DNA of 64,000 bases from an uncultured Candidatus Poseidoniales archaeon (GTDB lineage Archaea > Thermoplasmatota > Poseidoniia > Poseidoniales > Poseidoniaceae). The notes beneath the pieces are model-generated. The model had not been told where the DNA came from. It did no database searches and worked only from the letters and a program-made list of their open reading frames with translations. The translations under genes and the position numbers were made by a program. Positions 1 through 64,000 of the stretch are shown in pieces. How positions within the stretch are numbered: the stretch's first letter is position 1; every line of letters begins with the position of its first letter. Location: assembly GCA_905181785.1 (NCBI GenBank), contig CAJIZC010000011.1:1-64000 (forward strand), read 5' to 3'.

Positions 1-2016
1 GGCTCAAACCTTGGTTACAGTATGGTGGCGCCAGGGAGCTCACGCCAATCGATGACTGTCGACAACGTTGGAGACGTAGGCTATGGAAATGACATTGTTG
101 TTGATGACAACAACATGGTTCACATTGCATATTACGACTCAACCAATAAGAATTTGAAGTATGCCAACCGCTCCACCGGGATGCACTTGAACCATGAAAT
201 CACGGTCCAGTTCGGCTCTTATGGTTCTGTGACAGGAACGGTCGTGAACGACACCACCATTCGAGTCACAACGCCAAGTGCGGGCTCAGTGGCGGAACAA
301 GTTGATTTGAAGCTCTTCGGTGATCAAGCCTCGGCGCTTGATTTGGGCCTTGTGTTCCAGTATGTATCCCCTGATGATGTCGACATGGACGGCGTGCTTA
401 ACGATCAGGACGATTGTCTAAACCAGGCCGGAACTTCGACGGTCGACCTCACCGGCTGCCCTGATGCGGACGGCGATGGCTACAGCGACACAGGCGATGC
501 ATTCCCGAACAATGCTGGAGAATGGATGGACAGCGACGGCGACGGCGTTGGTGATAACAGCGATGTTTTTCCAACGGATGCCACTGAATCGATGGATTCT
601 GACGGCGACGGTGTGGGCGATAACAGCGATGCCTTCCCGCATGATGCCAATGAAACGTCAGACTCAGACAGCGATGGTGTTGGGGACAACACAGACGTGT
701 TCCCGCTTGATTACTTCGAACACCAAGACAGCGATGGCGACGGTGTGGGCGACAATGGCGACGCGTTCCCATTCGATGCCAACGAAACGATGGATTCCGA
801 TGGTGATGGTGTTGGTGACAACGCCGATGCGTTCCCGAACGATGCCTCGGAGACGACGGACACGGACGGTGACGGAATTGGTGACAATGCCGATCAATAC
901 CCCCTCATCGACAACTTCCTCGACACCGATGGCGACACGGTCGTCGACTTACTCGATGTGTTCCCGACAGATCAAACTCAATGGATGGATGCTGATGGCG
1001 ACGGCTACGGCGACAACACCACAGGAAACAATCCGGATGCCTTCCCAACACTTTCCTCTCAATGGTCGGATGTCGATGGCGATGGGTACGGCGATAATTG
1101 GGGCAATGCTTCATGGAACACAACGGCCGGATTCACCGGGGTTGGCCAGTACGTTGAGGGCGCACTTATGTCGGATTTCTGTCCTCAAATAGCAGGCACA
1201 TCAACTGCCAGCGGGTTCTTTGGATGCGCTGATGATGACGGGGATGGTATCCCTAACATGTTTGAGATTGTTGAAGTTATTGAAGTGGATACCGATGGAG
1301 ACGGCGTCCAAGACGTGAACGATCGTTGCCCAGGTACAGACCCAGGTGCAACGGTCGACAGCGATGGTTGCGAACTGACCGTCAAGTCAGATGAACCCCT
1401 CCAAACTTCAAACGACGCTTTCTTTTCTGGTGAGGTTGCTCAAAGCGTTGGTATTGGTGCCATTTTAGTCGCCATCTTTTCACTCCTACAAACAAATCTT
1501 GTCGCAGCAATGCTCCCAGATGCGTTCCGCTGGGTTCAGGTCTTTAGGCAATCAAACAAACTCACCAAAGAGGAAAAGAACGAACTCACCTACCTTCAAT
1601 CCCTCGTTCGAGGTTATGCGGACGATGTTGAAACCCTACGAGAGGAGCTGCAGCAGATGAAATCAGACCTCACTTCGAGATTTATGAACAATGAAATCAA
1701 GAAAGACACTCGAGAAAAGATCCTTCTGGTGATTGATGAACTCATTGCAGCCCCCGCTGAACAGATCCAAATCATTGCACTTGACCATGGTTATTTTGGA
1801 CTTGAAGGGACCATTGATTCGAGTGAACGATCTGCTTTGCTCGAGGAAGAAATGGCCATGCGAGACTCCGATATGAGCCCCGATTCCAACCCCTCCATTG
1901 ATCTTCAAGGGAGCGTTGCAGAAGATGGATATGAGTACATAGAATTCCCGGCAAACAGCGGAGTTTGGTTCATCCGAGATTCAACCACTCGTCAATGGAT
2001 GGTATGGGAACAATGA
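1..2016 (+). CDS. Surface protein with thrombospondin type-3 repeats, 3' part
   Basis: The frame is open from base 1 with no stop, so the N-terminus and any signal peptide lie outside the window. Visible parts in order are a short region of unknown fold, about ten Asp-rich calcium-binding repeats of the DSDGDGVGDN type (bases 463-1104), a second short TSP3 stretch near 1288-1375, one hydrophobic segment around bases 1440-1520, then a charged, probably coiled-coil cytoplasmic region and a Trp-rich end (WFIRDSTTRQW). TSP3-type repeats bind calcium and stiffen extracellular stalks. The arrangement indicates a cell-envelope protein with its repeat region outside and its tail inside. The specific function is not recognisable. 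Confidence 0.85.
   Translation, partial: GSNLGYSMVAPGSSRQSMTVDNVGDVGYGNDIVVDDNNMVHIAYYDSTNKNLKYANRSTGMHLNHEITVQFGSYGSVTGTVVNDTTIRVTTPSAGSVAEQVDLKLFGDQASALDLGLVFQYVSPDDVDMDGVLNDQDDCLNQAGTSTVDLTGCPDADGDGYSDTGDAFPNNAGEWMDSDGDGVGDNSDVFPTDATESMDSDGDGVGDNSDAFPHDANETSDSDSDGVGDNTDVFPLDYFEHQDSDGDGVGDNGDAFPFDANETMDSDGDGVGDNADAFPNDASETTDTDGDGIGDNADQYPLIDNFLDTDGDTVVDLLDVFPTDQTQWMDADGDGYGDNTTGNNPDAFPTLSSQWSDVDGDGYGDNWGNASWNTTAGFTGVGQYVEGALMSDFCPQIAGTSTASGFFGCADDDGDGIPNMFEIVEVIEVDTDGDGVQDVNDRCPGTDPGATVDSDGCELTVKSDEPLQTSNDAFFSGEVAQSVGIGAILVAIFSLLQTNLVAAMLPDAFRWVQVFRQSNKLTKEEKNELTYLQSLVRGYADDVETLREELQQMKSDLTSRFMNNEIKKDTREKILLVIDELIAAPAEQIQIIALDHGYFGLEGTIDSSERSALLEEEMAMRDSDMSPDSNPSIDLQGSVAEDGYEYIEFPANSGVWFIRDSTTRQWMVWEQ
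463..1104 (+). repeat. 66-bp tandem repeats encoding TSP3-type calcium-binding units
   Basis: Units of 22 codons begin with D-x-D-G-D-G at 463, 529, 595, 661, 727, 793 and 859. They are followed by slightly irregular units near 922, 988 and 1069. The consensus is DSDGDGVGDN followed by an x-D-A-F-P segment. The repeat keeps several other frames open on both strands, which explains the many overlapping false ORFs here. Confidence 0.9.
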
Positions 2017-2216
2017 TTCAATTTCGATTTAGAGTCCCACTTCGACACCATTGAATGGTTCTGAGCGCTGGTTGTGTCCATGGCACAGATGCGAACAATC
2101 CTCGCACTCGCGCTTGTGGTCTTGCTCACGTTGTCTTTGGGCGTGCGCAGAAGAATTCCACGGAACTTGGATGGAATAAACAGGCATTTGAGGTTTGAAC
2201 CCCATTGGTTTGTGCC

Positions 2217-3746
2217 TCAATACGTCTTTGCTAACAGCACACGGCGCTTGGTTGGTGCACCGCTCATGTGGCATGGTTGATCCTCTTCGTAACCATCGGT
2301 CGAATCGCCTAAGAATGCGAATCCAGTCACCCTTTCAATCGCTTCAGCGTGAGCATCGGTTCCATCAAATGGCATTTGGTAAATGTGTCCGTCTTTGACT
2401 TCACCATCTAACACGTATTCGCCATCGACGAGGTTGATTGCAGGGAGGGGTTGGACAACATCTTCCATGTGGGCATGGGAACGTTTTCTCAATTCAGTTG
2501 CAATTTCCTCCAGAACGGTGAGGCATGCTTCTTCGATGCCGTCGAGAGGGAGTGGTTCTTTTCCACCCGTGCGTCGGGCAGCGAAGGCCGTGCCTTGTTC
2601 GATGTCCCGTGGGCCAATGTCCAGTCGGAGCGGCACGCCCTTAATTTCCCAGTCGTAGTACTTCTGACCCGCTCGTATGTCCCTCGCGTCGACCTTAACC
2701 CTCAAGCCGTGTCGACGAAGTTTGGTTGCCACTTCTTCGGCGGCAGCCACCGTATCAACGTCTGAATTCTTCTTAATCATCGGGCAAACCACAACCTGGA
2801 ACGGTGCAACTGCTGGCGGCATGATCAGTCCGTTTTCATCGCCGTGCATACCAACGACCGCTCCAAGCAACCGCTCAGACATTCCGTAGGTCGTTTGGTG
2901 GCAATGCTGTTGTTGCGCTTCGAGGTTTTCGTATGTGAGGTCAAACGCTTTGGCCCATTGGTCTTGGTAGTGGTGGCAGGATGCCACTTGGAGGGTGCGA
3001 CCGTTTGGCATCACTGCATCGATGCCAATGGTGTACCAAGCGCCCGGAAACGTATCCCAAAGGGGTCGCTTCGCTTTAATGACCGGCAGACACAAGTCGT
3101 GCATGATGTTGTCAACGATTTCTAAATCCTGCTTGATTTGACGTGTTGCATCAGCTTCGTCGGCATGGGCGGTGTGGGCTTCAAAGAAATGAATTTCGCG
3201 AACCCTGATGAACGATCTGGTTTGCTTGGTTTCATACCGAAACGTGTTGACCATTTGGTAGACCTTCAATGGCAAGTCTTTGTGTGAACGCACCCAAAGA
3301 GGGAACATGGTGTACATGGCGGTCTCAGAAGTTGGGCGCAAGAACATTGGAATGTCCAGTTCATTATCGCCTGCATGCTTGACCCAGTAGACTTCCTTCT
3401 TGAATCCGCCTTCCTCTTCTTCATCTCGTAGGTCGTCTGGGTCGACGCCTTCTTCTCTGGCTCGTTTGAGTCGTGCGACAAGAGCGTTTTCTTTGTCGAG
3501 CAGGTTTTCTGGGATGAGCAACGGGAAATTGACCTCTTCGTGGTCGGTGCGTTCCATTTCATGGTGTGTGAGGGCATCGATGAGCTTCATCGTTTTCCAG
3601 CCATATGGCCGCCAAACATCCATGCCCTTAATCGGATAACGCTTGTCAACAAGTTCTGCGGCTTCAACCATGAATGGATACCACTCGTTGAAGTTCTCCT
3701 CTTTCGAAGGGATGCCTCGCTTGGCCTTACCTGGTCCTTGGCTCAT
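2217..3746 (-). CDS. proS: Prolyl-tRNA synthetase, archaeal/eukaryotic type
   Basis: Class II aminoacyl-tRNA synthetase that charges tRNA-Pro in the cytoplasm. At 509 aa it matches the archaeal/eukaryote-like ProS class, which lacks the bacterial editing insertion and has an extra C-terminal domain. Motif 2 is seen as FRYETKQTRSFIRVREIHFFE and motif 3 lies within the anticodon-binding module (VVCPMIKK; DIGPRDIEQGTAFAARR). The protein ends in hydrophobic residue plus Tyr (LLAKTY), as archaeal ProS proteins commonly do. About 200 bp without a convincing gene separate it from the surface protein. It is transcribed convergently with that gene. Confidence 0.97.
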   Translation of the reverse strand: MSQGPGKAKRGIPSKEENFNEWYPFMVEAAELVDKRYPIKGMDVWRPYGWKTMKLIDALTHHEMERTDHEEVNFPLLIPENLLDKENALVARLKRAREEGVDPDDLRDEEEEGGFKKEVYWVKHAGDNELDIPMFLRPTSETAMYTMFPLWVRSHKDLPLKVYQMVNTFRYETKQTRSFIRVREIHFFEAHTAHADEADATRQIKQDLEIVDNIMHDLCLPVIKAKRPLWDTFPGAWYTIGIDAVMPNGRTLQVASCHHYQDQWAKAFDLTYENLEAQQQHCHQTTYGMSERLLGAVVGMHGDENGLIMPPAVAPFQVVVCPMIKKNSDVDTVAAAEEVATKLRRHGLRVKVDARDIRAGQKYYDWEIKGVPLRLDIGPRDIEQGTAFAARRTGGKEPLPLDGIEEACLTVLEEIATELRKRSHAHMEDVVQPLPAINLVDGEYVLDGEVKDGHIYQMPFDGTDAHAEAIERVTGFAFLGDSTDGYEEDQPCHMSGAPTKRRVLLAKTY

Positions 3747-3772
3747 GGTTGGCCTCGGCCATCACTGGCTCA

Positions 3773-4057
3773 TCAAGATGACGCTTCTTCTCGGCCGCTT
3801 GATGTTGGTTGGCGCGCTTGAACATACGCGACAACAGCCGCTAGACACCATGCCGCTTCTAATATCAAGAACGCCCACTCGTCGATCAAATACGCACGCA
3901 CACCAAGGAAACCAGATCCAACGGCCATCAGGGCAAGGTACAGCGTTTGCTTGCTGTGGAGAACGTTTCTAGTTTCCAACACAAAGGCCGCCAAAATAAA
4001 CAACATACCGATGTAGGAAAGAACTTCGGTCCAAGCATCGATGGACATGTGCATCAC
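3773..4057 (-). CDS. Small three-TM membrane protein, CBU_0592-like
   Basis: A 94-aa protein with about three hydrophobic segments (near residues 10-27, 35-53 and 60-82) and a polar C-terminus. The pattern resembles the CBU_0592-type small membrane domain, whose function is unknown. Its start overlaps the 3' end of the upstream membrane-protein gene by 4 bp, so the two are probably translated together. No catalytic residues can be named. The family call is tentative; that it is a real gene is fairly secure from the clean TM pattern and tight spacing. Confidence 0.65.
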   Translation of the reverse strand: MMHMSIDAWTEVLSYIGMLFILAAFVLETRNVLHSKQTLYLALMAVGSGFLGVRAYLIDEWAFLILEAAWCLAAVVAYVQARQPTSSGREEASS

Positions 4058-4629
4058 TTGCGGCGGAGGACCACGAACAATGCAACACTTAGAACAACGA
4101 CGGCCACGACGTCAGGGATGCCATACACCCCATCCTGCAAAGGCAACGACCAGCCAGCTCCGGTGCCCAAATTGTGAAGGTCCATCAAATTCATTCGGGT
4201 GTATCCATCAGACGGGCAGAGGTCGCCTTCGAGGCACCCTGATCCGAAGACGGATTGAAGCAAGCCAAACAGGTTTGTGATGACAAACAAAAGGCCTGCA
4301 CCGATAACATAGGTCAATGGATTGGTTTTCGATTTGCCTTGAACAATTGGCTGAAGTGGGGGGAGTGTTCCAACTGGCATGCTACCATTCGGTGCCGCAG
4401 GTGCGATGTCGCCAATCACTTCAATCAACATATTAGTGGGCGTTCCGACCTCCGTTACAGCACCAGGTGTTGGTTCGGTCATGTCCCGCGCCTTCATTGG
4501 GCGTGAGGGGGCAATTTTGATGCCATAAAGTCGGTCAGCGAGGCTGATCAGAGCAGGATCCTCTGCAATGTCTTCAGGTGAAAGGTCCCCATCCAACAAT
4601 TGCTTTAGCCGGTCGCGTGAAGAATCCAT
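4054..4629 (-). CDS. Two-TM membrane protein of unknown function
   Basis: I place the start at the ATG at 4629, which is preceded by AGGGGG at a suitable distance. A longer form would need a TTG at 4650. The protein (191 aa) has a polar N-terminal half, a hydrophobic segment near residues 108-124, a short loop with a Cys pair (GCLEGDLC) probably outside, and a second hydrophobic segment just before a basic RRK end. It is upstream of, and overlaps, the small three-TM protein, suggesting a joint membrane role. No family recognised. Confidence 0.7.
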   Translation of the reverse strand: MDSSRDRLKQLLDGDLSPEDIAEDPALISLADRLYGIKIAPSRPMKARDMTEPTPGAVTEVGTPTNMLIEVIGDIAPAAPNGSMPVGTLPPLQPIVQGKSKTNPLTYVIGAGLLFVITNLFGLLQSVFGSGCLEGDLCPSDGYTRMNLMDLHNLGTGAGWSLPLQDGVYGIPDVVAVVVLSVALFVVLRRK

Positions 4630-4709
4630 TCTATGCCCCCTGTAACTCAAGCGTAGAGGACTTCATTGAAGAATCCTCCTTCTGTGTCAACAAGCACCAA
4701 ACAAGCGGT

Positions 4710-5372
4710 TCAGGCGTTTCCTGCCTTCTCAACTTCGGCCCAGTCCCGCATGAATCCTTCCAATCCCTTATCGGTCAGTGGATGAGTCATCAATTGACGG
4801 AAGGTCTTTGCAGGCATTGTGGCTGTGTGAGCGCCCATTTGTATGCATTGAAGCACATGAGTTGGGTGTCGAATCGATGCAGCGAGTACTTTTGTGTCAA
4901 TGCTCGGATAATTGTGCCATGTTTCCATGATTTCGGCAATTAGATTCATGCCGTCGTGGCCGGTATCATCGATTCGTCCAATGAACGGGGAAACGTAGGT
5001 TGCACCAGCTTTGGCTGCCATCAATGCTTGTGAGGCAGAAAAAATGAGCGTGACGTTGGTATCAATGCCCGCTTCCGTGAGGATTTTTGTTGCAGCCAGC
5101 CCCTCAGGGGTGCATGGGATTTTGATGATGACGTTTTCCGGAAGTTCAGCCTTCAGTGCCAAACCCTGTTCCACCATTCCTTTTGTGTCCATGGCGGTAA
5201 CCTCTGCAGAGATTGGTCCATCGCAAATGGATGCGATTTCCCGAACCACTTGCTTGAAATCTCTACCGCTTTTTTTGATCAACGAAGGGTTGGTGGTGAC
5301 ACCGTCGAGGATGCCCCAAGCTGCAATTTCTCGAATTTCATCTACGTCGGCGGTATCAAGGAAGAACTCCAT
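4710..5372 (-). CDS. tal: Transaldolase / fructose-6-phosphate aldolase family (short type)
   Basis: A 220-aa single-domain TIM barrel of the short transaldolase (MipB/TalC) family. It begins [14 protein letters not shown] and carries GVTTNPSL near residue 25. The Schiff-base lysine lies in the strand IIKIPCT near residue 86. The reaction transfers dihydroxyacetone units between sugar phosphates in the non-oxidative pentose phosphate pathway. Some family members act only as F6P aldolases, which sequence reading cannot settle. Split transketolase is encoded about 0.5 kb upstream on the same strand, which favours a real transaldolase role. The length matches the family. Confidence 0.93.
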
Positions 5373-5428
5373 GTTTGCTGGTTGTCCCAGTCACCCCATC
5401 AAGTATCCGCTGTGGAATCGATGCCTTT

Positions 5429-5791
5429 TCACTCGTATGTTGTGTACTTTGCAGAGGAGCCACGCACCAATTCAGCCGGGTACTTCTCTGCGTTAATTTC
5501 GAATTTATTGTTCATGATTTCAACAGGGTCAAACCCCATTACGCTGCACAATCGGAGGCAATACATCATCACATCCGCTGTTTCGTGTGCAATTTGCTCG
5601 GTCAGTTGCGGGTCAGCCTTGGCATCGGTCGTCGTGGGGTTGGACCATTGTACCGTTTCGCTCAATTCAGCAGCTTCTATGCTGATCGACGCAACCAAGT
5701 TCTTGATGCTGTGGAATTGATTCCAGTCGCGCTGTTCCACGAAAGCATCGAGTTTCGATGTGATTTTGGCAAGGGAATCATCGGCGTCCAT
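5429..5791 (-). CDS. MazG-like nucleotide pyrophosphohydrolase (dCTPase/RS21-C6 type)
   Basis: A 120-aa all-alpha protein with the two acidic metal-binding helices of the MazG superfamily, IEAAELSE and HETADVMMYCLRL, and the Trp (VQW) common in the RS21-C6/dCTPP1 group. These enzymes remove pyrophosphate from non-canonical or excess dNTPs as house-cleaning. The start is taken as the ATG at 5791; an 18-bp longer form would start at TTG. It sits between transaldolase and transketolase on the same strand, but no direct pathway link is evident. Confidence 0.85.
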   Translation of the reverse strand: MDADDSLAKITSKLDAFVEQRDWNQFHSIKNLVASISIEAAELSETVQWSNPTTTDAKADPQLTEQIAHETADVMMYCLRLCSVMGFDPVEIMNNKFEINAEKYPAELVRGSSAKYTTYE

Positions 5792-5831
5792 GTGCCTTGT
5801 TAGGCTCAACCGCTAATTGTTCTTGGCCTGC

Positions 5832-6770
5832 TCACTTGCGCCCTATGGCTCGGCGAGCCGCCGCTGCGATGTGGGGTGCGGAGAGGCTCATGATCTCCAA
5901 CATCTCATCGGCCTGACCGGATTCACCGAACCGATCAGGGACGCCGACCATTTCCAGCGGTGCAAACACGTTGGCAACGATGTGTTCAGCTACTGCGCTT
6001 CCAAGACCACCGATGACGTTGTGGTCCTCTGCGGTAACCAAAGCACCGCAGCGAGCGACAAGCGCATCAACCAATCCACCATCGAGGGGCTTCAAAGTGT
6101 GCATGTCGACCACGGATGCATTGATGCCTTCTGCAGCCAACATTTCCGCTGCTTTGAGCGATTCTGAGACCAAGACACCACAAGCAATGATTGCAACATC
6201 GTTTCCGGTTTGCAATTCGATCCCTTTGCCTATTTGAATCAAGCCTGGCGCAGCGTCATCGTACAAAACCGGGGTTTTGTTTCGTGCCGTGCGCATGTAG
6301 GAAGGTGAAGTTGTGTCTGCAAGTTGCATGGTCAAAGCACGGGTACTGACATCATCACATGGATGCATAACAACAACGTTTGGAAGGGTACGGAACACAG
6401 CCAAATCTTCAATCGATTGAGCCGATGAACCATCGGTACCTGTGTGGGTTCCGCCGTGGCTGCCACAAAGGTGAACCGCCAAGTTTGGACGAGCGATTCC
6501 ATTGCGCATTTGCTCAAAAGCTCGTTCGGTGAATATAGCGAATGTGCTGGCGAATGGAATGTAGCCTGAGGCTGCCATACCCGCTCCAACCAGGAGCATG
6601 TTCTGCTCACCGATACCACATGAAACGGTTCGCTCTGGATGTGCTTTTCTAAAGTGGAGGGATTTGGTTGATTTGCCCAAATCCGCTTCAAGAACAACCA
6701 CTTTTTCATTGTCCGCAAGGTCGAGCAAGGCTTGACCGTAGCCGTCACGGGTGGCCGCCATTCGCGTCAT
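5832..6770 (-). CDS. Transketolase, C-terminal subunit
   Basis: A 312-aa protein corresponding to the pyrimidine-binding and C-terminal domains of transketolase. Landmarks are GIGEQNMLLVGAGMAASGYIPF, with the catalytic Glu that activates thiamine diphosphate, and the terminal domain with DMHTLKPLD and AEDHNVIGGLG. Archaea and some bacteria encode transketolase as two polypeptides. The N-terminal half is immediately upstream with a 4-bp overlap, as expected for a stoichiometric complex. Together they interconvert pentose, tetrose and hexose phosphates. Confidence 0.95.
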   Translation of the reverse strand: MTRMAATRDGYGQALLDLADNEKVVVLEADLGKSTKSLHFRKAHPERTVSCGIGEQNMLLVGAGMAASGYIPFASTFAIFTERAFEQMRNGIARPNLAVHLCGSHGGTHTGTDGSSAQSIEDLAVFRTLPNVVVMHPCDDVSTRALTMQLADTTSPSYMRTARNKTPVLYDDAAPGLIQIGKGIELQTGNDVAIIACGVLVSESLKAAEMLAAEGINASVVDMHTLKPLDGGLVDALVARCGALVTAEDHNVIGGLGSAVAEHIVANVFAPLEMVGVPDRFGESGQADEMLEIMSLSAPHIAAAARRAIGRK

Positions 6771-7600
6771 GCTTCCACCTCGCCCAGTTCGATCATTGCT
6801 TGTTTGAATTGGTCGTCGTTTGGTGCTGCGCCGTGGAATGCGGGGTTGTTTTCCATGTAGGAGATACCGCCACCTTTGATGGTGTGAGCGATTAAGATCG
6901 ACGGGCCATTCGAATTTTCTTCTGCTTCCAAGAAATCGAGACCTTCCATGATTTCAGCCATGTTGTGACCGTCGATTTCCTTGACGTTCCATCCAAAGGC
7001 ACGCCATTTTGCTGGGATGTCAAACATACGCATTTGCTCTTCACAAAAATCATCGTTCTGAATTCGGTTTCGGTCAAGGATCACCTTGAGGTTGCCCAAT
7101 TCGTGATGGGCGGCAGCCATTGCTGCTTCCCAAACGCTTCCCTCTTGCATCTCACCGTCGCCAATCATGACGAAGGCACGTCGTTCGCTTTTGTCGAGCC
7201 GCGCTGCTAGTGCACAGCCCATACCGAAAGAGAGCCCCATGCCGAGTGAGCCTGCGGAAAAATCCACACCAGGGCACCATTTCATATCGACGTGGCCTTG
7301 ACAAACACCACCTAATACACGGTATGACTTGAGGTCTTCATGGCTGATGAATCCCATTTCTGCAAGGATCGCATACATGCCCGGAGAAGCGTGACCTTTG
7401 GATAAGATGAATCGGTCTCGGTCGGCCCACTTAGGTTCGTCTGGACGAACCTTCATCCGGGTGGAATAAAGCGCTGCGAGAAGGTCAATTTCTGAAAGCG
7501 AACCACCTGGGTGGCCTGCCTGAGCGCGGTACACCATTTTTACAATTTCAACTCGACACTTGCGTGCGATTTCTTCAATTTCCTCGATGCTTGTGGACAT
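6767..7600 (-). CDS. Transketolase, N-terminal subunit
   Basis: A 277-aa thiamine diphosphate-binding half. AGHPGGSLSEIDLLAALY near the N-terminus and GDGEMQEGSVWEA followed by DRNRIQND form the diphosphate/Mg site. I chose the ATG at 7600 (MSTSIEE), preceded by a purine-rich AGGGGAACAC. The open frame runs a further 25 codons upstream to 7675, but that segment is unlike the family. It overlaps the C-terminal subunit gene by 4 bp. The OPT transporter gene ends 75 bp upstream on the same strand. Confidence 0.93.
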   Translation of the reverse strand: MSTSIEEIEEIARKCRVEIVKMVYRAQAGHPGGSLSEIDLLAALYSTRMKVRPDEPKWADRDRFILSKGHASPGMYAILAEMGFISHEDLKSYRVLGGVCQGHVDMKWCPGVDFSAGSLGMGLSFGMGCALAARLDKSERRAFVMIGDGEMQEGSVWEAAMAAAHHELGNLKVILDRNRIQNDDFCEEQMRMFDIPAKWRAFGWNVKEIDGHNMAEIMEGLDFLEAEENSNGPSILIAHTIKGGGISYMENNPAFHGAAPNDDQFKQAMIELGEVEA

Positions 7601-7675
7601 GTGTTCCCCTGCCGTTTCTACGGCCCTCACGGACGCCCTTTGATGGTTGTGCATGCGAAGGACTGAGGATTCCAC

Positions 7676-9757
7676 TCATTCTTTAGCGGGAGGAAGCAAC
7701 GCTGTAATGAATTTATGATACACATCGTGGAGCACTGTAAACGCGTCACTCAGCAAGTTTCCACCCTTTGGCAGGGCTCGGGTCGCCAGCCAAATAAAGA
7801 CGGCTACAAACCATCCAAAGAAGGCCAATGATAACAAATTATTGAGCGTCACAACACCGAAGATTTCCGGTAAGCGAATGTCCACCACAATGAGGACCGC
7901 GATGAAGACCCCGAGGATCGATTCACCAGCAATAAATCCGGCCCCAATGAGCACCCCTCTATTTTCTACTTCTTTTGCAGCCTTCTCCGCTTGTGGCGAA
8001 GGGCTTCCGGAAAGTGACCCATCAATTCGTAGATGAGCGGTTCGCAGTGCGAAGTACGAAATGATTCCACCCAGCATGATTGGGACGGAAAGCCCCAACG
8101 GGAGGTATATTCCAATGGCGACTGACATCACAGGCATTCGCAAGTAAATCAGGACAATCGCAATTAAGGCTCCCAAGGTTACCATTTGTAAGTTCAAATC
8201 GCCTCCAAAGGCTCCTTGGACGATAGCGCCGATGAGTTCAGCTTGGGGGGCAAATAAAGCGTTGCTGCAATCGTACTGGTCGGCAGCAGCAAGGCCTAAA
8301 TTTGTGTTCGCACAGGCTGTTCTGGAAATTTGGAAAGCGTTGTGCAAGAGGGCAAGGGTCGGCCCTATGACGATGGCCCCCGTGATGACGCCGATGATTT
8401 CTGCGATTTGTTGTCGCCAAGGTGTTGCCCCAACCATGTGACCTGTCTTGAGATCCTGCATCACGTCTCCTGCGATGGCTGCAGAGGAAGCAACAATGGC
8501 AGCAATCAGCATTGTGGCAAGCATCAATTCTTCAGTTCCAAGGCCAAGCATAATGTCCCCCACAACCCAAACAAGAGCCACGGTGAACAACAGGGTCGCA
8601 ATGGTCATTCCTGACACGGGCGAGTTGGACGATCCAACAACGCCAGCAATGTAGCCGGCGACTGCCGCAAAGAAAAAGGCCACAACGGCCAAAAAGAGTG
8701 CGCCAGCAAGCGCCAAAACCAGCGATCCAGTCGATTTCCAGTAGTACAACATAGTGAGCACAACCAGGACACCACAGAACATGATGACCTTGTCGAGGGG
8801 CAAATCAATTTCTGTTCGCAAGGGTTCTTCATCGCCATCCTCGCTCTTCTTCAAAGCCTTTGATAGACCAGTTGTGATTGTCTTTCGCATCGACCAAAGG
8901 GTGTACACTCCACCAACGACCATGGCTCCAACCCCGACGTACCGGATTTGTTCAGCCCAAATCCCATAGAACCCTTCAACCAAGGTTTCGGAATTCGGCC
9001 AGCCGTGAATGAGACCATACATAGGTACGAGCAAACCAAAGCCGATTACGCCACCGAGGAAAATGAATGAAGCGATTCGTACGCCAACAATGTACCCTAC
9101 TGAAAGCAATGCTATCGACAAATCCATGCCTGCGTACAACCGAGTACCAAGGAAACCTACGGCTGATTCAACGGTATGGTGAGTGACTTCGAACCCCTTG
9201 ACCATGAGGCCATAAATCGCCCCAATTCCCAGAGCGTACAGAATAGCAAGCGCCCCTTCGCCACCTTCTTCGCCAGCAACCAAGACCTCTCTGCACGCAA
9301 CCCCTTCAGGGTAGGGGAGTGCTTCTTCAACAATAAACAGCCGTCGCAAGGCGATGGTGAACATGGTGCCGAGAAGGCCACCCAATGTAGCGATGATCAG
9401 TGTGTCCATCCATTGAATATCATCCCATAATCCTATGACGAGCAATGCTGGAACGGTGAAGATGATGCCTGCGGCAAGCGATTCACCCGCACTGGCCATT
9501 GTTTGGACTGCGTTGTTTTCTAGAATACTGACGTCGGAAAATAGGGATCGGAGAATAATCATTGACATAACTGCAGCAGGAATGCTGGCCGAAACGGTCA
9601 TGCCTGCGTAGAGCCCGAGGTAGGCGTTCGCAGCGGTCATTAGAATCCCTAGAAGGACACCAACCACAATCACCCGCAAGGTCAATTCAGGTGGCGATTC
9701 GGAGGCCGGAATGTAGGGGTGATGTTCCGCGCTCATTGACTGCTCCAATGGGAACAT
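7676..9757 (-). CDS. OPT-family oligopeptide transporter
   Basis: About 690 residues, overwhelmingly hydrophobic with roughly 14-16 membrane segments. The N-terminal ELTLRVIVVGVLLGILMTAANAYLGLYAGMT region is typical of the OPT family, as are internal runs such as GLWDDIQWMD and YPEGVACREVLVAGEEGG. OPT carriers import small peptides (or metal chelates in the YSL branch) with protons. The ATG at 9757 is preferred over a TTG three codons upstream; an ATG at 9736 is also possible. It diverges from the P-type ATPase gene across about 100 bp. A peptide-import role fits the histidine-catabolism genes in the window, but substrate is inferred. Confidence 0.92.
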   Translation of the reverse strand: MFPLEQSMSAEHHPYIPASESPPELTLRVIVVGVLLGILMTAANAYLGLYAGMTVSASIPAAVMSMIILRSLFSDVSILENNAVQTMASAGESLAAGIIFTVPALLVIGLWDDIQWMDTLIIATLGGLLGTMFTIALRRLFIVEEALPYPEGVACREVLVAGEEGGEGALAILYALGIGAIYGLMVKGFEVTHHTVESAVGFLGTRLYAGMDLSIALLSVGYIVGVRIASFIFLGGVIGFGLLVPMYGLIHGWPNSETLVEGFYGIWAEQIRYVGVGAMVVGGVYTLWSMRKTITTGLSKALKKSEDGDEEPLRTEIDLPLDKVIMFCGVLVVLTMLYYWKSTGSLVLALAGALFLAVVAFFFAAVAGYIAGVVGSSNSPVSGMTIATLLFTVALVWVVGDIMLGLGTEELMLATMLIAAIVASSAAIAGDVMQDLKTGHMVGATPWRQQIAEIIGVITGAIVIGPTLALLHNAFQISRTACANTNLGLAAADQYDCSNALFAPQAELIGAIVQGAFGGDLNLQMVTLGALIAIVLIYLRMPVMSVAIGIYLPLGLSVPIMLGGIISYFALRTAHLRIDGSLSGSPSPQAEKAAKEVENRGVLIGAGFIAGESILGVFIAVLIVVDIRLPEIFGVVTLNNLLSLAFFGWFVAVFIWLATRALPKGGNLLSDAFTVLHDVYHKFITALLPPAKE

Positions 9758-9797
9758 GTTGTTCAAGACATCGATGAAGGCAAGTTGGAATGCCCAC

Positions 9798-9862
9798 CAT
9801 TATTATCATAAGTTAACCATAGAACGGAAGGAGGGGGAGTCCCCCCCATTGGGTGAGTAATC
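9798..9862. promoter_or_regulatory. Divergent promoter region and G/C hairpin before the P-type ATPase
   Basis: Between the OPT and ATPase starts lies an AT-rich stretch (about 9798-9815) that could serve as TATA element for either direction. It is followed by a perfect short hairpin, five Gs at 9833-9837 paired across AGT with Cs from 9841. It sits about 15 bp before the ATPase start, so it would lie in the mRNA leader. GGTGAG at 9852 is a candidate ribosome site. The roles are inference. Confidence 0.4.
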
Positions 9863-12784
9863 ATGGAACGACAGCATTGGCACGACATTTCTCCAGAAGA
9901 TACATTCGTAAAACTGGATACTAATACGGAAGGACTCAGCCAATCAGAGGTTGAACTACGAAGGGAAACCTATGGCGAGAACAAGCTCCAAGAGCCTGAG
10001 AAGACCCCTGCTTGGCTTCGTTTCCTCGGGCAATACAACGACCCCCTCAACTACCTCTTGATCGGTGCGGCACTTGTTGCGCTCTCCATCCACCCCGATC
10101 AGCCAGGGGATGCCATTTTCATCTTCTCCGTGTTGACGGCAAACGCCATTTTTGGTTTCTGGCAGGAAGGTCAGGCTGAACAGGCGATGGACTCCCTGAA
10201 GCAAATGGCAGTTTCAAGTTGCATCGTCGTCCGCGATGGCGTCGAACAGGAAGTACCCACACCGTTGCTCGTTCCGGGCGATATAGTGCGACTGGAAGAA
10301 GGACTCAATGTTCCTGCAGACGTTCGGATTGTAGAATCGTATCAATGTAAGGTGGATGAATCATCATTGACTGGGGAATCGGACAGGATCAAAAAGACAA
10401 CTCCAGCATTGCCCTCTGAAGCGTTGCTTGCAGACCGCAACAACATGGCCTACATGGGGACAAGCATTGCCACAGGGCGAGCCGTAGGTATTGTCGTTAA
10501 CACCGGAATGGAAACTCAACTTGGACGAATCGCAAGCGATATTGTCGGCTCGGTTTCCCCGAAAACCCCTCTTGAAAACAAATTGGAATCCTTGGGGAAG
10601 TTCCTCGGAGTCGTTGCGCTTGTCGTCGCTGTGTTGATGGTCGCCATCAAAATGATCATTGCTTACGGCGATGAAACTGCGAATTTGAAGGAAGTTGCCG
10701 TTGAGCAGTTCATCGTCGCTATTGCGATTTTCGTTGCGATTGTCCCAGAAGGCTTGCCGATCATTCTCGTGATTACGTTAGCGCTCGGTATGCGTAACAT
10801 GGCACGTCACAAAGCCATTATTCGCAGAATGAAAGCGGTGGAAACCCTCGGTTCGACGACGGTCATTTGTTCTGATAAAACGGGCACTTTGACTAAAAAC
10901 CAGATGACAGCGCGACAACTCACAACCACTGAAGGCACGTTCACGATTTCGGGTGAAGGATTCAAACCCCAAGGGGACCTATCGTACAATGGAAGTGTTG
11001 TGTCTGAATCAGAACTCTCGGGATATCAAAGCGATCTTGCGTTCAGGCTTTCCGCAGCCTGCCTCAGCCTTTGTCACAATTCACAAATATCCAAAGTCGA
11101 TGGACAATGGCAGGCCCTCGGGGACCCAACCGACTCCGCATGCGCAGTTCTTGGTTGGAAAATCAACGGCAATGTACGAAAGTTTGCTCAGCGTCATTCT
11201 CGTCTGCATGAATTCTTCTTTGACACAACCCGCAAGCGGATGTCGGTCATTCACGATTATGAAGGTGAACGGTGGGTCTTTTCCAAGGGCGGCGCAGGTG
11301 GCTATGTCCCCCTTGTCGATTGGAAAATTGAAGATGGTCAAATTGTTCCAATCGAACAAAATGATTTTGATTTGGCATCTGTAGCCAACAAAGAAATGGC
11401 CGGGCAAGCCATGCGTGTGATTGCTTTATGCGCTCGCCGGCTGGAGGATGGAGAAGACATAGAAGACGTCACCACTGTTGAATCCAGTTTCATTTTCCTT
11501 GGCCTCGTAGGCATCATGGACCCCCCGCGTGCGGAAGTCAAGAACGCCATTGAAGTCTGTCAACGCGCTGGTATTCGAGTCAAAATGATCACTGGAGATC
11601 AACAGTACACCGCTGAGGCCATTGGTCGGGAACTCAACATCACCGAGGGCGGTATACCTCCGGTCAACGGGCATGCGCTGTCTGCATTTGATGATGAACA
11701 ACTCAATGAGGCATCAAATCAGGCATCCATCTTTTCGCGAGTCACACCTGAACAGAAAATGAGGATTGTTTCTTCGTTGCAAAGTCAAGGTGAAATTGTT
11801 GCTATGACGGGCGATGGTGTCAACGATGCACCTGCTTTGTCAAGGGCTAACATTGGGATTGCGATGGGCATTGCAGGGACCGACGTGGCAAAGGATGCCG
11901 CAGATATGGTGCTCCAGGACGACAACTTCGCCAACATTGTTCACGCTGTTGAAGAGGGTCGAAAGATTTACCAAAACATACGAAATTTCGTGCGTTACCA
12001 AGTTTCGACGAACGTTGCAGCGGTAGCCTTGATCATTATTTCGACCTTCTTGTTTGGGTGGAATCTTCCGCTCACAGCAACACAAATTTTGGTGATTAAC
12101 ATTCTGATGGATGGCCCTCCTGCCGTTGCTTTAGGTGTTGAAAAGAACCACGGTGATGTAATGAATCAACCACCGAGGCCTGTTGATGAAGGCATGCCGA
12201 ATTTCCGGGACATCACTCTAATTTTCTACCTCGGCGCCGTCATGGTGACGGGTACGCTGATCGTGTTTTTCCTCGCTGGTGGTGGCGTCGACACGTGCGA
12301 GCTCCATCCATTGCAAAATGCGAACGAGGCAGAGTTTGATGTGGCCTTGTGCACCGCAGGATTGCTCGCTAACGAAGGCGAGATCACCTCTGAGCAATCG
12401 GCTGCAATCGCTGCATCTGAGGAATACCATGCTAATTTATTCGATCATGCCCAAACCATGACCTTCTCGGTGTTCATCGTTTACCAATTGTTCAACGTCA
12501 TGAACTGCAGAAGCAACAGGGAAAGCGCTTTCAAACTTGGAATCTTTTCGAACCAATGGATTAACTATGCCTTTTTGTTCTCTTTGGGGCTGTTGCTCTT
12601 CTTTGTCCAATTCGCGGAGCATACCATACCACTGACCTCGCTTCTTGTTGGAGACCTGATGTCAACCACGGTGTTGAGTGCAACTGATTGGGCAATTATC
12701 TTCTCTGTATCAGGGTCGGTATTTGTTATTGACGAATTCCGTAAATTTATCGTGAATTCCAAGTTTTTCACACCTGGACAATGA
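9863..12784 (+). CDS. P2-type cation-transporting ATPase (Ca2+/Na+-like)
   Basis: A full-length 973-aa P-type pump. Order: N-terminal cation ATPase domain; two TM segments; actuator domain with the TGES loop (DESSLTGESD); two TM segments with the PEGLP motif; phosphorylation site DKTGT with Asp338; nucleotide domain; hinge TGDGVNDAPAL; six C-terminal TM segments. The layout is that of P2A/P2 pumps such as Ca2+-ATPases or archaeal/fungal Na+ or K+ pumps. The ion cannot be assigned by eye. An insertion of about 50 residues with Cys (VDTCELHPLQ and LCTAG) lies between two C-terminal TM segments. Likely monocistronic, with mqnE 60 bp downstream. Confidence 0.95.
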   Translation: MERQHWHDISPEDTFVKLDTNTEGLSQSEVELRRETYGENKLQEPEKTPAWLRFLGQYNDPLNYLLIGAALVALSIHPDQPGDAIFIFSVLTANAIFGFWQEGQAEQAMDSLKQMAVSSCIVVRDGVEQEVPTPLLVPGDIVRLEEGLNVPADVRIVESYQCKVDESSLTGESDRIKKTTPALPSEALLADRNNMAYMGTSIATGRAVGIVVNTGMETQLGRIASDIVGSVSPKTPLENKLESLGKFLGVVALVVAVLMVAIKMIIAYGDETANLKEVAVEQFIVAIAIFVAIVPEGLPIILVITLALGMRNMARHKAIIRRMKAVETLGSTTVICSDKTGTLTKNQMTARQLTTTEGTFTISGEGFKPQGDLSYNGSVVSESELSGYQSDLAFRLSAACLSLCHNSQISKVDGQWQALGDPTDSACAVLGWKINGNVRKFAQRHSRLHEFFFDTTRKRMSVIHDYEGERWVFSKGGAGGYVPLVDWKIEDGQIVPIEQNDFDLASVANKEMAGQAMRVIALCARRLEDGEDIEDVTTVESSFIFLGLVGIMDPPRAEVKNAIEVCQRAGIRVKMITGDQQYTAEAIGRELNITEGGIPPVNGHALSAFDDEQLNEASNQASIFSRVTPEQKMRIVSSLQSQGEIVAMTGDGVNDAPALSRANIGIAMGIAGTDVAKDAADMVLQDDNFANIVHAVEEGRKIYQNIRNFVRYQVSTNVAAVALIIISTFLFGWNLPLTATQILVINILMDGPPAVALGVEKNHGDVMNQPPRPVDEGMPNFRDITLIFYLGAVMVTGTLIVFFLAGGGVDTCELHPLQNANEAEFDVALCTAGLLANEGEITSEQSAAIAASEEYHANLFDHAQTMTFSVFIVYQLFNVMNCRSNRESAFKLGIFSNQWINYAFLFSLGLLLFFVQFAEHTIPLTSLLVGDLMSTTVLSATDWAIIFSVSGSVFVIDEFRKFIVNSKFFTPGQ

Positions 12785-12843
12785 GATGCTTATTGTCACG
12801 GTCGCAACCACATCTTCAAGAAGAATAATCGAGAGGAACAGGT

Positions 12844-14058
12844 ATGTCAGCGTGGACTTCCTCAAGGGTTGCCGCTGGGTCCAATCCCGATTGGCAACAA
12901 CGCCTCACTGATTCGCTCGAGGCTTCAACCGGCTGGAGCAACGCTCTTCAGCCCCTTGTCCACCACATGATGGAGGGTTTGCCGTTGACCCTTGATGAAG
13001 GCATGGTGCTCTATACTCATCCCAATTTGAATGAAGTTGGTCGCCTCGCCCACATGGTTCGCGCAGCGCGGTTCGACGACAAGGCCTTCTTCAACAGCAA
13101 CGTCCATGTCAATCAAACCAATGTCTGCGTTTTGGCGTGCAAGTTTTGCGCCTTCCGTCGCAGCAAAAAAGCCTCTGACGCCTACGCTCTTGACATTGAT
13201 GCTTACTTGGAAGATTTGAGTCAATACGCCGATCATGTCGACGAAGTGCACTCCGTTGGCGGCCTCCACCCCGATTGGGGCGTCGAGCATTATGAAGACC
13301 TCTTTCGAGCCACGCGGAAAGCCTTTCCACACATTACCATCAAAGCCCTCACGGCTGTTGAAATCAAACACCTCTCCCAACTCTCCAATTTGACCTACAC
13401 CAAGACCCTCACCAGATTAAAAGAAGCTGGTTTAGGTTCTTTGCCAGGTGGTGGAGCCGAAATCTTAGATGATGATGTACGGGCCATCATTTGCAACGGC
13501 AAAGAAAGTTCACAAGAATACCTCGACATCCACCGTGCAGCCCACGGTGTTGGTTTATCGACCAACTGCACAATGCTGTTCGGCACCATTGAAACTTTGG
13601 AACAACGCCTCCAACACATGATTTCTTTGCGTGACCTTGGCAGCGAAACCAGGGGATTCCAATGCTTTGTCCCCTATCCTTTCCTGCCCGATGACACACG
13701 ACTTCCCGAAGCACAATTGGCCACTGGAAGTGAAATCCTGAGGACCATTGCCGTTTCCCGACTTATGTTGCATTCAATACCACACATCAAGGCATATAGG
13801 ATGAACATTGGAGATGAATTGGCTGAGCTGGCGCTGCAATTCGGAGCAGATGACATCGATGGCACAGTCCAAAAAGAATCCATCATGCACCTTGCGGGAT
13901 CGACAACACCCCTCGACCATGACCGTTACCAACTTTCACGTCTCATCAAAGACGCGGGCTGTATCCCCATTCAAAGGAACACAACCTACGAACGGTTTGA
14001 AACATATGTTGCCCCCGAACCAAAGCGAATAAAGCGGTTGAAGGTTGTCCAAGAATAG
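12844..14058 (+). CDS. mqnE: Aminofutalosine synthase MqnE (radical SAM)
   Basis: A 404-aa radical SAM enzyme with the cluster cysteines C95, C99 and C102 in CVLACKFCAF, preceded by HVNQTN. It has SLPGGGAEIL, characteristic of the MqnE/MqnC/CofH group. MqnE joins the chorismate-derived enolpyruvyl benzoate to S-adenosylmethionine, giving aminofutalosine in the futalosine route to menaquinone. Assignment over CofH or MqnC rests on SLPGGGAEI and on the neighbours: mqnA starts 8 bp downstream and mqnD lies 3 kb further on. MqnC and MqnB are not in this window. Confidence 0.88.
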   Translation: MSAWTSSRVAAGSNPDWQQRLTDSLEASTGWSNALQPLVHHMMEGLPLTLDEGMVLYTHPNLNEVGRLAHMVRAARFDDKAFFNSNVHVNQTNVCVLACKFCAFRRSKKASDAYALDIDAYLEDLSQYADHVDEVHSVGGLHPDWGVEHYEDLFRATRKAFPHITIKALTAVEIKHLSQLSNLTYTKTLTRLKEAGLGSLPGGGAEILDDDVRAIICNGKESSQEYLDIHRAAHGVGLSTNCTMLFGTIETLEQRLQHMISLRDLGSETRGFQCFVPYPFLPDDTRLPEAQLATGSEILRTIAVSRLMLHSIPHIKAYRMNIGDELAELALQFGADDIDGTVQKESIMHLAGSTTPLDHDRYQLSRLIKDAGCIPIQRNTTYERFETYVAPEPKRIKRLKVVQE

Positions 14059-14066
14059 GTGTTCCT

Positions 14067-14864
14067 ATGGTCGACGAGCAGTGGAAAAAAATCATTGGAC
14101 GGGTCGCCTTTCTCAATTGCGATCCTTTGTTTCACGGTCTTAGTAAGGAGTGGAATGTTCTCCCAGCACCCCCCTCTTGGCTCACAGGCCACCTGTTGCG
14201 ACGGGATTGCGTGTTAGCCCCGATCCCCGCAGCAGATTACGCCCGCAATGCTGATGAATTGGTGCTGGTACCAGAAATTGGCATTTGCAGTAAGGGTGAA
14301 GTTGGAAGTGTTCTGGTTTTTGGCTCCATGCCGATCAAACAAATGAAGAGTATAGCCTTACCAACCGATTCTCAAACTTCAGTTGCCTTGCTGAAATACA
14401 TACTCAATCAAGAGGGATTGGAACCAGAAACCATCCTCATGGGACCTGATCTTGATTCAATGCTCGAGGCATGTGACGGGGCCTTACTCATCGGAGATCG
14501 CGCTCTTGAGGGTGCGAAAGCATCCCCTGAAAATGTGCAAATGGACCTCGGCCAAGCATGGCTTCACCGAACATCAAAACCCATGGTGTTTGGCGTCTTT
14601 GCAGCACGAAGAGACACACCGATTGAGGATGTAAGGGCCGCACAAGAAGCGTTGCTTGAACGCCTAATGCAATTCGAAACCCAACCTTCACAACGTCAAG
14701 CGGTGATCGAATGGTCCATGTCAAGATCAGACCTCGATTACGAGCGACTGAACAGGTACTTTGGAGAAGTGTTCAACCGTCTTGATGGAGAACATAAGGA
14801 AGGACTGGAGCAATTCCTCGTCGATGCCTGTGGACTAACAGATGGCTCAACTTTCGCCTGGTGA
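14067..14864 (+). CDS. mqnA: Chorismate dehydratase MqnA
   Basis: A 265-aa periplasmic-binding-protein-fold enzyme of the MqnA/MqnD family. It opens with GRVAFLNCDPLFHGL, and APIPAADYARN supplies active-site residues. MqnA dehydrates chorismate to 3-enolpyruvyl benzoate, the first step of the futalosine menaquinone pathway. It follows mqnE after 8 bp, so the two are very likely cotranscribed. Its last 18 bp overlap, tail to tail, the end of the antisense WD40-like surface-protein gene. Confidence 0.88.
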   Translation: MVDEQWKKIIGRVAFLNCDPLFHGLSKEWNVLPAPPSWLTGHLLRRDCVLAPIPAADYARNADELVLVPEIGICSKGEVGSVLVFGSMPIKQMKSIALPTDSQTSVALLKYILNQEGLEPETILMGPDLDSMLEACDGALLIGDRALEGAKASPENVQMDLGQAWLHRTSKPMVFGVFAARRDTPIEDVRAAQEALLERLMQFETQPSQRQAVIEWSMSRSDLDYERLNRYFGEVFNRLDGEHKEGLEQFLVDACGLTDGSTFAW

Positions 14865-17078
14865 GTCTTCATCGGGAATGTCGGAATGGGTCACAACACG
14901 ACGAGTTTTGCGCTTCGGTGCTTCTTTGGTTACGACCTTCTTTTTGGAAACCGTTCGTTTCTTTGCTGGTGATTTTTGATCCAGTTGATCCAATCGCTGC
15001 CGCTTAACTGAAGTTATCGGGCCTTCCCTCTTTGCAGCAACACTTCTTTTTCTTCGCTGATTTTCAGTTGAATGGCCGTCTTCTGTCGGTGTTGCGTCGC
15101 CTCCTTGGCGGCGCGAGGGGGGCGAATTCCCGGTTGGAACCGTATTCTCGTTCGTTGAATGTTCCAATTCCAATTCTTCTGCTTCACCTTCAGGTTCAGC
15201 CACTTCCTTTTCAGCGACCTGTTCCTTCTTTGTATGAACTTCATCCTCATCCTCATCGAAGATGTTGAGGTCCAGGCCAAGTGTGTTCTTTGCGCGCAGC
15301 ACGCCGAGAATCCCAACGCCAAGCAAGGCAAATATGGGCAACCACAATATTGGGTAGTTGGCGAACAGGTCGACTCCTTTTTCGGACAAGGTGAGGGGTG
15401 TCGTTTTCTTTTCTTGAAGGGTTAGTTCAAGGGGAGACTCTGTCGTCCACCAAGGGGACCATTGAACCGAATGAGCACCCTTGGATGAGAGGTCGACGTG
15501 GATTGGATGCATTTCCGCAAGATGAGCGAGCGATGCATCAGATGCACCGGGTTGGTCATCGAAGGTGACCACCAAGGGATAGGCGGGGGGTGAAGACAAA
15601 TTGAACGTTATAACGAATTCGAAACCGATGAGGGTTTTGTAATCATTCTGCGCAGTGAGCGTCATTCCTTCACTCACCCTGCATTCAACTGACCCCCCAA
15701 CCAATTGCCCCTCGGATAGAATGAGTGTCCCTCTCCATTGTTCTATCATTCGCTCTTGCTTGAGGTTGACACAAACCGATTCAGCGAATAAAGCCGTTTC
15801 AGATTTGCTTAATTGGGTGTCCTGGATCACTGAGGTTCTCGACATGTTTCGAATCATTGAAGACAACACGATATCGAGTTTAATTCGATCCACAATTACA
15901 ATGTGGGATTCATTCATGTTGACGGTGAGGGTTCGGATATGCTCGGGGTCCGGTGAACGACTGCATTCTACATCGTCAAGCGTGCAATATGTGTCCCATT
16001 CATCAGAAATCGCATCGCCGTCATCATCCGAATCGAGCGTGTCTGGCACACCGTCTCCGTCCAAATCTGCGCCTGCCTCACCGTAACCATCCTGCAATTG
16101 ATGTTGACCATAGACCGCCAAGTGAAGGGTGTTGGTGGCCACATACAACCGCTCGACCATACCAAATTGGTTTTCGACGAACGCCATGTCTAAGACCTGA
16201 TGCGCCATATTTGTCGTGGCCAACACGTCAAAGGTTGACGCGTCAATTGTAACAACCCTCGGGGCACTCCCGGGTACGATTAGATGCAGGTGACTTCCAT
16301 CGTTGGACCAAGACATTTTTCCGCCGGCTTCAAATTTAGCGTCTTGTAATGCTCCACCTGCAAAGGACATTGTGTTCACATTGCCAGCGATTGTCATTGA
16401 GGCAATTCTCGTTTCACTCGAATCAAATTCACATGAGATGACTTCATGATTTAGTTCCCACTTCTTTGCGGTAGCAGTCCCATCAACGTTCCACATCACC
16501 ATGCGTCCCGAGCCATCGCCCGTCAGAAGGTGGGCACCGTTTTGAGAGAAGGATATGCATGTGACATCGGTGTTGTGTTCATTTGAGAGACTTCGTTCGA
16601 CTTCCATGTCTGACACGCGGATTAAATCAACCCCATTGTTGCTGTTGGGCACAGCGAGAAGACCACCATCAGGGGACCATTCGATGTTGGTTGGTCGCGG
16701 ATTGGCTGCCTGTTGCTTTGCGGTCATCGTCATGGAATCCATGTCAAACAATTGAATTGAATCAGTTTCGGTTTCTGAGCCCGTGACAGCGATGGCTAAC
16801 ATTGCTCCATCTGGTGAAAATTCGAGCGTTTGCACTGGTCGATTTAGTTCAACCGTAGTCAGCACTGTGAGGTTATCGAGCCACATCACCGTCATGTGAT
16901 CGTCATACCCGCTGGCGAGGTAGATGGCCTCACCGTCAATGGCAACAGCGCTTGAACCGTCTGCTTCGGATACGGTCGTGGCGCCCTTGAAAGAAATATC
17001 AGATGAGGCTGCAGAAGCTAGAGTTGTGGTGATAAGCAGTGCTGTTAAGCACATAACTGCAAAACCCTTCACTTTCAT
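14847..17078 (-). CDS. Surface protein: WD40-like propeller, calcium repeat, TM, basic tail
   Basis: The start is taken at the ATG at 17078, which gives a clean signal peptide (MKVKGFAVMCLTALLI, likely cleavage after LASAASS). The next roughly 330 residues contain WD40/quinoprotein-like blades (LEFSPDGAMLAIAV, IEWSPDGGLLAVPN, ISFSQNGAHLLTGDGSGRMVMWN). A short TSP3-like DLDGDGVPDTLDSDDDGD element follows, then a beta-rich region, one TM segment near the C-terminus (LWLPIFALLGVGILGVL) and a cytoplasmic tail rich in Glu, then Lys/Arg with repeated KKKVV/KRKTRR runs. It separates mqnA from mqnD on the opposite strand and overlaps mqnA by 18 bp. Function unknown. Confidence 0.82.
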   Translation of the reverse strand: MKVKGFAVMCLTALLITTTLASAASSDISFKGATTVSEADGSSAVAIDGEAIYLASGYDDHMTVMWLDNLTVLTTVELNRPVQTLEFSPDGAMLAIAVTGSETETDSIQLFDMDSMTMTAKQQAANPRPTNIEWSPDGGLLAVPNSNNGVDLIRVSDMEVERSLSNEHNTDVTCISFSQNGAHLLTGDGSGRMVMWNVDGTATAKKWELNHEVISCEFDSSETRIASMTIAGNVNTMSFAGGALQDAKFEAGGKMSWSNDGSHLHLIVPGSAPRVVTIDASTFDVLATTNMAHQVLDMAFVENQFGMVERLYVATNTLHLAVYGQHQLQDGYGEAGADLDGDGVPDTLDSDDDGDAISDEWDTYCTLDDVECSRSPDPEHIRTLTVNMNESHIVIVDRIKLDIVLSSMIRNMSRTSVIQDTQLSKSETALFAESVCVNLKQERMIEQWRGTLILSEGQLVGGSVECRVSEGMTLTAQNDYKTLIGFEFVITFNLSSPPAYPLVVTFDDQPGASDASLAHLAEMHPIHVDLSSKGAHSVQWSPWWTTESPLELTLQEKKTTPLTLSEKGVDLFANYPILWLPIFALLGVGILGVLRAKNTLGLDLNIFDEDEDEVHTKKEQVAEKEVAEPEGEAEELELEHSTNENTVPTGNSPPSRRQGGDATPTEDGHSTENQRRKRSVAAKREGPITSVKRQRLDQLDQKSPAKKRTVSKKKVVTKEAPKRKTRRVVTHSDIPDEDSPGES

Positions 17079-17211
17079 GCAATCGCCCCCACAGGTGGCT
17101 ATGTGACCTCCACCTCTACAAACAATCCGGTGCTGCAGAAGTACAGTGTTCTTCGGACAAGTGAACAAAATACATCGGTTGGTTCATCAAGGTCGCTCAT
17201 GTCGAAAGGCC

Positions 17212-18096
17212 ATGGTGGCACATTTACCTCTCGATGAAAACGGCAACAAAATTGTTCGAATTGGACACTCTCCTGATCCCGATGATGCCTTTATGTTTCA
17301 CGCCATGACGACAGGAGCCTTCCCCACCCCTGGTTACAACTTCGTACATGAATTGCAAGACATTGAGACGCTTAACCACAGAGCAATGAATTGCGATTTG
17401 GAAGTTTCCGCTGTTTCAATCCATGCCTTTCCAGAAATTTCTGCCGATTATGCACTCATGAACTGTGGAGCCTCGATGGGTGAAGGATACGGGCCGATGG
17501 TGATTTCAATGCAAGGTGCAACCGAAAAAGAAGTTCGAAGTAACGTCATCGCTGTCCCCGGATTGAAAACCAGCGCTTACATGGGTCTGCGCTTGGCTTG
17601 GGGCGATTGCGAAGTTGCGGTCGTGCCCTTTGATGAAATCATACCAAGGGTGCTCGACGGAACCTACCTCAGCGGATTAATCATTCACGAAGGTCAGTTG
17701 ACCTATGTCGACCACGATCTCCATGTTCACATTGACCTAGGCGTCTGGTGGAATGAACGAACCGACGGCTGGCCAATGCCACTTGGCGGAAACGTCGTTC
17801 GTCGAGACCTTGGTCAACAAGCCATGGAAGACATCACCATGTACACCAAGATGAGCATTGAGTACGCTCTCAAATCCCCAGCAGATGCGTTGGAGTTCGC
17901 CAAAAAATGGGGCCGAGGCATCGATGACGAAACCAACAAAGAATTTGTCGGAATGTACGTGAACGACCGCACCATCGATTACAAACCAGAAGGCCGTGCT
18001 TCAGTTCGCCGTTTTATCACCGAAGGTCAAGAACTCGGCCTGATTCAATCAGAATTCGATGCAGCAGCCATGGCGTTTATCGGTTCAGATGAATGA
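17212..18096 (+). CDS. mqnD: 1,4-dihydroxy-6-naphthoate synthase MqnD
   Basis: Starting at the ATG at 17212, the 294-aa protein has the MqnD signature IGHSPDPDDAFMFHAM at its N-terminus. It also has LEVSAVSIHAFPEI and GYGPMVIS in the body. MqnD converts cyclic dehypoxanthinyl futalosine to 1,4-dihydroxy-6-naphthoate. A frame extending to 17146 is open, but the added residues are unlike the family. It diverges from the surface-protein gene. Presence with mqnE and mqnA supports a futalosine-type menaquinone pathway in this organism. Confidence 0.93.
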   Translation: MVAHLPLDENGNKIVRIGHSPDPDDAFMFHAMTTGAFPTPGYNFVHELQDIETLNHRAMNCDLEVSAVSIHAFPEISADYALMNCGASMGEGYGPMVISMQGATEKEVRSNVIAVPGLKTSAYMGLRLAWGDCEVAVVPFDEIIPRVLDGTYLSGLIIHEGQLTYVDHDLHVHIDLGVWWNERTDGWPMPLGGNVVRRDLGQQAMEDITMYTKMSIEYALKSPADALEFAKKWGRGIDDETNKEFVGMYVNDRTIDYKPEGRASVRRFITEGQELGLIQSEFDAAAMAFIGSDE

Positions 18097-18231
18097 TAGG
18101 ATTGAATGTAAAGGATACGTATCATTGCCGAATGGGTGCAATTGATAGCAACGCCAAATCTTCTCAGAGGAATAAATCAAGGCTCAAGTTCAAAGACTCG
18201 ACCCGACTCAACACAAACAAGGGGAACTCAC

Positions 18232-18441
18232 ATGCCACACGATCACATCACCCTCGCTCAAGCACCAAACGGAGAAATCGGTCCCCGTTGCGAAGAATGC
18301 GGCACCCGCCTCACGTTTGGCAGCGCCATGGTAGTTGGCAAATTCTACATGTGTTGGGATCATTACGTAGAGGCCACCGGCGCAGGCACTGCGACTTCCA
18401 TCGGGGAAGCAGAAGACCGTTTCTGGATGGCCAGCGAGTGA
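18232..18441 (+). CDS. Small zinc-binding protein, unknown
   Basis: A 69-aa protein starting at the ATG at 18232. A CEECGTRL knuckle and a downstream C-W-D-H (YMCWDHYVEATG) suggest a single CxxC...CxxH zinc site. The longer open frame to 18136 is poor in protein-like sequence. It lies 54 bp upstream of priS on the same strand and could be cotranscribed. No family recognised. Confidence 0.6.
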   Translation: MPHDHITLAQAPNGEIGPRCEECGTRLTFGSAMVVGKFYMCWDHYVEATGAGTATSIGEAEDRFWMASE

Positions 18442-18495
18442 GCATCCACGGTCTTCAAGAACCCTCGACTCCTCATCAGCGTTGAGGCGATTTCA

Positions 18496-19698
18496 TTGGC
18501 AACAGGCTGGGCTCGTTTTGCACATCGTTTTGGTGCGTATTATCGCAGTTCCGAATTTTGGACACCACCAAGAATGAAGACTCGCGAATGGATGTTCATC
18601 CCATTCGGAGGAGCCCCCCCTATTCGTCACAAGGGATTCAGCGATATGCAGGGTGTTCGTCAGTTCCTATCCGACCGCGCCATGCATTCATGCTTCTATT
18701 CTACAGCGTATTGGGAACGGCCGTTTGAAATGAAAATGGCGGATAAAAATTGGCTTGGTGCCGATTTAATTTTCGATTTAGATGGCGACCATTTGCCGGG
18801 TGTAACAGACAAGGATTTTCCAGGGATGCTCGAAGTGATCCACGAACAAGCGTGGTCATTATGGAATGATTTTCTTGAGCCTGAATTTGGATTTGAAGAA
18901 AAATACCTCCAAGTGACCTTTTCTGGACACAGAGGATTTCACTTGCACTACAGGGACCCCGCATTGTTCCACCTTGACTCCGAAGCTCGTCGTGAGATGG
19001 TGTCTTACATACGAGGTGAAGGGGTGGATGTCAAGGGTGGCCTTGCTCGCTATCACGACCTTTCCAGTGAAGGATGGACCCGTCGAATTCGCGACGGCAT
19101 GAGCGGCATGGTGACAAAACTCCAAGGCATCGCTACAAAAAATGACGGCTATAGGAAGGAACTCAAATCACTGCACGAGGGCTTAAAATCGCAATCTCAA
19201 AGAGAAGGCCGCAAAAGCACAAAAGGACAAGGCTCAATTGAACAACTTGCCTCAATTGTCAATCACCCCGATCGAGCCAAAAGGCTGAAAGATGGCAATT
19301 TCGGGGTTTTAGAAAAGCATCAATCCTTATTCCTGGACCTCCTAAAAACGGATACATCAGTGGTTTTAGGTTCTGCTGGCGAAACGGATGAAGTCGTAAC
19401 CATTGACGTTCGAAGGCAAATTAGATGGCCCACTTCTTTGCACGGCAAATCTGGAATGCGCGTGTGTGAATTCCCGCTCTCAAGATTGGATCCTGATGGT
19501 TCCAACCCGTATTCACCCCTCCATGAAGCTCTAGCATTGAGCACCCAAGACATGCTTGAAGTGGAAATGACTGTGGATGATTCAATCGCTCAATTCGGCG
19601 ATCAGGTTTTTGATCGTTCAGCGGGCGACCGTTTTCAAATTCATGAAGCAGGTGCCACATTCCTCGTGCTCAAAGGTTGGGCAAAAGTCATTGGTTAG
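18496..19698 (+). CDS. priS: DNA primase small (catalytic) subunit PriS
   Basis: A 400-aa archaeal/eukaryotic primase catalytic subunit. The metal-binding acidic motif DLDGD is at residues 94-98 and the nucleotide-binding SGHRGFH is at 143-149, followed by a conserved C-terminal third. It synthesises RNA/DNA primers with PriL, which is not in the window. The likely start is a TTG at 18496 preceded by GAGGCG; no ATG or GTG fits the conserved N-terminus (RFAHRFGAYYR). The C-terminus is followed about 100 bp later by the proline-rich protein gene. Confidence 0.92.
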   Translation: MATGWARFAHRFGAYYRSSEFWTPPRMKTREWMFIPFGGAPPIRHKGFSDMQGVRQFLSDRAMHSCFYSTAYWERPFEMKMADKNWLGADLIFDLDGDHLPGVTDKDFPGMLEVIHEQAWSLWNDFLEPEFGFEEKYLQVTFSGHRGFHLHYRDPALFHLDSEARREMVSYIRGEGVDVKGGLARYHDLSSEGWTRRIRDGMSGMVTKLQGIATKNDGYRKELKSLHEGLKSQSQREGRKSTKGQGSIEQLASIVNHPDRAKRLKDGNFGVLEKHQSLFLDLLKTDTSVVLGSAGETDEVVTIDVRRQIRWPTSLHGKSGMRVCEFPLSRLDPDGSNPYSPLHEALALSTQDMLEVEMTVDDSIAQFGDQVFDRSAGDRFQIHEAGATFLVLKGWAKVIG

Positions 19699-19795
19699 GC
19701 TGAGTATGAACCGGTTCGAACTCACGCCTTCAAGACCTGTTCTTGAGGTAAGGTTCAAGACCGCGTTACCATCCAGCGGTTTAGAGGTGAACCGC

Positions 19796-20785
19796 ATGGG
19801 TCTAAGAAAAGGCAAGAAAAACAAGGCTCCAATTGCGCCAGTACCAGGGCTTCCACTGCCGCCGTTGCCCGGTATGCCCCCAATGCCAGCGCCACCCGGA
19901 GCAGTCCCAGCACCGCTCCCAGCAGCACTGCCACCTGCGCCGGCGCCTTCCCCCGCTCTTCCTTTGCCCAGCGCACCCGCTCCAGCACCCGCTGCACCAA
20001 GTCAAGACCAAACTGTATGGGACACAGCAGCACCTGCCAAGCCTCAAGCAGACGACGCATACGGTGACCTATGGGCTAAACGCTCTGAGAAGCCGCTCCC
20101 GCAGATTTACGGCCACATCGACCGGATCTCATCGGCAGATGCTGGTTCTCTCCTCGACCGCTATGCCGACAGATTTGGCCATGCCCTTGACCGGGACATC
20201 ATCGTTCTACGCAAGAAGGAACATGAAGACAAAGTATCAGAGGTCCGCGATGCACCCGTCGTCGAACTTCTCGAAACTGATTCGGATGCCGAAGACCTTT
20301 CATCCCAACTTTCCATTATTGAAGACGAACTTCGATCTTTAAAGCCCGAATACCAAGCCGCAAAGCAATCCGGTGACGCCCAGGTTTTGGCTGAATTGCG
20401 CCCCGTGCTTGAAGCCCTCATGGCAGAAAGAAAAACGCTGCAAGCCATGATCAGCGGAGAAGCTGGTGAACCTTCAACCGCAGAACCAGTCGGTGCGGAA
20501 GAACAAGAAGAAGATGACATGTTTGCAACCTTTGTTTCCATCGTCGACGAACTTCTAGGCTCAAATCTCTCAGCAGAAATTGTTGAAGCATTCGTTGCAA
20601 GCGAAGATTTCCCCGTATACGAAGCAGTGGGTAGCGACCCTCACAACGCCGATGAAGGCATGCGAGCCGCTTTCTTCGGCATCGTTGACAGCCAACTTGG
20701 CAACATGGATCAAGAAGACATTGACGCCTTTGTCTCTTCCGAAAATTTTGAGATTTACAGCGCCGTCGGCGCACAATACCAGTGA
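19796..20785 (+). CDS. Proline-rich protein with a duplicated C-terminal alpha-helical unit
   Basis: The ATG at 19796 has GAGGTGA at ideal spacing. The first 60 or so residues of this 329-aa protein are a Lys patch and then a Pro/Ala/Met/Leu-rich linker. A conserved middle follows (LWAKRSEKPLPQIYGHIDRIS; LLDRYADRFG), then a charged helical, probably coiled-coil segment, and two diverged copies of a roughly 45-residue unit: FVSIVDELLGSNLSAEIVEAF and FFGIVDSQLGNMDQEDIDAF, each ending in YxAVG. No family recognised. Its stop overlaps a possible GTG start of the membrane-protein gene, so the two probably form one operon. Confidence 0.75.
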   Translation: MGLRKGKKNKAPIAPVPGLPLPPLPGMPPMPAPPGAVPAPLPAALPPAPAPSPALPLPSAPAPAPAAPSQDQTVWDTAAPAKPQADDAYGDLWAKRSEKPLPQIYGHIDRISSADAGSLLDRYADRFGHALDRDIIVLRKKEHEDKVSEVRDAPVVELLETDSDAEDLSSQLSIIEDELRSLKPEYQAAKQSGDAQVLAELRPVLEALMAERKTLQAMISGEAGEPSTAEPVGAEEQEEDDMFATFVSIVDELLGSNLSAEIVEAFVASEDFPVYEAVGSDPHNADEGMRAAFFGIVDSQLGNMDQEDIDAFVSSENFEIYSAVGAQYQ

Positions 20786-20796
20786 GTGTGAGCAGA

Positions 20797-21717
20797 ATGG
20801 GATTACTAGACAAAGCAAGCGACGCAGGCACCAAACCAACAGCCAAAAAGGCCACACCCAAGGCAGTATCAATCGCTAAAGCAAAACCTGCTAAAGCAGT
20901 AAGAGCCGCAAAACCAGTCAAGGCTGCAAAGGCAGCAAAGGAACCCAAAGCAGCACGTGTACGCAAACCCATCATGAACAATTCCGGGCTCCCAGAGGGC
21001 TACGAAATCGCCACTAAGAATTCTCGATTGCTCGCATGGTTGATGAACTTCATTTGGAACTTCGGCGTCCTCTTTGGCGCCCTTTTCCTCTCCGTCATGG
21101 GATCCACTCCTACTATTCTGGCAGTGGGGGCACTCCTCATGCTGATCGTGAACCTCATCGTCATCCCAGTCATGACTGGACGAACATTAGGCAACTTCAT
21201 TTCACGAACCCGGTACATTACATCAGCCGATGGGAAACCAAATTTCATTCACGGTTTGCTCGTCAATTCCGTTGGGCTCATGTCCCTCGTAGGTATCTCC
21301 CTTGTCATCTTCAACATGGGCCGAATTTTTGACGACGCAGGCAAGGTCCAACCCGTCAACGTCGCAATCCTCGTACTCGGAATCATCTTCGTTGCTGTGC
21401 GCATCATCGATGGACGGTTCAAGAAGAACAGCGACCAAAATCAAGGCCTCTATGACATGCTTTTTGGGGCTTTCTTGGTCAAGTACGTCCCACAAGAAGG
21501 AGAGGAACTCACAGGCCTCGCCGCCCGCCTCGAAGGCATGGCAAACTTTGGTGATTCGTTCACCGCCAAGCGAGAAGATTCCCGCCTCAAGAAGATCGAA
21601 AAGGCAGCAATCAAGGCCGAGGAAGATGCATCTGAAACCTCTGATAAGTCAGAGGATAAGAACCCAGAAGCCTCCAAACCAAAGGCCAAGAAAGCAAAGG
21701 CCAAGAAAGTCGAGTGA
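20797..21717 (+). CDS. RDD-like membrane protein with histone-H1-like Lys/Ala-rich tail
   Basis: Starting at the ATG at 20797 (a GTG at 20782 is possible), the protein is about 306 aa. The first 60 or so residues are a Lys/Ala/Pro-rich low-complexity tail (AKAKPAKAVRAAKPVKAAKA) resembling histone H1 or bacterial AlgP tails. A membrane domain follows with about four hydrophobic segments, including LLAWLMNFIWNFGVLFGALF and RTLGNFISRTRYI, which resembles the RDD family. The C-terminus is another charged tail ending in a KAKKAKAKK-type run. Both tails should face the cytoplasm if the TM count is even. The RDD assignment is tentative; function unknown. Confidence 0.75.
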   Translation: MGLLDKASDAGTKPTAKKATPKAVSIAKAKPAKAVRAAKPVKAAKAAKEPKAARVRKPIMNNSGLPEGYEIATKNSRLLAWLMNFIWNFGVLFGALFLSVMGSTPTILAVGALLMLIVNLIVIPVMTGRTLGNFISRTRYITSADGKPNFIHGLLVNSVGLMSLVGISLVIFNMGRIFDDAGKVQPVNVAILVLGIIFVAVRIIDGRFKKNSDQNQGLYDMLFGAFLVKYVPQEGEELTGLAARLEGMANFGDSFTAKREDSRLKKIEKAAIKAEEDASETSDKSEDKNPEASKPKAKKAKAKKVE

Positions 21718-21735
21718 GCCTCCTGCTGGATTTGC

Positions 21736-22719
21736 ATGGTTGACGAACGCTTCATCCGACCTTGTGCTTGGCTCGCTGCCACCATAGCACTCATTGCAGC
21801 GTGTATATTTTACACGTTGCCGGCCTCTATTACTGTTGCATTGGTTTTTTTTAGTGCGTACAACGCCCTTATCGAAATCTATGTTGGAATGAGCTTTCTA
21901 ACCCCTGGAAAGAAGAAACCGCCCTTTGAGGCTGAAGGCTGGTCTCACCACGATTTGGTTTATGGGACGAATTCACTCCATGCGGTAGCGTTCAAACAAG
22001 AGGAATCAGCACCCCTTCTCATCGTTATCCACGGATGGCGGAGTTCATCTCGTTCAGTCGGTGACCGAGGGGCTTGGTTTGCAAATCGGGGATGGCATGT
22101 TCTTCTCATTGAATTGCCGAGTCACGGAGCATCAACGGAAATTGAATTCTGGACCGCATACAAATCAATGCAGGCCATCAAAGCCGTTTGCAGCAACTTG
22201 GACTCTGTATTTTCCAAAGAGGATGTCACCAAAGTCAGTTACTATGGCCACAGCATTGGCTGCTTCATTGGACTTCGTCTTGTTGCTGACCAAGAATTTG
22301 TTGCCCTTGAGCACCCAATGACGACCCTCATCTTGGAATCACCTATGACCATGTACAGCCCTATCTTGGACGAGATCGCACTCAAATTAAAAATCCCAGC
22401 GATCCTCCTCGGCGTGTATCGAAAAAGACTGATTCGAAGGTTCAACGCATCCATTGGGGAGAAGGGATTATTTTCGTCAATCGATGAATTTGATTTGCCG
22501 CAATGGGGCTTACCCACCCTCCCAACCCTCTGCATTCAAGCCGACCCAGACAACCGATTAGGAATGGGACATTTTGACCTCCTCAACACGGCCTATGTTG
22601 ACTCTGGTCAAGGAGACCTTCTTACGAGTCATCGACTGCCTGGATTAACCCATGCTGGGGCAAAAATAAATGAAGAGCGCAATCAATTGATTGCTGCTTG
22701 GCTCGATGCTCAATCGTAA
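21736..22719 (+). CDS. Membrane-anchored alpha/beta hydrolase
   Basis: A 327-aa protein with one or two N-terminal hydrophobic segments (residues 10-50), then an alpha/beta hydrolase domain. The oxyanion region is VIHGW and the nucleophile elbow is GHSIG (Ser). A late Asp (ADPDNRLG) and His (LTHAG) complete a plausible triad. Lipase, esterase or peptidase activity is possible; the substrate is unknown. It starts 18 bp after the RDD-like gene and runs convergently into the CorC/CNNM gene, with stops abutting. Confidence 0.82.
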   Translation: MVDERFIRPCAWLAATIALIAACIFYTLPASITVALVFFSAYNALIEIYVGMSFLTPGKKKPPFEAEGWSHHDLVYGTNSLHAVAFKQEESAPLLIVIHGWRSSSRSVGDRGAWFANRGWHVLLIELPSHGASTEIEFWTAYKSMQAIKAVCSNLDSVFSKEDVTKVSYYGHSIGCFIGLRLVADQEFVALEHPMTTLILESPMTMYSPILDEIALKLKIPAILLGVYRKRLIRRFNASIGEKGLFSSIDEFDLPQWGLPTLPTLCIQADPDNRLGMGHFDLLNTAYVDSGQGDLLTSHRLPGLTHAGAKINEERNQLIAAWLDAQS

Positions 22720-23754
22720 TCATTCTTGCTCGCTTGCATCCGCTTGCTCGCGAGCGAGTTCTCTCATGTCATCAACTTCATCCAGTTCATCCACGATTTC
22801 TTCACCTAACAGCGTCTCCAAGACGTCTTCCATAGTGACAAGACCTGCCGTCCCACCGAATTCATCTCGTACGACGGCGAATTGCTGACGCTTGCCCAAA
22901 AACATCTCAAGCGCGGTATCAACTGAAGTCTCGGTGTCCAAAAACATCACGTCCTTCCTCAATTCTTCCATCGTAGTGTCCCATTCATCTCGGCTTGCAG
23001 CCATAAGCAACTGAGAGCGTATGACGATGCCGGAGATGTCATCAATCGTTTCTTCGAAGACCGGGATCCTCGAAACCCGAATGATGTTGTGTTCATCAAG
23101 AACTTCCTTGATGGTGTCCTTAAGGTTAAACGCGGTCATCACGACACGTGGTGTCATAATTTCAACCACCTTCATTTCGCCGAGTTTCAAAAGATTGTGA
23201 ATAACGGTTTCTTCATCTTTTTCGATGATGCCTTCTTCTTCGCCCAGGTCTGCAAGAGCTGCCACATCATCGCGAGTGAACAGTGCATCGTCCCCTTTTG
23301 GAAGGATTGACTTCAACATTTGAATGGGCCCAATAAAGACGGCCAACCCGACCGTAATCCAATGAAGAACATGCCCGGTTGGCTTAGCTAATTGCTTCCA
23401 GTATGCAGTGCCCAGAGTTTTTGGAATGATCTCAGACAGGAATAAAACAAGCAAAGTCAGGATCACAGATGCATAGGTCAGGTATTCGTGACCGAACACC
23501 TTGTCCACTTCTGCACCAACGCCTGCAGCACCCATTGTGTGTGCAATGGTGTTGAGGGTAAGAATGGCGGTCAGTGGTTTGACAGCATCGTCTGATTTTA
23601 GATTGGCCCAGATTTTTCCTTTCCGCGTTCCGTCCCGCTCCCACATAGCGATTTGTGTATGGGGTATCGATAGAACAACTGCCTCCAAAATGGAGCATAA
23701 AAATGAAACGCCAAGCGCCAATGTACCGTATAAAATGAGGATTGTGTAGTCCAT
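22720..23754 (-). CDS. CNNM/CorC-type protein (DUF21 plus CBS pair)
   Basis: A 344-aa protein. Three to four N-terminal membrane segments form a DUF21/CNNM domain (SEIIPKTLGTAYWKQLA is typical). A tandem CBS domain follows, with IMTPRVVMTAF at its start and FAVVRDEFGGTAGLVTMEDVLE at its end. Family members are linked to Mg2+ or other divalent-cation transport and its nucleotide sensing. The C-terminal transporter-associated domain usually found in CorC/HlyC proteins is missing here: the protein stops soon after the second CBS domain in an acidic tail. Monocistronic by context. Confidence 0.88.
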   Translation of the reverse strand: MDYTILILYGTLALGVSFLCSILEAVVLSIPHTQIAMWERDGTRKGKIWANLKSDDAVKPLTAILTLNTIAHTMGAAGVGAEVDKVFGHEYLTYASVILTLLVLFLSEIIPKTLGTAYWKQLAKPTGHVLHWITVGLAVFIGPIQMLKSILPKGDDALFTRDDVAALADLGEEEGIIEKDEETVIHNLLKLGEMKVVEIMTPRVVMTAFNLKDTIKEVLDEHNIIRVSRIPVFEETIDDISGIVIRSQLLMAASRDEWDTTMEELRKDVMFLDTETSVDTALEMFLGKRQQFAVVRDEFGGTAGLVTMEDVLETLLGEEIVDELDEVDDMRELAREQADASEQE

Positions 23755-23900
23755 GCTGTTTCAGAGGCTCCTAGGGTACCGCTAATTTGGCGTGGGACTC
23801 TTAGTTATTGAAAATGTTGGAGACCACTTCCTCTCTAACTCGCACGGATTGGGGGCATCGATAGGAAAACATGTCCTCTTTGAGCCTGATTTTATGATGA

Positions 23901-23907
23901 TTTTAAA
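23901..23907 (+). promoter_or_regulatory. TATA-like box for metG
   Basis: TTTTAAA centred about 30 bp before the metG ATG at 23934. In archaea transcription starts about 25-27 bp after the box, so the mRNA would be leaderless or have only a few leader bases. No ribosome-binding purine run lies before the ATG, which agrees. Confidence 0.55.
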
Positions 23908-23933
23908 GACAGGCCGCACACCGAACAAAACAG

Positions 23934-26213
23934 ATGACCTCCGAACATGTTCTCATTTGTGTTGCTTGGCCGTACGCAAACGGTCCACTTCACTTAGGCC
24001 ACGTTGCGGGTTGTTACCTCCCCCCTGATATCCAAGCTCGATTTGAGCGAGCGCTTGGAAACCGCGTCTTGATGGTTTCCGGATCCGATGAGCATGGAAC
24101 ACCGATCACGGTTTCCGCAGAACAGAACGGAGTCAGCCCTCAGGATATTGTGGACACATACCACGCAATGAACAGCAAGGCTTTACTGAATTTGGGTTGT
24201 TCTTGGGAACCTCAAGTCGACCCACGGGGCGTGGAATACGGTGGGGCGCTGTTCAACAGAACAAGCGATCCACGGCATAAAAAAATGGTTCAAGATAATT
24301 TCACCTCACTCCTCAATGCAGGTTTATTTGAAGAAAAAACAATGAAGCAGTATTACGAAACAAACGATGATGGAACAGGGCGTTTCCTTCCCGATCGCTA
24401 CGTAGAAGGCGTATGCCCATCCTGTCAAGAAGATGGGGCGCGCGGCGACCAATGCGATGCATGTGGTGCAACCTACGAAGCGGAGGAGTTGCTCCAACCC
24501 CGGTCTAAAATGAACCCAACCGCATCGATTGAAGTGAGGGATACAGAACACCTTTTTTACCGCCTTGATGCCTTTCAGTCAGCCCTCGAGCACCATGCAT
24601 CAGGCCAACAAAAAGTCTGGAAATCAAACGTCAGAGCCATGACAAAACAATGGCTCGACATGGGCCTACGCCCTCGTGCAGTAACCCGCGACCTTTCTTG
24701 GGGAATCCCTCTGCCTCTCGAGGGCGAGGAATGGAATGGAAAATGCGTCTATGTTTGGTTTGAAGCCGTTCAAGGCTATTCCACCTGCGCACGCATCTGG
24801 GCAGATACAATCGCGCATGAAGCAGGCCATCCCAAGGGAACGGATGCATGGATGGATTGGTGGAACATAGCAGAGAACGGAGATGTCCCGCGCCACCTCT
24901 ATTTCTTGGGCAAGGACAACATACCCTTCCACACCGTAATTTGGCCGGCCTTGATTTTAGGGCTGAACCATGCCAAGAAAGGGTTGACGATCGATGATGA
25001 AGTCGCCCTCCCAGCACCTGGAGAAATGGCGTTGGAAACCAACGTTCCCGCTATGGAATACTTGATGCTCGCTGGCGGTCAATTTTCCAAATCTCGCAAG
25101 CATGCCGTTTGGCTTCCATCATTCCTAGAAAGGTTCGACCCCGATACATTGCGGTATTACTTGAGCATTAACATGCCCGAGAACCACGACACAGACTTCA
25201 ATTGGCCTGACTTTGTGGAGAAAATAAACACCGAACTCATCGCAGCGTACGGCAATTTCGTCCACCGAGTGTTGACCCTCGGCCACCGATTACCATCGGG
25301 TGAAAAAGGACCACTCGAATCCGTTGAAGAGCCGGAACTCACCATGGCTCACCGCGCGAAACTCGAAGAATTGCATGCCTCCATCACAGAATCGCTGCAA
25401 AGGCACCGCTACAAAGAAGCCTTGAGAACGGTGATGAATGCATCTCAATACGGGAACCAGATGCTTCAAGCCGCAACACCATGGAAGTACCTCAAAGACG
25501 AGACCCCTTCACCCGAACGCAAACAATCACTTTCCGATTTGGCCTTTGGCTGGAGAATTGCGAGGTTCTTAGCCATCACCACTCAACCGTTCATGCCGTT
25601 CAGCGCTGCACGCCTCTGGGCCAGCTTAGGCTTGAGTGGGGCAGTAAGTGAAACTCAGTGGGAAGAAGCGGTCAACTGGGACGCTCCGATGGAATGGAAT
25701 CCGGAGGACCCTCAACCCTTGTTTAAGCGTCTTGAACTTGAGGAAATTTTAGCCTCAGAACAATCCCTAATCGATCCAGATGAAGCATCGGCGGCAGACC
25801 CAGGTCATAGCGTCAAAGGAAGCAAAAAAAGAAACAAACCGTCCAAGGAGGAAAAGAAAGTGACAGAAGCACCAGAAGGAACAACATACCTTAATTTTGA
25901 TACATTCATGGAAGTCGATTTACGAGTCGGTAAAATCATAACCGTTGATGATCATCCGAATGCAGACCGATTGTATGTCGTAACAATTGACGACGGCACT
26001 GAAGAGCCCCGCACCATTTGCGCTGGCTTGAAGGCGTATTATTCTCCAGAAGAGATGGTTGGGAAAACGGTGGTCTTTGTGGCAAATTTGAAACCGCGAC
26101 CGCTTCGTGGTGTTGTCTCACAGGGCATGATGCTCGCTGCAGATGATGGCAATGACAACGTCAAATTAATCACCATTGATGGTGAAATCTCTCCTGGTTC
26201 ACAGGTACGTTGA
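23934..26213 (+). CDS. metG: Methionyl-tRNA synthetase with C-terminal tRNA-binding domain
   Basis: A 759-aa class I synthetase. The HIGH-type motif is PLHLGH near the N-terminus. A zinc knuckle lies at CPSCQEDGARGDQCDACG, and the KMSKS-type loop appears as the variant FSKSR. A Lys/Glu-rich linker leads to an EMAPII/Arc1p-like OB-fold at about residues 650-759 (VDLRVGKI; NLKPRPLRGVVSQGM). Some archaea encode the OB domain separately; here it is fused. It charges initiator and elongator tRNA-Met. Its stop abuts the convergent cyclodeaminase gene. Confidence 0.96.
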   Translation: MTSEHVLICVAWPYANGPLHLGHVAGCYLPPDIQARFERALGNRVLMVSGSDEHGTPITVSAEQNGVSPQDIVDTYHAMNSKALLNLGCSWEPQVDPRGVEYGGALFNRTSDPRHKKMVQDNFTSLLNAGLFEEKTMKQYYETNDDGTGRFLPDRYVEGVCPSCQEDGARGDQCDACGATYEAEELLQPRSKMNPTASIEVRDTEHLFYRLDAFQSALEHHASGQQKVWKSNVRAMTKQWLDMGLRPRAVTRDLSWGIPLPLEGEEWNGKCVYVWFEAVQGYSTCARIWADTIAHEAGHPKGTDAWMDWWNIAENGDVPRHLYFLGKDNIPFHTVIWPALILGLNHAKKGLTIDDEVALPAPGEMALETNVPAMEYLMLAGGQFSKSRKHAVWLPSFLERFDPDTLRYYLSINMPENHDTDFNWPDFVEKINTELIAAYGNFVHRVLTLGHRLPSGEKGPLESVEEPELTMAHRAKLEELHASITESLQRHRYKEALRTVMNASQYGNQMLQAATPWKYLKDETPSPERKQSLSDLAFGWRIARFLAITTQPFMPFSAARLWASLGLSGAVSETQWEEAVNWDAPMEWNPEDPQPLFKRLELEEILASEQSLIDPDEASAADPGHSVKGSKKRNKPSKEEKKVTEAPEGTTYLNFDTFMEVDLRVGKIITVDDHPNADRLYVVTIDDGTEEPRTICAGLKAYYSPEEMVGKTVVFVANLKPRPLRGVVSQGMMLAADDGNDNVKLITIDGEISPGSQVR

Positions 26214-26843
26214 TCACGAATTAATTCGATCGTGGACGGCGTGCATCACCAATCGAGAACGAGCGGAACATTCCTCTCTCATTCCAGCTGATGCCTCAAT
26301 AAGCTCGGAAGACATGGTTTCAGGCAATGATGAAACGTTGATGTCGACGTTAAACAGCGCCCCTTTAACCGCTGCACTGGCGAGCAAAGATGCTACGCCT
26401 ACATCGGATGCGGCGTTACCATTTCCATCCCGCGCAAGGTCTTCTAAAACATCCAACAATTTCATGCCCAACTGAGCGGTTTCCAAGGGAACCTCTGCCG
26501 CCCTTAGGGTGCCTGCTCGTATTGCAGTGCGCCGGGTCGATTTTTCATCTTCCGTTTCCTTTGGCATTCTAAAGGCCGCCACGACCAGATCAAACGCATC
26601 GCTGTCTTCCTGAGCCAGTGGACCCGAGCGAGAAATCACTTCTGCAGCCACTCGACTGGCGACATCTGCTGCTGCCCAACCTGCGGACCATTTTTCCTTG
26701 CCAGAAGTGAGGTTGCAAACCATGGCGGTGAGGGCAGCGGCCTGACCAAGAGCGACCGCTGCGGCAGTGCCTCCACCGGGCGTGGCGTTGTCAGATGCAA
26801 GAGCATCTTGGAAATCATTCAAACTCATCTCCATCCAATTCAT
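26214..26843 (-). CDS. fchA: Formiminotetrahydrofolate cyclodeaminase
   Basis: A 209-aa all-helical protein of the cyclodeaminase/cyclohydrolase family, with TPGGGTAAAVALGQAAALTAMVCNLT near the N-terminus. It releases ammonia from 5-formimino-THF to give 5,10-methenyl-THF. It corresponds to the C-terminal half of eukaryotic FTCD. The formiminotransferase half is the gene immediately upstream with a 4-bp overlap, so the bifunctional animal enzyme is split here. It is the folate end of the histidine pathway whose other genes lie at 34.8-38.4 and 42.6-43.9 kb. Confidence 0.9.
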   Translation of the reverse strand: MNWMEMSLNDFQDALASDNATPGGGTAAAVALGQAAALTAMVCNLTSGKEKWSAGWAAADVASRVAAEVISRSGPLAQEDSDAFDLVVAAFRMPKETEDEKSTRRTAIRAGTLRAAEVPLETAQLGMKLLDVLEDLARDGNGNAASDVGVASLLASAAVKGALFNVDINVSSLPETMSSELIEASAGMREECSARSRLVMHAVHDRINS

Positions 26844-27886
26844 TGGCCTAAAGCCTCCTTGAGTGCGTATTCAATGATTCTCTTTTCTGGAATGAACTTC
26901 TCGATTTGATGAAGACCAAGCCCCTCAATCGCTGCTTCGACAAGCGCTCGTTCCTCGGTGACCCCCACATCTGCATACCAGCGTCCCGTTTCCAACATTG
27001 CAGAAAGGGGGACGAGTCCTACAAGTTCACTTCCTGGAACTTCGACCCCATGATCGTGAGCGATGCTCTTGCATGCCTCAAAGGCGACGTGCATAGGGCA
27101 CAGGGTTACGTCCCTCAAATTCATTGATACTTGGCTCATTTGATGGGTTTCTAACGGCACACCCATCCCTTGAACCAGAGTCAACATGCCTGGGACCCTC
27201 ATTTTACGCCCATCTTCTTTTTTGATGAGCCGACCTGTTGAACGGATAAGCGAACCCACCTTACGCGCCACATCGGCGCTGGGATCGTTCAGGTTGACGT
27301 TGTAAGCAACAAGTATGCCACGAGCACCAAAGGTAATGGCTCCGGACTTGGCAACAACATCGTTCCATTGGCGTGGCCCATAGTCGGGGTATCGCGTGTC
27401 GTCTTCGTGAATTGAAGATCCTTTAGAGAGCCGTTCTTCGAGCCCTTCATACTGCCCTTTTCGGATGGTCGAAAGCAGCGCTTTTGCAGATGTGGTTGCT
27501 GCTTGGCCATAGAGGTAGGTCGGGACGTTGCATGCCTCTGCCACACGTTCAGCCAATGAAGCAGCTAGGTGTGAGCAATCTTCCATTGTGACTCCATTAA
27601 GTGGAATGAACGGGCAAACATCCACTGCACCAAGCCTCGGGTGTTCACCTGCATGACCTCGCATGTCGATTTCTGCAATCGCCGTACGCACCAACAGGAA
27701 GGCAGCCTCCGATACTGCAGATGGAGCACCTGCGAGCGTGATCACCGTACGGTTGTAGTCAGCATCGGGTTCAACACCAAGCACGGCGCAGCCTTCAATG
27801 TGCGATGCAGCGTCGATTATGCGCTGTATTTTTTCTGTATCTCGTCCCTCGGAGATGTTGGGGACGCACTCCACTAAGCCTTCCAT
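26840..27886 (-). CDS. ftcD: Glutamate formiminotransferase
   Basis: From the ATG at 27886 the protein is 348 aa and starts with the family signature LVECVPNISEGRD. It also has VLGVEPDADYNRTVITLAG and RGHAGEHPRLGAVDVCPFIPL, with active-site His and Asp/Glu residues. It moves the formimino group from N-formimino-L-glutamate to tetrahydrofolate, yielding glutamate. The length equals the N-terminal domain of animal FTCD. It forms a two-gene operon with the cyclodeaminase. Six additional codons upstream to a GTG at 27904 are possible but less likely. Confidence 0.94.
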   Translation of the reverse strand: MEGLVECVPNISEGRDTEKIQRIIDAASHIEGCAVLGVEPDADYNRTVITLAGAPSAVSEAAFLLVRTAIAEIDMRGHAGEHPRLGAVDVCPFIPLNGVTMEDCSHLAASLAERVAEACNVPTYLYGQAATTSAKALLSTIRKGQYEGLEERLSKGSSIHEDDTRYPDYGPRQWNDVVAKSGAITFGARGILVAYNVNLNDPSADVARKVGSLIRSTGRLIKKEDGRKMRVPGMLTLVQGMGVPLETHQMSQVSMNLRDVTLCPMHVAFEACKSIAHDHGVEVPGSELVGLVPLSAMLETGRWYADVGVTEERALVEAAIEGLGLHQIEKFIPEKRIIEYALKEALGQ

Positions 27887-27940
27887 ATACCTCGTTCGCC
27901 TCACTCGGACTTTGAATGTTGACCGAGGTTTTAGATGAAA

Positions 27941-29161
27941 TCAACTGTAAAGTGCTTCAGGAGAGGATGTTCGCCCGCCCGCCGATTTCTTTTCGTTGAG
28001 TTTCGTCACTGCCAGCATGAGATCATCATTGGTGACCGAACTTCGCCCGTCTCGAATAGCGATCATTCCTGCTTCAACACAGGTTGCCTTCAATTCAGCC
28101 CCGCTGTATCCTTCTGTTTTGTCGACGATACGCTGAATGTTGATTCGTTTGGTCGACATGCTGGATGTGTGGAGTTTCAAAATAGCCTTTCGTCCTTTTT
28201 CATCGGGGCGCGGGATGGTGACAATTCGGTCAAAACGGCCTGGTCGCAGAAGCGCATCATCAAGGATGTCTGGTCGGTTGGTTGCAGCTATGATTTTTAC
28301 ATCTTCAAGTGCATCAAACCCGTCCAATTCGGCAAGGAGTTGCATCAAAGTACGCTGAACTTCACGGTCACCGCTTGTCGATCCGTCGAGGCGCTTTGCT
28401 CCAATGGCATCGATTTCATCGAGGAAAATGATGGCAGGCGATTTATCTTTAGCAAGCGAAAACAATTCGCGTACCATTCGCCCTCCTTCACCGATGTATT
28501 TCTGTGCAAGTTCACTGCCGACCATTCGAATGAATGTGGCATCGGTGTGATTGGCGACTGCTTTTGCCAGCAGGGTCTTGCCACAGCCGGGCGGTCCAAC
28601 GAGCAGAATGCCTTTTGGTGGCGTTATACCGACCTTCTTGAAGAGTTCAGGAGAAGTGAGCGGCAGTTCAATTGCTTCACGCACTGTTTGTATTTGTTCA
28701 TCAAGACCGGCGACTTCGTCGTATGTGATATCCGGTTTGGTTACCATTTCGGCACCGCTGACCATTGGGTCCCACGCATCATGAAGCACCTCAATTACAG
28801 CGAGCGTGTCTTGATTGAGTGCAACGCGAGTCCCTGGTTTGAGAGTTTTCGGTTCGAGCCTTTGATTGAGTGAAACTTGGAACACGGTTCCGTTGGATGA
28901 ACGGACGATGGCAGTTCGATCGTCGAGGATGTCTTGCAGGTGCCCGATAATGAGAGGGGGAGATTTCAACAAGCGAACTTCATCATCGAGGCGCTGAGCC
29001 CTCTTTTTCAGGCTGCGAATATCAGATTCCATTTGGGAACGTTCGTTGATCAAACTCTGTGCTTGATCTTGCAATTCGGAGAAAGCATGCTCCAACGTTT
29101 TGATTTCATCCTCGGACGCAACAGAACGTGCTGGAGGCTTTTGTTCAACATCTGTACCCAT
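27941..29161 (-). CDS. pan: Proteasome-activating nucleotidase (PAN), AAA+ ATPase
   Basis: Starting at the ATG at 29161 (a TTG at 29179 is possible) the protein is 406 aa. It has an N-terminal coiled coil (about residues 17-66), an OB domain (70-130), Walker A GPPGCGKT at 189-196, Walker B FLDEIDAIGAKR and the second region of homology ATNRPDILDDALLRPGRFDR. It ends in L-Y-S, a HbYX motif (hydrophobic, Tyr, any), the tail that docks into 20S proteasome pockets and opens the gate. PAN unfolds substrates for the proteasome. A TATA-like box lies 30 bp before the ATG. It diverges from mbf1. Confidence 0.94.
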   Translation of the reverse strand: MGTDVEQKPPARSVASEDEIKTLEHAFSELQDQAQSLINERSQMESDIRSLKKRAQRLDDEVRLLKSPPLIIGHLQDILDDRTAIVRSSNGTVFQVSLNQRLEPKTLKPGTRVALNQDTLAVIEVLHDAWDPMVSGAEMVTKPDITYDEVAGLDEQIQTVREAIELPLTSPELFKKVGITPPKGILLVGPPGCGKTLLAKAVANHTDATFIRMVGSELAQKYIGEGGRMVRELFSLAKDKSPAIIFLDEIDAIGAKRLDGSTSGDREVQRTLMQLLAELDGFDALEDVKIIAATNRPDILDDALLRPGRFDRIVTIPRPDEKGRKAILKLHTSSMSTKRINIQRIVDKTEGYSGAELKATCVEAGMIAIRDGRSSVTNDDLMLAVTKLNEKKSAGGRTSSPEALYS

Positions 29162-29187
29162 GGTGCTCAACCAGTCCAAACGGCCAG

Positions 29188-29194
29188 TTTATTT
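29188..29194 (-). promoter_or_regulatory. TATA-like box for pan
   Basis: On the minus strand AAATAAA is centred 30 bp upstream of the ATG at 29161. This spacing predicts a leaderless or near-leaderless transcript and supports the ATG over the upstream TTG at 29179. Confidence 0.5.
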
Positions 29195-29283
29195 CAACAA
29201 GACGGAACCATACCTTCCGAAACGGCAAAGACGAAGCCTTCAAAGGATGTCGGCATAACCCGGATATTGGAGTTTTGATTCGA

Positions 29284-29787
29284 ATGGCGGACTGCGAATT
29301 ATGTGGCGCGATGAAGGTTGGCGTACGAAGCGTCAAAACCGGGAAGACAGAAGTAACGGCATGCGCCCGTTGCATCGACAAAATGAACCTTGGACCAAAA
29401 GAAACTGCCCCTGGTTTAGCCAAGGCTCAATCGATGCATGCAAAGCCTTCTCATGCCTCTTCATACGCGGCAAGAGGCAAGAAGGGCAAGGATATCATGC
29501 TCAAAACAGAAAAGGAATTGGCTTCGGATTTTGGTAAAAGAATTTCTGCAGCCCGCAAATCCAAGGGCTGGAATCACGCTACACTTGGAAAAAGAATGGC
29601 TGAAACCGTCAACATCATCAAATCAGCAGAGGCTGGCAAACGCCCTACAGATGGGGTCCTGCGTAAATTCGAACGGGTGCTTGGCATTTCGCTGTGGGTG
29701 GTTTCAACGGAAGAGACCACCACACATGTGGATCGCAGTTCAAACCGTGGCATGACGCTGGGTGATTATTTCGATGACCAACCCTGA
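29284..29787 (+). CDS. mbf1: Multiprotein bridging factor 1 homologue (MBF1)
   Basis: From the ATG at 29284 the protein is 167 aa. An N-terminal zinc ribbon (CELCG and CARCIDK) is followed by a basic linker and a Cro/C1-type helix-turn-helix (LASDFGKRISAARKSKGWN; AETVNIIKSAEAGKRP). This domain order is that of archaeal MBF1, a transcription/translation-associated factor. The open frame continues 52 codons upstream but overlaps the divergent pan promoter and looks non-coding. The tsr3 start lies inside its last 14 bp. Confidence 0.9.
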   Translation: MADCELCGAMKVGVRSVKTGKTEVTACARCIDKMNLGPKETAPGLAKAQSMHAKPSHASSYAARGKKGKDIMLKTEKELASDFGKRISAARKSKGWNHATLGKRMAETVNIIKSAEAGKRPTDGVLRKFERVLGISLWVVSTEETTTHVDRSSNRGMTLGDYFDDQP

Positions 29788-30349
29788 GGTTTCCCCTGAC
29801 GTCAAGGTTCATGCTCTTTGGCTTGCTCAAGACGATCCTAAGAAGAATACGGCCGTCCTAGCGAATAAGCGTGGAGATTTAAAACTCCATAAGAAGATCA
29901 ACACCTTGCCGCGCAGAGGAATTATTTTGGAACCACTTTGTGGGAAAGTGTTTGGCCCAGAAGACCACTCGCTGATTCTTGAGCAAGGTGGGGCTGTTGT
30001 CGGACTTGATTGCAGCTGGGCGCACATTGAATCAAGCGTCCAACAAGTGATGAAACGCACCCGCTTACAACCACGCATGCTCCCCCTGTTGTTAGCAGCT
30101 AATCCCGTGAATTGGGGGAAGCCGGGCCGACTCACCACGGCTGAAGCGTTGGCTACGGTCCTCTACCTCGTCGGTCGAACCGACCAGGCAGCACGGGTTC
30201 TTGGCGCATTCCGCTGGGGTCCTCGGTTTTTTGAATTGAATCAAGAACCACTTGATGCCTATGCTGGAGCCACATCGAGCGCTGAACTCGTTGCCCTTCA
30301 ATTTGAATTCTTTGACCTTAGCCATCTGGAAGAGGGGGAAGAAGATTGA
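29774..30349 (+). CDS. tsr3: Tsr3, 18S/16S rRNA aminocarboxypropyltransferase
   Basis: A 191-aa member of the Tsr3 (DUF367) family. Visible landmarks are LVLDCSW-like VGLDCSWAHIE in the N-terminal part and LPLLLAANPVNWGKPGRLTTAEALATVLYLVG, the SAM-binding region. Tsr3 transfers the 3-amino-3-carboxypropyl group of SAM to a modified uridine in small-subunit rRNA. Its start overlaps mbf1 by 14 bp and its stop overlaps the TTG start of fdhD, so mbf1-tsr3-fdhD form one translationally coupled set. The modification target in this organism is by family only. Confidence 0.92.
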   Translation: MTNPEVSPDVKVHALWLAQDDPKKNTAVLANKRGDLKLHKKINTLPRRGIILEPLCGKVFGPEDHSLILEQGGAVVGLDCSWAHIESSVQQVMKRTRLQPRMLPLLLAANPVNWGKPGRLTTAEALATVLYLVGRTDQAARVLGAFRWGPRFFELNQEPLDAYAGATSSAELVALQFEFFDLSHLEEGEED

Positions 30350-31146
30350 CTGATCTTTCTTTGGCTTTTGGAATTCAGCGGTTAACGACAACAGATGCTT
30401 CGATCCAAACTGATGATTTAGCACATGAGGCCCTCATCCGACTCCAAGATGCAAATGGAACCTTTGTATCGCTTCTTGGAACCCCTGAAAACCTTCGGTC
30501 TTTGTTTATTGGCCATTGCGCGACAGAGGGCTATGGGGAAATGAACCAAGCCAAATTAACAACCACCACTTCGAAGGAGCATGGCTATGTTGTCCTAAGC
30601 TCTGACACGCTGCCCAACCCACCATCGACGGTGAACGCCGAGCGCTATGTTTCAACATCATGTGGAGCTTGCGACTCACCTGGGCTTGAGGATTTAAACA
30701 ACGGACTGCCGACGTACCTTGGCGAACACCGAGCCGTGGATTTGATCATTTTAGATGCCGGCTTTAGCGCAATGAAAAAAATGCAAGTCGGGTTCCAAAC
30801 CACAGGTGGTATGCATGGAGCAGGTTTGTTGATGCCCAATACAGGTCTGACGTATGTGGCTGAAGACATTGGACGGCACAACGCTGTGGACAAGGTGGTT
30901 GGTATGGCTCTGGTCAACCGAACCATCGAAGCCAAAACCATATTGCTCTTGTCGGGGCGCTGTGGCTGGGATATCGTAGCCAAATCCGCCCGCGCTGGCA
31001 TTGGTACAATTGCGTGTGTGGGTGCTTGTTCTTCATTGGCTGCCGAAACGGCAAGGGCTTTGGGAATCAGAATTTTTAGTTTCGTGAAACCGAGCTCTTG
31101 TGTGGCAATTGGGGCTATTGGTGCTTCTCCGAACGGCAAGCCTTGA
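30346..31146 (+). CDS. fdhD: FdhD, sulfurtransferase for formate dehydrogenase maturation
   Basis: A 266-aa FdhD-family protein. FdhD moves sulfur from a cysteine desulfurase to the molybdenum cofactor of formate dehydrogenase-type enzymes. It carries the active CxxC in TSCGACDS, where many relatives have SCGxCG. Also seen are TTGGMHGAGLL, EDIGRHNAVDKVVG and SGRCGWDIVAKSARAGI. The start is a TTG inside the tsr3 stop (TTGA overlap). The gene 36 bp downstream is a molybdoenzyme of the FdhF/YdeP family, its probable client. Confidence 0.92.
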   Translation: MTDLSLAFGIQRLTTTDASIQTDDLAHEALIRLQDANGTFVSLLGTPENLRSLFIGHCATEGYGEMNQAKLTTTTSKEHGYVVLSSDTLPNPPSTVNAERYVSTSCGACDSPGLEDLNNGLPTYLGEHRAVDLIILDAGFSAMKKMQVGFQTTGGMHGAGLLMPNTGLTYVAEDIGRHNAVDKVVGMALVNRTIEAKTILLLSGRCGWDIVAKSARAGIGTIACVGACSSLAAETARALGIRIFSFVKPSSCVAIGAIGASPNGKP

Positions 31147-31182
31147 GAACTGCAGCCGGCCCGTTTGGCTTGGGGCTTGTCT

Positions 31183-33480
31183 ATGAAGGAACACCTTTCA
31201 CCGGAAACGCCCAAGGATAATCTCAAACTAAGGCTAGGGAAACCAAAGAAATCAGCAGCGGGAATTCCAGCTGCATTGTCTTCAATGAGCCATGGAATCA
31301 AAAAAATGGGCCTCCTAAAAACGGTTCGAACCCTGACCATGGTGAACCAACAGGCAGGCTTTGACTGCCCAGGATGCGCTTGGCCTGACCCATCGCACAG
31401 AACGTCGTTTGAATTTTGCGAGAATGGGGCCAAAGCCGTGGCAGACGAAGCCATGAAAGCAAAGGTTAACCCTCAATTTTTCCAAAAATACAGCGTGAAG
31501 GAACTCACTGGGAAAAGCGATCACTGGCTGAATAAACAAGGCCGAATTGCCCATCCAATGATTTTGAAAACCGGTGCGACGCATTACACCACAATTTCTT
31601 GGAAGGATGCGTTCAACCACATTGGCTCAACCATCTCCAACCTTGACCGTCCCGAACAAGCGGTGTTTTACACATCGGGACGCACATCAAACGAAGCCGC
31701 CTTCCTCTACCAAGCCTATGTTCGAGCCCTTGGCACCAACAACATGCCTGATTGTTCTAACATGTGTCACGAATCGAGCGGAAAGGGCTTGGGTGAAACC
31801 ATTGGCATTGGCAAAGGAACGGTGACATTGGAAGATTTCAATGAAGCAGAAGTCATCTTGGTTATTGGTCAAAACCCTGGTACAAATCACCCACGGATGC
31901 TTACGGCCCTGCGCGATGCAAAGCATAACGGTGCCCAAATCATACACATCAATCCTCTACCCGAAGCGGGACTTGAACGATTCAAGCACCCTCAAGATTA
32001 CATGAAGTTAGACTTCAAAACTACGAAATTATCAGATCACCATCTGCAAGTGAAAATTGGAGGGGACGCAGCTCTGATGAAGGGATTCATCAAAACTCAC
32101 ATCCAGAAGGGTCAAACAGATGCAAGTTTCATCAAAAATTCCACACGAGGCTATGAGGCGATGTGCCAACAAGCAATCGCAACTTCATGGAAGGAGATTG
32201 TTCGAGACACAGGCTTGGACCGAGAGGTGATTGAATCGGTTGGTGCCTTGCTCGCATCTTCAAACGCAACAATCGCGTGTTGGGCAATGGGCCTCACGCA
32301 ACAACCAAACGGCGTCGCAGTGATTCAGGAAGTCGTCAACCTCTTGCTCATGGGCGGCCATGTAGGTAAACCAGGTGCCGGTTTCTGCCCAGTAAGAGGG
32401 CATTCAAACGTTCAAGGTGACCGGACGGTCGGTATATGGGAAGCACCATCCGATGCCTTCCTTGACCGAATGGAAAAGGGCCTTGGATTCCCGATGCCAC
32501 GAAAGCACGGTTACGATGTTGTCAACGCAATTCGTGCCATGAATCAAGGGAAAGTGAGCGTGTTCTTCTGCATGGGAGGGAACTTCCTATCCGCCACACC
32601 CGATACACACCAAACTGCGAAAGGTCTTAGGAAAATCGACTTAACGGTACAAGTTTCTACAAAATTGAACCGTTCCCACCTTATTACTGGAAAAACAGCC
32701 ATCATCCTTCCTTGCCTTGGTCGCACTGAAATTGATCAACAAGCCGATGGTGAACAATTTGTCACCGTTGAAAATTCCATGGGCATCGTCCACAAATCGA
32801 CGGGCGGTTTGAAACCCGCATCCCCTGATCTGATGAGCGAACCCGCCATTGTCGCCCATTTAGCAACCGCATCACTGAAAGATGCAAAACTCGATTGGAT
32901 GAACCTCGTGAATCATTACGATGGGATTCGTGACCTCATGGCTGAAAGCCTTGCAGGGTTTGAACGGTATAACGAACGCGTTCGAGAACCGAACGGTTTC
33001 GCACTCCCGAACCCGCCACGCGATACTCGATCATTCGCCACCGATGATGGTTTTGCACACTTTACTGCTCACGCCCTTCCTGACGTGTCTGTACCCGATG
33101 ATTGCTACGTCATGATGACCATGCGTTCTCACGATCAGTACAACACAACCATCTATGATGTGCACGATCGATACCGTGGCATTCACGGCAACCGCAGAGT
33201 CGTCCTCATGAACGCAACAGACATGGCCAAAAGGGGATGGAAAAACCGACAAGAAGTTCAACTTACAAGCCACTTTGATGGCGTTGAACGAAAATCCGCT
33301 CATTGGCAGTTGGTTGCTTATGATATTCCGAGCGGAAACATAGCCACCTACTTCCCAGAATCAAACACGCTCGTGCCACTCGATTCCACTGCGGCCGGTT
33401 CCAATACGCCAACTTCAAAATGGATCATTGTCTCAATTGATGACAACCTCACAACCAACAGGGTGCATGAGGAAGAATGA
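31183..33480 (+). CDS. FdhF/YdeP-family molybdopterin oxidoreductase
   Basis: From the ATG at 31183 the protein is 765 aa. It begins with a region containing FDCPGCAWPDP, a hallmark of the YdeP/FdhF-like subfamily, followed by molybdopterin-binding domains (SGRTSNEAAFLYQAYVRALG; NMCHESSGKGLG; VIGQNPGTNHPRML) and the C-terminal dinucleotide-binding domain (YNTTIYDVHDRYRGIHGNRRVV). YdeP relatives are annotated as formate dehydrogenase-like, but their substrates are not established. No Sec or obvious Cys ligand to Mo is seen at NMCHESS by eye alone. It follows fdhD and overlaps the MFS gene by 4 bp. Confidence 0.88.
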   Translation: MKEHLSPETPKDNLKLRLGKPKKSAAGIPAALSSMSHGIKKMGLLKTVRTLTMVNQQAGFDCPGCAWPDPSHRTSFEFCENGAKAVADEAMKAKVNPQFFQKYSVKELTGKSDHWLNKQGRIAHPMILKTGATHYTTISWKDAFNHIGSTISNLDRPEQAVFYTSGRTSNEAAFLYQAYVRALGTNNMPDCSNMCHESSGKGLGETIGIGKGTVTLEDFNEAEVILVIGQNPGTNHPRMLTALRDAKHNGAQIIHINPLPEAGLERFKHPQDYMKLDFKTTKLSDHHLQVKIGGDAALMKGFIKTHIQKGQTDASFIKNSTRGYEAMCQQAIATSWKEIVRDTGLDREVIESVGALLASSNATIACWAMGLTQQPNGVAVIQEVVNLLLMGGHVGKPGAGFCPVRGHSNVQGDRTVGIWEAPSDAFLDRMEKGLGFPMPRKHGYDVVNAIRAMNQGKVSVFFCMGGNFLSATPDTHQTAKGLRKIDLTVQVSTKLNRSHLITGKTAIILPCLGRTEIDQQADGEQFVTVENSMGIVHKSTGGLKPASPDLMSEPAIVAHLATASLKDAKLDWMNLVNHYDGIRDLMAESLAGFERYNERVREPNGFALPNPPRDTRSFATDDGFAHFTAHALPDVSVPDDCYVMMTMRSHDQYNTTIYDVHDRYRGIHGNRRVVLMNATDMAKRGWKNRQEVQLTSHFDGVERKSAHWQLVAYDIPSGNIATYFPESNTLVPLDSTAAGSNTPTSKWIIVSIDDNLTTNRVHEEE

Positions 33481-34718
33481 AGCAAATCGGTTACCTCGAA
33501 TTGATTCGAACCAACCACGCATTCAGGCGTCTTTGGTCGGCATCTGTCATCTCGATGTTGGGTGAATGGTTCAACACCATTGCTCTGTTCTTGATCATCT
33601 TCGAATACACAGATTCGGAATTTCTTCTCGGATTGTTGTTTACCATGCGCATGCTTTGTTTTGCTGCATTTCAGCCGTTCGGAGGTCTGCTTGCCGATCG
33701 TTTCAATCGCAAGATTATCATGGTGTGGACAAACCTCATTCAAGTCGCATTAGCACTCTGCTTTTTGTTGATTGATGGCCCAGAGGACATCGTTTGGATT
33801 TACATTCTTACCGGTTTGATGATGATCCTCCACGGCATGTACGTGACCGCAGAACGTGCCGCTCTACCAAACATCGTTCCGCCTGAACATCTGGCGACTG
33901 CCAACGCACTTGATGCAGCAAGCTGGTCCACCGCATTGTGCATTGGCGCCATGATGGGTGGTATCGTAGTGGAGTTTTACGGTACGAACGCTGCATTCAT
34001 CATCGATGCTGTGACTTTTGCCTTCAGTGCCTTTTTACTGCGCAAATTGACCATTCCACAAAAGATAGATGAAAGCATGAAAGGTCCTCTTTTTTCCACT
34101 GCAATATCCAACATCAGAAACGGTTGGGCGCGTATTGCTGGAGAAAAGCGCCTCCAACGGATCGTCTTTGCTAAGTCTTCATGGAACATCGCAGGGGGGG
34201 GATTGGCTGGTGTATTCTTGGTGGTTGCAGGATCGGATGTCGACGGATTTGGAATGGCCCTAGGGTTTGGAATCTTCTTCTTCGCAAGAGGTGTAGGGAC
34301 CGGGCTTGGGCCAATTGCAGCAAGAAAATTCCTCACCAATGAAGAACGGTGGCCCACACTAGTGGGGATATTGGTCATGGTTTCAGGGGCGTTTTACTTC
34401 CTTGTAGGCCTTACACTCGATTATTCATTATACCTCACCATGGCGTTGGTAATGCTGGCACATTCAGCATCAGGTGCCAATTGGGTCCTTTCAACCATTC
34501 TGACACAACAATGGGTCGAGGATGAGGTGAGAGGACGAGTGTTCTCCATGGATATGTTGCTCATGTCGATTGCCTTTTCCATCTCCAGCGCCGCTGCTGG
34601 CTACCTTCTCGAACAGGAGTTCTTTACACTGCGGAATGGTTTCTTGATTTTTTCAGTGATTATGATGGTCTCTGGAGCATTTTTCTCTATGTGGCGCGCT
34701 GAACCCAACCGAGCATGA
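33477..34718 (+). CDS. MFS transporter (MFS_3/enterobactin-exporter-like)
   Basis: A 413-aa major facilitator with about 12 membrane segments. The N-terminal NHAFRRLWSASVISMLGEWFNTIALFLI and the loop GGLLADRFNRKIIM are typical of the EntS/MFS_3 subfamily, which is mostly drug or siderophore exporters. It starts within the stop of the molybdoenzyme gene (ATGA overlap), so it is in the same operon. Its substrate is unknown. The urocanase gene begins 56 bp downstream. Confidence 0.85.
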   Translation: MKQIGYLELIRTNHAFRRLWSASVISMLGEWFNTIALFLIIFEYTDSEFLLGLLFTMRMLCFAAFQPFGGLLADRFNRKIIMVWTNLIQVALALCFLLIDGPEDIVWIYILTGLMMILHGMYVTAERAALPNIVPPEHLATANALDAASWSTALCIGAMMGGIVVEFYGTNAAFIIDAVTFAFSAFLLRKLTIPQKIDESMKGPLFSTAISNIRNGWARIAGEKRLQRIVFAKSSWNIAGGGLAGVFLVVAGSDVDGFGMALGFGIFFFARGVGTGLGPIAARKFLTNEERWPTLVGILVMVSGAFYFLVGLTLDYSLYLTMALVMLAHSASGANWVLSTILTQQWVEDEVRGRVFSMDMLLMSIAFSISSAAAGYLLEQEFFTLRNGFLIFSVIMMVSGAFFSMWRAEPNRA

Positions 34719-34773
34719 GGACAAGACACCCCTCAATACGAACGCTCAAGGATGGGTTCTGTTTGGTTGCGGC

Positions 34774-36813
34774 ATGGGCGATGGATTCCGCGGTTTGAGG
34801 GCCCATATTGCAGAGGGCATTCCCCAGGAATTGCCAGTTCATCCCGGTTTAGATCCAAACGTCGATCATGCACCTCACCGTCGTCAAATTCTAACAAGAA
34901 AGGAAAAGAAACTGGCCCTTCGCAACGCACTAAGATACTTTGATGACGCACACCATGAAATCTTAGCTCCAGAATTTGCGGAAGAACTCAACACGTTTGG
35001 CCGGATTGTCATGTGGCGGTTCCGGCCCACAGAATACGAAATGAAGGCGCATCCAATCGACGCATATCCTGCCCGCTCAATGCACGCCGCATCGATTATG
35101 TTGATGATTCAAAACAACCTGGATCCAGCCGTTGCTCAGTTCCCACACGAATTAATCACCTATGGTGGCAACGGAAGCGTGTTTCAAAATTGGGCACAAT
35201 ACAGGTTGTGCATGCAATACCTTTCGCAAATGGATGACGAGCAAACGTTGGTGATGTATTCGGGCCACCCCATGGGTTTGTTCCCATCGAATGCGCACGC
35301 TCCACGGGTTGTTGTCACAAACGGCATGATGATTCCAAGCGAATCAACGCCTGACAACTACGAACGCCTCAACGCAATGGGTGTCACGCAATACGGGCAA
35401 ATGACCGCAGGCTCTTACATGTACATTGGCCCTCAAGGTATTGTTCACGGGACAACCATCACACTCTTGAACGCCGCAAGGGCCCATTTAGGCCTCGCTG
35501 GGGACGCGGGCCTCGGTGGGGTGACATTCGTAACCTCTGGTCTTGGAGGCATGTCTGGTGCCCAAGCAAAAGCCGCAGTCATTGCCGGCGCATCATGCAT
35601 TGTGGCAGAATCAAACGCCCATGCCGCTTACAAGCGCCATGAACAAGGTTGGTTAACAGAGGTAACAGATGAGATCGATGTGGCCATCGACAGGATGGTC
35701 GAGGCAGCTGACAATAAAGAAGCAAAATCAATCGGTTTTATTGGCAACATCGTGGAATTGTGGGAGCGTTTAGTCGAGCGCAACATCAACGTGGACCTCG
35801 GTTCCGACCAAACCAGCCTTCACAACCCCTTCCAAGGTGGTTATTTCCCGGTCGGGATTCCATACGACGAGGCGGCTGCCATGCTGTCTGATAACCCAGC
35901 GGTCTTTGCGGAAGAAGTTCGTAAGACATTGATTCGGCATGCTGAAGCAGTCAACGCCATGTCGAACAATGGAATGTACTTCTGGGATTATGGCAATGCG
36001 TTCCTCCTCGAAGCAAGCCGGGCTGGCGCAGATGTGTTGAATGACGACGGATCATTCCGGTACCCAAGTTATGTTGAAGACATCATGGGACCAATGTGCT
36101 TCGACTATGGATTCGGACCTTATCGCTGGGTCTGCTGCTCAGGCGATCCTAAAGATTTAGAGATCACCGATAGGATTGCAAAGGAAGTGTTAGAGGAGAT
36201 GTTGGACACAGCACCCACCGAAATAACACAACAAATGAAGGACAACATTCGATGGATTACAGAGGCTGGCCAAAACAACATGGTTGTAGGATCCCAAGCG
36301 AGAATTCTCTATGCAGATGATGAAGGACGCCGCCGCATAGCCTCAGCCATGAACAGCGCCATAGCCAGCGGTGAGTTGTCAGGACCAATTGTTCTTGGAC
36401 GCGACCACCATGATGTATCAGGCACCGACAGCCCATACAGAGAAACCGCAAACATTCGAGATGGTTCCATGTGGACAGCCGATATGGCGGTTCAGAACTT
36501 CGTCGGTGATGCGTTTCGAGGAGCAACATGGGTTAGCCTTCACAACGGAGGCGGCGTTGGATGGGGGCAGGTCATCAACGGTGGTTTTGGAATGCTTTTG
36601 GACGGGACTCCAGCATGTGAAGAAAAACTCCAGTCGATGTTGCACTGGGATGTCAACAACGGTGTTGCCCGCCGAGCATGGGCGCGCAATGATGGCGCTG
36701 ATTTTGCAATCAAAAGAGCCATGCAGGCGAACGATCGGTTGCATGTTACACTCCCTCATCATGCAAGCGATGATTTGATTGATCAAACATTCAAAGGAGC
36801 GGGTAAACAATGA
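34774..36813 (+). CDS. hutU: Urocanate hydratase (urocanase), long type
   Basis: A 679-aa urocanase that converts urocanate to 4-imidazolone-5-propanoate with tightly bound NAD+. Signatures include YGGNGSVFQNWAQYRL, MYSGHPMGLFPS, the NAD region VTSGLGGMSGAQAKAAVIAG and the active-site segment FDYGFGPYRWVCCSGD. The length and the N-terminal extension (KKLALRNALRYF) are those of eukaryotic-type urocanases (about 676 aa) rather than the typical roughly 557-aa bacterial HutU. It overlaps hutH by 4 bp, forming a two-gene unit. Confidence 0.96.
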   Translation: MGDGFRGLRAHIAEGIPQELPVHPGLDPNVDHAPHRRQILTRKEKKLALRNALRYFDDAHHEILAPEFAEELNTFGRIVMWRFRPTEYEMKAHPIDAYPARSMHAASIMLMIQNNLDPAVAQFPHELITYGGNGSVFQNWAQYRLCMQYLSQMDDEQTLVMYSGHPMGLFPSNAHAPRVVVTNGMMIPSESTPDNYERLNAMGVTQYGQMTAGSYMYIGPQGIVHGTTITLLNAARAHLGLAGDAGLGGVTFVTSGLGGMSGAQAKAAVIAGASCIVAESNAHAAYKRHEQGWLTEVTDEIDVAIDRMVEAADNKEAKSIGFIGNIVELWERLVERNINVDLGSDQTSLHNPFQGGYFPVGIPYDEAAAMLSDNPAVFAEEVRKTLIRHAEAVNAMSNNGMYFWDYGNAFLLEASRAGADVLNDDGSFRYPSYVEDIMGPMCFDYGFGPYRWVCCSGDPKDLEITDRIAKEVLEEMLDTAPTEITQQMKDNIRWITEAGQNNMVVGSQARILYADDEGRRRIASAMNSAIASGELSGPIVLGRDHHDVSGTDSPYRETANIRDGSMWTADMAVQNFVGDAFRGATWVSLHNGGGVGWGQVINGGFGMLLDGTPACEEKLQSMLHWDVNNGVARRAWARNDGADFAIKRAMQANDRLHVTLPHHASDDLIDQTFKGAGKQ

Positions 36814-38360
36814 GACAGACAGTTCAACTCGATGGAGCAACACTCACACCCGCAGAAGTAGAACGGGTCGCCACCAACCATGCCGATGTGAGCATTTCTG
36901 ATGCTGCGTGGCAGAGGGTCAATATTGCACGAGATGTGGTTGATGGCATTCTTGCGCGAGGTGAAACCGTGTACGGAATTAACACGGGATTTGGCGCTCT
37001 TGTCCATCAACGCATCTCCCCTGACGATTTGGCTACGCTACAGACAAATCTGATTCGCTCACACGCAACTGGCTTAGGAGAACCAATGACTCGAGCCTCG
37101 GTCCGAGCAATGATGGTCGTCCGAATCAACTCCCTCGTGAAGGGTCATTCCGGTGTTCACCCTGAAGTTCTAGAGCAACTTGTTTCATTCTTAAATCACG
37201 ACATCATCCCCTACGTGCCCCGAATTGGCAGTTTAGGTGCAAGCGGTGATCTCGCACCCCTATCCCACATGGCTCTTGCTTTGCTTGGGGAAGGTGAAGT
37301 TTTATCAGAACAAGGTCAGGCAGTACCAACAAAGGTAGTTTTGACAGAAAAAGGCATGATTGGCATAAAATTACGTGCTAAGGACGGACTCTCCCTGATC
37401 AATGGGACGAGTCAAATGTTGGCCTTCATGACGCTCGCAGAACGTCGGCTGAGCGCCCTCATGCCATTGGCAGATCTCATATTGTGCACATCGATGGAAG
37501 CAAGAAAAGCAAGCGTCAAACCATCAGACGAACGGGTCCATCAAGCTCGGCCTCATCCAGGCCAACGCCTTGTTGCGGAACGGATCAGGGCCATCATGGC
37601 GGATTCTCCCATTCTCGCATCCCATGCGGATTGCGACCAGGTTCAAGATGCATACTCTTTTCGTTGTGCACCTCAAGTTCACGGAGCGGTCTTGCAACGC
37701 TATCACGCCCTTGTAGAAACACTAGAAATTGAACTCAACAGCGCTACAGACAACCCTCTGATTTTCCCTGATCCACAGAATCCAGGGCCACATGAAGTGA
37801 TTTCCCAAGGGAATTTCCATGGCGAAGTGATCGCCCTTGCTGCTGACTCCATGAGCGCAGCATTGTTTGAATTAGGCTCCATTTCAGAACGAAGAATTGA
37901 CCAAATGTTGGACCCGGCGCGCAGTGGATTACCGGCATTCTTAGCTCAAAATTCAGGACTTGAATCAGGTTTGATGATCGTTCAATATGTTGCCGGGGCT
38001 TCACTCGCCGAACTGCACGGCCATGTTATGCCGCGAGCCGCCTTTTCGACCAGTACTTCAGCGGGTCAAGAAGACCACGTGAGCATGGGGGCAACCGCTG
38101 CATGGAACCTTCTCGAAGCAACCCAGCGCCTCGCGGAAGTGTTGGCTTGTGAATTATTTGTTGCTTGTGAAGCACTTGAATTCGAAGCCACTGAACCGGC
38201 TCCATTTGTCGCAGCTCTCAAGCAGCGCGTACGGACGATTGCTCAACCACTAACTGGTGATCGAAGCACAAGCAAGGAATTAATTTTAATCGCCGAGGAA
38301 CTCAACGATGGGGCATGGTTGGCCAGAATTGAAGCGGAACTTGGTCGAATACCACGTTAA
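36810..38360 (+). CDS. hutH: Histidine ammonia-lyase (histidase)
   Basis: A 516-aa aromatic amino acid lyase. The self-forming MIO electrophile is made from A144-S145-G146 in GSLGASGDLAPL. The N-terminal YGINTGFGAL loop and the C-terminal helical core (QEDHVSMGATAAWNL) are conserved. It deaminates L-histidine to urocanate, the first step of the pathway continued by hutU just upstream and by hutI about 4 kb away. It ends convergently with the DUF835 gene with a 4-bp overlap of the stop regions. Confidence 0.97.
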   Translation: MRQTVQLDGATLTPAEVERVATNHADVSISDAAWQRVNIARDVVDGILARGETVYGINTGFGALVHQRISPDDLATLQTNLIRSHATGLGEPMTRASVRAMMVVRINSLVKGHSGVHPEVLEQLVSFLNHDIIPYVPRIGSLGASGDLAPLSHMALALLGEGEVLSEQGQAVPTKVVLTEKGMIGIKLRAKDGLSLINGTSQMLAFMTLAERRLSALMPLADLILCTSMEARKASVKPSDERVHQARPHPGQRLVAERIRAIMADSPILASHADCDQVQDAYSFRCAPQVHGAVLQRYHALVETLEIELNSATDNPLIFPDPQNPGPHEVISQGNFHGEVIALAADSMSAALFELGSISERRIDQMLDPARSGLPAFLAQNSGLESGLMIVQYVAGASLAELHGHVMPRAAFSTSTSAGQEDHVSMGATAAWNLLEATQRLAEVLACELFVACEALEFEATEPAPFVAALKQRVRTIAQPLTGDRSTSKELILIAEELNDGAWLARIEAELGRIPR

Positions 38361-39247
38361 AGTGCATCGATGAGGGTCTTGATCTGATCAAAACCGGTGA
38401 GTTGACGAAGTCGGAATTTAGCAGTTGTGAGTTCACTTGCGCTCAACGCCTCGCTGCAAGCATCAATTTGACGCTCTAGTTCAACAGCTGTTCGCACCTT
38501 CAACTCGATGGATGCATACAATTCAAATCCTTCATCATCGCCTAGATAAAGTGCAGGTTCTACTTCAGAAACATCCAATCCCATCCGCCTCCACTGCAAA
38601 ATTCGTTTGCGGAGGATTTGCTTTGTGAACCCGTTTTTCGGGAGCCGATTCAACATGACAAGAGCGGGCAATCCTTCTTCCGTAACTGGAAGCGTTTCAA
38701 CCAAATCGGCTTCAAGTACTTCAGATTCGAGTTCCATCATTGGCTCGAGATGTTCATGAGTGTAGGACATCAATGGAGCCTCCCTCCTGAAACGAGCAAG
38801 CCAAATCGAATTGAATGCAAGAGGGTCAATAGCGAGAATGAGGGTCCATTGAGTGCGGTGCAAATCATCGCGAAGTGTTCGAATGTAATTGAGCACTGTT
38901 GTTTCACCGTGGAGGGTCACCAGCCATTCAAGACCCTCAACCACGATAAGACCATGGTGGTTTGAGATTCTTGTGTGGATGAGCGCGTGGAGTTCATCAA
39001 GATCCGGTGCTACATGAGCTTGCCCAACTCGATGGGTCATCCAATATGTTTCTACTTTAGAGATGTCAATTTGATTCAAGAGCCTGCGGTGTGGTAACCT
39101 CGACACGAATACGATGTGCTCATTGCTGGTTTGGCCTAGGTGGTCAACCCACTCGAAAAGGGATTTTCCAGCATCCATTTCACAGCTGAAAAGCTGACCT
39201 TTGGTGACCGAATCACTCCCGTTGAACGCCTCTGCCAACTGCTCCAT
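38357..39247 (-). CDS. DUF835-domain protein
   Basis: A 296-aa cytoplasmic protein. Residues about 20-160 resemble archaeal DUF835, a RecA/KaiC-like fold of unknown function: LIVVEGLEWLVTLHGETTVLNYIRTLRDDL and LILAIDPLAFNSIWLARFRRE are the recognisable core. The C-terminal third is helical and charged, with pairs of Glu/Arg-rich helices. No intact Walker A motif is visible. It diverges from the EF-hand/zinc-ribbon gene with a single TATA-like element midway between the two starts, so the pair may be co-regulated. Confidence 0.72.
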   Translation of the reverse strand: MEQLAEAFNGSDSVTKGQLFSCEMDAGKSLFEWVDHLGQTSNEHIVFVSRLPHRRLLNQIDISKVETYWMTHRVGQAHVAPDLDELHALIHTRISNHHGLIVVEGLEWLVTLHGETTVLNYIRTLRDDLHRTQWTLILAIDPLAFNSIWLARFRREAPLMSYTHEHLEPMMELESEVLEADLVETLPVTEEGLPALVMLNRLPKNGFTKQILRKRILQWRRMGLDVSEVEPALYLGDDEGFELYASIELKVRTAVELERQIDACSEALSASELTTAKFRLRQLTGFDQIKTLIDAL

Positions 39248-39280
39248 TGGTACGGGTAACCGTTGAAAGACTATGAATCA

Positions 39281-39286
39281 TTATAT
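39281..39286. promoter_or_regulatory. Shared TATA-like element between divergent genes
   Basis: TTATAT lies about 36 bp from the minus-strand start at 39247 and about 36 bp from the plus-strand ATG at 39319. It is the only AT-rich TATA-like element in the 71-bp gap and could serve either or both directions with very short leaders. Confidence 0.5.
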
Positions 39287-39318
39287 CCGTTGTTGTCATC
39301 GGTTAGATAGGTGTGCCT

Positions 39319-41196
39319 ATGACTGAAGACAAGACTGATGAAGTTGCCACAGGCGAATGTGGTGCTTGTCGAGCCGTTATTCCAATCGATTCTGAAGCAT
39401 GCCCCGAGTGTAATATCTCTTTTTCCGGCGTTTCTGATGAGGCACTGGGCGAATGTGGCGCTTGCCATGGCCTCGTCCCGTTAGATTCCACCAAGTGCAC
39501 CCACTGTGGGACTGTATTCATTGCAGATGATGTCGTCGATGTGTTGAGGAATTGGCTTGCCACAACTGGAATTACAATTCCGATGCTGTTCAAGAAGTTC
39601 GACACCGATGGAGACGGGCAAATTGATTCCAGCGAACTGAAAACTGGCTTGCTGAGTTTAAACCTCGCCGATCTCCCGCCGTCGCAAGTCGAGCGGCTGA
39701 TTGAGACCATCGATTCGGACGGAGATGGACGCCTGGATCTTGGGGAATTACACGCAACCATTACTGGCGAAGAACTCCCTCCAAGCGAACTGGAAACGTT
39801 GTCATCTGACGCCGAAGAAGAAGAATCCGTAGAAGAAACGGATGATGAACCTACAGAAACTCAAGAGGAAGCTGACACAGAACACGAAGAAGATGACACC
39901 GAAGAGGTCGATGATGAACCCTCCGAAATAGAGTCTACTGAAGTAGAATCGGAAGAGGCTGATGAAGAAAGCACCGAACCCATCGAAGAGGATTCTTCCG
40001 AACAATCCGATGAAGATGAATCAGAAGATGATGATGAAGAGGGGACAGAGGACGATCACGAACATAGCGATGAAATCGAAGATGTGTCTGAAAGCATACC
40101 CTTGATCCGTAGAATTGCAGATGCTATGGACGATGAAGGCACTTCCCCAAATTATTTCTTTTCCAAACTCGACCGCGATGCAGACGGTGGCGCAGACGTT
40201 ACCGAACTGACAAATGCATTGACAACATTGCTGGACGATGAAGTAACTTATGAGGAGATTGAAGACTTCCTCATCGATGTTGACGGAGATGGAAATCGAA
40301 GAATTGACATGTTTGAATTTATTATCGCTCTAGAAGCACTTGATGATGCTGACGAACTGATGGAAGAAGAATCGGGGCAAAAAACGGAAAAACCATTCCC
40401 AACAAACCTGCAAAAAAGCATGATGGGCAAGCAGTGGAACGATATTGTTTGGCCCCTAATGCACTTGGCGTTTGGCCTTTTCATCGCCCTTTTGGTGCTC
40501 AATGCATTTGGCGGAATCGGACCACTCTCTGTTGACGGGACCGGAGGGACAGTGGAACTCGAAATCAAGGGCAACCTCATCCATCAAGATGATTTGGTGA
40601 ACGGTGATATTTACGCCTGTGACCCCGAATATCAAGTCGGTGATTGTAAAAACTCACTCACCCCGTTCGCAGGTGATGCCTCGTCCATGCCCGCAGGATT
40701 CTATTGGGATGGCATCCTATTCATGATTCTTGGCGCAGGAGCACTCGTTGGTAGCCTGTATGCGCACTTGGTTCTCATGGCTACGTGGAGAGCGCGTTCC
40801 CGTGCTATGAAGGAAGTTTTAGACGATCAATCCGACGCTTCAGAAGAGGTCTCCTCGGACGATGACGCTGCAGAAGAGGTCTCATCGGACGATGACGCTG
40901 CAGATAAGGACGAAGAATCGGAAGAAGATGATTCCCTTGAAGAAGAAATGGATGAGGTTTTGGAAGATACCTTTGAGGAACATGAACTTGGGGAAGATGA
41001 CGATTCAGAGGAAAAATCTGAAGACGAACCGGACGAAGAAATCGACATCGGATCCCACATTGGTTTAGCCCTTGAGGATGAAGAAGTCTATGGTAAAATC
41101 ATAGAATTTGACGATGATGAAGGCACCGTGACCATCAAAGAAGATGGTTCTGGTGAAGAAATCACGGGTTATCAAGAAGATATTTTCTTGGAGTGA
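39319..41196 (+). CDS. EF-hand, double zinc-ribbon, single-TM acidic protein
   Basis: A 625-aa protein from the ATG at 39319 (GTG at 39313 possible). Two zinc ribbons come first (CGACRAVIPIDSEACPEC; CGACHGLVPLDSTKCTHCG). EF-hands follow: DTDGDGQIDSSE and DSDGDGRLDLGE, then a strongly acidic Ser/Glu/Asp linker and another pair, DRDADGGADVTE and DVDGDGNRRIDMFE, the last with one extra loop residue. Two hydrophobic segments flank a small domain with a Cys pair (YACDPEYQVGDC). A second acidic region with a 30-bp DNA repeat and a small beta-rich end domain (VYGKIIEFDDDEGTVTI) follow. It looks like a calcium-responsive membrane protein; function unknown. Confidence 0.8.
   Translation: MTEDKTDEVATGECGACRAVIPIDSEACPECNISFSGVSDEALGECGACHGLVPLDSTKCTHCGTVFIADDVVDVLRNWLATTGITIPMLFKKFDTDGDGQIDSSELKTGLLSLNLADLPPSQVERLIETIDSDGDGRLDLGELHATITGEELPPSELETLSSDAEEEESVEETDDEPTETQEEADTEHEEDDTEEVDDEPSEIESTEVESEEADEESTEPIEEDSSEQSDEDESEDDDEEGTEDDHEHSDEIEDVSESIPLIRRIADAMDDEGTSPNYFFSKLDRDADGGADVTELTNALTTLLDDEVTYEEIEDFLIDVDGDGNRRIDMFEFIIALEALDDADELMEEESGQKTEKPFPTNLQKSMMGKQWNDIVWPLMHLAFGLFIALLVLNAFGGIGPLSVDGTGGTVELEIKGNLIHQDDLVNGDIYACDPEYQVGDCKNSLTPFAGDASSMPAGFYWDGILFMILGAGALVGSLYAHLVLMATWRARSRAMKEVLDDQSDASEEVSSDDDAAEEVSSDDDAADKDEESEEDDSLEEEMDEVLEDTFEEHELGEDDDSEEKSEDEPDEEIDIGSHIGLALEDEEVYGKIIEFDDDEGTVTIKEDGSGEEITGYQEDIFLE
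40834..40906 (+). repeat. 30-bp tandem repeat in the acidic linker of the EF-hand protein
   Basis: Unit 1 is 40834-40863 and unit 2 is 40864-40893, differing at only two positions. A partial third copy begins at 40894. The unit encodes a 10-residue acidic peptide (DASEEVSSDD, then DAAEEVSSDD). The near identity at DNA level shows a recent duplication. Confidence 0.9.
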
Positions 41197-41200
41197 TTGA

Positions 41201-41572
41201 ATGAGTTCAGACCCGCTGACTGCATATGCGGGTCTTGCAGCGTGCCCAAGTTGCGGCTGCTTAGAACGAAAAGGTACCGTGAGGTGCGCTGAATGCGGGA
41301 CGTTCCATGCTGGAATCCATATGGATGAACGGAAAGATCCGAACCCTACAGTTGCGCCAGTCGAACGCGCACCAATTGACCCAACGGCTTATTCGCTCTC
41401 AGGTGACCAAGCTGTACCAGAAGAATCATTCGAAGAAACAGAAGAGATTGTGCATTGGGACGGAGGTTCTTCCGATTTCACAATGGAAGACGTTGACGAA
41501 CCTCCACTCGCTCGCGTGGACCCGGATGAACTTGAATTCCCCGAACCTGAAGACCTTAGTTCCGTTGAATAA
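41201..41572 (+). CDS. Small zinc-ribbon protein with acidic tail
   Basis: A 123-aa protein that starts 4 bp after the EF-hand gene stops, so the two are almost certainly cotranscribed. A single zinc ribbon is seen at the N-terminus (CPSCGCLERKGTVRCAECG), and the rest is an acidic, disordered-looking tail. The ribbon resembles those at the N-terminus of its neighbour. No family recognised. Confidence 0.7.
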   Translation: MSSDPLTAYAGLAACPSCGCLERKGTVRCAECGTFHAGIHMDERKDPNPTVAPVERAPIDPTAYSLSGDQAVPEESFEETEEIVHWDGGSSDFTMEDVDEPPLARVDPDELEFPEPEDLSSVE

Positions 41573-41658
41573 TACTCTTTGCCACCGGAGTATAACTCTA
41601 CTGCAAATGCCTATCAGAATGCTTTAATCCAAAATTCATATGGTGTTGTAGTAGTAAC

Positions 41659-41734
41659 TGGTGGGCTCGGAGAGAATTGAACTCTCGATCTTCGCCATGT
41701 CAAGGCGACGTCATAACCCCTAGACCACGAGCCC
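41659..41734 (-). tRNA. tRNA-Val (GAC anticodon)
   Basis: The minus strand folds as a full cloverleaf. The acceptor GGGCTCG (41734-41728) pairs with CGAGCCC, followed by discriminator A at 41662. The anticodon arm is TCGCC/GGCGA around loop TTGACAT with anticodon GAC, and the T arm is GAGAG/CTCTC around TTCAATT. The body is 73 nt with no intron. The genomic bases after the discriminator read CCA (41661-41659), so the 3' CCA appears to be encoded. Confidence 0.96.
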
Positions 41735-41761
41735 CTAGGTAATTTGTCCTGTGAACAGGTG

Positions 41762-41769
41762 TATTAAAT
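41762..41769 (-). promoter_or_regulatory. TATA-like box for tRNA-Val
   Basis: On the minus strand the AT-rich ATTTAATA is centred about 32 bp before the mature 5' end of tRNA-Val. This is the expected distance for an archaeal tRNA promoter with a very short 5' leader. Confidence 0.45.
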
Positions 41770-41792
41770 CGCATCGGTTGAAACGCATCGGT

Positions 41793-41945
41793 TCAACTTA
41801 CGATTTTGGAAATCTTTCCAGTGCAGCCTGGTTGGGAGCAATAGCCGGCCATGCGCGTTCTGCCATTTTTCATCTTGATCAATTGACCATCTTTGATGGA
41901 TCCATACGTTTTGCATTTCAAACAAAAACCTTCGACAGCTGCCAT
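41793..41945 (-). CDS. Small zinc protein, DUF5679-like
   Basis: A 50-aa protein starting at the ATG at 41945. GFCLKCKTYG and GYCSQPGCTGKI surround a basic KMKNGRTRMAG stretch, like the DUF5679 family of tiny archaeal zinc-knuckle proteins. The frame stays open to 42170, but the added part is poor in protein-like sequence. TTTAAA at 41991-41996 is a possible TATA box about 48 bp upstream. Confidence 0.75.
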   Translation of the reverse strand: MAAVEGFCLKCKTYGSIKDGQLIKMKNGRTRMAGYCSQPGCTGKISKIVS

Positions 41946-42017
41946 GTGACTCACGCTCTGGTGGGAGGTACAATTGATAGATGCTTCGATTTTAAATGAA
42001 GGAATATTAGAATTGCC

Positions 42018-42113
42018 AAAAAATAGAGGTTTTCGACCTCTGAACCCCTCCTCGAAGGGCAATATTGGTGATTCATTGATTGAATCAATCCCTGAACCCC
42101 GCTTGAACGGGTT
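42018..42113 (-). ncRNA. Candidate structured RNA ending in a hairpin plus T-run
   Basis: This gene-free gap (41946-42231) holds four short hairpins in a row. They are CCCG/CGGG (42098-42101 with 42108-42111), a 7-bp stem (42069-42075 with 42081-42087), CCCT/AGGG (42046-42049 with 42056-42059) and AGAGGT/ACCTCT (42025-42030 with 42036-42041). Read on the minus strand the last hairpin is followed by ATTTTTT, terminator-like. The motif GGGGTTCAG occurs twice on that strand. No known RNA family is recognised. It could also be leader or terminator sequence for the DUF5679 gene, or chance. Confidence 0.25.
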
Positions 42114-42231
42114 ACTGCGGGCCTGTGCAAGAATCTGTGACGAAGGTTCCTCACCCCAATTCATGGCCAATGTCGTATAACATACATTATGCGACGCGCA
42201 GGGGGTGTTGAAAACAGTGTATTTCCAAACG

Positions 42232-42564
42232 TCACTCTAATTTCAGATGACGTGGATCAATTTCGAACATGCCAATCAATGGTGGGCCAGCAACAACGGA
42301 TTCCAAGCCACCATCTTTTGCATCCAACACCTTCAGAACCTCATCAGAAATTTTCTTCCATGCTTGCCGATCGTTGAAGACAGTTTGAACCAGAACCATA
42401 TCGGTGCCATCCGTCGAATTTGCGACCCAAGCTGCAAGGCACCCATCTTGGCGCCGTTTGAATGCTTGTCGCGTTTCTAACATTCGAAGAAAACGAGCAC
42501 CCTTTCCTTTTGCTGCCCCACAGACGACGGTCTCAATGAACACCTTTTTGATTTTATGACTCAT
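42232..42564 (-). CDS. Small protein, possible dimeric alpha/beta-barrel (ABM-like)
   Basis: A 110-aa protein with an alternating beta-alpha-beta pattern (FIETVVCGAAKGKGARFLRMLE; CLAAWVANSTDGTDMVLVQTVFNDRQAWKKISDEV). It is reminiscent of the antibiotic-biosynthesis-monooxygenase/ferredoxin-like dimeric barrel fold. No catalytic residues can be named and the family is uncertain. It lies 54 bp downstream of hutI on the same strand. Confidence 0.6.
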   Translation of the reverse strand: MSHKIKKVFIETVVCGAAKGKGARFLRMLETRQAFKRRQDGCLAAWVANSTDGTDMVLVQTVFNDRQAWKKISDEVLKVLDAKDGGLESVVAGPPLIGMFEIDPRHLKLE

Positions 42565-42618
42565 GAAAATGCAACTCCAAATCCTTTATCTTTTGTTTCA
42601 TAGGCAATTAATGCATAA

Positions 42619-43884
42619 TCAGTGATGGTTGAGTTTTCCATTTAGCATGGTGGCTCTAAACGGTGTGGTACCGGGTGAGTTGCACCAGCTTTGCCACTGG
42701 TTGCCATTGAGGACATTGAGGTTGGCGGCGGCGCCCACTTGAATTCGCCCGTGAACTAACCCGTCAGGGTGAGGTGAAGTTTCGGAAGGGTTGCGGCTTG
42801 ATGCTACAAGGGCTGCAAGTGGATCCACCTTGTTCCGGTGGACCAACAAGGAACCAATGAATGGCAAACTGAGTATGTTGCAATTTGGATTAAAATCTGT
42901 GGCAACCGACCAGCAGAAGTTGTCCTCGATGGCTTGATTGAATGAGGGCCAAGGTTCACCCATGGTGTAAGGCGTGCCTGGAAGGAATCCAGTGTTCACA
43001 CCAGCGGCTTGCATTTTCATACGCGTTTCCACCGACGTGTGGTGAGCGTGATCGGCCGTCACCACTCCTAACTCGGCTGCAAGTTCCCCTCCACCGCCGT
43101 CAACAAATTCGTCAATGTGCATTCGTTGGCGCAAGCCACCAGACTTTGCTGAACGCAAAATGTCTTCACTTTCTTCGACAGTAAACCACCCAGGTTCACA
43201 GAACACATCCGCTGCAGTGGCTAGCCCTTGGTCCAAGACTGCGGGCAATTGTTGACTTAGAACCTCTTCCACATATTCTGGACGTGTAAGGTTCATCGGC
43301 GTGTCATGGGCCCCTAACCAAGTGAGTTCCATCGATGGCAGATGATTGATTGATTGGAGGTGATCGGCTACATCGAGCAACAGCAACTCACGTTCTGTCG
43401 TGAGTCCATAGCCGCTCTTGGTTTCCATGTGTGTTGTTCCGTTAAGCAGGGCAGCCCTCATGCGCTGATAACCGAGTTCGACCAAAGCATCCCTCGAGGC
43501 GGATGCTGTCTGACGGACGGTGTGTTGTATCCCTCCACCGTTTGCGGCAATGGCTTGGTACGACATGCCATTTTGCTTCATTGAAATTTCATTTGAACGA
43601 TCGCCCGCCCATAACAGGTGATTGTGGCCATCCACAAGCCCGGGAACGACCGCATCCCCGCCAAGTGAAACAACAGTGACGTGTTCAGTTGAAGCCTCAA
43701 CCCCTCCATATTCTTCCATGAGCTCCGATGATTCCTCAATAGATTCTATTACGCCATCGATAACAACAATACCTTTTCCAGCAGGCATTGTCAATAACTC
43801 ATAGTTGGTCATTTCAGACCCACAGAGTGGTCCATCACCAGAGAGGTGGGCCAACGGGCCAAGGTCAAGCAAGACGGTCCGCAT
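42619..43884 (-). CDS. hutI: Imidazolonepropionase
   Basis: From the ATG at 43884 the protein is 421 aa. It belongs to the amidohydrolase superfamily: PGLVDGHNHLLWAGDR replaces the usual DPHTHLVFAG metal/substrate loop, and KSGYGLTTERELLLL, WLGAHDTP, MHIDEF, TADHAHHTS and ATDFNPN follow in HutI order. It opens the ring of imidazolone propionate to N-formimino-L-glutamate, the step between HutU and glutamate formiminotransferase. Eleven further codons upstream are open but less likely. It diverges from kae1 across 51 bp. Confidence 0.94.
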   Translation of the reverse strand: MRTVLLDLGPLAHLSGDGPLCGSEMTNYELLTMPAGKGIVVIDGVIESIEESSELMEEYGGVEASTEHVTVVSLGGDAVVPGLVDGHNHLLWAGDRSNEISMKQNGMSYQAIAANGGGIQHTVRQTASASRDALVELGYQRMRAALLNGTTHMETKSGYGLTTERELLLLDVADHLQSINHLPSMELTWLGAHDTPMNLTRPEYVEEVLSQQLPAVLDQGLATAADVFCEPGWFTVEESEDILRSAKSGGLRQRMHIDEFVDGGGGELAAELGVVTADHAHHTSVETRMKMQAAGVNTGFLPGTPYTMGEPWPSFNQAIEDNFCWSVATDFNPNCNILSLPFIGSLLVHRNKVDPLAALVASSRNPSETSPHPDGLVHGRIQVGAAANLNVLNGNQWQSWCNSPGTTPFRATMLNGKLNHH

Positions 43885-43935
43885 TGTTGAGGGCTGGGGC
43901 TGAGGGTTGAAGAACAATGGCTCTTAGTCCCAACC

Positions 43936-44952
43936 ATGACGGGGGCATGGACACTGGGCATTGAATCCACAGCACACACCTTGTCCTTTGGTTTGGTGGA
44001 TTCGAAGGGCACTCCCACGCCGGCAAGTTCCTCAACGGTCCGCCCCGATGAAGGAGGGATTCATCCGCGTCAAGCCGCCGACCACCACAAAGATGCAGCA
44101 GCGCTGTTGTTCGACCAACTTCTCAAACAGAACCAGCTCATCCATTCAGACATAGGTGCAGTCGCGTATTCTCAAGGTCCGGGACTCGGCCCTTGCCTCC
44201 GAGTAGGGGCAGCGATTGCAAGGGGGCTTTCCAGTCGATTGGAAGTCCCGCTGATCGGCGTCAACCATTGCGTCGCACATATTGAAATTGGACGTCAGCA
44301 ATGCGGTTGTCAGGATCCAATATTGCTGTATGTGTCCGGTGGAAATACACAGGTCATAGCGCACCTCGATGGTCGTTACCGGGTCCTTGGTGAAACCCTC
44401 GACATCGGCATTGGCAACATGTTGGACAAGTTTGCACGTGGTCAAGGCATACCTTTTCCCGGCGGACCCGTAATCGAAAAACTTGCATCGCAGTGGCTCG
44501 CTGAAAACACCGGTGCCAGCCTCGATGGCCTCGAGTTGCCCTTTGCCGTCCGAGGAATGGACTTGGCGTTCTCAGGCGTGATGACAGCAGCGCAGCGCCT
44601 TCTGGACAATGGAGCTGAATTGGGTGCTGTGTGCTGGTCGCTGCAGGAACATGCCTTTGCTGCGTGTGTGGAAATCGCAGAGCGAGCGCTCGCCCACACC
44701 GGTAAAAACGAACTTTTGCTTGGTGGCGGCGTTGCATGCAACAATCGATTGCGAGAAATGTGCACGCTTATGTCCGAAGAACGAGGGGCAACATCTCACG
44801 CCCCGCCGCGCATGTTTTGCATCGATAACGGGTCAATGATTGCACTTTTGGGCCATATTGAATTGAATCATGGGCGAACGACAACCTATGAGCAAAGCGC
44901 TGTTGATCAGTACCTTCGAACGGACCAAACACCCGTGACATGGGCGGTTTAA
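43936..44952 (+). CDS. kae1: Kae1, tRNA threonylcarbamoyladenosine synthase catalytic subunit
   Basis: A 338-aa ASKHA-fold protein of the Kae1/TsaD/Qri7 family. It begins TLGIESTAHTLSFGLV, with Fe/Zn ligands H111 and H115 in NHCVAHIEIG, and SGGNTQVI in the middle. It transfers the threonylcarbamoyl group to A37 of ANN-decoding tRNAs within the KEOPS complex. In several archaea Kae1 is fused to the kinase Bud32; here the protein ends at the Kae1 domain, so Bud32 must be separate. Confidence 0.95.
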   Translation: MTGAWTLGIESTAHTLSFGLVDSKGTPTPASSSTVRPDEGGIHPRQAADHHKDAAALLFDQLLKQNQLIHSDIGAVAYSQGPGLGPCLRVGAAIARGLSSRLEVPLIGVNHCVAHIEIGRQQCGCQDPILLYVSGGNTQVIAHLDGRYRVLGETLDIGIGNMLDKFARGQGIPFPGGPVIEKLASQWLAENTGASLDGLELPFAVRGMDLAFSGVMTAAQRLLDNGAELGAVCWSLQEHAFAACVEIAERALAHTGKNELLLGGGVACNNRLREMCTLMSEERGATSHAPPRMFCIDNGSMIALLGHIELNHGRTTTYEQSAVDQYLRTDQTPVTWAV

Positions 44953-44974
44953 CGGTCCTAACCAACACTCATGG

Positions 44975-44982
44975 TTTTTATA
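44975..44982 (+). promoter_or_regulatory. TATA-like box after kae1
   Basis: TTTTTATA lies 22 bp after the kae1 stop and points to transcription starting near 45004-45006, ahead of the basic protein gene. There is no ATG, GTG or TTG in that gene's frame until 45179, leaving either a long leader or a start at a rare codon (ATT at 45017). Confidence 0.5.
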
Positions 44983-45178
44983 CGGTCACAAGTGGGACAA
45001 AGCGGGGGCCACCAACATTAGCGAGCGCAGCGGAAGGAAAAAGCGGGACGAACCTTTCAATCCGTTCGCACCGAATGCCTCCGCTCAACGCAATAAGCGG
45101 CAAACCGATCGCAAGGTCAGCGAACGACGTGCAGCGCCTGCGCGACCCGCAGCCCCCCAAGCCGAAACCACAGATGGA

Positions 45179-45901
45179 TTGTCGGAATTGGCCAAAAAAC
45201 AGAAACAAGCTATGGAGAGAATGAAGCGTCAATCAGGCGGTTCATCCAAAGCACCACAATCATCACCAGTTCCCGGGAAGAACTCCCCCACAATGACAAA
45301 CTCCGTGGCACAACAAGCCCCTGCTCAACCACAGGTGTCCCACGAAGATCGCATGGCTGAACTTCGCAGAAAATCAGAAATATCCCGCCAAAATGCCAAG
45401 GCAAAAGTCAAGGCAAACTCTGAACCTGTTGTCGAACCAGTAGAAGCAGAACCTGTAACGGTTACCGAACCTGTGTTGGTCAGCGTCGAATCAACCACAG
45501 CAACTGCAGTGGTAACACCTCTGGCTTCTAAAGTTGATGAATCCGCAGCTAAAAACGTCTTCAAAAACGTCGACGTAACAGTCGTAAAAACATCCAGTGA
45601 TCGTCGACGAAAACGCCGACGTCACGACAAAAAAGGTGGCGGCCGACAAAAGCAAGAGAAAAAACTGAACCGTCAAAAGTACTTGGAGTACAAGTATGCT
45701 GCAAAAGATATCTTGGACAACCCCAACATCCCTGAAGAGCACCGTTCTAATATCCTAGGGCAAGTTTGGGCGAAGGGCGAGCGAATGGGTGTGGCCGATT
45801 CAATGGAATTCATCGACCAGAAGGTCCTTGAAGAAATTCTTCCCGAAGACGTGGCTCAACGAATTCGTGATCTGGTCAACAAAATGACAACAAGAAGGTG
45901 A
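45179..45901 (+). CDS. Basic low-complexity protein with conserved C-terminal domain
   Basis: The first standard start in frame is TTG at 45179; ATG at 45212 is the next. The 240-aa product has a Gln/Lys/Ser-rich N-terminus, a Val/Pro/Glu repeat-like middle, and a C-terminal domain that opens with a basic run (DRRRKRRRHDKKGGGRQK) and continues as a helical unit (YKYAAKDILDNPNIPEEHRSNILGQVWAKGERMG). The basic run suggests nucleic-acid binding. The same frame is open and protein-like back to 44939, so the N-terminus may be longer. No family recognised. The FKBP gene starts 4 bp later. Confidence 0.7.
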   Translation: MSELAKKQKQAMERMKRQSGGSSKAPQSSPVPGKNSPTMTNSVAQQAPAQPQVSHEDRMAELRRKSEISRQNAKAKVKANSEPVVEPVEAEPVTVTEPVLVSVESTTATAVVTPLASKVDESAAKNVFKNVDVTVVKTSSDRRRKRRRHDKKGGGRQKQEKKLNRQKYLEYKYAAKDILDNPNIPEEHRSNILGQVWAKGERMGVADSMEFIDQKVLEEILPEDVAQRIRDLVNKMTTRR

Positions 45902-45905
45902 AGAT

Positions 45906-46412
45906 ATGGCAGAATTAACAGTCAATGAAAACATGATAGCAAGCGTACATTATACCGGAACTCTCCCCGAGAACGGTGAAGTCTTTGACAGCAGCGAAGG
46001 ACGAGACCCCTTGTCATTCCTCGTTGGACATAAGCAAATGATCCCTGGTTTTGAAGAAGAAATCATGGGAGCAAAAGTTGGAGAGCGAAGGGAATTCACC
46101 CTGACCTCAGACCGCGCTTATGGAGACCGAGACAACGAGGCAGTGATGGAGATTCCACGGGAACAATTCAAGCAACTCGAAGAAGAAGCAACCCTCGAAG
46201 TTGGCATGCAGCTCGTCGCTCAAATGCCACACGGGCCATCCCCGTTCACAATTACCAGCCTTACTGATGAGACGGTTACGGCAGATTTCAACCATGCTTT
46301 GGCTGGACAGTCGCTGACATTCTCTGTTGAGGTTGTGGAACTCCGTGAAGCATCAGAAGAGGAATTGTCTCATGGCCATGCACATGGTCCAGACGGTCAC
46401 CACGACCATTGA
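45906..46412 (+). CDS. FKBP-type peptidyl-prolyl isomerase, SlyD-like
   Basis: A 168-aa protein with an FKBP core (ASVHYTGTLPENGEVFDSSEGRDPLSFLVGHKQMIPGFEEEIMGAKVGERREF) interrupted by an insert-in-flap chaperone domain (residues about 85-135), as in SlyD and archaeal FKBP26. It ends in a His-rich tail (HGHAHGPDGHHDH) that probably binds Ni2+, Zn2+ or another metal. It should speed proline isomerisation and hold folding proteins in the cytoplasm. Its stop overlaps the TTG start proposed for the mutase gene. Confidence 0.92.
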   Translation: MAELTVNENMIASVHYTGTLPENGEVFDSSEGRDPLSFLVGHKQMIPGFEEEIMGAKVGERREFTLTSDRAYGDRDNEAVMEIPREQFKQLEEEATLEVGMQLVAQMPHGPSPFTITSLTDETVTADFNHALAGQSLTFSVEVVELREASEEELSHGHAHGPDGHHDH

Positions 46413-48055
46413 ACCAAGCGAGTCTTGATGAAGCCCGCCCTCTTGGGCAAGGCATGGTCACTGAACGCAAGGAGCAGTGGAACACCCTAAGCGGGCTCAA
46501 TTTACCGCTTCAAAGCACATCCGAAACGGTTCGTCAAGCAAGTTCAGAACAAACCGAATTAGGATCAGCAGGAAGCCCGCCGTACACGCGTGGCATCCAC
46601 TCCACAATGTATCGGTCTCGTTTGTGGACCATGCGACAATATGCGGGATTCTCGAGTGCATCGGCCACAAACGAACGGTTCAAACTCTTGCTTGAACGTG
46701 GGCAAAAAGGACTCTCTGTGGCGTTTGACTTACCGACACAACTTGGCTTAGATGCTGATGACGAAATGTCATATGGGGAAGTTGGGAAAGTTGGTGTTTC
46801 GATTTCACAACTTGACGACATGAGGGAATTGCTCCAAGGCATTCCGCTGGACAAAGTGAGTACTTCGATGACAATCAACGCTCCAGCAATGGTTCTGCTT
46901 GCGATGTACATCGCGGTGGCGGAGGAACAAGGGGTTGCTTCAAGTGAAGTTCTTGGAACCATTCAAAATGATATTCTCAAGGAATACATCGCACGAGGCA
47001 CATACGTATTCCCTCCGAAACAAAGCATGCGTTTGATCACGGATATCTTCGAATACTGCGCGGCAGAAGTTCCACGTTGGAATACAATCTCAATTTCCGG
47101 ATACCATATTCGTGAAGCCGGATCCACAGCCGTCCAGGAAGTAGCCTTTACCTTGGCCAATGCCTTGGAATATGTGGATGCCGCTATTGAGTCAGGTCTG
47201 GACATCGATACTTTTGGGCCAAGACTTTCGTTCTTTTTCAATTGCCATAATGACTTTTTTGAAGAAGCATCCAAGTTTAGAGCAGCCCGTACGCTGTGGT
47301 ATGAATTGATCAGCGAACGGTACCAGCCGAAAAATCCTAAATCCGCTATGTTGAGGTTCCACACACAGGTCGCGGGGGTGAGCCTCACGGCCCAACAGCC
47401 CCTCAACAACGTGGCAAGGGTAACGATTCAAGCCTTGGCGGCAGTCTGTGGTGGAACCCAAAGCCTCCACACGAATTCATACGACGAGGCGCTCGGATTG
47501 CCTACGGAAAAATCCGCAACTGTGGCCTTGCGAACCCAACAAATTATCGCTGAAGAAAGTGGGGCTGCTGATGTTGTGGACCCACTCGGTGGCTCGTACC
47601 ACGTCGAGCAATTGACAAAGCGCATTCATGATGAAGCATTGGCCCAAATAAAGACCATTGAGTCCCTTGGAGGTGCCATGAAAGCAATTGAGCAAGGTTG
47701 GCAGCAACGTGAAATCCACAACGCAGCCTATGCGCACCTCAATGATGTCGAAGCTGGCTCTCGCCTCATTGTAGGCGTCAATCATGGTGTCATGGAAGAA
47801 ACATCAACGCCAGAAGTGTTGAAACTCGATCCCACGGTTGGCGAAGCCCAGTGTAAAAAACTGAATGCGTTGCGAAGCAATCGAGACGAACAAGATTGTG
47901 AAGGCCACCTGGGCAAGATTCGCGCTGCTGCCGCAGGTGAGAAAAACCTCTTCCCGCTCGTCATTGAAGCCGTGAAGGCAGGGTGCACGCTTGGAGAAAT
48001 TATGCAAGCAATGAAAGATGTGTTTGGCACGTGGATGGCACCGAGTGGATTCTGA
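46409..48055 (+). CDS. Methylmalonyl-CoA mutase, large subunit (no B12 domain)
   Basis: Up to 548 aa, with the start either TTG at 46409 (overlapping the FKBP stop) or ATG at 46454. The TIM-barrel catalytic domain is complete, from PPYTRGIHSTMYRSRLWTMRQYAGF through FDLPTQLGLDADD and SISGYHIREAGSTAVQE to the C-terminus. The cobalamin-binding domain with its DxHxxG motif is absent, as in archaea where it is a separate small subunit, not found in this window. It interconverts methylmalonyl-CoA and succinyl-CoA. The epimerase gene follows after 9 bp. Confidence 0.94.
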   Translation: MNQASLDEARPLGQGMVTERKEQWNTLSGLNLPLQSTSETVRQASSEQTELGSAGSPPYTRGIHSTMYRSRLWTMRQYAGFSSASATNERFKLLLERGQKGLSVAFDLPTQLGLDADDEMSYGEVGKVGVSISQLDDMRELLQGIPLDKVSTSMTINAPAMVLLAMYIAVAEEQGVASSEVLGTIQNDILKEYIARGTYVFPPKQSMRLITDIFEYCAAEVPRWNTISISGYHIREAGSTAVQEVAFTLANALEYVDAAIESGLDIDTFGPRLSFFFNCHNDFFEEASKFRAARTLWYELISERYQPKNPKSAMLRFHTQVAGVSLTAQQPLNNVARVTIQALAAVCGGTQSLHTNSYDEALGLPTEKSATVALRTQQIIAEESGAADVVDPLGGSYHVEQLTKRIHDEALAQIKTIESLGGAMKAIEQGWQQREIHNAAYAHLNDVEAGSRLIVGVNHGVMEETSTPEVLKLDPTVGEAQCKKLNALRSNRDEQDCEGHLGKIRAAAAGEKNLFPLVIEAVKAGCTLGEIMQAMKDVFGTWMAPSGF

Positions 48056-48064
48056 GGTGACGCT

Positions 48065-48505
48065 ATGAAATTTGGACCGATTTATATTGATCATATTGGA
48101 ATAGCCACAGCGGAATTGGATGGTGCATCTGATTTTTGGAATCTGCTTGGTCTTGCCCAAGCAGCTGAGGACGAAACGGTCGAAGATCAAGGGGTCACCA
48201 CCCGTTTTTTTTCAACCTCGCATGAACCTACGAAATCCAGTGCCCATCCACCAATGGTTGAACTGCTAGAACCAACATCAGAGGACACCCCAATTGGGCG
48301 ATTCCTCGCAAAGAGGGGGCCCGGTGTGCAGCAAATTTGCTTCCGAGTTGGTGATTTACTTGGACTCATTCAGCACCTAAAGGAAAACGGTATCGTCATG
48401 ATCGATGAGAAACCGAGAATGGGTGCCGGTGGAAAACGAATTGCCTTTGTACATCCAAAATCGACGGGTGGCGTTCTGGTCGAATTGACAGAATCGCCCC
48501 GTTGA
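48065..48505 (+). CDS. mce: Methylmalonyl-CoA epimerase
   Basis: A 146-aa vicinal-oxygen-chelate protein. It begins IDHIGIATAELDGASDFWNLLG, with VELLEPTSEDTPIGRFLAKRGPGVQQICFRV in the middle and GKRIAFVHPKSTGGVLVELTE at the end, all standard for the epimerase. Metal ligands are His, Gln/His and Glu of the paired beta-alpha-beta units. It converts the S to the R epimer for the mutase encoded just upstream, as in propionate, branched-chain or odd-chain catabolism. GAGGTGA precedes the ATG. Confidence 0.94.
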   Translation: MKFGPIYIDHIGIATAELDGASDFWNLLGLAQAAEDETVEDQGVTTRFFSTSHEPTKSSAHPPMVELLEPTSEDTPIGRFLAKRGPGVQQICFRVGDLLGLIQHLKENGIVMIDEKPRMGAGGKRIAFVHPKSTGGVLVELTESPR

Positions 48506-48870
48506 AGGATATTCCATCACCTCAAAGGGTAACCATCATAATCGTGCGCATCAAAGATGCCATCATGCGCACATGTGTTGACACATTCATCGCCTTAGCC
48601 CACGTTGATGGGCCTCGGGTACGCAAGGAGGCTCAGTACATCGCTGACCGCCTTGATGTTCTTCGCCAATCAGGTGCTATTTCGAACGATGCATACCTGG
48701 ACGCAGGTGCGATACAAGGGGCGTTCAACATGATCGGAAACCTCGTAGAAATGGGCGTCCCCCAACAAGAAATATTTGAACAACTGAAGCAGCAACTGAT
48801 TCGAGCGTGCCATCTTGAGGAGAAACATCCTGGCCTCGATTCAGCAGTTGAATCTGGTAGAGCATCGTGA
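48502..48870 (+). CDS. Hypothetical helical protein
   Basis: Up to 122 aa, with the start uncertain: TTG at 48502 overlapping the epimerase stop, GTG at 48544 or ATG at 48565. The sequence is mostly alpha-helical (VRKEAQYIADRLDVLRQSGAISNDAYLDAG) with no recognised family. It fills the gap between the epimerase and the ABC transporter genes on the same strand, with GAGGTGA of the next gene right behind its stop. Confidence 0.55.
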   Translation: MKDIPSPQRVTIIIVRIKDAIMRTCVDTFIALAHVDGPRVRKEAQYIADRLDVLRQSGAISNDAYLDAGAIQGAFNMIGNLVEMGVPQQEIFEQLKQQLIRACHLEEKHPGLDSAVESGRAS

Positions 48871-48880
48871 GGTGAAAAAC

Positions 48881-49714
48881 ATGCAACCGCTGTTAACGCT
48901 GACCAGTGTGTCGAAATCCTTCGGTGATTTGCAAGCTCTTGACAGGGTTGACCTCGATATCAACGCGGGTGAAGTTGTAGGCCTTGTAGGCAGCAATGGT
49001 GCTGGAAAAACAACCCTTCTCCGGCTTATGGCGGGTGTGTATACGCCAACTTCTGGAACAGTGTTGCTCGCAGACGGCAATCCAGTTACAAAAATGCGAC
49101 AAGCCCTCGGCGTGGTGCCAGAGTCCACTGGCCTTTACTCTAGACTCACTGCATGGGAAAATATACGTTACCACTCAAGAATGCACGGCATTTCTGACAA
49201 GGATGCTTGGGCCCGTACAGCCAAGTTCGCACAACACCTCGACATGGTGGACAGTCTGGGCCGTCACACCAAGGGATTTAGCCGTGGTATGCGCCAGAAG
49301 ACTGCTTTACTGAGAGCCTTGGCCCACGGTCCGTCCATTCTTCTCCTTGACGAACCCACTGCAGGGTTAGACATCACGAGCGCAAGAACCGTGAGAAGGT
49401 TGGTCCACCAGTTGAAAAACGAGGGCGGAACGGTGATTTATTCCACACACCAACTTGCAGAAGCCGAACAAGTTTGCGACCGCATCGTCATCGTCCACAA
49501 CGGTGAAGTTCGTGCTGATGGATCCCCCGAAGAACTTCTCAAGTCAACCAATTCAACTTCCTTAGAGGATGCATACGTCGCCCTCACTAAAGACACCGCG
49601 AGGCAACGGCAAGAAGATGACGAGAAGGAAGGACGATTCACAGGCATGTGGCGATCTTTTTTCACACCAAAACCACCAGCAACACCCGCTTTGGAGGTGA
49701 ATGAAGATGAGTGA
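48881..49714 (+). CDS. ABC transporter ATP-binding protein (NatA-like)
   Basis: From the ATG at 48881 (GAGGTGA at good spacing) the protein is 277 aa. Walker A GSNGAGKT is at 37-44, the ABC signature appears as FSRGMRQK, and Walker B is ILLLDEPTAGLD with the H-loop in YSTHQL. Sequence and pairing with an ABC-2-type permease next door indicate an exporter of the NatAB class. The C-terminal extension (about 50 residues) is charged and unusual. Its end overlaps the permease start by 8 bp. Confidence 0.92.
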   Translation: MQPLLTLTSVSKSFGDLQALDRVDLDINAGEVVGLVGSNGAGKTTLLRLMAGVYTPTSGTVLLADGNPVTKMRQALGVVPESTGLYSRLTAWENIRYHSRMHGISDKDAWARTAKFAQHLDMVDSLGRHTKGFSRGMRQKTALLRALAHGPSILLLDEPTAGLDITSARTVRRLVHQLKNEGGTVIYSTHQLAEAEQVCDRIVIVHNGEVRADGSPEELLKSTNSTSLEDAYVALTKDTARQRQEDDEKEGRFTGMWRSFFTPKPPATPALEVNEDE

Positions 49715-50927
49715 ATTGACAACCTATCGCATCAAGGCAATTGCGAAGAAGGAGCTGGTGGAATTTGTTCGCGATTGGCGGACCATCATGGCCATCATCG
49801 TCATTCCTTTGCTGATGTTCCCATTGCTGTTCATTCTCTTTCCTGTGCTTTTGGAATCTGAAGCTGCGGAATTAGACGCTCTTGAGTTAACGGTCATTGT
49901 CCAAACCGATTTGATGGAACCAAGCCTTGAACAAGCGATCCACAATGTAAGCATACAGATTGTCTACGAAGAATTACCAAACCTGACCGTGCTCTCAGAA
50001 CCAGGTGAAGATTTAGACCGCGTTCGAAACTTGTCTGTTGACGCAGTGCTAAGGTTTGAACAAGATAATTCAACATGGAACTATGCCATTTTGCATCTTT
50101 CGACGTCAGAGCGTTCCAACGAAGCTTGGAACAGGTTGCTCGATGCCCTAAGCACTTGGGAATCCGAAGAAGTCGAACGAAGGATTGTCGATTCAGGCCT
50201 TGATGTCAACACAACCCTTGATCCATTGCGTTGGGATGGTGACGTAAGCCAAAGCGATGTGGCAACCAGTGGAGAACAAGCAGGCATGCTTTTGTCCCTG
50301 TTCATTCCGTTGGTTCTTGCCATTTGGACCTATTCCAGTGCACTGCAACCATCCATTGACATGACCGCTGGTGAGCGGGAGAGAGGTACGCTGGAAGCCC
50401 TCCTGTGCCTGCCTTGCACAAGGATGGAATTGCTGCTCGGGAAATGGGTCGCGGTCGCCACAATTACCGGTGTAGGCGTGGTCTTGCAAATCTGTGGGCT
50501 CTTGTTTGCCATTGGCTATCTTGCGTCGTCCAGCGTGATTGGCTTGCCCGAACTCTCTGTTTTGACCGTTGCATTAATTGTGGCAGCGATTTTGTTGTTT
50601 GCAATCATGGTGGTAGCCATAGAACTGGCCTTAGCCATGCGCTCTCACAGCGTCAAAGAGGCAGGATCAATATTGGCACCAATGCTGTTGCTGATTGTCT
50701 TCCCAGCGTTGTTCACACAGGTCATTAACCTCGACGGCATTGAATCGTTTTGGTTCGCTATACCAGTCGTTAACATCCTGTTGGCACTTCGCGAACTGCT
50801 GATGAACAGAGTCATCGCAGAACACATCCTCATTTGGGCAGGCACAAGCATCGTCTATGCAGCATTAGCAGCCTACTATGCAAGCAGGCAGTTCAACCGA
50901 GAAGACATTGTGACAAGTCTTTCTTAA
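49707..50927 (+). CDS. ABC-2 type permease (NatB-like)
   Basis: A 406-aa protein from the ATG at 49707 (GAGGTGA 7 bp before; a second ATG at 49701 is too close). One N-terminal TM segment is followed by a roughly 170-residue extracytoplasmic domain and five or six C-terminal TM segments. GERERGTLEALLCLPCTRMELLLGKW is the cytoplasmic coupling motif of the NatB/ABC-2 family. It partners the ATPase encoded upstream. Substrate unknown; NatAB exports Na+ in Bacillus, but relatives differ. Confidence 0.88.
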   Translation: MSELTTYRIKAIAKKELVEFVRDWRTIMAIIVIPLLMFPLLFILFPVLLESEAAELDALELTVIVQTDLMEPSLEQAIHNVSIQIVYEELPNLTVLSEPGEDLDRVRNLSVDAVLRFEQDNSTWNYAILHLSTSERSNEAWNRLLDALSTWESEEVERRIVDSGLDVNTTLDPLRWDGDVSQSDVATSGEQAGMLLSLFIPLVLAIWTYSSALQPSIDMTAGERERGTLEALLCLPCTRMELLLGKWVAVATITGVGVVLQICGLLFAIGYLASSSVIGLPELSVLTVALIVAAILLFAIMVVAIELALAMRSHSVKEAGSILAPMLLLIVFPALFTQVINLDGIESFWFAIPVVNILLALRELLMNRVIAEHILIWAGTSIVYAALAAYYASRQFNREDIVTSLS

Positions 50928-52430
50928 TCAAGCAGAGAACGCTACAAAGGAATCCCTTACCACATCGATGATGAGGTCGATTTCTTCTGAAGTGATGGAA
51001 AAGTGCGGGGTGAACCTTAGCGCATTGCTTCCACCATGAATGACGCCTAATCCGTGACGACGGCACCATGGTTCAACGGCGTCAAATCCAACGACTGGAA
51101 ATTGTTCCGGCACGAGTTCAGCACTGAGGAGAAGCCCTGTTCCTTGCACTTTCGTAATGATGCCTGGCATTTCTTCGCCCAGTGCAATGAGTTTCTCGAC
51201 AAATTCGTCACCACGATCTTTGATGTTGGCTCGCAGTTCGGGAGTCATGCTATCAAGCACAGCGCAAGCCGTTTCGAGCGCTCTTGGATTTGTTGTCATC
51301 GTGTTGCCATAGATTCCGACCACGTAGTTGTCAGCAGCCCGTTCATTCATTCCAAGAACGGAGAGTGGATACTGTCCTGCGTTCAGTGCCTTGGACCATG
51401 TTTCGAGGTCAGGGACCTCTGCATCTTGGAACCCGTCATAATCAATAATGGACAAGCATCCTTGGCCACGGATCCCTGCTTGGATGGAATCGACCAACAG
51501 CATTGAACCGTGTTCAAGGGTGAGACGACGAGCAGCATCGTAAAATTCACGGTCAACGCATGCTCCGGGATTGCCTTCGCCCTGAACCGGCTCAATGGCC
51601 ATCAATTCAATGAACCAATTTTCATCATCTGCGCGCTGAAACATTGCCTCGAGAGATGCAATATCATTTGCGGGAACAAGAAGCAAATTATCTCGGTCCC
51701 TGAAAGTTGCTAGGTTTTTGTCGTATGAACCCTTACACGAATGGGATATTTGGGCAGGTCGGTCTGTGCGACCGTGGAAGGCTTTTTCGATGGCAAGAAG
51801 TTTGATTTCTTTTCCTTCGTGCTTCCCACCAGGCCCTGTGTGGGTGCGTGCATTGACATCTGCAATTCGAAGGCTGACCGTTACGGATTCTGAACCGCTG
51901 TTCATGCAAATAAATTTGGTAAAGGGGCAAAAACCACGCGTGTGGCCAAGTTCTCGCTCGAGACGTTCAGCAAGGCGCTTTTGACTGAAGGAAGGCGTCA
52001 TAACATTGGCCATGACCCAATTTCCAGACATGGCTTCGATGACGGCTTCAGGGCCATGCCCTGCGCCAAGCATGCCGTAGCCGCCGTTGTCGTGCAGTAC
52101 AGCACCGTAAGCGGTGACAATCCACGGTCCTCGTCCTGCAAGGGCAATGTATGGATTCACAGTAGCAGGCGCGTAGAAATTTACGTAATCATGTTGGAGA
52201 ACCTTGACAAGTTCTGCCTCTGTGTGTTGAAGGGTTTCGAGGCCAAACTCAGATACAACCTCGTCAAACCGTGTTGTCGCTTCGGCGATGGCTTGAGTGA
52301 GCTTTGGATCAAGTTCACAAAAGCGTGCAATGACCTCATCAGACAGCCCTTTTGTGTCCATTTCCCCCGTATTCAAACGGAGGTTTTGCAGGTGCTCAAG
52401 TGCTTCATGAGGTTGCAACTTTGCTGTCAT
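50928..52430 (-). CDS. Class III PLP-dependent aminotransferase
   Basis: From the ATG at 52430 the protein is 500 aa. The fold-type I core is intact: GYGMLGAGHGPEAVIEAM, NSGSESVTVSLRIAD, FHGRTDRPAQ, IEPVQGEGNPGACV, LLVDSIQAGIRGQG and the PLP lysine in ETWSKALNAGQYPLSVLG. The family includes ornithine, lysine, GABA and diaminobutyrate aminotransferases, and the substrate cannot be assigned from these motifs. The open frame runs 76 codons further upstream (to 52658), but that part overlaps the promoter of the divergent RHH gene and is not family-like. Confidence 0.87.
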   Translation of the reverse strand: MTAKLQPHEALEHLQNLRLNTGEMDTKGLSDEVIARFCELDPKLTQAIAEATTRFDEVVSEFGLETLQHTEAELVKVLQHDYVNFYAPATVNPYIALAGRGPWIVTAYGAVLHDNGGYGMLGAGHGPEAVIEAMSGNWVMANVMTPSFSQKRLAERLERELGHTRGFCPFTKFICMNSGSESVTVSLRIADVNARTHTGPGGKHEGKEIKLLAIEKAFHGRTDRPAQISHSCKGSYDKNLATFRDRDNLLLVPANDIASLEAMFQRADDENWFIELMAIEPVQGEGNPGACVDREFYDAARRLTLEHGSMLLVDSIQAGIRGQGCLSIIDYDGFQDAEVPDLETWSKALNAGQYPLSVLGMNERAADNYVVGIYGNTMTTNPRALETACAVLDSMTPELRANIKDRGDEFVEKLIALGEEMPGIITKVQGTGLLLSAELVPEQFPVVGFDAVEPWCRRHGLGVIHGGSNALRFTPHFSITSEEIDLIIDVVRDSFVAFSA

Positions 52431-52530
52431 CAAGGTGATGTCCCATACGGGATGACTTGAACATTCGCTTGTCCGGAGATGGGAAGGGGCTATCTTCAAA
52501 TCAAGAATGACTCTTCCATTCAAGCAGGAA

Positions 52531-52563
52531 TAATACTCAGGTAATACTAGGGTAATACTTAAA
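52531..52563 (+). promoter_or_regulatory. Triple TAATACT direct repeat (operator) with overlapping TATA-like box
   Basis: TAATACT occurs at 52531, 52542 and 52553, an exact 11-bp period, so all three face the same side of the helix. TTAAA at 52559-52563 overlaps the last copy and sits about 26 bp before the ATG at 52587. The next gene encodes a ribbon-helix-helix protein, a class that binds short tandem sites and usually its own promoter. The repeats may also affect the divergent aminotransferase gene. Confidence 0.65.
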
Positions 52564-52586
52564 CAGTGGTCATTCAACCCCAGAAC

Positions 52587-52757
52587 ATGCCCAAAATATC
52601 TCTGGACATGCCAGCCGAGTTGGTTGAAGATTTGCGAAAGCATGTTGGCGATGATCACAAGTTCGTGAGCCTAGCTGATGCCGTTCGCACAGCTTGCCGG
52701 AAACTCCTCGACCAGTTGGATGAGATTGATGCACGACACGGGCGTCAGGTGGAATGA
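52587..52757 (+). CDS. Ribbon-helix-helix (CopG/MetJ-type) regulator
   Basis: A 56-aa protein from the ATG at 52587, with GTG at 52566 as an alternative. The strand-helix-helix layout is clear: KISLDMP beta strand, AELVEDLRKHVG helix 1, SLADAVRTACRKLLDQLDEID helix 2. Such proteins form dimers that insert a two-stranded beta ribbon into the DNA major groove at direct repeats. It is the first gene of a tight run with folE, queE, queC-msrB and queD (3-bp gap to folE), so it probably controls that operon. Confidence 0.8.
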   Translation: MPKISLDMPAELVEDLRKHVGDDHKFVSLADAVRTACRKLLDQLDEIDARHGRQVE

Positions 52758-52760
52758 AAC

Positions 52761-53330
52761 ATGGTAACACGAACAGAAGCAGAACAAGCCGTATTGACCC
52801 TCTTGGGTTACTTGGAAGACGATCCACAACGCGAAGGGTTGGCTAAGACCCCCCAGCGTGTAATCGATTCATGGGACGAATTGTTTGCAGGATACAATCT
52901 AAAGGCTGCTGATCTTCTTGATTCAACATTTAACGGCGAGGGTTATGACGGAATTGTGCTGTTGCGCGACATAGAATTCCATTCAACCTGCGAGCATCAT
53001 CTTCAACCGTTTAATGGGCGCGCCCATATTGCATACATTCCGGTCGAACGGATTGTTGGCATCAGCAAATTAGCCCGCATCATTGATTTGCACGCTCGCC
53101 GCCTTCAAAACCAGGAACGAATCACAAAAGGCATTGCTGATGATCTGGAGAAGCATTTGGCCCCGCTTGGTGCCGCCGTCATCATCGAAGCATCTCATGG
53201 CTGCATGCGCTGCCGCGGTGTGAAAAAGCAAAATTCAGTGATGACAACCTCCGCCATGCGAGGCGTGTTCTTCGAACGACCAGAAGCACGTCAAGAGCTC
53301 ATGCAATTGATTCAAGCCCGCCCCTTGTGA
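52761..53330 (+). CDS. folE: GTP cyclohydrolase I, bacterial/eukaryotic type FolE
   Basis: A 189-aa FolE. Zinc ligands C77, H80 and C148 are in CEHHLQPF and HGCMRC, and the catalytic region FNGRAHIAYIPVERIVGISKLARI is conserved. It converts GTP to dihydroneopterin triphosphate, substrate for QueD. Most archaea use the FolE2-like MptA or ArfA instead, so a bacterial-type FolE here suggests horizontal acquisition. It may also feed pterin cofactor synthesis, but its place between the RHH gene and queE ties it to 7-deazaguanine synthesis. Confidence 0.95.
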   Translation: MVTRTEAEQAVLTLLGYLEDDPQREGLAKTPQRVIDSWDELFAGYNLKAADLLDSTFNGEGYDGIVLLRDIEFHSTCEHHLQPFNGRAHIAYIPVERIVGISKLARIIDLHARRLQNQERITKGIADDLEKHLAPLGAAVIIEASHGCMRCRGVKKQNSVMTTSAMRGVFFERPEARQELMQLIQARPL

Positions 53331-53339
53331 AGTGAGTCA

Positions 53340-54002
53340 ATGAGCGATGAAGAGTCCTGCCACATCGCTGGGGATGCGCCAGTGGACAATCCAACAGACC
53401 TGGCAATGGTCTATCCGATTGTCGAGATTTTTCATTCGGTACAAGGAGAAGGGTTTCACGCCGGTATACCGCACGTATTCGTTCGATTGGGAACATGCAA
53501 TTTGCGTTGCGAGTGGTGCGATACGGACTTTATGACCTTCAAAAACATGAATGCAATTGACATTCTTGCCGAAATTATGGCGTTTGATTGCAAGCGAATC
53601 ATCTTCACCGGAGGGGAGCCGATGCTTCACGATCTGTGGCCCCTTCACCGGCTGTTGAAAGCACGCGGTTACGTTTTATCAGTGGAAACGAACGGAACCA
53701 TTGAAATCCCTGAGGGATTGATTGATTGGATTTGCGTTTCCCCAAAAGACCAGATGTACCCAGATGTCAAAATACGCCAGCGAACGGGGGACGAACTCAA
53801 ATGCGTCTATGTCGGCCAAGACCTAGAAATATACAGCGGTCTGCAACAAGGGTTCAAACATCATTTCCTTCAACCGTGCTACATGGACACCGAGAGTGTG
53901 GAATGGAACGGTAAGAACTTCGCCGAAACCGAAGCGGTCGTCAAAACGAACGCTCCGTGGCGTTTAAGTCTACAAACACACAAATGGATGGGTGTGGATT
54001 AA
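53340..54002 (+). CDS. queE: 7-carboxy-7-deazaguanine synthase QueE (radical SAM)
   Basis: A 220-aa short radical SAM enzyme. The cluster cysteines are C53, C57 and C60 in GTCNLRCEWCD, a CxxxCxxC spacing, and FTGGEPMLH follows as the SAM GGE motif. EIFHSVQGEGFHAG at the N-terminus is typical of QueE. It rearranges 6-carboxy-tetrahydropterin to CDG. The stop overlaps the ATG of the queC-msrB gene (positions 54000-54004). Confidence 0.95.
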   Translation: MSDEESCHIAGDAPVDNPTDLAMVYPIVEIFHSVQGEGFHAGIPHVFVRLGTCNLRCEWCDTDFMTFKNMNAIDILAEIMAFDCKRIIFTGGEPMLHDLWPLHRLLKARGYVLSVETNGTIEIPEGLIDWICVSPKDQMYPDVKIRQRTGDELKCVYVGQDLEIYSGLQQGFKHHFLQPCYMDTESVEWNGKNFAETEAVVKTNAPWRLSLQTHKWMGVD

Positions 54003-55156
54003 TGTCAAAGCGCTCTGTCATGGCCCTTTCTGGAGGCATGGATTCTACGGCGTTGCTGGTTCGCCTTTTGGCTGATGGCTCAAAGGTCAGTTGTATCTCA
54101 TACAGATACGGTCAAAAGCACAGCGTCGAGCTCCAAAGGGCTCAACAAAACATCGAATATCTACGTTCTAAAGGAGCCAGCGTAGATCATACTGTAGTGG
54201 ATTTAACCGGTGCAATGAGCCTGTTTGATTCCGCTTTGCTTGATGGAGGAGCGGAAATCCCTGAAGGCCACTATGAAGAAGAGCAAATGAAGGCCACGGT
54301 TGTACCAAATCGAAACGCTATTTTTGCATCAATTCTCTATGGTCACGCCCTTTCGATTTCCTCAAGGGAATCCACTGACGTTTCGATTGCACTGGGTGTT
54401 CATTCGGGTGACCATGAAATATACCCCGATTGTCGTCCGGAATTTTACACTGCATTGGAACACGCCTTTGCAATTGGTAACTGGGACAGCGAACGGGTGA
54501 GGTTTGAACTTCCTTATTTGAACGGAAATAAGGTGACCATCTTGAAAGATGCACTAAGGGCTTGCGATCTGCTTGAACTGAATTTTGACAAGGTGTTTGA
54601 GAACACAATCACCTCCTACAATCCAGATGAAAACGGCCGGAGTTCGGGGCGAAGCGGCTCAGATGTTGAACGCATATTAGCCTTCAATGCGCTGGATTTA
54701 GTTGATCCTATCGAATATGTTGAACCTTGGGGGGTCGTTCTGAAAGCAGCCCTAGAAACTGAGCGGAAGCACAAAGATGCTTACTACAAGGAAAAATTAT
54801 CAGAGTTGCAATACCATGTCACGCGCAACAGCGGGACTGAGCAAGCCTTCACGGGAATCTATTGGGACGAGAAACGCAAGGGCACATACACATGCGTCTG
54901 CTGTGGCCATGTTCTCTTCACATCGGCTATGAAGTTTGATTCAGGCTGTGGCTGGCCCTCATTCCACAGCGAGCACGGAAGAGCTGGTATCGTTCAAATT
55001 GAGGATCGTACTTTTGGCATGCTCCGGGTTGAAGTCCGCTGCACCAAATGTGATGCTCACCTCGGGCACATCTTTGAAGATGGGCCACGAAAGCATGGAG
55101 GCAACAGATATTGCATCAATTCAGCATCATTGAACTTCGAGGAGATGGAAGAATGA
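54002..55156 (+). CDS. queC: QueC-like domain fused to methionine sulfoxide reductase B
   Basis: A 384-aa two-domain protein. Residues 1 to about 240 are QueC-like: the PP-loop SGGMDS is at 10-15, VPNRNAIF and HSGDHEIYPDCRPEF follow. The usual four zinc cysteines near the C-terminus of QueC are replaced by S205, S215, S218 and D221, although the surrounding NPDENGR sequence is kept. Residues about 268-384 are a full MsrB: zinc cysteines C298, C301, C347 and C350, resolving C316 in GCGWPSF, and catalytic C371 in NRYCINSASL. QueC makes preQ0 from CDG with ATP and ammonia. There is no stop or frameshift between the domains. It lies between queE and queD with overlaps on both sides. Confidence 0.93.
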   Translation: MSKRSVMALSGGMDSTALLVRLLADGSKVSCISYRYGQKHSVELQRAQQNIEYLRSKGASVDHTVVDLTGAMSLFDSALLDGGAEIPEGHYEEEQMKATVVPNRNAIFASILYGHALSISSRESTDVSIALGVHSGDHEIYPDCRPEFYTALEHAFAIGNWDSERVRFELPYLNGNKVTILKDALRACDLLELNFDKVFENTITSYNPDENGRSSGRSGSDVERILAFNALDLVDPIEYVEPWGVVLKAALETERKHKDAYYKEKLSELQYHVTRNSGTEQAFTGIYWDEKRKGTYTCVCCGHVLFTSAMKFDSGCGWPSFHSEHGRAGIVQIEDRTFGMLRVEVRCTKCDAHLGHIFEDGPRKHGGNRYCINSASLNFEEMEE

Positions 55157-55602
55157 CAACAAGAATCCGCAGATACGTCGAAACTGATACCGGCCATCGA
55201 GTCCCAAACCACAAGAGCAAGTGCCGACACATGCATGGCCATCGATACAGATTTGAAGCCGAAATTGAAGGTGACGTGGTTCAAGAAAGCGGTGCTTCAG
55301 ATGAAGGCATGGTAATGGATTTCTCTGATGTAAGTGAAATCTTGATGGTTCATGTCCACGACGTCATCGATCACGCTTTCGTTGTCTATGAACACGATGA
55401 GCAGGCACTTGCAGCACTTGCATGCATGGAAGATGGGCACCGAACCCTGGTTGTTTCGTTCATACCAACAGCAGAGAATCTTGCCAAGTGGGCTTTTGAC
55501 CAGGTGCATCCTCACATTGTTTCTGCGTATGGCAACCGATTGAAATTGGTCGCTATGCACGTGAGAGAAACACCGAAGAGCATTGCTACCTGGTATGCGT
55601 GA
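55153..55602 (+). CDS. queD: 6-carboxy-tetrahydropterin synthase QueD (PTPS family)
   Basis: A 149-aa protein from the ATG at 55153, which overlaps the queC-msrB stop (ATGA). Zinc ligands H15, H28 and H30 and the nucleophilic C24 sit in GHRV and CRHMHGH. FSDVSEILMVHVHDVIDHAFV provides the conserved Asp/His, and TAENLAKWAF follows. QueD turns dihydroneopterin triphosphate into 6-carboxy-tetrahydropterin for QueE. It is the last gene of the folE-queE-queC-queD operon and is convergent with trmJ. Confidence 0.94.
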   Translation: MTTRIRRYVETDTGHRVPNHKSKCRHMHGHRYRFEAEIEGDVVQESGASDEGMVMDFSDVSEILMVHVHDVIDHAFVVYEHDEQALAALACMEDGHRTLVVSFIPTAENLAKWAFDQVHPHIVSAYGNRLKLVAMHVRETPKSIATWYA

Positions 55603-55608
55603 GTGGTC

Positions 55609-56445
55609 TCATTCCTCTTCGGGACTGATTTTCCGACGGCGTTGGCTCCGCCAAGTTTCGTTGCCTTCTACGAATTGAATGGCAGTTGTAGCATCAAGTA
55701 AGCCGCCAATCATTCGAGTGGCCTCCCCTTGAGTTGGCATTGAACGCATGATTGAACGCATCAGCGATTGTTGGAAACTTTGCCTTCGTTCATCGTTTCC
55801 CGGTAACGCTCCTGCGAGTTCCTTTACGGTTTGCAACAACACCTGTTTCAGTTCCGGGTGAAGCGCACGTTCGAGGGGAACAACATCTGGCATTCCCGCT
55901 TCCTTTCCTTGTGCATTGATCACACGGTAGCGATGCAGTTCGTATACGCAGGCATTTACGGCGTGTGAAAGGTTAGCAATCGGGTAACCTTCCCATGTCG
56001 GTAGGGTCACTAAATAATCGCATTTGGCCAAGTCTTCAGTTGACATTCCCTTTCCTTCTTCACCAAAAACGAGGCAGACATGCCCGTTGAAATCATTGAC
56101 GCGCTCTGCCAACTCCCAAGGGTAAACGAAGTGACGAAAATTAGTTTTGGCTCCAATTTCTCTTTTTCCAGAGGTCCCAATCACCATCGAAGCATCTGCA
56201 GTCGCCTCTCCTAGGGTGGCGTAAGTTGTGCATTGGTCGAGCACTCTACCGGCATGTTTGGCCCGATTCCTTGCTTCAATGTCATCTGCCTGACAGTTTG
56301 GAGCCACAAGGCGCAAGTTGACAAAACCATAGTTGAGCATCGAACGGCACACGGCCCCGAGGTTGCCCGGATGGGAAACGCCAATCAGCACGATCGATAG
56401 GCTGTAGGGCGAGGTTGGCAAGGGGAGTGTTGCTCTGTCACCCAT
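55609..56445 (-). CDS. trmJ: SpoU/TrmJ-type tRNA 2'-O-methyltransferase
   Basis: A 278-aa SPOUT methyltransferase. Motif 1 is VSHPGNLGAVCRSMLNYGF, motif 2 LVFGEEGKGMS and motif 3 LPTWEGYPIANLSHAVNACVYEL, arranged as in TrmJ, which methylates the ribose of residue 32 in tRNA. A C-terminal helical extension of about 100 residues is also TrmJ-like. It is the distal gene of the ribosomal-protein cluster on this strand. The exact target is by family. Confidence 0.88.
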   Translation of the reverse strand: MGDRATLPLPTSPYSLSIVLIGVSHPGNLGAVCRSMLNYGFVNLRLVAPNCQADDIEARNRAKHAGRVLDQCTTYATLGEATADASMVIGTSGKREIGAKTNFRHFVYPWELAERVNDFNGHVCLVFGEEGKGMSTEDLAKCDYLVTLPTWEGYPIANLSHAVNACVYELHRYRVINAQGKEAGMPDVVPLERALHPELKQVLLQTVKELAGALPGNDERRQSFQQSLMRSIMRSMPTQGEATRMIGGLLDATTAIQFVEGNETWRSQRRRKISPEEE

Positions 56446-56451
56446 TCATTC

Positions 56452-56682
56452 TCACTCCTCTTCGAGGACGGACCCGATATCGAAGGCAGCAATCCATCTT
56501 GGATCGCATGCTTGGTAGAGAAAGAAGAGGAACCCAGGTCCCTCTTCCCTGTCTTCCATGACAATTGAACGGCGACGGACACCATGCTTGTTGCGAAGAT
56601 GAAGGATGAGTCCTTCGAGGACAGCCTTGCGGTCGTGGTGTATCGAAACGGGAGTGCGGTCCCAGTTGACCCGCAATGCCAC
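56452..56682 (-). CDS. Small conserved-looking protein between S17e and trmJ
   Basis: A 76-aa ORF with a GTG start that fits tightly between rps17e (14 bp) and trmJ (6 bp). The sequence is mixed alpha/beta with a basic VRRRSIVMEDREEG segment and an acidic end. No family recognised. The tight spacing is the main evidence that it is a gene. Confidence 0.5.
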   Translation of the reverse strand: MALRVNWDRTPVSIHHDRKAVLEGLILHLRNKHGVRRRSIVMEDREEGPGFLFFLYQACDPRWIAAFDIGSVLEEE

Positions 56683-56696
56683 GTCAAAGCACCTGC

Positions 56697-56888
56697 TCAG
56701 TCGACTCGGCGTTGTCGGTATGTGGTCACGTAGCCAGCGATCCAGTTGCGGAGTTTCTTAGACTCAACATCTGTGAGTTGTTGGACCATTTTCTTGTTGT
56801 GGTCGAAGTCGTCGGTGAATTTCTCCCCATGATCTTCAACAAGATGGATGGCTCGAATTTTGATAAAACTTGGTCGAATATTTCCCAT
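56697..56888 (-). CDS. rps17e: Ribosomal protein S17e
   Basis: A 63-aa protein matching archaeal S17e along its length: [18 protein letters not shown], then [16 protein letters not shown] and [19 protein letters not shown]. It is a small-subunit protein found only in archaea and eukaryotes. It follows rpl31e after 6 bp. Confidence 0.95.
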
Positions 56889-56894
56889 AATTAA

Positions 56895-57170
56895 TCACTC
56901 CGTGGATAGTTTGACTTCGATTGGAATATCAGGTTCATCGTGACGGGTCACGTGAAGCTTGATTTTGCGAGGTGGGTTTTCAATTCCACGAGCCCAGATG
57001 TGCTCGTTGACCGATGGGTCAATCCAGACTTCTTCGTCTTCTCGCACTTTGAGGTGCTGGATGACGTGTTCTCGGATGATTTGAATTGCACGTGGAGCGC
57101 GCTTGTATCGGGTGATGGCCCATGCCTTTCGGAGTGGGACAATTAGCTCTGATTCATTTGGTCGTACCAT
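56895..57170 (-). CDS. rpl31e: Ribosomal protein L31e
   Basis: A 91-aa large-subunit protein specific to archaea and eukaryotes. It begins ELIVPLRKAWAITRYKRAPRAIQIIREHV, with EVWIDPSVNEHIWARGIENPPRKIKL in the middle, the standard L31e pattern. It lies 11 bp after rpl39e, as in other archaea. Confidence 0.96.
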   Translation of the reverse strand: MVRPNESELIVPLRKAWAITRYKRAPRAIQIIREHVIQHLKVREDEEVWIDPSVNEHIWARGIENPPRKIKLHVTRHDEPDIPIEVKLSTE

Positions 57171-57181
57171 ACATATTCACC

Positions 57182-57337
57182 TCAGCGTTGGAGCTTACTA
57201 CGGCGCCAGTGGTGTCGCTTTGGGTGCGACACAGTGTTTCGGTCGGTCTTTAGCATGACCCAAACTGGGACACGCCGATTCTGCTTGCCCACCTTCATCA
57301 GGCGGATTTTTTTTGCGGCTGGTTTATTTCTAGACAT
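57182..57337 (-). CDS. rpl39e: Ribosomal protein L39e
   Basis: A 51-aa very basic protein, easily missed. It starts at the ATG at 57337 with [19 protein letters not shown] and continues [15 protein letters not shown] and [12 protein letters not shown] to the TGA at 57182. This is a clear match to L39e, the smallest protein of the archaeal/eukaryotic large subunit. It sits between the PDCD5-like gene and rpl31e. Confidence 0.96.
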
Positions 57338-57351
57338 ATTCGAGCACCCTT

Positions 57352-57711
57352 TCAGATTCTTCGGATGGACGCACTACGGCGGCTCTTCGAGTGGGAAGCG
57401 AGCAACTGCTTGAGTTGCTCATCGGACATGGGGGCGGTGAATTTGCCCTGTTGGTGGAGTTGGAGGATGGATTGTTTGATCGATGCTGCCCGTGCAGGGG
57501 TCGCAAGTGCAACGGTTGCAATGCGTGCACGTGCATCGTTGGTAAGCAGCGTTCGCATAACACCATCAATTTGCGCCGCTTCCACCTGTGCTTGTTGAGC
57601 TTTAACTTCTGCATCAGCCTGTTGGGAGGCTTGTGCTTCGAACTGTTGTTGGAGGGCTGCGCGACGTTGTTCGCGAATCATGTTGAGTTCGTCATCTTGA
57701 GATGTCGACAT
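57352..57711 (-). CDS. PDCD5-family DNA-binding protein
   Basis: A 119-aa protein from the ATG at 57711 ([22 protein letters not shown]). The N-terminal charged helix, a Gln/Ala-rich helix and a three-helix core ([35 protein letters not shown]) are those of PDCD5/TFAR19 homologues, which in archaea are always found between rps19e and rpl39e. It is assumed to bind nucleic acids. The frame is open 31 codons further upstream, without support. Confidence 0.9.
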
Positions 57712-57736
57712 GCTGGCCACCCTCTTCACTTCCTCT

Positions 57737-58228
57737 TCAGTACTTTGCAAGTCCTGGGTAATGTTCGTCTGCGTCAGCCCGGCAAGAGTGAGCGACAGCG
57801 TCAATCATTTTGTGGCCGGCTGCTGTGATGCGGCGACCTGCGTAGAGTTGTTGTTGGCCTTCTTCGGTCTCGACGGTTCGTGTTGGAACTTTTTCGACGA
57901 GTCCGGAGGCTTCGAGTTGTTGGAGTGCGGTTCGGATGATGTGGCGTGATGCGACACCTGGGGTGTTTGGTGCTGCGCCGTTGTCCTTGCGTCCACCGTA
58001 GGCTTGGGACAAGTGGGTTACGCCCATTGGTCCTTCACGTGCGAGCTTGCGCATGAGTGCAGCGGATCGAAGGAACCACCAGTTATCTTGGCTTGGTGGG
58101 CGCTCTCGTGAAACACCAGTTTTGACAAATTCAGCCCATTCTGGGGTTTCCACGGCCTTTTCTTCAGCCAATCGCGCAGCAAGTGCGGGGTTCAACATTT
58201 CTGCGGGAATATCATAGAGAGTCGTCAA
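57737..58228 (-). CDS. rps19e: Ribosomal protein S19e
   Basis: A 163-aa archaeal S19e. TTLYDIPAEMLNPALAARL at the N-terminus, PPSQDNWWFLRSAALMRKLAREGPMGVTHLSQAYGGRKDNG in the core and ASRHIIRTALQQLEASGLVEK near the end are the family pattern. Homology requires the TTG at 58228 as start. It is the first gene of S19e-PDCD5-L39e-L31e-S17e-x-TrmJ, diverging from the membrane-protein gene. Confidence 0.96.
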   Translation of the reverse strand: MTTLYDIPAEMLNPALAARLAEEKAVETPEWAEFVKTGVSRERPPSQDNWWFLRSAALMRKLAREGPMGVTHLSQAYGGRKDNGAAPNTPGVASRHIIRTALQQLEASGLVEKVPTRTVETEEGQQQLYAGRRITAAGHKMIDAVAHSCRADADEHYPGLAKY

Positions 58229-58350
58229 GACAAAACACCAAGCAATTTGCCGACCTTACGCCCCTATATGAAGAGAGCGGGTCACCAGCACCTCGTGAAC
58301 TCTCGCTGTGCCCTCTTTTCACAGGGGTTCTATCCCCCAGACAAGGGTTG
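58229..58350. promoter_or_regulatory. Divergent promoter region between rps19e and a membrane-protein gene
   Basis: A 120-bp gap. CTATATGA near 58264-58271 is a possible TATA element for the plus strand. At 58344 and 58371 the sequence GGGTTGATGA occurs twice, 27 bp apart; each copy contains a possible ATG for the plus-strand gene. Confidence 0.35.
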
Positions 58351-59208
58351 ATGAAGGGCCCTGTCTTGCAGGGGTTGATGAGGAAGGCATTAGCCCAAAA
58401 CCCCAACCTGTTGCGGACGCTATTAGGTCTTTCTTTCACCCTCATATTCATGCTTTCATACGCTGTTTATGGCGCCACAGTCTCGCCATCTTACTACCTC
58501 TATGATACAGAATCCACCCTCACCACTCATGAAAATATTGATCCAGTTCGCATCTACCAGGAAGACACAAACACAACCACTTGGACATGGTCCGTGCCCG
58601 CCGACGGTGCAAATTTGACTTGGGTCAACCTCACTGCGGTTGAACTTTCCAACGGAGCGGAAGTGCGGCTGATCAACGGGGCCGGTCTATTCAGCCATCA
58701 AAAACTAGGCGTGGACGGAGCTGATGGATTCAGTTGTCGAGACTCCTGTCAGAAAAACACCACGCATTCCGTCATCGCTGAAGACGGTGGAGAAATATCA
58801 ATTATCGCTCTGACGAGTACCGATCCCGCTCGCCGCTCAAACGGAACGGTTTACGCCCAAACTGAAGCAGGAGCCAAAGAGAAGGCCTTGGATGCAATCG
58901 AATACGAACATTCACCCTCTCTCATCAGGGTGGAAATCATAGAAAAAGGCAACAGGTCAACAGCCCCTGCCATGACCATCACCACAGTGAACGAAGAATT
59001 TGCATCGATTGGACCGTTCTCAGTCGACGCAGCAACAGAGTTTTTGTGGGCTTTAGCCGCAGTGGTTGGATGCTTCTCCATGGTCCTCATTCCCTCGTTC
59101 ACCGTTTACTTTGCAGCCAATGCAAAAGAAAAGCGAGATGCTGTGAAGTTGAAAGCATCCGAACAGGACATCAATGAGGCCTTAGGGCACCAAAAAGAAG
59201 ACGAGTGA
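58351..59208 (+). CDS. Membrane protein with one extracellular domain flanked by two TM segments
   Basis: A 285-aa protein from the ATG at 58351, with the ATG at 58378 an equal candidate. A hydrophobic segment near residues 20-45 is followed by a beta-rich extracellular domain (WTWSVPADGANLTWVNLTAVELSNGAEV; CRDSCQ Cys pair), a second hydrophobic segment (FLWALAAVVGCFSMVLIPSFTVYFAA) and a short charged cytoplasmic tail. No family recognised. It lies directly upstream of the 1.2-kb surface-protein gene and probably belongs with it. Confidence 0.75.
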   Translation: MKGPVLQGLMRKALAQNPNLLRTLLGLSFTLIFMLSYAVYGATVSPSYYLYDTESTLTTHENIDPVRIYQEDTNTTTWTWSVPADGANLTWVNLTAVELSNGAEVRLINGAGLFSHQKLGVDGADGFSCRDSCQKNTTHSVIAEDGGEISIIALTSTDPARRSNGTVYAQTEAGAKEKALDAIEYEHSPSLIRVEIIEKGNRSTAPAMTITTVNEEFASIGPFSVDAATEFLWALAAVVGCFSMVLIPSFTVYFAANAKEKRDAVKLKASEQDINEALGHQKEDE

Positions 59209-59258
59209 AGTCGCCACTTCCCTCATATACATTGAAGCAGTGTAGCAACACGAGCGCC

Positions 59259-62200
59259 ATGAATCGTACGCCTGCAATTCTGTTGGTTGTTCTTTTTCTC
59301 CTCAGTGCATGCGCGCCAATGTCCCACCTTGATGCCTCACATGAGCCATCTCAAACCTCCTCCGCAAAAGCAACAGGTGTCGACCTTACTGTGACCAATG
59401 TATCGTTTTCGTACACCACCAGTGCCGACGAGGGCCGTTACAGAATGTTTTCTTCAAACCACCCCATTCCAAACTTCAATCGTCCTGCGGAACTCTATGT
59501 TGTGGATGCTGTCATCGACGTGCCCATTTATTCCTTGATCACTGTGGATAATTTAGGAACAGCCTCATCCGGGACCATCGATGTGGTGTTGAAAACACTT
59601 CATAATGAATATCAACAATTTGAGATGACCAACACCACTCAGCAAATGTCATCCCTCAGTGGCGGCAGTTCCAACACCATTGGAATCACATTCACTCCGA
59701 CATACTCAGGCAACCATACACTGGAGGTAACAGCAACATCCAGTGTTGCCGATGATCAACCATCAAACGATGCGCTGTATCGCCATTTCACCGTTGCCTC
59801 TCATTACTTCAATTGCGACGATCTCACGCAGTGGACGGCAACAAACGAGTGGGGCATCAACAGCGATACTTCCCTTTCAGAAGCATCAGCATGCCATGCT
59901 GGAAATGGCGTGGATATGGCCTACAGTTCTTCGACAACAAGCGTTCTTGAAACCCCTGTTTTTGACATGTCTGATGCTGTGGAAAACCCCCTAAGAACGA
60001 ATGGTTTGAGTTTCTTTTACACCGGTAGTTCTCAAACAGGGGATGAATTGAAAGTTTACGTTCAAAACAGCGCCGGCGCCAACACACAACTCGGCAACAT
60101 TGCGGGTACAGTGGACCAAGTGTTCATCGACGGAGCCTCATGGCAGACATTTTCTGTCAACAGCCAAGGTGCCACTTCACCGCTGATTCCTGCACCGCAA
60201 AGTGGGTTTTCACCAGCAACAAAGTTCCGATTTGTTTTCACAGCGGACGCCAGTGGCAATGATGTAGGTTTTTGGTTGGATGACATTGTCATCATGTATG
60301 ATCAAAAGGTCAAACCAATCGAATACGCCATTTCCTCAGCAGGGATCTCCACCATTGGGTCCCTCCCTGATGAATGGGGGGGCGTTCAAGTAAGTTTGAC
60401 GAATGAAGGGAACATTTCCGATTATGTTCTGCCGTCCATTGATGGGTTACCATCTGGCTGGGAAGTGTATTTCGCACACCTTACTGGTGTTTCGATCAAC
60501 GAACAAACAGGGGTGTTATTATCGCCCGGAGAATCGAAGACCATCGAAGTGAAAATCAGGCCAGATGTGAACGCAACAACTGGATTTGAACAAATGACGT
60601 TCATCGGAACTTCAAGCCAGTATGAATCGATTAACACCACACTTCCTGTTCAATTCCAAGTTCTTCCTGACCGAGAACCTTTCATCGTTCAACCAGATAT
60701 ACGACCAACCTGCCCCCCTGGCTACAGTTGCCCGTTCACTGTTGAAGTGCGAAACATAGGGGACGCAACAGACGTTTTTGATTTGACCATCGAACAGGAT
60801 GCTTTGCCAGAGGGATGGACCGTCCAATTGGCATGGACTCAATCGACCTCAATTATGGTACGACCTGACACTCCTGTGCAGGTCGCCCTGACAATGACGG
60901 TACCAACCAGTGCTGCACCGGATACAGTCGCACCCTTCACCCTCATAGCCCAATCACAAAACAACACCGCTAAGCAACACCAAGCGGACATCAGTGTGTC
61001 AGCATCGATGATCAGTGAGGCGTACATTGGGATGACGACAACCCAAATGATGCGCGATTGGTTGGTTGATGCGGGTGAAACAAAAACTGTAGAATTCACC
61101 ATTTGGAACAATGCGACGCGCCAAGATATCTTTTCGATGCAAGTGACTCATGGATCAGTCGGTTTGTGGACCATCGAACAACCAACTCGTCCCGACGCCG
61201 TCATAAATCCGGGCGCAAGCACCACGTTCACCGTGAAGGTGACTGCTCCTGAAACTGGGCAAGCAGGTGACAAAGCACCTTCACTTACGCCAACCATCAC
61301 CTCGAAGCGCAGTGGCATGTCCATCAGCGGTGATTCGTTTGACAGCATCGTCGTTCGAACCATTAGCGATCTTTCAATCACCCTCTTAGAAACACCTGAC
61401 AAATTGAGACCAGGCACCGCCAATAAGGTGCTCCTCGAAATCGTCAACAAAGGCAATGGACCAATCGATGCTATCGTAGCAGCCGATGGACTGCCATCTG
61501 CTTGGAACACTTGGATTAAAGTCAATGGGGACAATGTGACTGATTCCATCGCCCTCTCAGCACCCTACGATTTGAACAACAACGCAACGGTCGAAATGTG
61601 GATTTTTGTACCGAGTGAAGAGGCGGCAAGTGAAATTCACACCATTTCCATCATGGTTTCAAACGCTATCGGATTTGAAGACATCCACATTGAAGACAAC
61701 AGCGTCACCTTCGATACCATCACAGCTTCAGTACGAATTCCAGACCTTGTCGGTTCAGCTCAATCTCAATCGGCAATGGTTGGCGACACAGTGAGCGTAA
61801 ACGCGACCTTACGAAACATCGGAAACGCTGCCGATGATGGAATCATTGTTCTCGCAACCTTTTCCAGTTCACCGCCTGAGGAAAACATAATCGCGTTCTT
61901 CACGACAAGCAAAGGAGGGGCTTCAAAATCTGTAGGTGAGGCGGTGACGATGATGCTCTTGCCCAACCAATCCACAACATTGACAGTGGATCTCATTCTG
62001 CCGGACACTATGATTCTCAACACAAGGATTGTCGTTTCGTTTGAAGTCATTGCAGGATTGAACGCCGAGATGCAGCCGTATGAATTAAGGCATGAAGCGT
62101 TGATTATCGTGGACCAACAACGCCAAATTGGAGCATCGCTCAGTATGGGAACCGATGATGTATATCCGACTGGAACTGGTGTTCCGTTGTTTGTCAACAT

Positions 62201-62819
62201 CACCAGCACCTCAAGTCAGCGAGAGGAACTTACCTTACGGACAACTTTGCCCGAATCATGGCAAATGGTGTGCAATGGCATCCTTGTTGATCGGGAAGGT
62301 CAAAATCTAACTTTCGAACCTGGCCATGTGGCGCCTCAATTGTCAGATGTTCCATGCACCCTTCACCGCCTAGGCGGCCCGTTAGGAGGCATTGTAACGT
62401 TCCAGCTCGAGACACAAGATGGGGCCCGTACGTGGCAAAGCAGCCAAGCGTATTCCTTTTCTGAACGCACCACAGACCAAACTTCGATGAATGTAGGTGC
62501 CGTTGCCGGCGGAGGTGGTGTCCTCATGGCATTTATTTTCCTAATGAGCGTCTTGCTTCGACGGCGAAGCAAGGAAGAATTTGTGGACGAACCAAAAATA
62601 GAGCCGCATGAGTTCCAGACCAGTGGACCACCTGCCTCAACTGGGCCACCAATATCAGCACAACAAGCCCCCACCCCTGAAGCGCAAGCAGCAGAGGCAC
62701 CTGCACCTGCAGCCAATGGTCCTGACGTCCCCCTCACCGGTCTGCCAACCGGTTGGACAATGGAACAGTGGACTCACTACGGTCAACAATACCTTGACCG
62801 CCTTGAAGGACAAGCATGA
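59259..62819 (+). CDS. Large surface lipoprotein-like protein with CARDB/NEW3-like repeats
   Basis: From the ATG at 59259 the protein is about 1186 aa. The N-terminus is a signal with a lipobox-like LFLLSAC, so it may be a lipoprotein. The ectodomain is a string of beta-sandwich repeats: CARDB/NEW3-like segments (NLGTASSGTIDV; NEGNISDYVLPSIDGLPSGWEVYF; NIGDATDVFDLTI; NKGNGPIDAIVAADGLPSAWNTWI; NIGNAADDGIIVLAT) plus a carbohydrate-binding-like domain with W-x-x-F-S-V-N. One C-terminal TM segment (GGGGVLMAFIFLMSVLLRRR) is followed by a Pro/Ala-rich cytoplasmic tail ending in WTMEQWTHYGQQYLDRLEGQA. Substrate or partner unknown. Confidence 0.85.
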   Translation: MNRTPAILLVVLFLLSACAPMSHLDASHEPSQTSSAKATGVDLTVTNVSFSYTTSADEGRYRMFSSNHPIPNFNRPAELYVVDAVIDVPIYSLITVDNLGTASSGTIDVVLKTLHNEYQQFEMTNTTQQMSSLSGGSSNTIGITFTPTYSGNHTLEVTATSSVADDQPSNDALYRHFTVASHYFNCDDLTQWTATNEWGINSDTSLSEASACHAGNGVDMAYSSSTTSVLETPVFDMSDAVENPLRTNGLSFFYTGSSQTGDELKVYVQNSAGANTQLGNIAGTVDQVFIDGASWQTFSVNSQGATSPLIPAPQSGFSPATKFRFVFTADASGNDVGFWLDDIVIMYDQKVKPIEYAISSAGISTIGSLPDEWGGVQVSLTNEGNISDYVLPSIDGLPSGWEVYFAHLTGVSINEQTGVLLSPGESKTIEVKIRPDVNATTGFEQMTFIGTSSQYESINTTLPVQFQVLPDREPFIVQPDIRPTCPPGYSCPFTVEVRNIGDATDVFDLTIEQDALPEGWTVQLAWTQSTSIMVRPDTPVQVALTMTVPTSAAPDTVAPFTLIAQSQNNTAKQHQADISVSASMISEAYIGMTTTQMMRDWLVDAGETKTVEFTIWNNATRQDIFSMQVTHGSVGLWTIEQPTRPDAVINPGASTTFTVKVTAPETGQAGDKAPSLTPTITSKRSGMSISGDSFDSIVVRTISDLSITLLETPDKLRPGTANKVLLEIVNKGNGPIDAIVAADGLPSAWNTWIKVNGDNVTDSIALSAPYDLNNNATVEMWIFVPSEEAASEIHTISIMVSNAIGFEDIHIEDNSVTFDTITASVRIPDLVGSAQSQSAMVGDTVSVNATLRNIGNAADDGIIVLATFSSSPPEENIIAFFTTSKGGASKSVGEAVTMMLLPNQSTTLTVDLILPDTMILNTRIVVSFEVIAGLNAEMQPYELRHEALIIVDQQRQIGASLSMGTDDVYPTGTGVPLFVNITSTSSQREELTLRTTLPESWQMVCNGILVDREGQNLTFEPGHVAPQLSDVPCTLHRLGGPLGGIVTFQLETQDGARTWQSSQAYSFSERTTDQTSMNVGAVAGGGGVLMAFIFLMSVLLRRRSKEEFVDEPKIEPHEFQTSGPPASTGPPISAQQAPTPEAQAAEAPAPAANGPDVPLTGLPTGWTMEQWTHYGQQYLDRLEGQA

Positions 62820-62844
62820 TACATCAGCGCCAAGACCGAAAGCC

Positions 62845-63018
62845 ATGGCCACATACCCTGCCCCGTGGTATGGCCTATGGGTCATGGTTATGTTTTTTGG
62901 CGTAGCAACATGGTTTTTGAGAAACTTCACCGAACGGGTTGAAGCAACTCGCCTTTCTGCATTGTTAGGTGTCGTTTCCATGACAACCCTTCTTTTGTGG
63001 ACTCTTTTGGAATTTTGA
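62845..63018 (+). CDS. 57-aa two-TM membrane protein
   Basis: A short gene from the ATG at 62845, almost entirely two hydrophobic segments (LWVMVMFFGVATWFL; LSALLGVVSMTTLLLWTLL) joined by a basic loop. It lies 25 bp after the surface-protein gene and 9 bp before the second ATG of the PqqD-like gene. No family recognised. Confidence 0.6.
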   Translation: MATYPAPWYGLWVMVMFFGVATWFLRNFTERVEATRLSALLGVVSMTTLLLWTLLEF

Positions 63019-63027
63019 GGTGAGATG

Positions 63028-63576
63028 ATGGATATAGTGGATGTGAGCAAACACGCCTATGCTGGCACTTATCCTTGCCGAGTCCCAGTCTGGTGGGGCC
63101 GCTACGGTGAGGCTGGAGCACATCCCGACCTCGATGGCGTAAGTGGTCGACGAATTGTATTGAGGATTGAAAAACGATTCAATCGCTTTGAGCGAATCCT
63201 GGCGCGCTTGTTTCGAGCACCGAGGGAAGTGCGTAGGCCTCTTGATCCAAAAAACAGCATGCTTTGGGAATTAGCCAATGGAAGGCGTACATTCGAAGAA
63301 ATATGCTACCAAATGAACGAGGTATTTCAAGAAGAAATGGCGCCTGTTGTCGATCGCACAGCATCAGGAATTGACGCACTCAAGAGAAGAAATTTAATGA
63401 CGGTACTTTCTACAGAATTCACGAGTAAATGGTCCATAGGGCCAGGTGCAGTTCCGGAACATCAAACATTAGCAGCGCTCGCAGAGGGCATGAAAATCGA
63501 CGCAGAACCACTTGATGGAGAACCAACGGTCAAAGAAACGGGAGAAGCAACTCTACCGGCCGACCAACACAACTGA
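63028..63576 (+). CDS. PqqD-like winged-helix protein
   Basis: A 182-aa protein from the second ATG (63028), which is better spaced from GAGGTGAG than the first at 63025. Residues about 65-130 have the PqqD pattern: RRPLDPKNSMLWELANGRRTFEEICYQMNEVF and GIDALKRRNLMTVL. PqqD-like domains bind the precursor peptides of RiPPs. The N-terminal 60 residues (PCRVPVWWGRYGEAGAHPDLDG) and acidic C-terminus are not part of that domain. No PqqE or precursor peptide gene is seen nearby. Its last 47 bp overlap the convergent arsC-like gene. Confidence 0.65.
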   Translation: MDIVDVSKHAYAGTYPCRVPVWWGRYGEAGAHPDLDGVSGRRIVLRIEKRFNRFERILARLFRAPREVRRPLDPKNSMLWELANGRRTFEEICYQMNEVFQEEMAPVVDRTASGIDALKRRNLMTVLSTEFTSKWSIGPGAVPEHQTLAALAEGMKIDAEPLDGEPTVKETGEATLPADQHN

Positions 63577-63877
63577 TCGATCCTGTATCCAAAAGGGGAC
63601 GCTCCATGAGATGGCCGTGTTTGCTCAAAAAGTCAACAACAGATTCAAGATTTGCAGGTTCTAACGTCGAAGAATCCACAGATTTAAATTTCGGGTCTTT
63701 CAAGCGAATGGCGTTCTTGAGTGGCCCATGAAGGCGAGATAAAATAGAGCGCAATTCCTCACTTGAAAGAGGTTTGTTGAGGTAAAGATGAATTTGCACA
63801 TCCAGCGACGATGCTTCGCACATCGCGAGCGCTTGGCGCGATTTCGAGCATCGAGGATTATGGTAGAGGGTCATCAT
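63530..63877 (-). CDS. arsC: ArsC/Spx-family arsenate reductase-like protein
   Basis: A 115-aa thioredoxin-fold protein. MMTLYHNPRCSKSRQALAM has the catalytic-type Cys of ArsC in RCSKSR; LYLNKPLSSEELRSIL, RLKDPKF and the ending DTGSISCVGRPVELLLPFL follow the glutaredoxin-linked ArsC family order (GRPPE-like). The start is set at the ATG at 63877, which overlaps the stop of the upstream gene (ATGA). Physiological substrate is uncertain; the family includes arsenate reductases and Spx-like regulators. It converges with the PqqD-like gene with 47 bp shared. Confidence 0.85.
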   Translation of the reverse strand: MMTLYHNPRCSKSRQALAMCEASSLDVQIHLYLNKPLSSEELRSILSRLHGPLKNAIRLKDPKFKSVDSSTLEPANLESVVDFLSKHGHLMERPLLDTGSISCVGRPVELLLPFL

Positions 63878-64000
63878 GCATCCACGTCCATGTGTTCTGC
63901 GGCTTCTGCATTCGGCGACCAAACCAAACGCAAACCAACACCGTCGCCTCGATGGTCCCTCAATGCGGAAGCGCGTGCACGGCTTCGGGTGCTGTCCGAT
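63874..64000 (-). CDS. 3' end of a gene cut by the window edge
   Basis: The minus strand is open from the window edge to a TGA at 63876-63874. The C-terminal peptide includes ARASALRDHRGDGVGLRLVW. Sequence of this style (R-x-x-x-R-x-x-G-x-G-x-R-L-V) occurs at the end of formylglycine-generating-enzyme/SUMF1-like domains, but only about 40 residues are visible, so this is a weak guess. Its stop overlaps the arsC start. Confidence 0.5.
   Translation of the reverse strand, partial: SDSTRSRARASALRDHRGDGVGLRLVWSPNAEAAEHMDVDA

Follow-up and report, generated by a model that had tools for sequence, protein, structure and literature searches.

MetJ and Arc, the ribbon-helix-helix (RHH) repressors of bacteria and phage, bind as dimers to tandem palindromic boxes. 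MetJ is a case of biosynthetic autorepression, and the dimers of Arc are placed one turn apart. Short RHH regulators described in archaea include CdrS (NCBIfam NF058555), which regulates ftsZ2 in haloarchaea, and aCcr1 (NCBIfam NF053762), the cell-cycle repressor of Sulfolobales. The aCcr1 motif reportedly resembles AGTATTA, which is a lead only. In the bacterial queuosine pathway, the genes of 7-deazaguanine synthesis or transport are controlled by the preQ1 riboswitch. Archaeosine is a modified tRNA base that nearly all archaeal tRNAs carry in the D-loop. In Haloferax volcanii, queE (HVO_1717) and queC (HVO_1716) are both required for archaeosine (PMC3017900). The literature searched gives no account of how the archaeosine-precursor pathway is regulated. 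Full-text searches turned up no protein, RHH or other, that regulates archaeal que genes, and most subscription papers lie outside that coverage, so novelty is unproven.

The locus compared here with these systems lies in a window of 64,000 nucleotides, the whole stretch of DNA analysed, from an uncultured Candidatus Poseidoniales archaeon (Table 1). We consider it probable that the 56-aa RHH protein encoded there is a dedicated transcriptional autorepressor of the preQ0/archaeosine-precursor pathway, acting via arrays of the motif AGTAWTACT. The continuation of the operon after RHH with folE, queE, queC-msrB and queD, proposed in an earlier note on this DNA, is borne out by Pfam and TIGR matches. 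A class-III aminotransferase gene, divergent and on the minus strand (50928 to about 52430), shares its intergenic region with the operator. An Rfam scan of 7 kb of the window (50000-57000) gave no match at E<=1, and hence no preQ1 riboswitch. The in-frame fusion of queC to msrB is also seen in other loci: in 49 of the 83 that have both genes they form a single open frame, and in the remainder they do not.

Table 1. Features of the operator and of the RHH-que operon in the window.
Feature	Position	Strand	Basis
Operator, three AGTAWTACT-type units, 11-bp period, last merging into TATA box	52529..52563	+	sequence, shuffles, CM R1, relatives
Operator unit 1, AATAATACT	52529..52537	.	sequence
Operator unit 2, GGTAATACT	52540..52548	.	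sequence
Operator unit 3, GGTAATACT, overlaps BRE position	52551..52559	.	sequence and relatives' alignment
TATA-like box ACTTAAA, ~26 bp 5' of ATG	52557..52563	+	sequence and relatives
RHH (ribbon-helix-helix) regulator gene, 56 aa, ATG 52587	52587..52757	+	relatives' orthologues, sub-threshold CdrS match
folE, GTP cyclohydrolase I	52761..53330	+	Pfam PF01227 E=2.9e-67
queE, 7-carboxy-7-deazaguanine synthase	53340..54002	+	Pfam Radical_SAM; TIGR04508 E=3e-39, below its cut-off
queC-msrB fusion, 7-cyano-7-deazaguanine (preQ0) synthase and methionine-R-sulfoxide reductase	54002..55156	+	PF06508 E=4.8e-39, PF01641 E=1.9e-48
queD, 6-carboxytetrahydropterin synthase family	55153..55602	+	PF01242; TIGR03367 E=6.8e-23, just below its cut-off

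The repeat that drew attention to this region, three copies of TAATACT starting at 52531, 52542 and 52553, is exactly as had been claimed: the copies occupy 52531-52537, 52542-52548 and 52553-52559, with a period of exactly 11 bp. Nowhere else in the window does this threefold arrangement recur, and 100 dinucleotide shuffles did not produce it once, even when three mismatches were tolerated. The TTAAA described as abutting the third copy, about 26 bp before the RHH start codon, was likewise found, at 52559-52563. The TATA-like box to which it belongs reads ACTTAAA in the window versus CTTATAT in most relatives, and its distance from the ATG suggests that the RHH-que transcript is leaderless. 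The proposed search for further copies in the organism's own genome (1.66 Mb, about 80% complete) returned only one other two-copy match within two mismatches, at 25153, and this match has two mismatches. The sequence-only model R1, which spans 36 positions, uses 56 promoters and was run on whole genomes, scores the window operator at E=2.9e-9 in 98 kb, the window sequence being one of the 56 on which it was trained.

The elements were first taken for direct repeats. The 11-bp repetition stands and the direct orientation does not, as the unit is better described, on comparison with relatives, as AGTAWTACT, a 9-bp near-palindrome. The sequence AGTATTACT is the reverse complement of AGTAATACT, and TATTACT and TAATACT swap freely at the same positions among relatives, which leads to this definition of the unit. 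As the units are near-palindromic, the array consists of palindromic sites in a row, without the orientation of direct repeats. One symmetric RHH dimer could fit each unit, and dimers on adjacent 11-bp units would share one face of the helix.

Orthologues of the RHH gene are present in 161 of 195 relatives and in 21 of 22 genera. Among Poseidoniales relatives 130 RHH loci were read and 129 upstream regions analysed. A pair of AGTAWTACT units 11 bp apart (two or fewer mismatches) precedes 101 of the 129 RHH genes, against 0.3 expected from dinucleotide shuffles. The arrays consist of two to four units, one every 11 bp. The spacing spectrum of the 129 regions peaks at 11, 22 and 33; its minor peaks at 3, 14 and 25 are as expected from overlapping matches to a palindrome. 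The operator alignment extends over 44 bp, contains 35 bits, has its last unit fused to the TATA box and, in 108 of 129 cases, is separated from the start codon by 14-17 bp. Twelve of the 129 promoters score below 20 bits in a three-unit model; among these, the promoters of two genera keep, by eye, the 11-bp units in another register.

Strong genome matches to R1 are RHH promoters, usually hit on both strands, as follows from the palindromic nature of the site. When 12 Poseidoniales genomes were searched to E=10, the RHH-que promoter was the top site in all 12, and a clear second site was found only in G147. This second operator (L264, G147:C13, ~754-782; E=3.6e-6) stands before a gene for a small protein of unknown function. 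The operator is thus practically the sole site in each Poseidoniales genome checked closely, and looks like part of a dedicated local circuit. The overlap of the third unit with the TATA box might be taken to mean that the repeats are merely a core promoter (BRE/TATA) or a chance run of low complexity. Such an explanation is scarcely credible for two to four units that keep an exact 11-bp period, extend upstream of the TATA box in Poseidoniales, are found on its downstream side in Altiarchaeota and haloarchaea, and form an array practically unique in each genome.

The gene order on the right of the operator is nearly constant. RHH is followed by folE in 130 of 130 loci and by queE in all but one, whose contig ends early. 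The left neighbor of RHH is the aminotransferase gene in 54 of these loci and something else in 76, and the operator stays with RHH-folE-que irrespective of it. In the window the operator falls within the intergenic region common to both directions, and it could be imagined that its target is the divergent class-III aminotransferase gene and not the que operon. This is most improbable, as the array is kept in genera that lack the aminotransferase beside RHH and always adjoins the RHH side. One locus with the Poseidoniales RHH-folE-que operon (L201) carries the label of a Rhodobiaceae bacterium MAG; its upstream region is identical to that of L153, and the contig is probably mis-binned.

Outside Poseidoniales, the Marine Group III operator is recognized by R1 at E=3.4e-9, although it was not in the training set. 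The order of genes after the site is RHH, a membrane-protein gene, folE, queE, queC and a queD-like gene. The membrane-protein gene that separates RHH from folE (L211, 4171-5010; L265) is possibly signal-peptidase-like. Altiarchaeota have the RHH gene in 13 of 29 genomes, mostly followed by queD, queC and queE; 9 of the 13 promoters contain AGTAWTACT units with the 11-bp period, against 1.2 expected, and these are located mostly between the TATA box and the ATG. A methyltransferase-like gene is found inside the que operon of two Altiarchaeota loci (L207, 2640-3296; L305). No RHH orthologue was detected at E<=1e-8 in the other Thermoplasmatota sampled, outside Poseidoniales and Marine Group III, and none in the viral contigs and phages searched.

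In haloarchaea, the RHH gene is present in 143 of 146 genomes. Its usual neighbors are tatC and ftsJ; in a minority it lies beside que genes. Sites were found before many of the haloarchaeal RHH genes examined, between TATA and ATG. These operators are weaker, with an information content of 10.7 bits, and about one third of the RHH promoters examined score near background. The array is therefore kept across the order Poseidoniales and in Marine Group III, Altiarchaeota and haloarchaea, and the absence from orthologous loci that the earlier note had named as refuting was not observed. The pairing of the RHH gene with the site is, by these comparisons, a property of four archaeal groups and not special to the archaeon of the window.

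The separation of the RHH and que genes in most haloarchaea makes it possible to look for the site in trans. For this, 33 haloarchaeal RHH promoters, and no que promoters, were used to train a 20-bp motif model. Thirty haloarchaeal queC loci were taken, and the queD promoter was captured in 24 of them. The model trained on RHH promoters finds a site in all 24 (shuffle p<=0.025), and in 22 this site is the best of the whole 3.6-kb locus. The density of sites is 4.31 per kb in que promoters versus 0.085 elsewhere. In a stricter, local-shuffle test, 24 of 24 que promoters and 9 of 22 AT-rich controls pass at p<0.05, and 20 of 24 versus 4 of 22 at p<0.01, the control being biased in both comparisons. 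The link of the regulator to 7-deazaguanine synthesis is thus supported in trans as well, because haloarchaeal que promoters carry the site though RHH is usually encoded elsewhere.

A further model, R2, was built from both RHH and que promoters and searched in 58 haloarchaeal genomes. By coordinates, all 24 of its matches at E<=0.005 fall on promoters of que or RHH genes; since some que promoters were in the training set of R2, its matches at que promoters are in part so by construction. Several of the weaker matches (E 0.01-0.7) lie away from RHH and que and were considered as further members of the regulon; those inspected, which precede genes for an inorganic pyrophosphatase, a PadR-like regulator and a small acidic protein and a gene without assignment, were set aside as probable chance. 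No tgtA or arcS promoter was recognized among the haloarchaeal R2 matches. A haloarchaeal search for QueE with an atypical QueE query (L339) returned nothing at E<=1e-20, a negative that carries no weight; a QueC-family query succeeded.

A queC match was found in 38 of 59 haloarchaeal genomes, versus the near-universal RHH gene, which implies another role for RHH in these organisms, or salvage. On haloarchaeal plasmids RHH adjoins queD-queE-queC in three of four cases (Halorubrum ezzemoulense, Haloplanus sp. HW8-1 and Halococcus dombrowskii). The queD-queE-queC-RHH cassette of the HW8-1 plasmid (L415, 1-6183) lies a few kb from a BREX ATP-binding gene, and could be cargo for 7-deazaguanine DNA modification or defence.

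The membership of the protein in the RHH superfamily is supported by matches to family models: among 20 aligned members, three match Pfam RHH_1 (best 1.9e-5) and all 20 give weak hits to the CdrS model (best 2.8e-7). Taken by itself, the window protein gives no Pfam hit at E<=0.01. Against the NCBIfam cut-off of 100 bits for CdrS, which neither reaches, the window protein scores 15.3 and a haloarchaeal orthologue 30.4. Two of the 20 aligned members match the aCcr1 model weakly; the haloarchaeal orthologue gives 16.0 bits, below the cut-off of 60, and the window protein gives no match to this model. The AlphaFold monomer has two helices (10-17 and 29-51), the strand is not formed, and a structure search with it gave no PDB match at E<=0.001. 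The 56-aa chain has no effector domain.

These similarities raise the question of whether the protein is a global cell-cycle regulator like CdrS or aCcr1, for which the que operon is an incidental neighbor or one of many targets. Its near-universal occurrence in haloarchaea and the weak matches to both models would agree with such a role. The orthologue scores, however, remain far under the CdrS cut-off, and the neighbors of the gene are folE/que in Poseidoniales and tatC/ftsJ or que in haloarchaea, not the ftsZ2 gene that CdrS directly precedes. One haloarchaeon with this RHH gene also has, next to ftsZ and a CdrL-like gene, another gene with a weaker RHH match, which is apparently CdrS. The operator is practically single-site in Poseidoniales, and strong haloarchaeal matches are RHH and que promoters only. 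A cell-cycle role is quite unlikely on these grounds. As the apparent CdrS is a separate gene, the protein is best classified, from its sequence, as a relative and paralogue of CdrS and not as CdrS itself.

Residues K3, S5 and D7 are invariant across 130 species; we place them on the strand with which RHH proteins generally touch DNA. Three Altiarchaeota carry R3. In two of them (L304, L305) the usual TATTACT units are replaced by TATGAT, and the third (L299) keeps GTATTACT, that is, TATTACT. The association of the K3->R change with altered sites is suggestive in this small sample. As the sites were identified from DNA conservation alone, it might be supposed that a different DNA-binding protein reads them and that RHH does something else. 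The two R3 proteins with altered sites speak against another reader, as does the joint travel of site and RHH gene through four archaeal groups in varied gene orders, unlinked from que in most haloarchaea. Altogether, another reader is very unlikely.

By combining these observations, it is possible to outline how an RHH autorepressor might work. The sites, their period and placement, their conservation and near-uniqueness, and their pairing with the RHH and que genes are all present in the sequences; binding by RHH, cooperativity and repression are what we infer from them. RHH dimers would bind to the AGTAWTACT near-palindromes, which follow one another at intervals of 11 bp, or one helical turn, in rows of two to four, and binding to adjacent units is probably cooperative. 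In Poseidoniales, with the last unit on the BRE/TATA, bound RHH would keep TBP and TFB off the promoter. In Altiarchaeota and haloarchaea, where the units are between TATA and ATG, RNA polymerase would be blocked instead. The RHH-folE-queE-queC/msrB-queD operon of the window would thus be self-limiting, and in most haloarchaea RHH would control its own promoter and also, in trans, a separate queD-queE-queC operon.

That the regulation is negative is likely from the position of the sites, which fall on the BRE/TATA box or on the start site. Activators in archaea usually occupy positions upstream of the BRE (PMC8406309), and CdrS, the closest named relative, which is described as an activator, has most of its sites 41-110 nt ahead of the start site (PMC8406309; PMC7439475). 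Activation by RHH from its sites, as by CdrS for ftsZ2, is therefore unlikely, since a protein bound on the BRE/TATA, or in the interval from TATA to ATG, would stand in the way of the basal machinery. The "transcriptional switch for 7-deazaguanine synthesis" that the earlier note had predicted is upheld as far as the wiring is concerned, by the conserved sites at RHH and que promoters, and the word switch applies to this wiring only.

It is also possible, though rather doubtful, that the RHH protein binds preQ0 or a pterin precursor directly via the conserved helix residues H19, G21, K25, D31 and R34, and is a metabolite sensor. If so, it would be the archaeal protein counterpart of the preQ1 riboswitch, and in haloarchaea without queC it would control salvage. 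The putative regulator is conserved, has a readable operator, and is present in haloarchaea, where gene deletion is routine, so that the question of regulation is directly testable. The shift of the operator from a position atop the TATA box to one downstream, together with the passage of the gene from cis to trans, would provide a clean case for the evolution of archaeal repressor circuits.

The comparison with known systems can now be completed. Like CdrS, its best named match, the RHH protein is a short archaeal protein of about 60 aa with a symmetric DNA motif; it scores far under the family cut-off, however, and its gene is away from ftsZ2, and CdrS is reported to be an activator whose targets are many. 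aCcr1 is likewise a short archaeal RHH protein and is described as a repressor, but its targets are division genes (PMC12284271, PMC7617429), whereas the predicted target here is the preQ0 pathway. The preQ1 riboswitch is an RNA element, in contrast to the protein-DNA switch proposed here. By analogy, the tandem palindromic boxes and presumed biosynthetic autorepression recall MetJ, and the one-turn spacing of dimers recalls Arc. The boxes of MetJ, however, are 8 bp apart and MetJ needs SAM, while the RHH protein lacks any further domain and has no known ligand. An RHH autorepressor on tandem sites is of a kind already known; its target, its breadth and its wiring to a single pathway appear to be new.
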